Position numbers and translations under genes: made by a program. Source: Bacteroidota bacterium (lineage in GTDB: Bacteria; Bacteroidota; Ignavibacteria; Ignavibacteriales; Ignavibacteriaceae). Taken from it: DNA of 33,009 nucleotides. This document shows, piece by piece, positions 1 to 33,009 of this stretch (positions are counted from its first letter, which is position 1; every line of letters begins with the position of its first letter). The notes under the pieces were generated by a model. That model did not search any database. It was not told the origin of the DNA and saw only the letters and a program-made list of their open reading frames with translations. The stretch is taken from contig JAKAJV010000011.1 in the NCBI GenBank assembly GCA_021813585.1, forward strand, positions 1 through 33,009, in the 5' to 3' direction.

Positions 1-41
1 TCGATTGCAATATCTGCGGAAAAAAAATCAAAAAAACCCAT
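1..41 (-). CDS. mreB: MreB rod-shape protein, N-terminal fragment (runs off window)
   Basis: Only 13 complete codons lie inside the window. On the minus strand they read M-G-F-F-D-F-F-S-A-D-I-A-I, which matches the usual start of the actin-like protein MreB (a short hydrophobic N-terminus, then the first strand of the ATPase fold). The ATG is at 39-41. An AGAGG Shine-Dalgarno sits just upstream, directly after the purH stop codon, leaving 8 bp between the genes. MreB would direct lateral cell-wall synthesis in rod-shaped cells. The position suggests co-transcription with purH. The rest of the gene is outside the window, so the call rests on a short but characteristic peptide. Confidence 0.72.
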   Translation of the reverse strand, partial: MGFFDFFSADIAI

Positions 42-49
42 AAAACCTC

Positions 50-1588
50 TTAGTGTTTAAAGTGTCTTATACCTGTAAAAACCATGGAAATATTGTTTTG
101 GTCGGCAGCTTCAATAACCAGGTTATCCCTTACGGAACCGCCGGGCTGAATAACCGAGGTAGCACCGCACTTAATAATTTCTAGCAAGCCGTCGGCAAAA
201 GGAAAGAATGCATCAGAAGCGGCCACCGAATTCGTTAAATCCAGACCGTGTTCTTGTGCCTTCATAAAAGCAATTTTTGAAGAATCGACGCGGGACATTT
301 GTCCGGCTCCTACGCCGAGCGTAGCTTTATCCTTTACAAACACAATAGCATTCGATTTTGTATGCTTTGCAATTACCCAGGCAAAGCGCAGGTCATCCAT
401 TTCTTCCTTAGTAGGCTGCTTTTTTGTTACCGTCTGCAATTGGCTTAAATCAAGAGTAGCCCGGTCGGCATCCTGCAGAATAATTCCTCCGGGAATATTC
501 TTAAAAGCAACCCTTTCTTCTCTTACGGATTTCAACTGCTTTAACAGTCTCCTGTCCTTTTTCTTTTTCAATATGTTAAGTGCGTCTTCGGTATAGCCTG
601 GCGCGCAAATTATCTCAAGGAAAATTTCGTTCAACTTCTCAGCTACTTTTTCATTAACTACCGATGTAAAGGTAACAATTCCACCGAATGAAGAAACCGG
701 ATCGCATTTTAATGCTTTGGTATATGCATCCAGCGGGTCTAACCCTATTGCAGCGCCGGCAGGGTTCTGGTGCTTTATAATTGCGCAAGAGCTGGGATGG
801 CTTTCAGTCTGCATGTCTGCCAAGTCTTCCACCAATTCAACCGCAGCCAGAAGGTCAAGTATATTGTTGTAAGATAATTCCTTGCCGTGGAAAACTTCAA
901 AGTAATTTTGGAAGCTGCCGTACAATGCTGCCTGCTGGTGCGGGTTCTCTCCGTACCGCAGTATTTTTTCCTTCGGGTAATTTATTCTTATATGGGAAGA
1001 GCCTAGGTTAAATTTGTTTTCGAGAAAGTTTGAGATGTATGTATCGTAATATGCGGTATGAGAGAAGGCTTCGACGGCAAGCTTTACGCGGGTATCTTCA
1101 CTTACTCCGCCTTTTTTTAATTCATCCAGAAAACCAGCGTACTGCGCCGGGCTGGTAAGCACCGAAACATATTTATAATTTTTTGCCGACGCTCTTAAAA
1201 GGCTTGGACCGCCGATATCTATATTTTCTATTATCGTCTCAATATTCGATTCGGGATTTTCAGCAACCTTAACAAACGGATATAGATTAACGCAGACTAC
1301 GTCAATAGGAATAATGCTATTAGCCTCTGCTTCTTTTTTATCTTCAGTATTATCTCTTCTAAAAAGAATTCCTCCGAAAATTTTAGGATGCAAAGTTTTA
1401 ACCCGGCCCTCAAATATTTCCGGGAAGCCGGTTAGTGTGCTTATCTCCGTTACCTTAATGCCTGAGCTGCTTAATGCTTTTGCAGTGTTGCCGGTTGCTA
1501 TTATTTCATATTCAAGTCCGGCTAACTGTCCGGCAAACTCCACCAAATTTGTCTTATCTGAAACGCTGATTAACGCTAACTTTTTCAA
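50..1588 (-). CDS. purH: Bifunctional AICAR transformylase / IMP cyclohydrolase
   Basis: The 512-residue protein catalyses the last two steps of IMP synthesis in the cytosol: formylation of AICAR with 10-formyl-THF, then ring closure. The N-terminal MGS-like cyclohydrolase half shows the expected SVSDKT start, G-R-V-K-T-L-H-P-K around residues 61-69 and I-D-I-G-G-P-S-L-L-R-A-S-A-K-N around 123-137. The transformylase half carries R-Y-G-E-N-P-H-Q near 211-218 and the catalytic Lys-His pair at 272-273. The motif after that pair reads N-P-A-G rather than the common N-P-C-G. The start is TTG at 1586-1588. It is preferred because MKKLALISVSDKT is the family N-terminus and a GGA lies 8 nt upstream. 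purN precedes it by 21 bp and mreB follows after 8 bp. Confidence 0.97.
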   Translation of the reverse strand: MKKLALISVSDKTNLVEFAGQLAGLEYEIIATGNTAKALSSSGIKVTEISTLTGFPEIFEGRVKTLHPKIFGGILFRRDNTEDKKEAEANSIIPIDVVCVNLYPFVKVAENPESNIETIIENIDIGGPSLLRASAKNYKYVSVLTSPAQYAGFLDELKKGGVSEDTRVKLAVEAFSHTAYYDTYISNFLENKFNLGSSHIRINYPKEKILRYGENPHQQAALYGSFQNYFEVFHGKELSYNNILDLLAAVELVEDLADMQTESHPSSCAIIKHQNPAGAAIGLDPLDAYTKALKCDPVSSFGGIVTFTSVVNEKVAEKLNEIFLEIICAPGYTEDALNILKKKKDRRLLKQLKSVREERVAFKNIPGGIILQDADRATLDLSQLQTVTKKQPTKEEMDDLRFAWVIAKHTKSNAIVFVKDKATLGVGAGQMSRVDSSKIAFMKAQEHGLDLTNSVAASDAFFPFADGLLEIIKCGATSVIQPGGSVRDNLVIEAADQNNISMVFTGIRHFKH

Positions 1589-1609
1589 ATTATTTCCAAT
1601 CGTTTTTTA

Positions 1610-2215
1610 TTAATCCAATACAACTGCACGGTTATCGATTATCTTAACTTTATTTTCGGCGAACTTTTTGATTACGTACGGTAAAATTTCATGTTCAACA
1701 TTAAGAACCTTCTCTGCAATTTCTTCGGGAGATTTTACACCCGAAATATCAACGCACCTTTGCGCAATAATCCTCCCGGTGTCGTAGGTTAAATCTACAA
1801 AATGCACCGTTGCGCCGGATACCTTTGCGGAAGATTCGAAGACAGCCTTGTGAACGTTTATTCCGTACATACCGTGGCCGCCGAACGACGGAAGCAGTGC
1901 AGGATGTATGTTAATTATCTTAAACGGATATTTATTTACAAAACTATCCGGAATTAATTTCAGAAAACCCGCAAGAACTATAAGCTCAATTTTCAGCTTA
2001 TCAAATTTTTCCGCAAGTTCCGAGTAACCGATAAATCCTTCTTTGCCTCCGACACTGAAAGTAGGAATTGAATTTTTAACGGCAATCTCAAAAGCTGGAC
2101 AGCTTATTTTATCGCTGACTACAGCTTTAACTTCAAATTTTGATTGTTCTATCTGGGAATTAATTATAGCTTGAAGGTTAGAACCTCTACCCGATACAAA
2201 TACAGCTATATTCAA
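1610..2215 (-). CDS. purN: Phosphoribosylglycinamide formyltransferase
   Basis: This folate-dependent GAR transformylase (third step of purine synthesis) has 201 residues, the normal size. The phosphate-binding S-G-R-G-S-N lies at 8-13. The catalytic triad is recognisable: Asn102 and His104 in I-N-I-H-P-A-L-L-P-S, and the aspartate of Y-D-T-G at 144-147. G-A-T-V-H-F-V-D at 134-141 is also family-typical. The start codon is TTG at 2213-2215. The protein would otherwise lose its nucleotide-binding first strand, so the non-ATG start is well supported. It lies 21 bp upstream of purH, giving a two-gene purine unit, with a TPR gene 84 bp further upstream on the same strand. Confidence 0.96.
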   Translation of the reverse strand: MNIAVFVSGRGSNLQAIINSQIEQSKFEVKAVVSDKISCPAFEIAVKNSIPTFSVGGKEGFIGYSELAEKFDKLKIELIVLAGFLKLIPDSFVNKYPFKIINIHPALLPSFGGHGMYGINVHKAVFESSAKVSGATVHFVDLTYDTGRIIAQRCVDISGVKSPEEIAEKVLNVEHEILPYVIKKFAENKVKIIDNRAVVLD

Positions 2216-2299
2216 ATTTTCTTTTCAATTAAAAAGTGATAAAAATTAATTAAATAGCAAAAAACAATCAATGATGAATTAAAGATTTACAGAATTTTT

Positions 2300-5561
<3,262 letters not shown>

Positions 5562-5600
5562 TTAATAGAAGGTAAAAAAATAATATTCTTAAATTTTTTT

Positions 5601-5700
5601 TAATCCGCCTTCTCACGAAAGCTTTCGGGAGGGCAAAGTGCCAAGCGCAAAGGGCACAGCTTAAGACACACGCACTGCCCTTTGCTCTATGCGCTAGGCT
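5601..5700. repeat. Cluster of inverted repeats between citrate synthase and pyrG
   Basis: Two structures lie in this spacer. The first is a perfect 12-bp palindrome CGAAAGCTTTCG at 5616-5627; three flanking pairs extend it beyond one mismatch. The second is a 10-bp perfect inverted repeat, GCAAAGGGCA at 5647-5656 with its complement at 5676-5685, separated by 19 nt. Further GCGC/GCGCT half-matches sit outside it. Neither is followed by a run of T on either strand, so neither looks like an intrinsic terminator. The AGGGCA/CAAAGGGC wording resembles low-complexity dispersed spacer repeats found in related genomes, which is an inference from general experience. Confidence 0.5.
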
Positions 5701-5734
5701 ATAGCTTTAACTTCTTGGTTTCGGCTTGTCCGGT

Positions 5735-7006
5735 TTATGATAGTTCCTGGATATACTTTGTTGTTATGGATTTCGGTCTTATAATCGGGTTAAGCATTGC
5801 GCGGTTTACAACTGCCTGGGCGCTTAGACCAAGACTTCTGGAAACAGCGAATACAACCGTATAGTAAGAAAATTCCGTAAGGCCGTAATGATAGAGCATC
5901 GAACCGGAAGCGGCATCTACGTTTGGCCAGGGGTTTTTAATCTTTTCAACTTTTTTAAGCTCCTCCGGAACCACCTCGAAAATTCTTGTTACTGTTAAGA
6001 AAATCGGATCATCGGGAAAATGCTTCTTGCCGAAATCTAGGAAGGCTTCGAACCTGGGATCGGTTACTCTTAAAACAGCATGCCCGTAGCCGGGAATAAC
6101 CTTGCCTGAGTTTAAAGTGTTCCAGGTAATTTCTTTTAACTGCTCATAAGTCGGCGCGCCACCGTACTTTTCAATTATTTCGAGAATCCATTTCAGGCTT
6201 TCCTGGTTTGCCAGTCCGTGCAGAGGTCCGGCAAGGCCGCTAAATCCGCCTGAAAGAGAATAATAAAGGTCAGATAGAGCAGAATTAATAGTTTGAGTGG
6301 TCAGTGCGCTTACATTTCCGCCTTCATGGTCGCAGTGAGCAACCAGGTAAAGTCTCATCAGATCGTTGAATTCGTTCCCCCTGGAATCGATGCCGAGCAT
6401 ATGAACGTAGTCTCCAGTCCAGTCCATGTCCGGGTCTGGCAAAATTATTTCTCCTTTGTTAAAGCGCAGCCGGTAAATGCCCGCCGCAATAGCAGGAATT
6501 TTAGCCACAATATTCAATGCATCTTCAAGCGTATACTTCCAATAGTCCTCTTTCTTAATGCCCTTTTCGTATTCCCGGCTAAACTCCGATTCATTTTGCA
6601 TTACAAGAATTGCAGTGCCTAGCATAGCCATCGGATGAGAATCCTTAGGCATTGCCTTTAGAACATCCCAGACATAACCCGGTACATGTTTCCTCTTCTT
6701 AATCTCAAATGAGAATTCACTTAGTTCTTCTTTTGCAGGCAGCTCGCCGGTTAACAATAAATAAAAAATTTCTTCGGGTGTTTTATTTACAAGCTGGTTA
6801 AGATGCGTACCGCGGATTATTAGTCCCTGGTCCTGGGGTACTCTAGAGGTATCGCAAATTAAAGCGCGAACGCCGCGCATACCGCCGTAGGCCTGGGCAA
6901 CCGTTACTTCAGATAATATTTTATTACCGTCCTTTTGAAGAATTTCCTTCGCTTCATTCCTCCACAACTCAATCTTTTTAGTGAGCTTTTCAAAAATTAT
7001 TGTCAT
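5735..7006 (-). CDS. gltA: Citrate synthase, eukaryote-like (type I) form
   Basis: The enzyme condenses oxaloacetate and acetyl-CoA to citrate at the entry of the TCA cycle. The 423-residue sequence follows the mitochondrial-type subfamily rather than the E. coli hexameric one: G-M-R-G at 42-45, D-H-E-G-G-N-V-S-A at 226-234, G-P-L-H-G-L-A-N-Q-E at 260-269, P-G-Y-G-H-A-V-L-R at 305-313 and N-V-D-A-A-S-G at 362-368. By comparison with the pig enzyme, the catalytic residues are His263, His309 and Asp364. Arg313 and Arg410 (R-P-K-S) fit the citrate-binding arginines. The ATG at 7004-7006 has an AAGGA site upstream. The gene appears to be monocistronic, or the second gene after the PP2C protein 136 bp upstream. 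Confidence 0.95.
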   Translation of the reverse strand: MTIIFEKLTKKIELWRNEAKEILQKDGNKILSEVTVAQAYGGMRGVRALICDTSRVPQDQGLIIRGTHLNQLVNKTPEEIFYLLLTGELPAKEELSEFSFEIKKRKHVPGYVWDVLKAMPKDSHPMAMLGTAILVMQNESEFSREYEKGIKKEDYWKYTLEDALNIVAKIPAIAAGIYRLRFNKGEIILPDPDMDWTGDYVHMLGIDSRGNEFNDLMRLYLVAHCDHEGGNVSALTTQTINSALSDLYYSLSGGFSGLAGPLHGLANQESLKWILEIIEKYGGAPTYEQLKEITWNTLNSGKVIPGYGHAVLRVTDPRFEAFLDFGKKHFPDDPIFLTVTRIFEVVPEELKKVEKIKNPWPNVDAASGSMLYHYGLTEFSYYTVVFAVSRSLGLSAQAVVNRAMLNPIIRPKSITTKYIQELS

Positions 7007-7142
7007 TCAAAGTCCTTTGCTTAAACGTTAATCAGTATAATTTCTAACTAAAATTAAGGTTCAAACTTAGTCGTTTTTTACAATGAATTCAACTAAAAGT
7101 AAGCTATCCCCAAGGGATGTATCCAGCCGGGATAATATAATT

Positions 7143-9611
7143 TCATTTTATCTTAACTACTACCAGAGTCATATCGTCATGCTGTTGGGCTTTGCCCATA
7201 AAGGCACGTACTTCGGCAAAAATTCTTTTTGAAATTTCTCCGGCGCTTAAATTACCATTCTGCTCAAGTATATGGATTAGGTTCTCCTCGCCGTATTCCT
7301 CGTTCTTCTTATTCATTGCTTCGGTAAAACCGTCGGTATAAAAAACGAAGACATCACCCGACTCGACCGGCATTACTACCTCGGTTATTGTTTGCTTAAA
7401 TACGCTACCCTTTTCAAGTCCTAAAGCCATTCCGGTAGGATTTAATACTTCCATTTTTCCTACCTGCGAATTTTTAACGAGCAGCGGATTATGCCCTGCT
7501 CTTGCTAAGGTTAATGACTTTTCTTTTAAATTGAATATCCCGTAAATCATGCTTATAAAGGTTCCGCGCTCAACATTCTCATAAAACAGTGTGTTCATCT
7601 CACTCAAAAACTCGGAAGGAGAATCGTATTTTTTTGCCAGGGCCTTTAGAAACCCTTTTGTAAGAGTCATATAAAATGCCGCCTGGGTTCCTTTACCGGA
7701 TACATCGCCTACAATAACTCCTATTCTGTCTTTGTCGAACAGGACAAAATCGTAATAATCGCCGCCGACTTCCAGCGCTGGCAGGCAGCTTGATATTATT
7801 TCAATACCATCGAATTCAGGGTCCTTACCCGGCAGAAAGCTTTTCTGTACATCCCTTGCAATTTCAAGCTCTCTCTGAAGCCTCTGCCTTTCGGTAATAT
7901 TTTCTACGAAGGCCGGCGTTAATTTTTCGAGATCGATAGCTTTATCTTTTGAAAGTAATGCATAAGTAGCCCAGATTAAAATTACAGCCAGCAAGCCGAT
8001 TAAGAAATATCCGGAAATTAAATAAGTCGCATGTCCGGTTGTCAATAAATCCAAGCCTTTTAAGATCGAGTTATATGAAATTACAGCCACCAGGGTTGTT
8101 AGTATATCGAACTTATAAAATATAAAAGCTATTGCTATACCTATAATTATTTCAACTAATATACCTGTATAAATCGGGTGAAGGCCGTTCGGGTTCATCA
8201 GTCCCCACAGCAAGCCGACTGTAATAATTAGTAGCGGCATTGAATTAAATCTCTTCCTCAAGCCGGAAAACGTGAAGTTAAAAAACACAACGCATACTAG
8301 CATTGACGAAGGAATATTCTTTATTAACACCTGCAAAGCCGGGCTTGAAGTATTTAAATATGATAAGAGCTTGGTATCGTAGGAAACGTTCCAGATGCTT
8401 GTAAAGGACTGCACAATGAACAGCATAATAAACCAAATTACGGTAAGGACAAACCCGCCCGTAAAACCGTTATAAACTGCCCTGCCTACTTTAGAATGAT
8501 TAAATGAGCCTTTAGTTAATAAATCGAGAGATAAAAATTTTTCTTTCGAGACCTCTCTGGTAATTGTCTCGCTTACCGCCCATGCAATAAAAAATGCGCC
8601 TCCGTAAAACAGCATGCTGAACCCGACCGGCAGCAAAACTATCCATCCAAGCGGCTCCGGAATACTGTTGTAAACATTAAGCCCGAAAGTAACCGCAACC
8701 AGCCCGGTTAAAATAATTGAGAGTTTAAAGCCGATCTCGTACGCTTTTATTTTTTTATAGGCAATTATTCCCATTAGAAGAATTATTATAAAATAAAAAA
8801 CTATATTTAGGGAAGACTGATATATGCTCGAATTATCCTCTGAGTATTTGGGCGGAACATCATAATGGAATTTGAAGTTTGAAATTATATTTCCTGAGAC
8901 GGTTACCTCCATGTTTATTTCATCATTTATAAAGGAGGATTTGCCTGTCCATACATATTGATAATCCACCCGGTGCAAAAGATCAATCTTCTTTTCAATT
9001 TTTAAATTGATTATTTCATTCGAACCTGAAATGAAGGAATATTTAACCATCCGGGAAGTATCTGCATTGCTGGTATCGTTTGCCATCTGCTGAATGGTTC
9101 CGAAACGGGAGATGAATTTCTCAACCAGCTGCCGGGCTTTGTATAACGAAAGCGAAGGCAGCGCAGTTGAATCGCTTAATGCCCAGTTGAATTTAATAAG
9201 GTTGCCGTTATTGTCGTAGGCTACAGATATTTTCGTCTGATCGTCTTTACTTTTATCTTCAGAATTGTTACCGAAATTAAGGCTCGAATTATTTACATTC
9301 ATCCAGGATATTTCCCAATAGTAGCCGGGCAGAGACTTCCTTAAAAGCTCATTGCCTTTCTTAAGGCCGTAAACCTCCTGTACCTGCCTAATAAGTGCGG
9401 TATTCGATTTCAGTCTCGCATAATCTTTTAAGCCGTTTACCGGTATGTTTAAATCATGAACCAGTTGTTCCGCTTTATCTTTAATCTCTTCTCTATCGTA
9501 TTTAACTTTCACCTCAGCCATTAAGCGAAGGTTGTTGTTGTAAACATAAAATACTACTGAAGTGGCAACTACCGCAGCCGCAAGGCTAAGTATGACAATG
9601 CTCTTTTTCAT
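7143..9611 (-). CDS. Membrane-anchored SpoIIE-family (PP2C) serine phosphatase
   Basis: This 822-residue protein has three parts. One N-terminal membrane segment (about 5-25) is followed by an extracytoplasmic stretch to about 265, containing two modules that recall PepSY-like folds. About seven or eight membrane segments cover 268-553. A short helical linker (L-Q-R-E-L-E-I-A-R-D-V-Q-K, 578-590) then leads to a cytoplasmic PP2C domain from about 590. The phosphatase metal-binding motifs are intact: G-G-D-Y-Y-D at 616-621, G-D-V-S-G-K-G at 635-641, R-A-G-H-N-P at 704-709, Y-T-D-G at 758-761 and D-D-M-T at 812-815. It should dephosphorylate a serine/threonine-phosphorylated partner, typically an anti-sigma-factor antagonist, in response to an outside signal. 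No partner is encoded nearby. The membrane region may be a degenerate CPBP-type domain (inference). Confidence 0.9.
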   Translation of the reverse strand: MKKSIVILSLAAAVVATSVVFYVYNNNLRLMAEVKVKYDREEIKDKAEQLVHDLNIPVNGLKDYARLKSNTALIRQVQEVYGLKKGNELLRKSLPGYYWEISWMNVNNSSLNFGNNSEDKSKDDQTKISVAYDNNGNLIKFNWALSDSTALPSLSLYKARQLVEKFISRFGTIQQMANDTSNADTSRMVKYSFISGSNEIINLKIEKKIDLLHRVDYQYVWTGKSSFINDEINMEVTVSGNIISNFKFHYDVPPKYSEDNSSIYQSSLNIVFYFIIILLMGIIAYKKIKAYEIGFKLSIILTGLVAVTFGLNVYNSIPEPLGWIVLLPVGFSMLFYGGAFFIAWAVSETITREVSKEKFLSLDLLTKGSFNHSKVGRAVYNGFTGGFVLTVIWFIMLFIVQSFTSIWNVSYDTKLLSYLNTSSPALQVLIKNIPSSMLVCVVFFNFTFSGLRKRFNSMPLLIITVGLLWGLMNPNGLHPIYTGILVEIIIGIAIAFIFYKFDILTTLVAVISYNSILKGLDLLTTGHATYLISGYFLIGLLAVILIWATYALLSKDKAIDLEKLTPAFVENITERQRLQRELEIARDVQKSFLPGKDPEFDGIEIISSCLPALEVGGDYYDFVLFDKDRIGVIVGDVSGKGTQAAFYMTLTKGFLKALAKKYDSPSEFLSEMNTLFYENVERGTFISMIYGIFNLKEKSLTLARAGHNPLLVKNSQVGKMEVLNPTGMALGLEKGSVFKQTITEVVMPVESGDVFVFYTDGFTEAMNKKNEEYGEENLIHILEQNGNLSAGEISKRIFAEVRAFMGKAQQHDDMTLVVVKIK

Positions 9612-9827
9612 AATTAAACTTATATTGTTAAATCTCTGTTAACTAACTTAAATACCGTACTTGTTAAATAATATAATTTTTTTGGGATGGTTAAATAAAA
9701 CCAAAATAATGTAAATTTGCATGACGAATGGACAAAATATCTTTTTCAAATTTTATTTTTTAAACCGCAAATAAGTTTAATAAGTCTAAATTGTAATTTA
9801 AGAAGTACAAAAGTTAAATTAAAACAC

Positions 9828-9834
9828 AAAAGGA
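9828..9834 (+). promoter_or_regulatory. Ribosome-binding site fixing a CTG start
   Basis: AAAAGGA sits six bases before the CTG at 9841. It is the only convincing Shine-Dalgarno upstream of the Sel1-repeat reading frame. No ATG, GTG or TTG occurs in frame between the stop at 9820-9822 and the end of the signal peptide. The site therefore decides the start of that gene. Confidence 0.6.
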
Positions 9835-9840
9835 TTATTA

Positions 9841-11412
9841 CTGAAGACGCGATCGGTTTGCAGATATATTTTTTTAATAGTTGTACTTGCGGGATTCTTT
9901 TCAGAACAACTTGCTCAGGATACAACATCAAGCTTAGCCTTTAAGAAAAACCGGCCGGAAGAAAGACCGTTTACTATATACCGGCCAGATTTGGCTTATG
10001 AACTTTGGCAGCATTTCAATCTACTAAAGGAAGCCAACGCCGGCAATGCGCTTGCACAGCACGAATTAGGCATAAGGTATATTTTAGGCGAAGGCTTTCC
10101 GGCAGATACTGTTAAAGCTGCCTACTGGCTGAAGAAAGCAGCCGAACAACATTTGCCCGGTGCCTGCTACAACTACGGCATAATGCTAAACAACGGCTGG
10201 GGCGTTAAATGGAATCCTTTCGAGGCTTACGACTACTTCCTTATTGCTGCGGAAAACAGCATGCCCCAGGCAGAGTATATTATCGGCTTAAGCTATATCG
10301 ATAATCTGCTCATTAAAAGAAATTGGAGCCTTGCCTTTAAGTGGATAAAAAAATCGGCTAACGATGGTTTTAAACCCGCAGTCGAGACTCTTTCGGAACT
10401 TAGAAAAAATGTTTCCTTCACTAAGGAAGATACTTCCTCTGCCGATGAAGATGCACCCGGTCAAAATCATTATGCAAAGAATATGAATTCCTCGAGTACA
10501 CTGTCAACTTCTTCCGGATTGGTGTTCATAGATTTTAATACGGTTAGCGATACAGTCTCGGAAGTTTCCGACAAGATACTGGTAGAAGACATCCTGCATG
10601 AAGGGAACAATATTCTGGCGAAGGTGTTAAAATTAAATTCAACTAACGATACCACGTTTACTCTCGATTCGACCGGCTTTAGTACATTGAATAAGTTTGC
10701 GGAAGAAGGTAGCCCGGAAGCGCTGACTATTTTAGGAAAATTTTACGAGATGGGTGTGCATGTGCCTAAGGATTTACTGCAGGCGGCTGTCTATTATATA
10801 AGGGCAATAAAGCTGGATTCACCCCGTTCGCCTGCGCTTTTATGGAAGATGATAAGGTCTAATAGTTTTTATACATTGCTTAAAAAGGATGTTGATGATA
10901 ACGATCCGCGGGCAATGTTTGTTTGGTACGGCTTGTTTGCAATCGGCTTTGATAACCAGCTTGTTGAAGCCGATGCAGTAAATCTATTAAAGAAATCAGC
11001 TTCGCTTCAATATATCCCGGCGCTGAACGAACTCGGCCTGGATTATTACACCGGCAAGTTTGTAAAACAGAACAAGGCAAACGCAATGAACATATGGACT
11101 GAAGCCGAAAGGCTGGGAAGCGCAGAGGCCAAGCTTAGGATTGCGATTGCAGATATTTACGGATTTTCTGATCGGACAAATTACCTGGCATCGCTAGCCG
11201 AAATAGACAGCGCTATGGCTAACGGCTCTGTTCTTGCGCAGGCAACGCTAGCCTATTGTTATGAAAACGGGATCGGGCTTGAAAAGAGTGCCGCAATGGC
11301 TGCCAAATATTACCGGTTCGCAGCGCAGAGAGGAAGCCAGTTTGCGTATAACCAGCTTAAACAAATGTACAATGCAATACGCCCGCCGGGAAAAGAATTT
11401 CTGATCAATTAG
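9841..11412 (+). CDS. Exported Sel1/TPR-like repeat protein, probable CTG start
   Basis: The first TTG that gives a conventional start is at 9991, but the frame stays open back to a stop at 9820-9822. Starting from CTG at 9841 the first residues are M-K-T-R-S-V-C-R-Y-I-F-L-I-V-V-L-A-G-F-F, ending S-E-Q-L-A-Q-D. This is a textbook Sec signal peptide with cleavage after residue 25 and the A-Q ending seen in other exported proteins of this window. The mature protein (total 523 residues) has Sel1 repeats at roughly 55-165, a serine-rich linker near 195-220, and further repeats to the C-terminus (A-L-A-Q-H-E-L-G, C-Y-E-N-G-I-G-L-E-K). It is probably a periplasmic protein-interaction scaffold; its specific role is unknown. 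The aminotransferase follows after 34 bp. Confidence 0.78.
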   Translation: MKTRSVCRYIFLIVVLAGFFSEQLAQDTTSSLAFKKNRPEERPFTIYRPDLAYELWQHFNLLKEANAGNALAQHELGIRYILGEGFPADTVKAAYWLKKAAEQHLPGACYNYGIMLNNGWGVKWNPFEAYDYFLIAAENSMPQAEYIIGLSYIDNLLIKRNWSLAFKWIKKSANDGFKPAVETLSELRKNVSFTKEDTSSADEDAPGQNHYAKNMNSSSTLSTSSGLVFIDFNTVSDTVSEVSDKILVEDILHEGNNILAKVLKLNSTNDTTFTLDSTGFSTLNKFAEEGSPEALTILGKFYEMGVHVPKDLLQAAVYYIRAIKLDSPRSPALLWKMIRSNSFYTLLKKDVDDNDPRAMFVWYGLFAIGFDNQLVEADAVNLLKKSASLQYIPALNELGLDYYTGKFVKQNKANAMNIWTEAERLGSAEAKLRIAIADIYGFSDRTNYLASLAEIDSAMANGSVLAQATLAYCYENGIGLEKSAAMAAKYYRFAAQRGSQFAYNQLKQMYNAIRPPGKEFLIN

Positions 11413-11446
11413 ATGCGTGTAAATGAATTAACCAATTTTTAGTAAA

Positions 11447-12601
11447 ATGGAAAATAATATACTTTCTACACAGTCAAAGCTGCCTGGCACCGGCACAAGC
11501 ATATTTTCTATTATGTCTAAGATGGCGGAAGATTTTAATGCAGTAAATTTATCTCAGGGTTTCCCGGATTTCGACTGTCCTGAAGAACTTAAATTGCTGG
11601 TTAACTACTATATGAAAAACGGCAACAACCAGTACGCGCCTATGCCGGGCGTTCCCGCACTCAGACAAATGATATCCAATAAAATTGAAAAGTTGTATAA
11701 CAGGCACTACAGCCCGGAAACCGAAATAACAATTACAGCCGGGGCAACTCAGGCTTTATTTACAGCTGCCTCTGCAATCATCCGCAGCGGAGACGAAGCA
11801 ATTATATTTGAGCCGGCATACGACTCGTATGCGCCTGCTGTTTTGGCAAACGGCGGCACCCCGGTCTTCGTTCCGCTTGCTGAGCCGGATTTTTCTTACG
11901 ACTGGGATAAGGTAAAAAATGCAGTCAACCGCAAAACAAGATTGATTATTATCAATTCACCACATAATCCTACCGGTTATGTTATTAGCATGTCGGATAT
12001 CCTGAGTTTGGAGGAAATTACGCGCGGTACTTCAATATTTGTAATAAGCGACGAAGTTTATGAGCATATTGTATTCGAAGGCAGGCATAATAGTCTTGCC
12101 GGTTCCGGGGAACTATCAAAAAGGACTTTTATAATTTCTTCATTTGGTAAAACATACCACGCTACCGGCTGGAAGACCGGCTACTGTGCTGCGCCCGAAG
12201 CTCTTATGAACGAGTTCAGGAAATTCCACCAGTTCGTTGTCTTTGCCGTTAATACGCCGGTGCAGTTGGCTTATGCAGACTTTATGAAAAACGAAGAGCA
12301 TTACATGCAGCTAAATGAATTTTACAGAAAGAAGAGAGACCTTGTACTTAACAATATTAAAAACTCACGCTTTAAATTTACCGGAACTAAAGGAACATAT
12401 TTTCAACTGCTGGATTATTCAAATATTTCCGGAATGAACGATATGGATTTCTCCGAATATATGACAAAGGAAAAGGGTATTGCCGTTATACCACTTTCGC
12501 CGTTTTACTCCAAAGGTAATTCTAAAAAGCTCATTAGAATTTGCTTCGCCAAGAAAGATGAAGTCTTAACCGGCGCGGCAAAACTTTTGTGCAACATTTA
12601 A
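11447..12601 (+). CDS. ybdL: Methionine aminotransferase (YbdL-like, PLP fold type I)
   Basis: The 384-residue protein follows E. coli YbdL along its length: Q-S-K-L-P near the start, N-L-S-Q-G-F-P-D-F at 34-42, N-Q-Y-A-P-M at 61-66, S-P-H-N-P-T-G at 171-177, I-S-D-E-V-Y-E-H at 200-207 and S-S-F-G-K-T-Y-H at 231-238. Lys235 is the expected PLP Schiff-base lysine, and Asn174 with Asp202/Tyr205 are cofactor contacts. K-L-I-R-I-C-F-A-K-K near the C-terminus supplies the carboxylate-binding arginine. YbdL-type enzymes prefer methionine, histidine and phenylalanine; a kynurenine aminotransferase or C-S lyase side activity is possible. The ATG has no clear Shine-Dalgarno. It may be translated from the same transcript as the Sel1 gene. 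Confidence 0.9.
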   Translation: MENNILSTQSKLPGTGTSIFSIMSKMAEDFNAVNLSQGFPDFDCPEELKLLVNYYMKNGNNQYAPMPGVPALRQMISNKIEKLYNRHYSPETEITITAGATQALFTAASAIIRSGDEAIIFEPAYDSYAPAVLANGGTPVFVPLAEPDFSYDWDKVKNAVNRKTRLIIINSPHNPTGYVISMSDILSLEEITRGTSIFVISDEVYEHIVFEGRHNSLAGSGELSKRTFIISSFGKTYHATGWKTGYCAAPEALMNEFRKFHQFVVFAVNTPVQLAYADFMKNEEHYMQLNEFYRKKRDLVLNNIKNSRFKFTGTKGTYFQLLDYSNISGMNDMDFSEYMTKEKGIAVIPLSPFYSKGNSKKLIRICFAKKDEVLTGAAKLLCNI

Positions 12602-12653
12602 AAAATATTTTATCGAATAAATTTTTACGGAACAATTTAATTGAAACTGATTA

Positions 12654-13916
12654 TCAGGCTTCGGCTTTACCTGCAATGTCTTTTTCTCTTACTTCAGGAA
12701 CACTAACTCCCTGAAGTAAAATTAATCCCACCACAAAGAATACGCCTATTGCAAGCGCCGCGAATCTTTGATTGGAAAGGTCTGCGATGATGCCGTACAC
12801 TAAAGGCCCTACAACAGCCGAAGACTTGCCGAACAGTCCGTCATAGAAGCCAAAAAATTCCGCTTCCCTTTCCTTGGGAGTAAGCAAGGCCATCAAGCTT
12901 CTGCTGCACGATTGCGATGAGCCGATAGATAGGCCGGCGGATAAGCCTACCAGATAAAACTGAAAGACATTCTGCACGAAGAAGGCTCCGGTAATAACGA
13001 ATATCCAGATAACCAAAGTTATGCTTATGGTTTTCTTCGGCCCTATATGATCGGATACAATTCCAAAAATGAATGAGCCGAGAACTGCAGTGCTTTGGAC
13101 AATCACAAAGAAATAAATTACCTGGTCATCGGACATTTTCAGAATATTGGATGCAAAAATGGAGGCGAACGCGATAATGGTTATAATAGCATCGTTGTAT
13201 AAGAAGAACGCGAGGAGGAATCTAGAAATGGACGGGTAGGTTTTGTGCACGAATAGAGCCCTTAAGGTTTCCCCGCTCTTTTTCATTCCGCTTCTAATAT
13301 AAGAGCCTTTATCCGCCATTAAAGTCTTGGGCTCGTTCACAAAAAGGAACAGCGGAATTGAGAAGAACATAAAGAAGATTGCGGCAACAACAAACGAAAG
13401 CCTTATATGGAAATAATAATCCGGCGCCGAAGCGGGCGGAAGAATAACCATAACTATTAAAAGTACTGCAAGAGCACCAACGTATCCCATGGCAAAGCCG
13501 TAACCGGAAACTCGCCCGAAGTTTTTCTTCTCGGTTAAATAAGGAAGGAATGAATCATAAAATACAAGACCTGCTTCAAAACCTATGTTTGCAAGGATGA
13601 AAAGAACCAGCCCTAGGATGACGTCTCCCTTATGCACATTGAACATTAAGGCTGTGCAGATAACTGAGACTAGCGTAAAAATCAGAAGGAATCTTTTCCT
13701 ATTCCGGGATACATCTGCAATAGCGCCTAGCGGCGGGCTAAGCAAAGCGGCAATAACCATCGAAATACTTACCGCAAGACCCCACAGCCATTTTTTTCCG
13801 CCGGCAACATAGTTGGAAAAATATTTTGAATAGATAACGGTAACTATAATTACCGAGAAAGCCGTGTTGGCAAAGTCAAACAGCGTCCAGAAAAAAATCT
13901 TGCTTCTCGATTTCAT
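12654..13916 (-). CDS. MFS transporter, Atg22/UMF1-like
   Basis: The 420-residue inner-membrane protein has about 12 predicted transmembrane helices. The N-terminal W-T-L-F-D-F-A-N-T-A-F at 10-20 and the later Y-D-S-F-L-P-Y-L near 119-126 are characteristic of the UMF1/Atg22-like branch of the major facilitator superfamily. The usual D-x-x-x-x-R-K-R loop between helices 2 and 3 is visible as A-D-V-S-R-N-R-K-R near 67-75. The substrate is not predictable; yeast Atg22 exports amino acids from the vacuole, but bacterial members are mostly uncharacterised. The ATG lies only 4 bp after the nusB stop, so expression is likely coupled to nusB. The gene converges with the aminotransferase across 52 bp that show no strong hairpin. 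Confidence 0.88.
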   Translation of the reverse strand: MKSRSKIFFWTLFDFANTAFSVIIVTVIYSKYFSNYVAGGKKWLWGLAVSISMVIAALLSPPLGAIADVSRNRKRFLLIFTLVSVICTALMFNVHKGDVILGLVLFILANIGFEAGLVFYDSFLPYLTEKKNFGRVSGYGFAMGYVGALAVLLIVMVILPPASAPDYYFHIRLSFVVAAIFFMFFSIPLFLFVNEPKTLMADKGSYIRSGMKKSGETLRALFVHKTYPSISRFLLAFFLYNDAIITIIAFASIFASNILKMSDDQVIYFFVIVQSTAVLGSFIFGIVSDHIGPKKTISITLVIWIFVITGAFFVQNVFQFYLVGLSAGLSIGSSQSCSRSLMALLTPKEREAEFFGFYDGLFGKSSAVVGPLVYGIIADLSNQRFAALAIGVFFVVGLILLQGVSVPEVREKDIAGKAEA

Positions 13917-13920
13917 CAGT

Positions 13921-14403
13921 TTATTTTTTGGAAGGAGTCTTGGAAATGCTTTCTTCCAGTAAGCCGCGGCCTGTTTTATTCAACTTGCCGGAAACCTTAA
14001 GATCGGACAGGATTGCGTCTAGAATACCGTTTATAAACTTGCCGCTGCCTGCGGTGCTGTACAATTTTGCAATCTCAATTGCCTCGTTAATGGAAACTTT
14101 CGGCGGAATATCCGGGAAAAACAGAAGCTCGCAAATACCCATGCGCAAAAGTAATTTGTCTATTAAGGCAATCCTATTCATTTCCCAGTTATCAACCCTA
14201 TCCTTAATCTGCTTATCCAGTAATTCCTTGTTGGCCAATACCTTGTTTACCAAATCGTTGGCAAAATCCTTATCTGCCTTTTCCGTTACATCGGACAACA
14301 TACCGTCTACCAGCGCATCAAGCGATTCTTTGTTCATTGTATAGGCGTACAATATTTGAAGAACCTTTTCCCTGACCAATCTTCTTTTAAATATAGGCGA
14401 CAT
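13921..14403 (-). CDS. nusB: Transcription antitermination factor NusB
   Basis: This all-helical RNA-binding protein works with NusE (S10) at boxA to prevent premature termination of rRNA transcription. The 160-residue protein has the family start R-R-L-V-R-E-K-V-L-Q-I-L-Y-A-Y at 7-21 and the signature S-I-N-E-A-I-E-I-A-K-L-Y-S-T near 103-116, followed by F-I-N-G-I-L-D. A basic C-terminal tail of about 25 residues follows the core. The ATG at 14401-14403 is preceded by G-rich GGATAGG. The MFS gene begins 4 bp downstream of its stop. Confidence 0.94.
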   Translation of the reverse strand: MSPIFKRRLVREKVLQILYAYTMNKESLDALVDGMLSDVTEKADKDFANDLVNKVLANKELLDKQIKDRVDNWEMNRIALIDKLLLRMGICELLFFPDIPPKVSINEAIEIAKLYSTAGSGKFINGILDAILSDLKVSGKLNKTGRGLLEESISKTPSKK

Positions 14404-14560
14404 TAACCTATCCAGCTCATTTTCTTAGTGATACCAATTTTAAGAACAAAAATAAATATTTCTAACCGTCAAAATAATTACGATGTTAGTAAACTACAAA
14501 TTACTTTTTGCTTATTTTTTTGCATGAATCCAATTACTGTCCTTACAGCCGAATTCTAAA

Positions 14561-15586
14561 TCAAATAGCAAAAAACCAAAACACAAGCAGCGCCACGCTT
14601 TCCTTTAGTTTGTAATAAAGGTTATGCTCAAACTTCAGCTTAAGATCAGAGGCTGAAAAACCCGCCTTAACATTAAAAAATTTACAAATCTCTCTTACTC
14701 TTGTAAGATGGTAGGAATCCGATACAATGATTATCTTACCTAGGTTTGGTATATTCTGCAGGTGATCTCTTATAAACCGGATTTGTTCCGATGTGGAAAC
14801 TGTTTTACTCTCAACCCAAACATCCGATAGGTTGATGCCGGAAAGTTTGATATAATTATAAGCAACTTCAGCTTCACTTAACTCGCCGGGGGCGTTGCTG
14901 CCGGTAAGCTGAATCCTATTGACCACATTGTTATTATAAAGCTCAACGGCTTTATCTACCCTTGCAGCCAGGCTTGGACTGGGTGCATTATGAGACCAGA
15001 CCGCAGCACCTAGAACAACGGCAATGTTTATCGATCTCCGCGAGGTCTTATCTTTATCATCGTTTACTTTCTTCATATTTATATAGGCAAATGTAGTAAT
15101 TAAAAAAAACATTATAACGGCTGCGGTGTTTACCAGTGCCCGTAAAATTACCATCTGCTTGCCGCCGAAAATGTTTATCCACAGGATGACGATAAACAGC
15201 AGTTGAATAAATTCGAACGATGCAAAGAGAAATCCGATAAAGATTTTTTTCAGCGGATGGTCCATAAAATAAATATTGGGGAACGGGATATTTATTTTAT
15301 CGCTTACCGATGCCAGAATTAAAACCGCGGTAATAATTAAGGAGAAGCTTATAAGAAAGGCTGAATTATTTTTCGATTTATTTTTAATAGTATAAATGAT
15401 CGTTCCGGCTACAGCAAGCAGAGTGGTCAGAAAGTTCAATATGTTTCCCGTATATAAAATTTTGAAATTACGTATCGGTAGACCCTGGTTATTATATTTC
15501 TCGTAATACAAAAAAAGCAAATCGAGAATTAAGATAAGACATGCTAAAGCGGCGGCTAAATATTTATTCTTTTGTTTTTTACTCAT
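14561..15586 (-). CDS. DUF218 (YdcF/ElyC/SanA-like) membrane protein
   Basis: The 341-residue protein has four to five N-terminal hydrophobic helices (about 9-180) followed by a DUF218 domain. The domain begins at I-N-I-A-V-V-L-G-A-A-V-W (near 186), then shows A-A-R-V-D-K-A-V-E-L-Y, an I-Q-L-T-G-S element, a conserved Glu in the S-E-A-E region, an E-S-K-T-V-S-T-S-E-Q stretch and I-I-I-V-S-D-S-Y-H-L-T-R near the end. YdcF/ElyC-type proteins are linked to envelope integrity and peptidoglycan-lipid carrier metabolism in E. coli, without an agreed enzymatic activity. The ATG lacks a visible Shine-Dalgarno. It sits 87 bp downstream of a VanZ-like gene on the same strand, which fits an envelope role. 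Confidence 0.83.
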   Translation of the reverse strand: MSKKQKNKYLAAALACLILILDLLFLYYEKYNNQGLPIRNFKILYTGNILNFLTTLLAVAGTIIYTIKNKSKNNSAFLISFSLIITAVLILASVSDKINIPFPNIYFMDHPLKKIFIGFLFASFEFIQLLFIVILWINIFGGKQMVILRALVNTAAVIMFFLITTFAYINMKKVNDDKDKTSRRSINIAVVLGAAVWSHNAPSPSLAARVDKAVELYNNNVVNRIQLTGSNAPGELSEAEVAYNYIKLSGINLSDVWVESKTVSTSEQIRFIRDHLQNIPNLGKIIIVSDSYHLTRVREICKFFNVKAGFSASDLKLKFEHNLYYKLKESVALLVFWFFAI

Positions 15587-15673
15587 ACAAAAAAGCCAGC
15601 ATCTTCGAGTCTGTTAAGCGATCTATATATAATATCCGGAATTAGAATTCATAATAAGAGCATTACTTAAAAT

Positions 15674-16078
15674 TCAGGCCGATTCAGCCTTTTTTCTATT
15701 TTTCCCTGCAATAAAAAATATTATTAAAGCGCCGATAAGAGCCGCAATAAAGTCTGCTGCCCAGTCTTTTATATCGCACGACCTGCCCGGTATAAAAAGC
15801 TGGTGCAATTCATCCAAAGCTGCGTAAACACTTATTATGAGCACTGTAAATAGAGAAGACTTCGATTTTAGCAGCTTGTATTTATTCTGCACAAGCAGAG
15901 CAAGATTTAATATAACCGCAAGAATTAAGTAGGCTGTAAGATGTTCAATCTTATCGCTTACACCCAGCTTGGGCAAGTCCTGTCCCGGTAAAGACGTTGC
16001 AGTTAAAAGTATAATCCAGTAAACAACAAGCGGAAAATATACCGCTCTTATTTTATTTTTTTCCAAATAATCAAGCAA
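15674..16078 (-). CDS. VanZ-like small membrane protein
   Basis: The 134-residue protein has about four transmembrane helices and the VanZ-like signatures S-D-K-I-E-H-L-T-A-Y near 40-49 and L-D-E-L-H-Q-L-F-I-P-G-R near 88-99, followed by D-x-x-x-D. VanZ proteins are associated with glycopeptide tolerance in some Gram-positives, but most homologues have unknown function; no resistance role is implied here. Its TTG start (16076-16078) overlaps the stop of the upstream NAD(P)HX repair gene by 8 nt. A GAGGA site lies about 7 nt upstream, inside that gene. This is a clear translational-coupling arrangement. Confidence 0.85.
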   Translation of the reverse strand: MLDYLEKNKIRAVYFPLVVYWIILLTATSLPGQDLPKLGVSDKIEHLTAYLILAVILNLALLVQNKYKLLKSKSSLFTVLIISVYAALDELHQLFIPGRSCDIKDWAADFIAALIGALIIFFIAGKNRKKAESA

Positions 16079-17636
16079 AGGATTTCCTCAGGAATTTTAT
16101 AGCTTTAGGTAAGTTATGAATAATGTCTTCGGCAGTATATCCGAATTCGGTAAAATCATTCAGCAGCAAGTCGGCGGCAAGGCTGTGCAGGTACACGCCG
16201 CAAATTACTGCATCTTCTATTTCTTTTTGTTGGGATAACAGCCCGGCTATTACCCCGGTTAAAACATCGCCCGTGCCGAATTTTGCCATACCGGGATTAC
16301 CTGTTGTGTTAATAAGCGCCTCTCCGCCAGGAGTAAAAATTATTGAAGGAGCTCCTTTCAAAACCAGAAACGATTTTGTCCCGGTTGAAAATGCTTTTCC
16401 GTAAGCAAGCAGGTCTTTTTCCAATTCAGCAGTCTCTATTCCCAGCAGGTTTGCAAACTCCCCGTGGTGCGGAGTTAAAATTTTATTTTTAAGATTTAAT
16501 TCTTTGTATTGTCCCTTCCCTATCGCAAATATTCCGTCCGCATCCAGAACAATCCTCTTTTCCGGGAAGGTTTTTAAAATTTTAATTACTGCATTTTGAG
16601 TTCGGCTGTCTCTGCCGATTCCGGGTCCTACCGCAAGTACATCGGCCCACTCAATACGTTTTTTTAATTCATCCGCGTTCTTTTCAAGGAGTATTTCGTT
16701 GTCTTCATCATTATAGGGCTGCACTACAACTTCAGACAGCCTTTTGTAAATATATTTACGCGAGCTTTTGGGAAAGCATAAAACTGAAGCTCCCGCTCCA
16801 ATCTTAAGAGATGACCTAGAAGTTAGCGATGCTGCGCCCGGGAATGCACCCGAGCCCGCTATTGTTAATACTTTGCCTGCAGTATATTTATTTGCGTTCT
16901 TATTCTTAACCGGCAAAAAACCGTATGCGTCTTCCGGCTCAATTAAATATTCCGCAGGTTCAAACTTATCAAAAAAATTAAAGCTTACACCGATATTCCC
17001 TTTTACTATTTCGCCGGAACAATTTGCGCCTTCGCCGATGAACAGGCCCTTCTTCAATTCGCCGAGAGTAACTGTAAGATCGGATTTGAAGACAACATCA
17101 CCCCAGCCCGTATCGGCATTAAGTCCGGTCGGGATATCAACTGCAACCTTAAATGCATTAATCTTATTTAAGTCTTTTACAATCGATTTATAAGGCTCTT
17201 TCAATTCGCCTTTCCCCCCGCTTCCCAAAACGGCATCAATAATTATATCAGAGCCGGCAATGTATCTTAAATCTTTTTCCGACTCGAATTTCTGCAGCGT
17301 AAGATTCTCATTCTGCACGGCTATGCCGTTCAGGATTTTAAAATTCGAAAGGCAGTCCGGAGACATCTCCGCTTCGTTTCCAAGATAAACTACATTAACA
17401 ATAAAACCGTTATTTGCAAATTGCCTGGCAGCAGCAAATCCGTCACCGCCGTTGTTTCCCTTGCCGCAGACGATTCCTATTTTGCTTCTTCTTTCCAGAT
17501 GAAGAGTTTTTTCATTAACGAAATTAAAAATTTGGAGAGCGGCATTTTCCATTAGAACCAGGCCCGGTATTCCGAGCTGGTTAATTGCGTAGCCGTCAAC
17601 CTCCCTAACCTGATCTGTTGAAAATAGCGGAATCAT
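16071..17636 (-). CDS. nnr: Bifunctional NAD(P)H-hydrate epimerase / ADP-dependent dehydratase
   Basis: This 521-residue metabolite-repair enzyme restores NAD(P)H from its hydrated forms. The N-terminal YjeF_N epimerase half shows G-K-G-N-N-G-G-D-G-F at 58-67 and I-I-D-A-V-L-G-S-G at 132-140. The C-terminal ribokinase-like dehydratase half shows A-G-K-V-L-T-I-A-G-S near 253-262, G-P-G-I-G-R-D at 337-343, T-P-H-H-G-E-F at 388-394 and G-N-P-G-M-A-K-F-G-T-G-D-V-L-T-G at 446-461. Asp457 is the expected catalytic residue. The ATG has an AAAAGG site upstream. It lies 64 bp after nuoN and overlaps the VanZ-like gene, so it may be the bridge from the Complex I cluster to the downstream genes. Confidence 0.95.
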   Translation of the reverse strand: MIPLFSTDQVREVDGYAINQLGIPGLVLMENAALQIFNFVNEKTLHLERRSKIGIVCGKGNNGGDGFAAARQFANNGFIVNVVYLGNEAEMSPDCLSNFKILNGIAVQNENLTLQKFESEKDLRYIAGSDIIIDAVLGSGGKGELKEPYKSIVKDLNKINAFKVAVDIPTGLNADTGWGDVVFKSDLTVTLGELKKGLFIGEGANCSGEIVKGNIGVSFNFFDKFEPAEYLIEPEDAYGFLPVKNKNANKYTAGKVLTIAGSGAFPGAASLTSRSSLKIGAGASVLCFPKSSRKYIYKRLSEVVVQPYNDEDNEILLEKNADELKKRIEWADVLAVGPGIGRDSRTQNAVIKILKTFPEKRIVLDADGIFAIGKGQYKELNLKNKILTPHHGEFANLLGIETAELEKDLLAYGKAFSTGTKSFLVLKGAPSIIFTPGGEALINTTGNPGMAKFGTGDVLTGVIAGLLSQQKEIEDAVICGVYLHSLAADLLLNDFTEFGYTAEDIIHNLPKAIKFLRKSFA

Positions 17637-17700
17637 AGATATAACCTTTTAATTAATCCAAATTTAAGGTTATTAGATTTTATAAAAAAGAGAAAGCTGT

Positions 17701-19131
17701 TTATCTTAAAAATGAAGTTATTAACCCAATTAAGGAGCCGGGTGCAACGCCTACAACAATAACAAGCAGAACCGAAATTATAACTGCCAGTAAACCGGTA
17801 TTGCTGCGTTCAACAGAAAGCTCGGTCTCCGGTTCTTTAAAGTACATTAGGACTACAACTCTAAGATAAAAATAAACACTTATAACGCTGGATAAAACCC
17901 CTACTATGGCCAGCCACGTAAGATGAGCTTTTACAGCTGCAATAAAAACATAATACTTACCGAAGAACCCTGCAAACGGCGGGATGCCGGCAAGAGAAAA
18001 CATAAATACGGCAAGCAGCGCAGCCAGGATGGGATATCTGCTGCCCAAACCTGCATATGATTTCAAATCGAGATTCGTTTCTTCCCTACCTTCAATTATG
18101 GCTACAATTCCGAAAGCACCAAGGTTCATAAAAGTATATGCAGCCAGGTAAAAGACAATACCGGATAAGCCGTCGTTATTGCCTGCCGCCAAACCGATGA
18201 TCATGTATCCGGCATGAGCAATGGACGAATAGGCCAGCATTCTTTTAATGTTCGATTGAGAGATTGCAACTATGCTTCCGAACAGCATTGAAAAGACAGA
18301 AATTACTGCAAGGTACGGCTCAAAAATATTTTTGCCAGCATTGTTGAAAAGAACTCCGAGAGTTACAATAATAGCGCTGAAAGCCGCTGCTTTGCCCCCG
18401 GTAGAAAACAAGCCTGCAATTGTAGAAGACGAGCCTTCGTAAACATCCGGCACCCACATGTGGAACGGGAAGGCTGCAATCTTAAATGAAAAGCCTATTA
18501 GGAATAGCAGAATACCGGTGTCGAATAACAAATCGGTCTTCAGATATGAGAACCTTGAAGCTATAAGGTCTAACGATGTTGTACTTGCGGTACCGTAAAT
18601 AAGCGCAATGCCGTAAACAATAAAGCCTGTTGCAAAAGCGCCTAGTAAAAAATATTTTAATGCCGCTTCGTTAGCTTTAAGCTTGTGCCTGTTTAACCCG
18701 GCCAATGCATAAAAGCTAACCGACATCATCTCGAGACCCAGGAAAATAACGAACAAATCTTTAGCGCCGGCCATCAGCATCATACCAAGAACCGAGCTTT
18801 GAACAAGCAGGTAATACTCGCCGAAGTATGTACCGTACTTTTTCAGATAGTCTATCGAAAGCAGCGAAACAACAGCAGCCCCGAAGGTGAAGATGAAATA
18901 AAATACATTAACAATTCCGCCGGTAGCCAGCATATTCTGCATAACTATTGAGACGTAATTGACGTTTAGCAGTGAATAAAATCCGGCCGATAAAAATATA
19001 ATAATTGAAAGCCAAGGCAGTACAGTCTCACTTTTCTTCGAGTACATCTCGATGCAGAGTGAAACCAAAATACCGGTTCCAATTATTATTAAAGGTAAAA
19101 TGTTATAAAATTCTTGTATATTATTCAGCAT
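17701..19131 (-). CDS. nuoN: NADH-quinone oxidoreductase subunit N
   Basis: This is the third antiporter-like subunit of the Complex I membrane arm, 476 residues with about 14 transmembrane helices. The functional charge pair is present: Glu134 in G-L-E-M-M-S near 132-137, and Lys217 in F-S-F-K-I-A-A-F-P-F-H-M-W-V-P-D near 214-229. It should form one of the proton half-channels. In the usual nuo order it follows nuoM directly, but here an antiporter gene and a small acidic-protein gene lie between them. The start ATG at 19129-19131 has no clear ribosome-binding site and lies 21 bp after the small gene. Confidence 0.96.
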   Translation of the reverse strand: MLNNIQEFYNILPLIIIGTGILVSLCIEMYSKKSETVLPWLSIIIFLSAGFYSLLNVNYVSIVMQNMLATGGIVNVFYFIFTFGAAVVSLLSIDYLKKYGTYFGEYYLLVQSSVLGMMLMAGAKDLFVIFLGLEMMSVSFYALAGLNRHKLKANEAALKYFLLGAFATGFIVYGIALIYGTASTTSLDLIASRFSYLKTDLLFDTGILLFLIGFSFKIAAFPFHMWVPDVYEGSSSTIAGLFSTGGKAAAFSAIIVTLGVLFNNAGKNIFEPYLAVISVFSMLFGSIVAISQSNIKRMLAYSSIAHAGYMIIGLAAGNNDGLSGIVFYLAAYTFMNLGAFGIVAIIEGREETNLDLKSYAGLGSRYPILAALLAVFMFSLAGIPPFAGFFGKYYVFIAAVKAHLTWLAIVGVLSSVISVYFYLRVVVLMYFKEPETELSVERSNTGLLAVIISVLLVIVVGVAPGSLIGLITSFLR

Positions 19132-19152
19132 ATATATGAGACTTCAGCTTAG

Positions 19153-19518
19153 TTATTCTATAAATAAAATGTCCTCGTCGGTTTTTTCAATTTTCAGCTT
19201 ATGCTCGTCTTCAATATGGATGACAAGCTTTATATGGTTATCGAAATTAAAAATATCTTTGTCCTTTTCAACAACGATCAGCTTAACCGCTTCGTACTTG
19301 GAGACTACATCTTTTAAATTTTTATACTGCTTAAAATAGATTTCGGTATAATTCGCCGATTCATGAATATAAATTAATTTTGAATCGGGTGAGAAATTCA
19401 TGATTATATCATCATCAATTATAACTTTTAGTATTTCACAATTAAACGGCAGTATTGCCCTATTCCCGTAATAAAGTCCGTATTGTCCGTATTTCAAAGC
19501 TTCTTCAATTGTTTTCAT
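19153..19518 (-). CDS. Small acidic hypothetical protein in the Complex I cluster
   Basis: I do not recognise this 121-residue protein. It has no signal peptide or membrane segment and is acidic, with D/E-rich stretches (I-D-D-D-I-I near 54-59, a D-E-D near the end). Predicted structure is mostly beta-strand with one helix (E-E-A-L-K-Y-G near the start). It is likely real: the ATG has a strong GGAAAGGG site, it is packed 3 bp after the antiporter gene and 21 bp before nuoN, and its composition is protein-like. A regulatory or assembly role for the neighbouring membrane proteins is possible but is inference from position only. Confidence 0.68.
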   Translation of the reverse strand: MKTIEEALKYGQYGLYYGNRAILPFNCEILKVIIDDDIIMNFSPDSKLIYIHESANYTEIYFKQYKNLKDVVSKYEAVKLIVVEKDKDIFNFDNHIKLVIHIEDEHKLKIEKTDEDILFIE

Positions 19519-19521
19519 CTT

Positions 19522-20961
19522 TCAACCCTTTCCGTAAAAAAATACCAGCCAAACTAAAGTGAAAACAGGGACAAGGACTACAAAGGAATATTTAACTATA
19601 TAAGAAAAAAAGCTGGGCATATTAATCCCGGCCCGTTCACTTATTGATTTAACCATAAAGTTCGGTCCGTTGCCTATATACGTCATCGCTCCGAAGAAGA
19701 CGGCGGCAACAGAAATTGCTTTAAGATAAATTTCGTCTATAGATACAAATTGTAAAACATGGGCTTTTAAAGAAACATCCAGCGCATATTTGCCCATAGC
19801 AGCGCTGAGAAAATTCATATATGTCGGCGTATTATCTAGTACGGCAGAAAGCGAGCCGGTAGCCCAGTAAAAAATTCCCGCATTCAATTTGCTGCCTATT
19901 ACATGCGCTTCATTAGCTATCAGTTGCAGCGCCGGAATCATAGCGGCAAATATTCCTGCGAACAAATAAGCGACTTCTTTAATCGGCTCAAAGTCAAACT
20001 CGTTGTCTGTTAAAGCAGTCTTATCGGCAAATTTATAGGATAAAACCACGACTGCAAACATAACAATTTCTCTTATCCCGAACGGCAAAGGTGAAAGGTT
20101 AGGCACCCAGCCGAACACAACGGGATCGATAAAAACAGCAATGATAATTATTAAAAGGAATATCAAATTTCTAGTCCCTTTAATCTGAATCTTGCCGGAG
20201 TGCGCCGTAACTTTTCCCGCATCCTTCTTGTTGTTAACATCAAAAAAATAAAATACCGCAATTACTAAAAGAACAGCCGGCAGCCATATATACCATACGT
20301 TTTTAATTACCCAGAAAAAAGGAACGCCGCTTAGATACCCCAGAAACAAAGGCGGATCGCCGATAGGCGTTAGTGCACCGCCGATATTGCTGACTATAAA
20401 AATAAAAAATATTATATGGTACGGTGCAATCCTTTCCCTATTCATTCTTATAAAAGGCCTTATAAGAAGCATCGACGCGCCTGTAGTTCCGATAATGTTG
20501 GATATAAAAGCACCGAACAATAAAAACAAAACATTCATTAAGGGCGTGGATTTCTTATCCACCTTAATAAGTATACCGCCCGAAGCCACAAAGAGCGAGC
20601 TTAGCAAAGCAATAAACGAAATATATTCCGTTAAAGTATGCAGAAGGCTTTCATAGTTGTTTAAGAAAAAAATATAATAGACTACCACAACAAGCCCGAG
20701 CAATATTGAAATTTTCGGGTAATGATTTTCCCAGAAGTGTTTGTAGAACAAAGGCCCGGTTGCAATCATCAACAAGAGCAATATAAACGGAATAACCATT
20801 AGCGGATTAGGCAGGGCGTTCACGCCGCTTCCGGCTGCGGTATTCACCAGCCTATCTACAGCAGAATGACTTTCTACAGCCTGTGCTGCCGTAAAATCAA
20901 TACTTAGAAAGAACAAATAAACGAATAAAGCTATAAAAAATATTATCCATTTAAATTTCAA
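19522..20961 (-). CDS. NhaD/ArsB-type sodium:proton antiporter-like protein
   Basis: The 479-residue polytopic membrane protein belongs to the ion-transporter superfamily with two inverted repeats. The first repeat has S-N-I-I-G-T-T-G-A-S at 154-163 and S-N-I-G-G-A-L-T-P-I-G-D-P-P at 191-204. The second has L-D-N-T-P-T-Y-M-N-F and Y-I-G-N-G-P-N-F-M. These helix-break motifs place it near the sodium:proton antiporters of the NhaD type rather than citrate symporters, although the ion is not proven by sequence. The start is TTG with AAAGGA 8 nt upstream; the next Met (residue 55) would remove the first hydrophobic segment. It is 13 bp after nuoM and 3 bp before the acidic small gene, so it sits within the Complex I cluster. 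Confidence 0.86.
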   Translation of the reverse strand: MKFKWIIFFIALFVYLFFLSIDFTAAQAVESHSAVDRLVNTAAGSGVNALPNPLMVIPFILLLLMIATGPLFYKHFWENHYPKISILLGLVVVVYYIFFLNNYESLLHTLTEYISFIALLSSLFVASGGILIKVDKKSTPLMNVLFLLFGAFISNIIGTTGASMLLIRPFIRMNRERIAPYHIIFFIFIVSNIGGALTPIGDPPLFLGYLSGVPFFWVIKNVWYIWLPAVLLVIAVFYFFDVNNKKDAGKVTAHSGKIQIKGTRNLIFLLIIIIAVFIDPVVFGWVPNLSPLPFGIREIVMFAVVVLSYKFADKTALTDNEFDFEPIKEVAYLFAGIFAAMIPALQLIANEAHVIGSKLNAGIFYWATGSLSAVLDNTPTYMNFLSAAMGKYALDVSLKAHVLQFVSIDEIYLKAISVAAVFFGAMTYIGNGPNFMVKSISERAGINMPSFFSYIVKYSFVVLVPVFTLVWLVFFYGKG

Positions 20962-20974
20962 TAGAATCCTTTCA

Positions 20975-22498
20975 CTACTTCATTCCTATTATTTTATTTG
21001 GTAATACTTGCTCAATAATTGATTGAGTGGATTTGGCAGACACTTTTAAGAAAGTGCCCGGATAAATCCCGATCCAAACGATGAATAGAAATATAGATGC
21101 CAGGACGAAAATTTCCCGGTTGTTCATATCGGTAAGCGTACTCATTTTAGGATTTTTAACTTCGCCGAAGAAAACTCTCTGGTACATCCATAAAAGATAA
21201 ACCGCCGCAAAAATAACGCCGCTGGCTGCAAACACCGTATACCACCAGCTGTTCAATACAGGGGATTTAAAGGAACCGATTAAAATTAAAAACTCACCCA
21301 CAAACCCGTTTAATCCGGGTAATCCGATTGATGACAATGAAGCAATCATAAAAAATGTTGCAAAGACCGGGACTACTCTGGCGATGCCGCCGTATTCGGA
21401 AATTTCCCTTGTATGTGTCCTATCATAAACAACTCCGACTAAAAGGAACAGAGCTCCGGTAGAAAGGCCGTGGTTTATCATTTGAATTACCGCTCCTTGA
21501 ACTGCCTCAGGCGTCATTGCAAAAATTCCCAGGACTACAAAGCCAAGGTGTGCAACCGATGAGTAAGCCACCAGCTTCTTCATATCTTTCTGTACCATAG
21601 CAACCAAAGCGCCGTAAATAATACCTATAATTGCCAGCACGGAAATGTAAGGCGCAAAGTGAATTGAGGCTTGAGGAAACAACGGAAGGCAAAATCTCAA
21701 CAGACCGTATGTTCCCATCTTAAGCAATACCCCCGCAAGAATTACGCTGCCTGCGGTGGGCGCTTGCACGTGTGCATCCGGCAGCCATGTATGCAGCGGG
21801 AACAAGGGCACTTTTATTGCAAAGCTTAACGCGAATGCAAGGAACATCCATTCCTGAATGTTGGCTTGGATAGTCGGACCTATACTATAAAGTTCCAATA
21901 AGTTTGTAGAAAAATGACCTAGCGATGAAGAAGCATAAACAGCCAGCCAGACAATAGCAACAAGCATAAGAAGGCTGCCAAACATTGTGTAGAGGAAAAA
22001 TTTAACCGATGCGTAAATTCTGTTGTCGCCTCCCCAGATGCCGATAATAAAATACATCGGAATAAGCATCGCTTCCCAGAAAACATAAAACAGGAAAAGA
22101 TCGAGTGCTATAAAAACTCCGAGCATACCTACTTCTAGCAAAAGCATAAAGAAGGTGAACTCCTTTACATTATGCTTAATGCTCTTCCAGCTGGACAGCA
22201 AAGTAAGCGGAGTTAAGAACGTAGTAAGCATTACAAGGAGAAGAGAAATTCCGTCAATACCCACATTATAGCTAATATGCAGGTTTTGAATCCAATCAAA
22301 CTTCTCTACAAATTGAAATCCGCCCTTGGTTAAATCGTAATTAAAAAATAAAACAAGAGAAATGATAAAAGCGAGCACAGAAACAAACAGGCCGAAATAC
22401 CTGACCAAATTCTCTTTATCCTTGCCGAAAAAGAGCAGGATAATGCTTCCGGCTAACGGAGCTAGTATTAGAAATGACAGCAGATAATTATTTTCCAT
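20975..22498 (-). CDS. nuoM: NADH-quinone oxidoreductase subunit M
   Basis: The middle antiporter-like subunit of the Complex I membrane arm has 507 residues and about 14 helices. Glu142 in F-W-E-A-M-L-I-P-M-Y-F at 140-150, Lys229 in F-A-I-K-V-P-L-F-P-L-H-T-W-L-P-D at 226-241 and Lys260 match the charged residues of the proton path. H-V-Q-A-P-T-A-G-S at 243-251 is also diagnostic. The ATG is 3 bp after the nuoL stop, and its own stop (TAG) is 13 bp before the antiporter gene. All residues expected for pumping appear intact. Confidence 0.97.
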   Translation of the reverse strand: MENNYLLSFLILAPLAGSIILLFFGKDKENLVRYFGLFVSVLAFIISLVLFFNYDLTKGGFQFVEKFDWIQNLHISYNVGIDGISLLLVMLTTFLTPLTLLSSWKSIKHNVKEFTFFMLLLEVGMLGVFIALDLFLFYVFWEAMLIPMYFIIGIWGGDNRIYASVKFFLYTMFGSLLMLVAIVWLAVYASSSLGHFSTNLLELYSIGPTIQANIQEWMFLAFALSFAIKVPLFPLHTWLPDAHVQAPTAGSVILAGVLLKMGTYGLLRFCLPLFPQASIHFAPYISVLAIIGIIYGALVAMVQKDMKKLVAYSSVAHLGFVVLGIFAMTPEAVQGAVIQMINHGLSTGALFLLVGVVYDRTHTREISEYGGIARVVPVFATFFMIASLSSIGLPGLNGFVGEFLILIGSFKSPVLNSWWYTVFAASGVIFAAVYLLWMYQRVFFGEVKNPKMSTLTDMNNREIFVLASIFLFIVWIGIYPGTFLKVSAKSTQSIIEQVLPNKIIGMK

Positions 22499-22501
22499 AA
22501 T

Positions 22502-24469
22502 TTATAAACTTAGAATTAACCAGAATAATGCAGTTACAATTCCCAGCATCATTACAAGGGCATATGATTGAGCGACGCCGGTTTGAACCTTTCTTATCTT
22601 TGCCGAGACGTATCCGATAATTGATGCCGTACCGTTAACAATTCCGTCAATAAGGCCGGCATCGGTAATTTTCCACAACAATTTTTCGGAGCCAACTACA
22701 ATAGGCTTAACAACGGTTTTCTCATACGCTTCGTCAACAAAATATTTATTAAACAAAAGATTATAAATGCCTTTAAACTTTTGCGCATATACGGCAGGCT
22801 TTTGGGTATTGTGGATATATAAATATCTTGCGTACCAGATGCTCAAGGCCGCTCCGATAACAGTAACGCTCATTAGTAATATTTCTTCAAAATGCGAATG
22901 AGTTCCGTAAATCATTAATCTTGATTGGGCATTGGCAAAAACCGGTTCAAGCCAATTTTCGAAAGCATTTCCGTTTGCGCCCGAAAACAATTCGGGGATA
23001 CCGATGAAGCCGCCGATAACAGACAGTACTGCCAAAATCATTAAGGGAACCGTCATTATTTTGGGAGATTCATGCGGGTGCTTGTCGTGCCCGAACCTTT
23101 CCTTACCTTCAAAAGTCAGGTATACAAGTCTAAACATATAGAATGCAGTCATCAACGCGGTAATTGCGCCTATAAGCCAATAAAGGAAATTGCCGTTGGC
23201 AAACGAGTACCAAAGTATTTCATCTTTACTAAAGAAACCGGCAAACGGCGGTATACCGGAGATAGCAAGAGAAGCGGCAAGGAAAGTTAAATACGTAACC
23301 GGCATATATTTTTTTAATCCGCCGTACTGCTGTATGTTCTGTTCATCGTGCATAGCATGGATAACGGAACCGGCACCGAGAAATAACAGGGCCTTAAAAA
23401 AAGCGTGCGTCATTACGTGAAAGATTCCGGCGGAAAAAGCGCCTACGCCTAATGCTAAGAACATATATCCGAGCTGGCTTATTGTTGAATAAGCCAGAAC
23501 TTTTTTAATATCGTTTTGAACAAGTCCGATAGTTGCGGCAAACATTGCAGTTAAAACTCCGACCACAGCAACTACCGTCATTATTGCAGGAGCGGAAGCG
23601 TAAATAATTGAACAGCGGGCAACCATATACACACCGGCAGTTACCATTGTTGCTGCATGTATTAAGGCCGAAACGGGCGTGGGACCGGCCATTGCATCGG
23701 GCAGCCAAATGTATAGCGGTATTTGCGCAGACTTACCTGTAGCGCCTATAAACAGGAATAATGCTATAAAGTTGAATGTACTTGACGGGATATTAAGCGC
23801 ATTAATTCTGGAAAACACTTCATTAAAGTTTAAGCTGCCGAAAGTCAAATAAATTAAAAACATTCCAAGTAGAAATCCGAAATCGCCTATCCTGTTAACA
23901 ATGAATGCCTTCTTTGCCGCATCGCTTGTAGAGCTTTTCTCAAACTTGCGGTCATACCAAAATCCAATCAGCAGGTACGAGCAGAGCCCTACTCCTTCCC
24001 AGCCAAGAAAAAGAAGAACAAAGTTATCGCTTAAAATTAAATTCATCATTGCAAAGATGAACAAGTTAAGATATGAGAAGAACCTCCAGAATGCCTTATC
24101 ACCATGCATATAGCCGATTGAATAAACATGGATAATAAAACCTACTCCTGTAACAACAAGCGCCATAATAAGTGAAAGCTGGTCAACCTGGTAAGCAACG
24201 CTTATGTTTAATCCGCCTGCCTGTATCCATGTAAAAAGATTAACTATGGTTTGTCTATTTTCGGCCGGCAAAGCGAGCGTCTGGATAAACGCGCCGATTA
24301 CAATTAAAAAAGATAAACCGATTGCGCCGCTTCCTATTATTCCGATTATCTTTTCGTTTTTTCCGCCGGAGGCGGATCCGCCTAGGCGTGAAATTTTTCT
24401 TCCGAACAGCCCGTTAATCAAAAACCCCAGAAAAGGGAGCAGAACCGTTAAGTATATTAATTGAATCAT
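22502..24469 (-). CDS. nuoL: NADH-quinone oxidoreductase subunit L, with palindrome-encoded N-terminal loop
   Basis: The distal antiporter-like subunit has 655 residues, somewhat longer than the 613 of E. coli. Glu158 in G-W-E-G-V-G-L-C-S-Y-L at 156-166 and Lys246 in G-A-T-G-K-S-A-Q-I-P-L at 242-252 are the expected channel residues, followed by W-L-P-D-A-M-A-G-P-T-P-V. The C-terminal part includes the region expected to form the long lateral helix and a last membrane anchor. Residues 28-36 (R-L-G-G-S-A-S-G-G) are encoded by a GC-rich nested palindrome that looks inserted into the loop after the first membrane helix. The ATG is 9 bp after nuoK. Confidence 0.97.
   Translation of the reverse strand: MIQLIYLTVLLPFLGFLINGLFGRKISRLGGSASGGKNEKIIGIIGSGAIGLSFLIVIGAFIQTLALPAENRQTIVNLFTWIQAGGLNISVAYQVDQLSLIMALVVTGVGFIIHVYSIGYMHGDKAFWRFFSYLNLFIFAMMNLILSDNFVLLFLGWEGVGLCSYLLIGFWYDRKFEKSSTSDAAKKAFIVNRIGDFGFLLGMFLIYLTFGSLNFNEVFSRINALNIPSSTFNFIALFLFIGATGKSAQIPLYIWLPDAMAGPTPVSALIHAATMVTAGVYMVARCSIIYASAPAIMTVVAVVGVLTAMFAATIGLVQNDIKKVLAYSTISQLGYMFLALGVGAFSAGIFHVMTHAFFKALLFLGAGSVIHAMHDEQNIQQYGGLKKYMPVTYLTFLAASLAISGIPPFAGFFSKDEILWYSFANGNFLYWLIGAITALMTAFYMFRLVYLTFEGKERFGHDKHPHESPKIMTVPLMILAVLSVIGGFIGIPELFSGANGNAFENWLEPVFANAQSRLMIYGTHSHFEEILLMSVTVIGAALSIWYARYLYIHNTQKPAVYAQKFKGIYNLLFNKYFVDEAYEKTVVKPIVVGSEKLLWKITDAGLIDGIVNGTASIIGYVSAKIRKVQTGVAQSYALVMMLGIVTALFWLILSL
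24362..24388. repeat. GC-rich nested palindrome inside the nuoL coding region
   Basis: Three overlapping palindromic units occupy these 27 bases. A 6-bp stem TCCGCC/GGCGGA with a 3-nt loop lies at 24362-24376. A perfect 12-bp palindrome GGCGGATCCGCC is at 24371-24382. A perfect 10-bp palindrome CGCCTAGGCG is at 24379-24388. The DNA around it is AT-rich. The element is read in frame as residues 28-36 of NuoL, in the first loop, where length is normally variable. It looks like a small dispersed palindromic element captured by a gene, as with Rickettsia palindromic elements, but no second copy is present in this window. Confidence 0.6.
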
Positions 24470-24478
24470 AGAGGATTA

Positions 24479-24784
24479 TTACCACTTTAAGATATTTATT
24501 TCATCAATATTGACGGTTAATTTATTCCTGAACAGGGCTATAATGATAGCAAGACCTACAGCAGCTTCAGCCGCTGCAACCGTCATTACAAAGAATACAA
24601 ATAACTGCCCAACTGAGTTGCCCATATAAGATGAGAATGAAACGAGTGTTAAATTTGCAGAGTTAAGCATCAGCTCGACAGACATAAATACTATGATGGC
24701 ATTTCTTCTGGTTAAAACGCCGGTAACACCAACAACAAACATAAAGGCGCTTAATATTAAGTAATATTCTATAGGTATAGTCAT
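24479..24784 (-). CDS. nuoK: NADH-quinone oxidoreductase subunit K
   Basis: This small membrane-arm subunit of Complex I has 101 residues and three transmembrane helices. The two conserved membrane glutamates are present: Glu37 in S-V-E-L-M-L-N near 35-41 and Glu73 in A-A-A-E-A-A-V-G-L near 70-78, matching E. coli Glu36 and Glu72 of the proton path. N-S-A-N-L-T at 41-46 is family-typical. The ATG follows the nuoJ stop by 4 bp. Length and sequence are fully normal. Confidence 0.97.
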
Positions 24785-24788
24785 AATA

Positions 24789-25301
24789 TTATTCGAATTT
24801 CTTTTTAGCTAGAACCAACGCACCTATTGTAGCTGCTAACAGTAAGTAACCGGCAGCTTCAAACGGCAATATGTAATTTGTGTATAATTCTTTTCCAATT
24901 TGCTCTATAGTCCCCGCATTAACACTTGCCGCAACAGCAGGATTTGCGGCAGGAGTCGGCCTGGAAATAAATATCATAAAAGCTAATTGAATGAAAACCA
25001 ACGCCGTAATAACGATTGCGAATATTTTGATCTTAGGGTGCGAACTGAAGAATTTTTCCTTCTCCGGTTTCAGCAGCATAATTACAAAAAGGAATAAGAC
25101 CATTATTGCACCGGCATAAACTATTACCTGAGCAACTGCTATAAACTGAGCATTAAGTAAAAGATACAGTCCGGCTAAGGCAGCAAAATTTAGTACTAGA
25201 AAAAGCGCACTGATTACAGGATTTGACCTGGTAATCATTAAGATTGATGATACCGCCGCAACGGATGCAAATACTATGAATATAATTAATTCTAAGGACA
25301 T
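24789..25301 (-). CDS. nuoJ: NADH-quinone oxidoreductase subunit J
   Basis: This five-helix membrane-arm subunit has 170 residues. The conserved third-helix segment is visible as [20 protein letters not shown] at about 58-77. It contains the pi-bulge region implicated in coupling quinone reduction to pumping. A periplasmic A/P-rich loop sits near 113-127. It is the first gene of the local nuoJKLMN cluster; upstream is asnS on the same strand across 186 bp, not nuoI. The ATG at 25299-25301 has no Shine-Dalgarno in its AT-rich leader. A TTGCTC/TATTAT pair in that leader could be a promoter, but only weakly. Confidence 0.95.
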
Positions 25302-25487
25302 TATATTTTATAAAATTAAATAATAGACTATTGAAAATAATGAGCAAAAACTGATTACACAAAAATATAAAGAAAATGCAACGTGCTTAAATAATATTAT
25401 GATTCAGTTTCCAGCAAAACGATTTATCCAAAGGTTTTTTCGCATATAGAAAACAGAACTGAATAAAATAAAAAACGATCTAAACAA

Positions 25488-26771
25488 CTAAGGAGTATTT
25501 CTATATATCAACCTAGGAAACGGAATCGTTTCTCGAACATGGTCGAGTCCGCAAACCCAGGCAACTGTTCTCTCAAGGCCAAGCCCAAAACCCGAATGCG
25601 GAACCGAACCATATCTTCTTAAATCAAGATACCATTCAAATGCTTCCTGCGGAAGATTATGCTCTTTAATCCGAGATAAAAGAGTCTCGTAATTATCTTC
25701 TCTCTGGCTGCCGCCTATAATTTCACCATAACCTTCCGGTGCCAGCACATCCACAGCAAGAGCAAATTTATCATTCTGGGGATCGCGTTTCATATAGAAT
25801 GCTTTAACTTCCGCCGGATAATGATGAACCATTACAGGCCTGTCAAACTGGTTAGAGATTACGGTTTCATCTGTTCCGCCAAGGTCATTGCCGTATTCAA
25901 ATTCAATTTGATTTTTCATTAATATATCCACAGCTTCGTCATATGATATTCTCGGCAAAGGTTTTTTAACATTCTTAAGCAGAGTAGTATCACGTTCCAA
26001 AATCTTTAATTCTTCTTCTTTATCTTTTAAAACAGTTTGGACAATATATTCCAAGAATTCTTCTGCCAAATCCATATCATTATTTAAATCGGCAAATGCT
26101 ACTTCAGGCTCTACCATCCAGAATTCGGTTAAGTGCCTTCTGGTTTTGGATTTTTCAGCCCTGAATGTGGGACCGAATGTGTAAACTTTTCCCAAAGCCA
26201 TAGCCCCCGCCTCGGCATAAAGTTGACCGGATTGTGTTAGATATGCTTTACCAAGGTCAAAATAATTCGTCTCAAATAAAGTAGAAGTGCCTTCACACGC
26301 AGCAGGAGTAAGAATAGGAGGGTCCATTAATGTAAAGCCACAGTTATCAAAGAAATCTCTTATAGCTTTAACTAATCGATGCCTGATTCGGAGAATTGCT
26401 GTTTGCTTAGTAGAACGAAGCCAGAGATGACGGTGATCCATTAAATATTCAACACCGTGTTCTTTTGGTGTAATAGGATAATTATGCGACTCAGATATTA
26501 ATTTTAATCCGTACGCATCAAGCTCAAATCCTCCGGAAGCTCTTGGTTCAACTTTTACTTTCCCAGTTACTTCAATAGCAGATTCCTGGCCTAAGCTATC
26601 GGCTAATTCAAATACTTCATCAGTTACATTTCCTTTAAAATAAACACATTGAAGCAAACCGGTACCATCTCTAAGGATTACAAATTTTACTTTCCCGCTT
26701 GATCTTTTATTATAAAGCCAACCTTTTAATGTGACTTCCTGGTTAACGAATTGACTTAAATCTTTTATCAA
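25488..26771 (-). CDS. asnS: Asparaginyl-tRNA synthetase
   Basis: This class IIb synthetase charges tRNA-Asn with asparagine. The 427-residue protein has an N-terminal OB-fold anticodon-binding domain (1 to about 105) and a catalytic domain. Motif 2 is [16 protein letters not shown] near 206-221, [10 protein letters not shown] lies near 357-366 and motif 3 [10 protein letters not shown] is near 399-408. The [11 protein letters not shown] wording and the G-G-S-Q-R-E motif separate AsnRS from archaeal-type AspRS. A TTG start is forced: an in-frame stop lies at 26793-26795 with no ATG or GTG between, and the next Met is over 100 residues in. It is divergent from the nitrogen operon. Confidence 0.95.
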
Positions 26772-27486
<715 letters not shown>

Positions 27487-27512
27487 ATTACTCAACAAAT
27501 AAAAGGATAATT

Positions 27513-28613
27513 ATGATCAAACTTTTAACTACTATCAAAAAGCCGTTCATAGTCTTAGGGCTATGTACGCTAATCAGTCCAAGCATTTTTGCTCAGGATA
27601 AGGACACCTCATCAGTTTCCAATCCCCTTTCCATTACAGGGCTGATTGATATAAACTTTAATAAAAATTTTAATAATCCTGCCAGCCATATAAATGCCTA
27701 CAGAAACTTCGATATCTATGAAAACCAGTTTAATTTAAATCTTGCAAAGATTACACTGCAAAAAGATGCCAGCCCGGTTGGTTTTAAAGTAGATCTGGGA
27801 TTTGGTCAAGCTATGGATATAGTAAATAGCGATGCGAGTCTTGGTGGTGAAAAATCGCTTCGCAATGTTGAGCAGGCTTACCTAACCGCTAAACTACCTA
27901 TAGGAAACGGTTTAACAGTTAACGCAGGCAAGATGGTTACACACATGGGCGGCGAAGTTATCGAGACAAACAGCAATATTAATTACAGCAGGTCTTTTCT
28001 TTTTGCTTATGCTATACCTTACTTTCATTTAGGTGTATGCGCCAGCTACCCTTTCAACGATAAATTTAGTGCCACTCTTTATGTCTATAACGGTTGGAAC
28101 AATGTTGTAGACAATAATAAAGATAAAACACTCGGCGCTGAAATAAATTGGTCTCCTTCTTCTTCCTTTGCCTTTATTGAAAATTGGATAGGCGGACCCG
28201 AAGAACCCAACAGTACTCAGAAGCGGAATGTATTTGCTACAATAATTAATTATCAGCCATCAGACGCTGTGTTTGTAACGCTCAATGCCGACTATGGACA
28301 GGAAGCACTGGACCCATCGGGATTGGCAATATGGAAGGGCGCGGCGATAACAGGAAAATTCTCCCTAAGCGATTTATCCTCAATTGGTATAAGAGGTGAG
28401 TACTACTATGACCAATCCGGTTTTACTACAGGCACACTTCAGGAGCTTAAAGAAATAACTCTTACATACCAATATAATTTCACTTCAAATTTATTCACCA
28501 GAATCGAATTCAGGAGAGACTGGTCGGATGCTAATACTTTTGAAGACTCTTCTGGCGGTTTTACAAAAAACAACCAGAATACTTTACTAATAGGATCAGT
28601 ATATACTTTTTAA
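27513..28613 (+). CDS. Outer-membrane beta-barrel porin (BBP2/OmpL-like)
   Basis: The 366-residue protein has a signal peptide (hydrophobic core about 11-23, S-I-F-A-Q-D cleavage near 27) and then alternating amphipathic strands ending in an aromatic residue, V-Y-T-F. The stretch M-V-T-H-M-G-G-E-V-I-E-T and S-R-S-F-L-F-A-Y-A-I-P-Y-F-H-L-G, then Y-V-Y-N-G-W-N, is characteristic of putative beta-barrel porin-2 proteins. It probably lets small nitrogenous solutes across the outer membrane. Its position between P-II and Amt supports a role in ammonium or related uptake, which is inference from context. An AAAAGGA site precedes the ATG. Confidence 0.83.
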   Translation: MIKLLTTIKKPFIVLGLCTLISPSIFAQDKDTSSVSNPLSITGLIDINFNKNFNNPASHINAYRNFDIYENQFNLNLAKITLQKDASPVGFKVDLGFGQAMDIVNSDASLGGEKSLRNVEQAYLTAKLPIGNGLTVNAGKMVTHMGGEVIETNSNINYSRSFLFAYAIPYFHLGVCASYPFNDKFSATLYVYNGWNNVVDNNKDKTLGAEINWSPSSSFAFIENWIGGPEEPNSTQKRNVFATIINYQPSDAVFVTLNADYGQEALDPSGLAIWKGAAITGKFSLSDLSSIGIRGEYYYDQSGFTTGTLQELKEITLTYQYNFTSNLFTRIEFRRDWSDANTFEDSSGGFTKNNQNTLLIGSVYTF

Positions 28614-28637
28614 TAAAAAATAATATTAGGAGAAAGA

Positions 28638-30206
28638 ATGATTAAATATAAACTTACTTATACGCTGTTAATTATAGCAACATTCGCTCTTTTACTTACT
28701 GCAGCAATGCCGGCGAATGCTTATGCTCAAAATCAACCGGACCCTTCCGGTACAAAAACTGGAACTATTGCCGATGTTCCGGCAGCCAAGCCAGGTTCAC
28801 CCACTTTGCAGGAAATTGGTGATGCTGCCGGACATAATCGTGTAGCTATAAATTTTATGTGGACATTAATTACCGGATTTCTTGTAATGTTTATGCAAGC
28901 AGGTTTTGCAATGGTTGAGTCTGGCTTGACACGTGCAAAAAATGCCGCGCATACTATGGCCATGAATTTTATGATTTATCCTTTAGGTATGCTGGGTTTT
29001 TATCTCTGTGGTTTTGCTTTCATGTTTGGAGGCGTAGGTCCATTGGCAACTCTTGGCGGATATTCCGGGCTTAGCCACGAAATTACAATCAATCTTTTCG
29101 GGAAACCTTTTGGATTACTTGGCTGGAGCGGATTCTTATTACAGGGGGCTGGTTATGACACAGCCGTCTTTACACTTTTCCTTTTTCAAATGGTATTTAT
29201 GGATACGACCGCTACAATACCTACGGGTGCAGCAGCCGAACGATGGAAATATTCGGCATTTATGATATACGGTGTTTGCATCGGCTCAATAATGTATCCA
29301 ATTTTTGGAAACTGGGTATGGGGCGGCGGATGGCTAGCACAGCTTGGAACAAATTTCGGATTGGGTCATGGTCATGTAGATTTTGCCGGTTCAACTGTTG
29401 TTCATATGCAGGGAGGAGTGATTGGACTTATTTATGCTTGGTTATTAGGACCACGATACGGAAAATATAACAAAGACGGCAGTATTAATCCGGTGCAGCC
29501 TCATAGTATTCCAATGGCAATAATAGGGACATTCATTCTTGCTTTCGGCTGGTTTGGATTTAACCCCGGCTCTACATTAGCCGGAACAGATTTACGTATA
29601 TCGGTTATTGCAGTAAACACTATGCTGGCTAGCGCAACAGGTGCTCTTGCCGCAACATTGTGGATGTGGTGGTTCCGTACTAAAAAACCTGATCCTTCCA
29701 TGATGGCAAACGGAATGCTGGCAGGGCTTGTTGCAATAACTGCACCAAGCGCATTTGTTAGTGCCGGAGGCGCCTCAATAATCGGATTAATTTCCGGTGT
29801 GCTTGTTGTAGAGTCCGTATTCTTTTTTGATAGATTAAAAATTGATGATCCGGTAGGTGCAATATCGGTACATGGTGTTAACGGTGCATGGGGTTGTTTG
29901 TCCATCGGATTATTTGCCGATGGAACTTACGGAGACGGGTGGAATGGAGTTGCCGGGACAGTTAAAGGACTGTTTTATGGCGGCGGATTCGGTCAATTAG
30001 CGGCAGAGATAATAGGCGTATTAACATGCTTTGTTACGCTTTCAGTATTATCCATTATCGTTTATAAAATTGCCGAGCGTTTAGTCGGTAATCGTGTTTC
30101 TCTCGAAACCGAGATTGGTGGGCTTGATATACCGGAGATGGGTGTTCTTGGTTATAACGGATTTGAAATGGATAAAATTTCTGAAACTACGCATCCTATT
30201 AATTAA
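28638..30206 (+). CDS. amt: Ammonium channel/transporter
   Basis: The 522-residue inner-membrane Amt/MEP/Rh protein has a signal peptide ending A-Y-A-Q (residues 27-30) and a periplasmic leader of about 35 residues before the first of 11 core helices. The pore twin-histidines are present: His256 in D-F-A-G-S-T-V-V-H and His412 in G-A-I-S-V-H-G-V-N-G. Asp248, the conserved ammonium-site aspartate, is also there, as is W-G-G-G-W near 228-232. It is longer than E. coli AmtB (428) because of the N-terminal leader and an extended cytoplasmic tail. An AGGAGA site lies upstream. It is probably gated by the P-II protein of the same operon. Confidence 0.96.
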   Translation: MIKYKLTYTLLIIATFALLLTAAMPANAYAQNQPDPSGTKTGTIADVPAAKPGSPTLQEIGDAAGHNRVAINFMWTLITGFLVMFMQAGFAMVESGLTRAKNAAHTMAMNFMIYPLGMLGFYLCGFAFMFGGVGPLATLGGYSGLSHEITINLFGKPFGLLGWSGFLLQGAGYDTAVFTLFLFQMVFMDTTATIPTGAAAERWKYSAFMIYGVCIGSIMYPIFGNWVWGGGWLAQLGTNFGLGHGHVDFAGSTVVHMQGGVIGLIYAWLLGPRYGKYNKDGSINPVQPHSIPMAIIGTFILAFGWFGFNPGSTLAGTDLRISVIAVNTMLASATGALAATLWMWWFRTKKPDPSMMANGMLAGLVAITAPSAFVSAGGASIIGLISGVLVVESVFFFDRLKIDDPVGAISVHGVNGAWGCLSIGLFADGTYGDGWNGVAGTVKGLFYGGGFGQLAAEIIGVLTCFVTLSVLSIIVYKIAERLVGNRVSLETEIGGLDIPEMGVLGYNGFEMDKISETTHPIN

Positions 30207-30218
30207 TAAAATAATAAC

Positions 30219-30259
30219 GTAGCACAGGCTTTATAGTCTGTGCTGCATATAATTTTTTT
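30219..30259 (+). terminator. Terminator-like hairpin between amt and the small membrane gene
   Basis: A 7-bp perfect stem AGCACAG/CTGTGCT (30221-30227 with 30238-30244) extends to about 12 pairs with wobbles and an inner C-T/A-G extension. It closes on a 4-nt loop and is followed within seven bases by seven T residues (30253-30259). It lies after the amt stop and just before the ribosome-binding site of the next gene. It may end most transcripts after amt and let only a fraction continue. Confidence 0.6.
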
Positions 30260-30271
30260 AAAGGAAAGAAA

Positions 30272-30598
30272 ATGAATAATACAATTGAACTTCTATTAAT
30301 AATGTTAGCATTGGTAATTGGTCTCGGAATAGGATTATTATTCGGTACACTACAAAACTTTGCTTTGCGAAAGAATAAAAAGCTACAAGAAGAAGGCAGC
30401 TTAAAAAACGGATGGTCGATTATGCCGGGCTCAATGAGCAGAGTAGCAATTCTGCTTGGTGTACTTGCGCTCATTCAGATTTGCTGCCCGATGCTTTTTA
30501 AAGGCAACATCCAGTGGCTTATTTCGGCGGGCATAGTAGTTGGTTACGGCTGGACATTTGTAAACCAATTGAAGCAGCGGTCTTTTTATAGGAATTAA
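30272..30598 (+). CDS. Small membrane protein linked to amt, function unknown
   Basis: The 108-residue protein has a first hydrophobic helix at about 6-26, a basic cytoplasmic-type segment (R-K-N-K-K near 33-37), and two more hydrophobic helices at about 58-75 and 81-97. It ends K-Q-R-S-F-Y-R-N. I do not recognise a family. It is likely real: a strong AAAGGAAAG site 5' of the ATG, clean composition, and a position 65 bp downstream of amt on the same strand. Possible roles include an accessory partner of Amt, but nothing in the sequence proves it. It ends 17 bp from a convergent gene. Confidence 0.7.
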   Translation: MNNTIELLLIMLALVIGLGIGLLFGTLQNFALRKNKKLQEEGSLKNGWSIMPGSMSRVAILLGVLALIQICCPMLFKGNIQWLISAGIVVGYGWTFVNQLKQRSFYRN

Positions 30599-30615
30599 TA
30601 TTTCATTTTATGCTT

Positions 30616-31911
30616 CTATAGCTCATAACCGAATTTAAAAATTAGAAAACGCGGTTTTAAGTTGTTAGCGTTGCCGGCATATAAAGAACTGCTGTACCTG
30701 CTTAAGCTAAAATCATACTGTACATCGAAGGTAATATTGCGGCGCAGATTTACTCCGGCTCCTATTAAGATTCCTGCGTCGGGAATTCCAATTTCTGCAG
30801 CTTTAACGCTTCTGCTGTTTGAAATTGCAGGGAACGAGAGGCCGTAAAAGTTATTATATCCCTGCTCATCAACTCTGCCGTTTAGGAAAAATCCGAATGA
30901 GGGTCCTAAATAAAACCGAGGACGAAAAGACCTTTGAGAAATGGTATATTGGAACGTAACAGGAAGTTCCAGAAAATTTAAATACGCGGTTCTATTATAA
31001 TAAGAAATTTTATTTTCGTTAACAGTTGTAGAAAACTCCCCGCCTTTAGTAACATAAATCATTTCCGATCTTATTGAGAAGTTTTTATTAAAGCTCCACG
31101 AAGCAAAGATTCCAAAATTATAAAAAATAACGGAGCCCGAAATGCCCTGGTTAGAGCTGCTGATAGTGGAAGTATTCAAGCCGCCGGTAATACCGTAAGA
31201 AGTTAATCCTTTTTGTTTGGTTACATCCTTAAAAACAAATTGCTGGTCTGCCCCTAGTATTGCCCCTATTAAAGTACCGGATAAAGCTCCTCCAAACATA
31301 CCGAATACATCACCAATAATAGGATCGGCGCCTCCGCCCATAACAGGCTGAACAATGCGCGAGGAAGCCTGAATTCCAATCATAAAACCTGCAAGCATTC
31401 CCAAGCCGGCATCTTCGGCCATTGCTTTGAATCTGTTGTTATACGAAACCATCTCTATCTCGCTCGTCGGGAAGGAAATTCTTTTATTAGTCCAGACTTT
31501 TTGAGGAAATTTGGTCGTTACAATTACCGAATCTTTATTTGCAAACAAATTCCTTACAAGAACTTTTCTATCATCATTAAAAGTAATAATTGCAGTATTT
31601 CCCACCCCGCTCGGATCAAATTTTTGAAATTCAATATCTTTTATTTCCGATCTGGGGAAAGATGAAGTTTTACCTTCCTTAACTTCCCAAATCTTCTTAA
31701 ATAGAAAAGTTGAATCTGTCTTGATATGAATATTATCCGATTCGATTGTTGAATCGCGCATCAGCTTAATACTTAAAGAATGGCCTTCCGTTTCATTATT
31801 TACATACCTGTAAAAATCGTCCGCTGATTTGAAGCTGTTTATCATGTAAGTATCCATGCATCCGGAAAGCATCAGAGCAGAAACGGAAATCGCAAGTACT
31901 ACAAATCTCAT
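30616..31911 (-). CDS. Lipobox-bearing protein with glycine-rich region and PorT-like beta-barrel
   Basis: The 431-residue protein begins with a short signal and a lipobox, L-S-G-C at 15-18, suggesting an acylated N-terminus. An N-terminal beta-rich domain follows to about 160. A glycine-rich hydrophobic stretch (G-L-G-M-L-A-G-F-M-I-G, then G-M-F-G-G-A-L-S-G-T-L-I-G-A-I-L-G-A) covers about 169-220. The C-terminal half looks like an eight-strand outer-membrane barrel (PorT/OMP_b-brl_2-like; F-Y-L-G-P-S-F-G-F near the middle, F-G-Y-E-L at the end). Function is unknown. The ATG has an AGGGGG site. It converges with the amt-linked small gene and lies 125 bp downstream of the peptidase. Confidence 0.75.
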   Translation of the reverse strand: MRFVVLAISVSALMLSGCMDTYMINSFKSADDFYRYVNNETEGHSLSIKLMRDSTIESDNIHIKTDSTFLFKKIWEVKEGKTSSFPRSEIKDIEFQKFDPSGVGNTAIITFNDDRKVLVRNLFANKDSVIVTTKFPQKVWTNKRISFPTSEIEMVSYNNRFKAMAEDAGLGMLAGFMIGIQASSRIVQPVMGGGADPIIGDVFGMFGGALSGTLIGAILGADQQFVFKDVTKQKGLTSYGITGGLNTSTISSSNQGISGSVIFYNFGIFASWSFNKNFSIRSEMIYVTKGGEFSTTVNENKISYYNRTAYLNFLELPVTFQYTISQRSFRPRFYLGPSFGFFLNGRVDEQGYNNFYGLSFPAISNSRSVKAAEIGIPDAGILIGAGVNLRRNITFDVQYDFSLSRYSSSLYAGNANNLKPRFLIFKFGYEL

Positions 31912-32036
31912 AGAACCCCCTATGATTAGTCACAGTTGAAATGAAGCATTATCCCTCATAAATGAGCCGGGTAAAAGTTACGTTAATAATTACAAAATGT
32001 AAAGCCGGACAATTGATGTTTGCTGTATTTTGCACT

Positions 32037-32816
32037 TCACTTCTTTTCCCAATGCCAATGCCAGGGTTCAAATCCAACGCCCCATTTATTATCCACAGGG
32101 TAGGAAAGATAAAAATTGAATTTGCCTGCGTTCTCGAGCATCCATTTATATTCCGGCAATCTTATAAAATCGGCCGAGGTCTGGTTATCGCTGAAGCCGT
32201 TTATTCCGTCCCGGCTGCAAAAGTCAATTGCATTATCTGTAGGATCGCCGTGCTGGCTGTAGCCCGGCATTGCAATCCACTTTGCATTTTCAATTAGCGA
32301 ATATTTACTGCTTGTTGCAAGGTAATGAAAAAATAAATACGCCTGCCTTCCTGGCGAGCGGTAGCCTGAATCAATGTAAAGCTTTCTACCTAGGTCCTTT
32401 TGCATTTGATCGGCCATGCTTAAATAATCTTTATAGGAATGCTCAGGACAGAACTGAATCCCGGTTTGCCTGTATCCTACTTTAACGGATGGTACTTCAA
32501 CCAGATCATACGGCTTTGCAACCGAATAAAGCGGACCTTTGAAACCAAGCTCTTTAGGATTTATACTGAATATCCTGCGCACAAAATTTTTTTCGTAAAA
32601 GTTCAGGCAATCTATCAGAGTGTCGTAGTCAACTATCGTCCTTCTGTCCTTTGGTATATTATTAAGCTTCTCATCAAATTTCGCGGCTATCTCGCTGGTA
32701 ACAATCCTCTGAACAAAGTTCAAATGAATATAATCAGGCTTTTCTATAAACAACAGAACTAAATAAGCCAGCAATGCGATAAATATGCTTATAATGACAA
32801 CCATAATTTTCTTCAT
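32037..32816 (-). CDS. VanY-like D-alanyl-D-alanine carboxypeptidase (M15)
   Basis: The 259-residue protein has one N-terminal membrane anchor (about 5-23) and a periplasmic LAS-type zinc peptidase domain. The fold markers are S-G-Y-R-S at 150-154, S-Q-H-G at 187-190 with zinc ligand His189, A-I-D-F at 196-199 with Asp198, and the terminal E-P-W-H-W-H-W with catalytic Glu250 and zinc ligand His253. It should trim the terminal D-Ala from peptidoglycan stem peptides. The domain sits right at the C-terminus, as is usual. The ATG lacks a strong Shine-Dalgarno. A glycopeptide-resistance role is not implied. Confidence 0.88.
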   Translation of the reverse strand: MKKIMVVIISIFIALLAYLVLLFIEKPDYIHLNFVQRIVTSEIAAKFDEKLNNIPKDRRTIVDYDTLIDCLNFYEKNFVRRIFSINPKELGFKGPLYSVAKPYDLVEVPSVKVGYRQTGIQFCPEHSYKDYLSMADQMQKDLGRKLYIDSGYRSPGRQAYLFFHYLATSSKYSLIENAKWIAMPGYSQHGDPTDNAIDFCSRDGINGFSDNQTSADFIRLPEYKWMLENAGKFNFYLSYPVDNKWGVGFEPWHWHWEKK

Positions 32817-32920
32817 TTGATTTCTGCCCGACTATTTTTATTAAATACTTTTTTTGAATTACTAATGCTATGACAAAAATACTAATTAACTCATGTTACG
32901 CAAAATTATAAAGCTTGAGT

Positions 32921-32946
32921 GTCATACCCGCGAAAGCGGGTATCCA
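32921..32946 (+). repeat. REP-like hairpin element, copy A
   Basis: GTCAT, then an 8-bp perfect stem ATACCCGC/GCGGGTAT around a GAAA tetraloop (loop at 32932-32935), then CCA. The wording is close to the widespread GTCATTCCCGCGAAAGCGGGAATCC-type repeat class. It lies 105 bases upstream of the peptidase gene start, outside any coding frame. Confidence 0.75.
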
Positions 32947-32969
32947 AGATGCGAAAATATGATAAAAAA

Positions 32970-32995
32970 TGGATTCCCACTTTCGTGGGAATGAC
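32970..32995 (-). repeat. REP-like hairpin element, copy B (inverted)
   Basis: Read on the minus strand this is GTCAT, an 8-bp stem ATTCCCAC/GTGGGAAT around a GAAA loop (complement at 32981-32984), and CCA. It is the inverted partner of copy A, 23 bases away. Both stem differences from copy A are compensated on the opposite arm, so pairing is kept. Confidence 0.75.
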
Positions 32996-33009
32996 AATGC
33001 GGACATCAA

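Follow-up and report, generated by a model that had tools for sequence, protein, structure and literature searches.

In the J-N operon of Rhodothermus marinus, nqo13 (M) and nqo14 (N) reportedly flank nhaD and one small gene, and nhaD is said to be co-transcribed with the operon. By its title, Melo et al. 2005 (cited in PMC8063116) reports nhaD and pcd with the Complex I genes of this bacterium, and the accessible part of a review gives the NhaE family as TC 2.A.111, with R. marinus and Neisseria meningitidis as examples (PMC9408914). The ndh genes of Melioribacter roseus form ABCDEF, GHI and JKLMN clusters plus one cluster without EFG. Going by the locus numbers, M (Mros0135) and N (Mros0132) are separated by two genes; the available portions of that text name neither intervening gene and no antiporter (PMC3534657). 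The available portion of PMC5492636, on M. roseus respiration, does not mention "antiporter", and in that of PMC7599335 nhaD and nuoM are both mentioned, in passages that have nothing to do with each other.

An antiporter gene within a Complex I cluster is an arrangement already reported in another bacterium; AP121, the small protein of the locus described here, represents a family without a name, which accompanies the antiporter and persists even in genomes that have lost the pump. The window (the whole stretch analysed, 33,009 nucleotides) resembles R. marinus, as far as the cited account extends, in carrying an NhaD-like antiporter gene among Complex I genes. However, the small gene of R. 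marinus is a pcd homologue, whereas AP121 is a predicted beta-sandwich and shows no Pterin_4a match in a Pfam scan of 66 members. The gene order is nuoJ-K-L-M, NHAD, AP121, nuoN, all on the minus strand (profile E-values in brackets):

25488..26771, minus strand: upstream neighbour, a D/K/N-type class II tRNA synthetase, called asnS in the preliminary description (PF00152, 2.9e-73)
24789..25301, minus strand: nuoJ (PF00499, 1.6e-42)
24479..24784, minus strand: nuoK (PF00420, 7e-29)
22502..24469, minus strand: nuoL (TIGR01974, 3e-233)
20975..22498, minus strand: nuoM (TIGR01972, 1.7e-193)
19522..20961, minus strand: NHAD, NhaE-like putative Na+/H+ antiporter of the IT superfamily, 479 aa (PF16980, 1e-141)
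19153..19518, minus strand: AP121, unnamed predicted soluble protein of 121 aa and proposed antiporter partner, whose orthologues adjoin NHAD
17701..19131, minus strand: nuoN (TIGR01770, 4e-122)
16071..17636, minus strand: downstream neighbour, a protein for NAD(P)H-hydrate repair with YjeF_N and Carb_kinase, here nnrD (PF01256, 5.6e-51; PF03853, 4.4e-40)

Pfam and NCBIfam profiles bear out the identities of J, K, L, M and N, and the two ORFs that the preliminary description had placed between nuoM and nuoN, with gaps of 3-21 bp, lie at these coordinates (nuoM-NHAD 13 bp, NHAD-AP121 3 bp, AP121-nuoN 21 bp); the NHAD ORF has a TTG start with AGGA upstream. The same description had noted nuoA-I as missing, and they are indeed absent from the JKLMN locus but present in the same genome as two other clusters, with nuoA, B, C, D, E and F in L157 and nuoG, H and I in L158 (Pfam; nuoI read as the Fer4 protein adjoining nuoH). 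All subunits A-N of the 14-subunit NADH:quinone oxidoreductase, including the NADH module E, F and G, are thus encoded in the genome, and the JKLMN locus encodes one portion of a full 14-subunit Complex I. The 14-subunit ndh set of M. roseus is likewise split, and it too leaves room for two genes between M and N, according to the portions available of PMC3534657.

The nuoM-NHAD-nuoN order recurs across Ignavibacteriales and, outside the order, in L148 and L154. Among the other outgroup loci, L152 has one extra gene ahead of nuoN and a second, unrelated Na+/H+ exchanger family (PF00999) in the slot used by NHAD, and the contig of L127 ends inside NHAD. The gene-order comparison indicates that the arrangement is old and conserved, and the lone recent insertion against which the preliminary description had set its proposal was not seen. 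The long-lasting adjacency of NHAD to nuoM and nuoN speaks for some link to Complex I.

In 22 related genomes without nuo genes at the locus, NHAD is kept in 22/22 (they were chosen for it) and AP121, directly after NHAD, in 18/22, between the same flanks as in the source genome (tRNA synthetase and nnrD). At E<=1e-100, type-A NuoD, which matches this Complex I, was detected in none of these 22 genomes versus all five of the genomes used for comparison, in which nuo is present there; type-B NuoD is present in at least 21 of the 22. Origin of the nuo-less loci as one clade is not favoured, as the NHAD tree needs at least seven label changes among nuo and nuo-less rows, although its well supported branches force just one change for the nuo-less group. 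The nuo genes were likely lost repeatedly, the direction being read as loss, not gain, because nuoM-NHAD occurs in the outgroup loci L127, L148, L152 and L154. Comparison of these genomes shows NHAD-AP121 to be a separable unit, remaining where the 14-subunit Complex I appears to be gone.

These results do not support the suggestion of the preliminary description that co-location reflects coupling to this Complex I. In one form of coupling, NHAD, perhaps with AP121, would be a working part of the complex, its antiport coupled physically or stoichiometrically to the J-N arm and leading to Na+ cycling. The order conserved within and beyond Ignavibacteriales, the presence in L152 of another antiporter family (PF00999) at the position of NHAD, and the reported R. 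marinus precedent are consistent with such coupling, but it is unlikely given the retention of NHAD in the 22 tested genomes without nuoJKLMN there and without a matching NuoD, as well as the loci of Cytophagales and of Chlorobiaceae type, where NHAD stands apart from nuo genes. Since related genomes without the complex keep NHAD, neighbourhood alone is no evidence of coupling, and the locus allows a natural test of whether finding an antiporter gene within a Complex I cluster implies Na+ coupling at the complex.

For NHAD itself, the strongest profile match is PF16980 (CitMHS_2; 473 bits, cut-off 25.7), followed by PF03600 (CitMHS; 49.9 bits, cut-off 31.9, E 3e-13). The structure model (pLDDT 91.3) gave 22 Foldseek matches at E<=0.001, with ArsB at 4.4e-7 and ranks 1-16 comprising ArsB, Pho90, NaS1, INDY and related transporters without exception, and VIA aligned it to ArsB with Z 31.3 and rmsd 4.0 over 388 residues. 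NHAD is, on this predicted structure, an IT-superfamily transporter with the IT/ArsB-INDY fold. An unannotated N. gonorrhoeae ORF aligns with NHAD at 39.1% over 91%, belongs to the same Pfam family (CitMHS_2, 1.8e-187) and shares the motifs IGTTGA(S/A)MLxIRP, GDPPLFLG, LDNxPT and TYIGNxPNFMVK; this homologue is probably the characterised NhaE. NHAD thus resembles the NhaE family in its Pfam family CitMHS_2, its superfamily and the motifs shared with the gonococcal homologue at 39.1%, which was the sequence aligned rather than the characterised NhaE sequences; it differs in being paired with AP121, and its antiport is a prediction. No NCBIfam antiporter model, the sole approach to the NhaD question, matched NHAD at E<=10, and the protein looks NhaE-like rather than like a classical NhaD. 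Of the earlier designation "NhaD/ArsB-type transporter", the IT-superfamily membership and ArsB fold stand, with NhaE instead of NhaD as the nearest named type. Transport of citrate or another anion is suggested by the IT fold, common to anion and cation transporters, and by the Pfam title "Putative citrate transport", but is quite improbable given the Pfam family shared with the Neisseria homologue, probably the characterised NhaE (review PMC9408914, accessible part), and the annotation of homologues on Azospirillum and Desulfolutivibrio plasmids as "sodium:proton antiporter", names that are themselves predictions.

Across 146 genomes, including the source, 81 harbor both AP121 and an NHAD orthologue, 11 NHAD only, none AP121 only and 54 neither, the counts representing related genomes and not independent events; with an AP121 match in 81/146, the 121-aa ORF is no chance ORF. 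Nine of the 92 NHAD genomes lack AP121 though the contig continues (G013, G017, G038, G042, G092, G105, G119, G125 and G126), so NHAD can do without AP121. Most NHAD relatives do without it, judging by the 61 named NHAD loci that come from outside Ignavibacteria and lack nuo, none of which has an AP121 match. The AP121 profile also matches 48 places in 47 genomes of one distant, Chlorobiaceae-type family; the 19 genomes checked, picked through their AP121 match, all encode the FMO protein (19/19) and NHAD (19/19). Among the 20 of 48 loci read, NHAD lies just upstream of AP121 in 12, with no nuo genes adjoining and with 29-61 bp between matches in 11 pairs and 313 bp in one, and AP121 does not adjoin NHAD in eight. 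That AP121 is a Complex I assembly or stability factor merely adjoining NHAD fits its position directly before nuoN where nuo genes are present, but is very improbable, as it is kept directly after NHAD in 18 of the 22 genomes without the 14-subunit complex, and its Chlorobiaceae-type homologues adjoin NHAD in 12/20 loci and this nuo cluster nowhere. Type-B NuoD in at least 21 of those 22 genomes means that AP121 could still have a role in the type-B complex.

AP121 is acidic and unrecognised, as first described: its pI is 5.09 (66 orthologues: median 5.08, range 4.32-7.02), it reaches no Pfam cut-off and matches no NCBIfam model, a profile search of the PDB returned nothing at E<=10, and a Pfam scan of the 66 members gave a best E of 0.0082 in one member, which is chance level. 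Its model (pLDDT 90.8) is a predicted beta-sandwich, for which Foldseek returned nothing at E<=0.001 and VIA found a ZP2 domain as best match (Z 6.1, rmsd 2.9, 82 aligned) and many Ig-like rows at Z 3.5-5; as VIA Z below 8 may reflect just a shared arrangement, AP121 is placed in no fold family. Judged by this model, it is without a clear solved structural relative. A diverged PCD (pterin-4a-carbinolamine dehydratase) was rejected at the profile level: at least one of the 66 members matched each of 24 families at E<=1, and Pterin_4a was not one of these families. Conserved positions comprise G-N-LPF and E84/D88/N94. H95 and H106 are nearly invariant in Ignavibacteriales; pH sensing through them was dropped, the 80% level not being reached in both lineages. 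Contact between AP121 and NHAD in a joint model was likewise set aside, the chains being tied by a 2-residue artificial linker and the output giving neither interface confidence nor coordinates; in addition, going by INDY topology, the antiporter C-terminus may be periplasmic.

Collectively, the locus probably combines the JKLMN genes of a complete Complex I with an NhaE-type Na+/H+ antiporter and its dedicated soluble partner, the pair being co-expressed with the pump and independent of it. The proton gradient would be built by Complex I together with the other components of the chain, and NHAD, judging by family and fold, would let protons back in to drive Na+ out and adjust the pH of the cytoplasm. 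AP121, as a predicted cytosolic beta-sandwich, would have NHAD and not Complex I as its target, co-inheritance suggesting that it is most likely a regulatory or assembly subunit. More tentatively, AP121 might be the founding member of a novel family of subunits that are cytosolic and accessory to NhaE-type antiporters, common to Ignavibacteria and Chlorobia and independent of the Complex I cluster, in which the beta-sandwich detects a signal in the cytoplasm (pH, Na+ or a different ligand) via G-N-LPF and E84/D88/N94 and switches the antiporter. In the openly accessible literature searched, as far as its sources were available, neither AP121 or the separability of NHAD-AP121 nor a soluble partner for the NhaE-type family is described; the locus points to such an unnamed partner for an antiporter family.

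Placing pump and NHAD in one cluster would raise antiport capacity with respiration, and the gaps of 3-21 bp suggest co-transcription. Promoter-like sites within the cluster were uninformative (27 versus 29.4 expected in shuffles). At the cluster edges, the gaps measure 186 bp between asnS and nuoJ and 64 bp between nuoN and the next gene.

In the window, a minus-strand cluster runs in the order nuoJ, nuoK, nuoL, nuoM, NHAD, AP121, nuoN, with successive intergenic gaps of 4, 9, 3, 13, 3 and 21 bp, and is separated from its flanks by 186 bp on the upstream (asnS) side and 64 bp on the downstream (nnrD) side. The open reading frames of the preliminary description were all recovered at their positions on the minus strand, and the nuo subunit identities are upheld by Pfam and NCBIfam. 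The upstream flank, called asnS in that description, is a class II tRNA synthetase, and the downstream flank, here named nnrD, encodes an NAD(P)H-hydrate repair protein.

16071-17636, minus strand: nnrD, downstream flank
19153-19518, minus strand: AP121, unnamed 121-residue protein
19522-20961, minus strand: NHAD, IT-superfamily antiporter
25488-26771, minus strand: asnS, upstream flank
27148-30206, plus strand, behind asnS: P-II regulator (PF00543), beta-barrel porin (PF07642) and ammonium transporter (PF00909) in a row

The absence of nuoA-I, previously described as unusual, holds at this locus but not in the organism, whose genome (142 contigs, completeness 99.95) carries a 14-subunit (type A) gene set in three places:

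nuoABCDEF: contig C120 (L157), type A
nuoGHI: contig C72 (L158), type A
nuoJKLMN: contig C23, the contig of the window, type A

A second (type B) cluster on contig C86 (L159) holds subunits of which Pfam identifies A, B, C, D and I, and other matches identify H, J, K, L, M and N; its genes are consecutive, leaving no space for E, F or G among them in a scan within the cluster ends. The same three-way split of a 14-subunit set is described for Melioribacter roseus, whose gene numbers leave room for two genes between M and N, both unnamed in the text (PMC3534657). In the genome studied here, nuoD and nuoE are separated by an ORF that encodes a 23S rRNA intervening-sequence protein (PF05635; L157:7672-8067), and a further cluster on contig C128 (L160), with NuoD-, NuoH- and antiporter-like subunits, is perhaps a membrane hydrogenase.

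Searches of nine window proteins against the fetched loci by tblastn revealed that the order asnS-nuoJKLM-NHAD-AP121-nuoN-nnrD is repeated many times in Ignavibacteriales. Among 80 named loci tallied for AP121 and for nuo neighbours of NHAD, NHAD adjoins nuo genes in 11 Ignavibacteria loci, four Ignavibacteria loci are nuo-less (L086, L087, L089, L105), and nuoM-NHAD occurs in four loci outside Ignavibacteria, with nuoN coming next in L148 and L154, an extra gene preceding nuoN in L152, and the contig of L127 stopping within NHAD. No nuoJ-N match was found in the flank examined in 61 of the 80, some on short contigs. Within these 80, AP121 is confined to the 15 Ignavibacteria loci and occurs in every one of them. 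Because the order recurs across Ignavibacteriales and nuoM-NHAD also occurs outside, a lone recent insertion of the antiporter, the alternative raised in the preliminary description, does not account for the locus. In L152 (2061-4848), two different antiporters lie between nuoM and nuoN: one belongs to CitMHS_2, and the other is a Na_H_Exchanger of the CPA type (PF00999, 1.5e-59), whose adjacency to NHAD favours a looser tie to Complex I. One Ignavibacteriales genome (G035) carries a tandem NHAD-NHAD-AP121 ahead of nuoN (L216:832-4184).

NHAD matches CitMHS_2 (PF16980, 1e-141), and in a joint AlphaFold2 model with AP121 (pLDDT 91.3, pTM 0.82) it takes the fold of ArsB and INDY (ArsB matched at 4.4e-7 by Foldseek; Z 31.3, rmsd 4.0 and 388 aligned by VIA). 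A sequence search of NHAD against PDB chains gave no match. In a plasmid collection, tblastn matched seven records, from Azospirillum (four), Neisseria (two) and Desulfolutivibrio (one), the Neisseria records evidently being chromosomes since they exceed 2 Mb. The Neisseria ORF shares 39.1% identity with NHAD over 91%, has the signature motifs in common and matches PF16980 at 1.8e-187, suggesting that NHAD is of the NhaE type, the comparison being with this ORF rather than with the reference NhaE sequences. In R. marinus, nhaD and pcd reportedly lie between nqo13 and nqo14 and are co-transcribed. A 2005 publication placed an nhaD gene among the R. marinus Complex I genes, judging from its title in the references of PMC8063116. 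According to a review (PMC9408914), the R. marinus antiporter is the founding member of the NhaE family, a N. meningitidis homologue has been characterised, and each confers Na+ resistance on E. coli. NHAD is probably an NhaE-type Na+/H+ antiporter powered by the proton gradient, and its presumed co-transcription with a proton pump would let Na+ extrusion and pH trimming track respiration. What the analysis shows is the gene order and its conservation, the separability of the pair from Complex I, co-inheritance and a predicted transporter fold; the ion carried, the direction of transport, co-transcription and the partnership of AP121 are inferences.

In 22 genomes, NHAD lies directly behind asnS with no adjoining nuo gene (L056, L067, L069, L076, L186, L188-L190, L196-L202, L204-L209, L212), and AP121 is present in 18 of them. 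PF00361 and PF00346 were searched in these and in five genomes with nuo at the locus, nuo-less L089 falling outside the NuoD test. Both NuoD types occur in all five comparison genomes, type A as a one-piece match at E 4e-109 to 1e-114. No NuoD match at 1e-100 or better occurs in the 22 nuo-less genomes, four of which are <91% complete or had fewer contigs read, and individual absences, although not all 22, may be gaps. A two-piece type-B NuoD match (2e-65 to 1e-68) is present in 21, and the remaining genome, G123 (91% complete), has a match of 2e-33 only. Additional one-piece matches lie in other clusters in G127 (4e-76) and in G080, G113, G114, G122 and G124 (5e-58 to 1e-61). The NHAD-AP121 pair has outlasted the 14-subunit complex, a persistence that is new as far as the literature searched shows. 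An NHAD tree (99 rows, quick method) requires at least seven changes between nuo and nuo-less states, with only one forced for the nuo-less group by well supported branches.

AP121 is co-inherited with NHAD: across 146 genomes, the studied one included, both occur in 81, NHAD only in 11, AP121 only in none and neither in 54 (Fisher p 2e-29, kinship ignored; NHAD scored as present at E<=1e-140, with three truncated genes added). Of 94 distinct neighbour pairs, 48 are spaced by -1 to 3 nt; among the others, five show implausible overlaps >30 nt and two lie 303 nt apart. AP121 profile A1 (66 rows) matched 71 of 395 phylum genomes, comprising 24 Ignavibacteriales and 47 genomes of one distant family (E 1e-6 to 2e-13), which is taken as Chlorobiaceae because the FMO bacteriochlorophyll protein occurs in 19/19 tested genomes of that family and 0/2 tested Ignavibacteriales. 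NHAD lies just upstream of AP121 in 12 of the 20 Chlorobiaceae-type loci read (of 48 found), at 50-61% identity, one being cut by the contig end; the matches are 29-61 bp apart in 11 and 313 bp apart in one. The other eight loci have AP121 without an upstream NHAD, and NHAD occurs somewhere in all 19 Chlorobiaceae-type genomes, a sample picked by AP121 match. Among the 20 loci, nuoJ-N matches (23-34% identity) occur only in L247 and L252, both without NHAD, at distances of at least 1.5 and 6.4 kb from AP121.

AP121 reached no family cut-off in Pfam or NCBIfam. Ignavibacteriales and Chlorobiaceae-type copies average 25% identity, with common positions including G14, N19, L23-P24-F25, D41 (Asn in the window copy), E84, D88, F90 and N94. 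A confident model from 66 rows (pLDDT 90.8, pTM 0.85) has nine strands plus a short helix at the N-terminus, with no outstanding relative among solved structures. Its gravy of -0.25 and lack of a leading hydrophobic segment point to a soluble cytosolic protein, which probably serves as a regulatory or assembly partner of NHAD. AP121 as a family is new as far as the literature searched shows, and so is its association with NHAD across Ignavibacteriales and Chlorobiaceae-type genomes. In the Chlorobiaceae-type loci L246 (7766-9106), L247, L252 and L254, an AP121 homologue precedes a 441-446-aa membrane protein rather than following NHAD; the L246 protein, the one scanned of the four, is DUF389 (PF04087, 2.5e-44).
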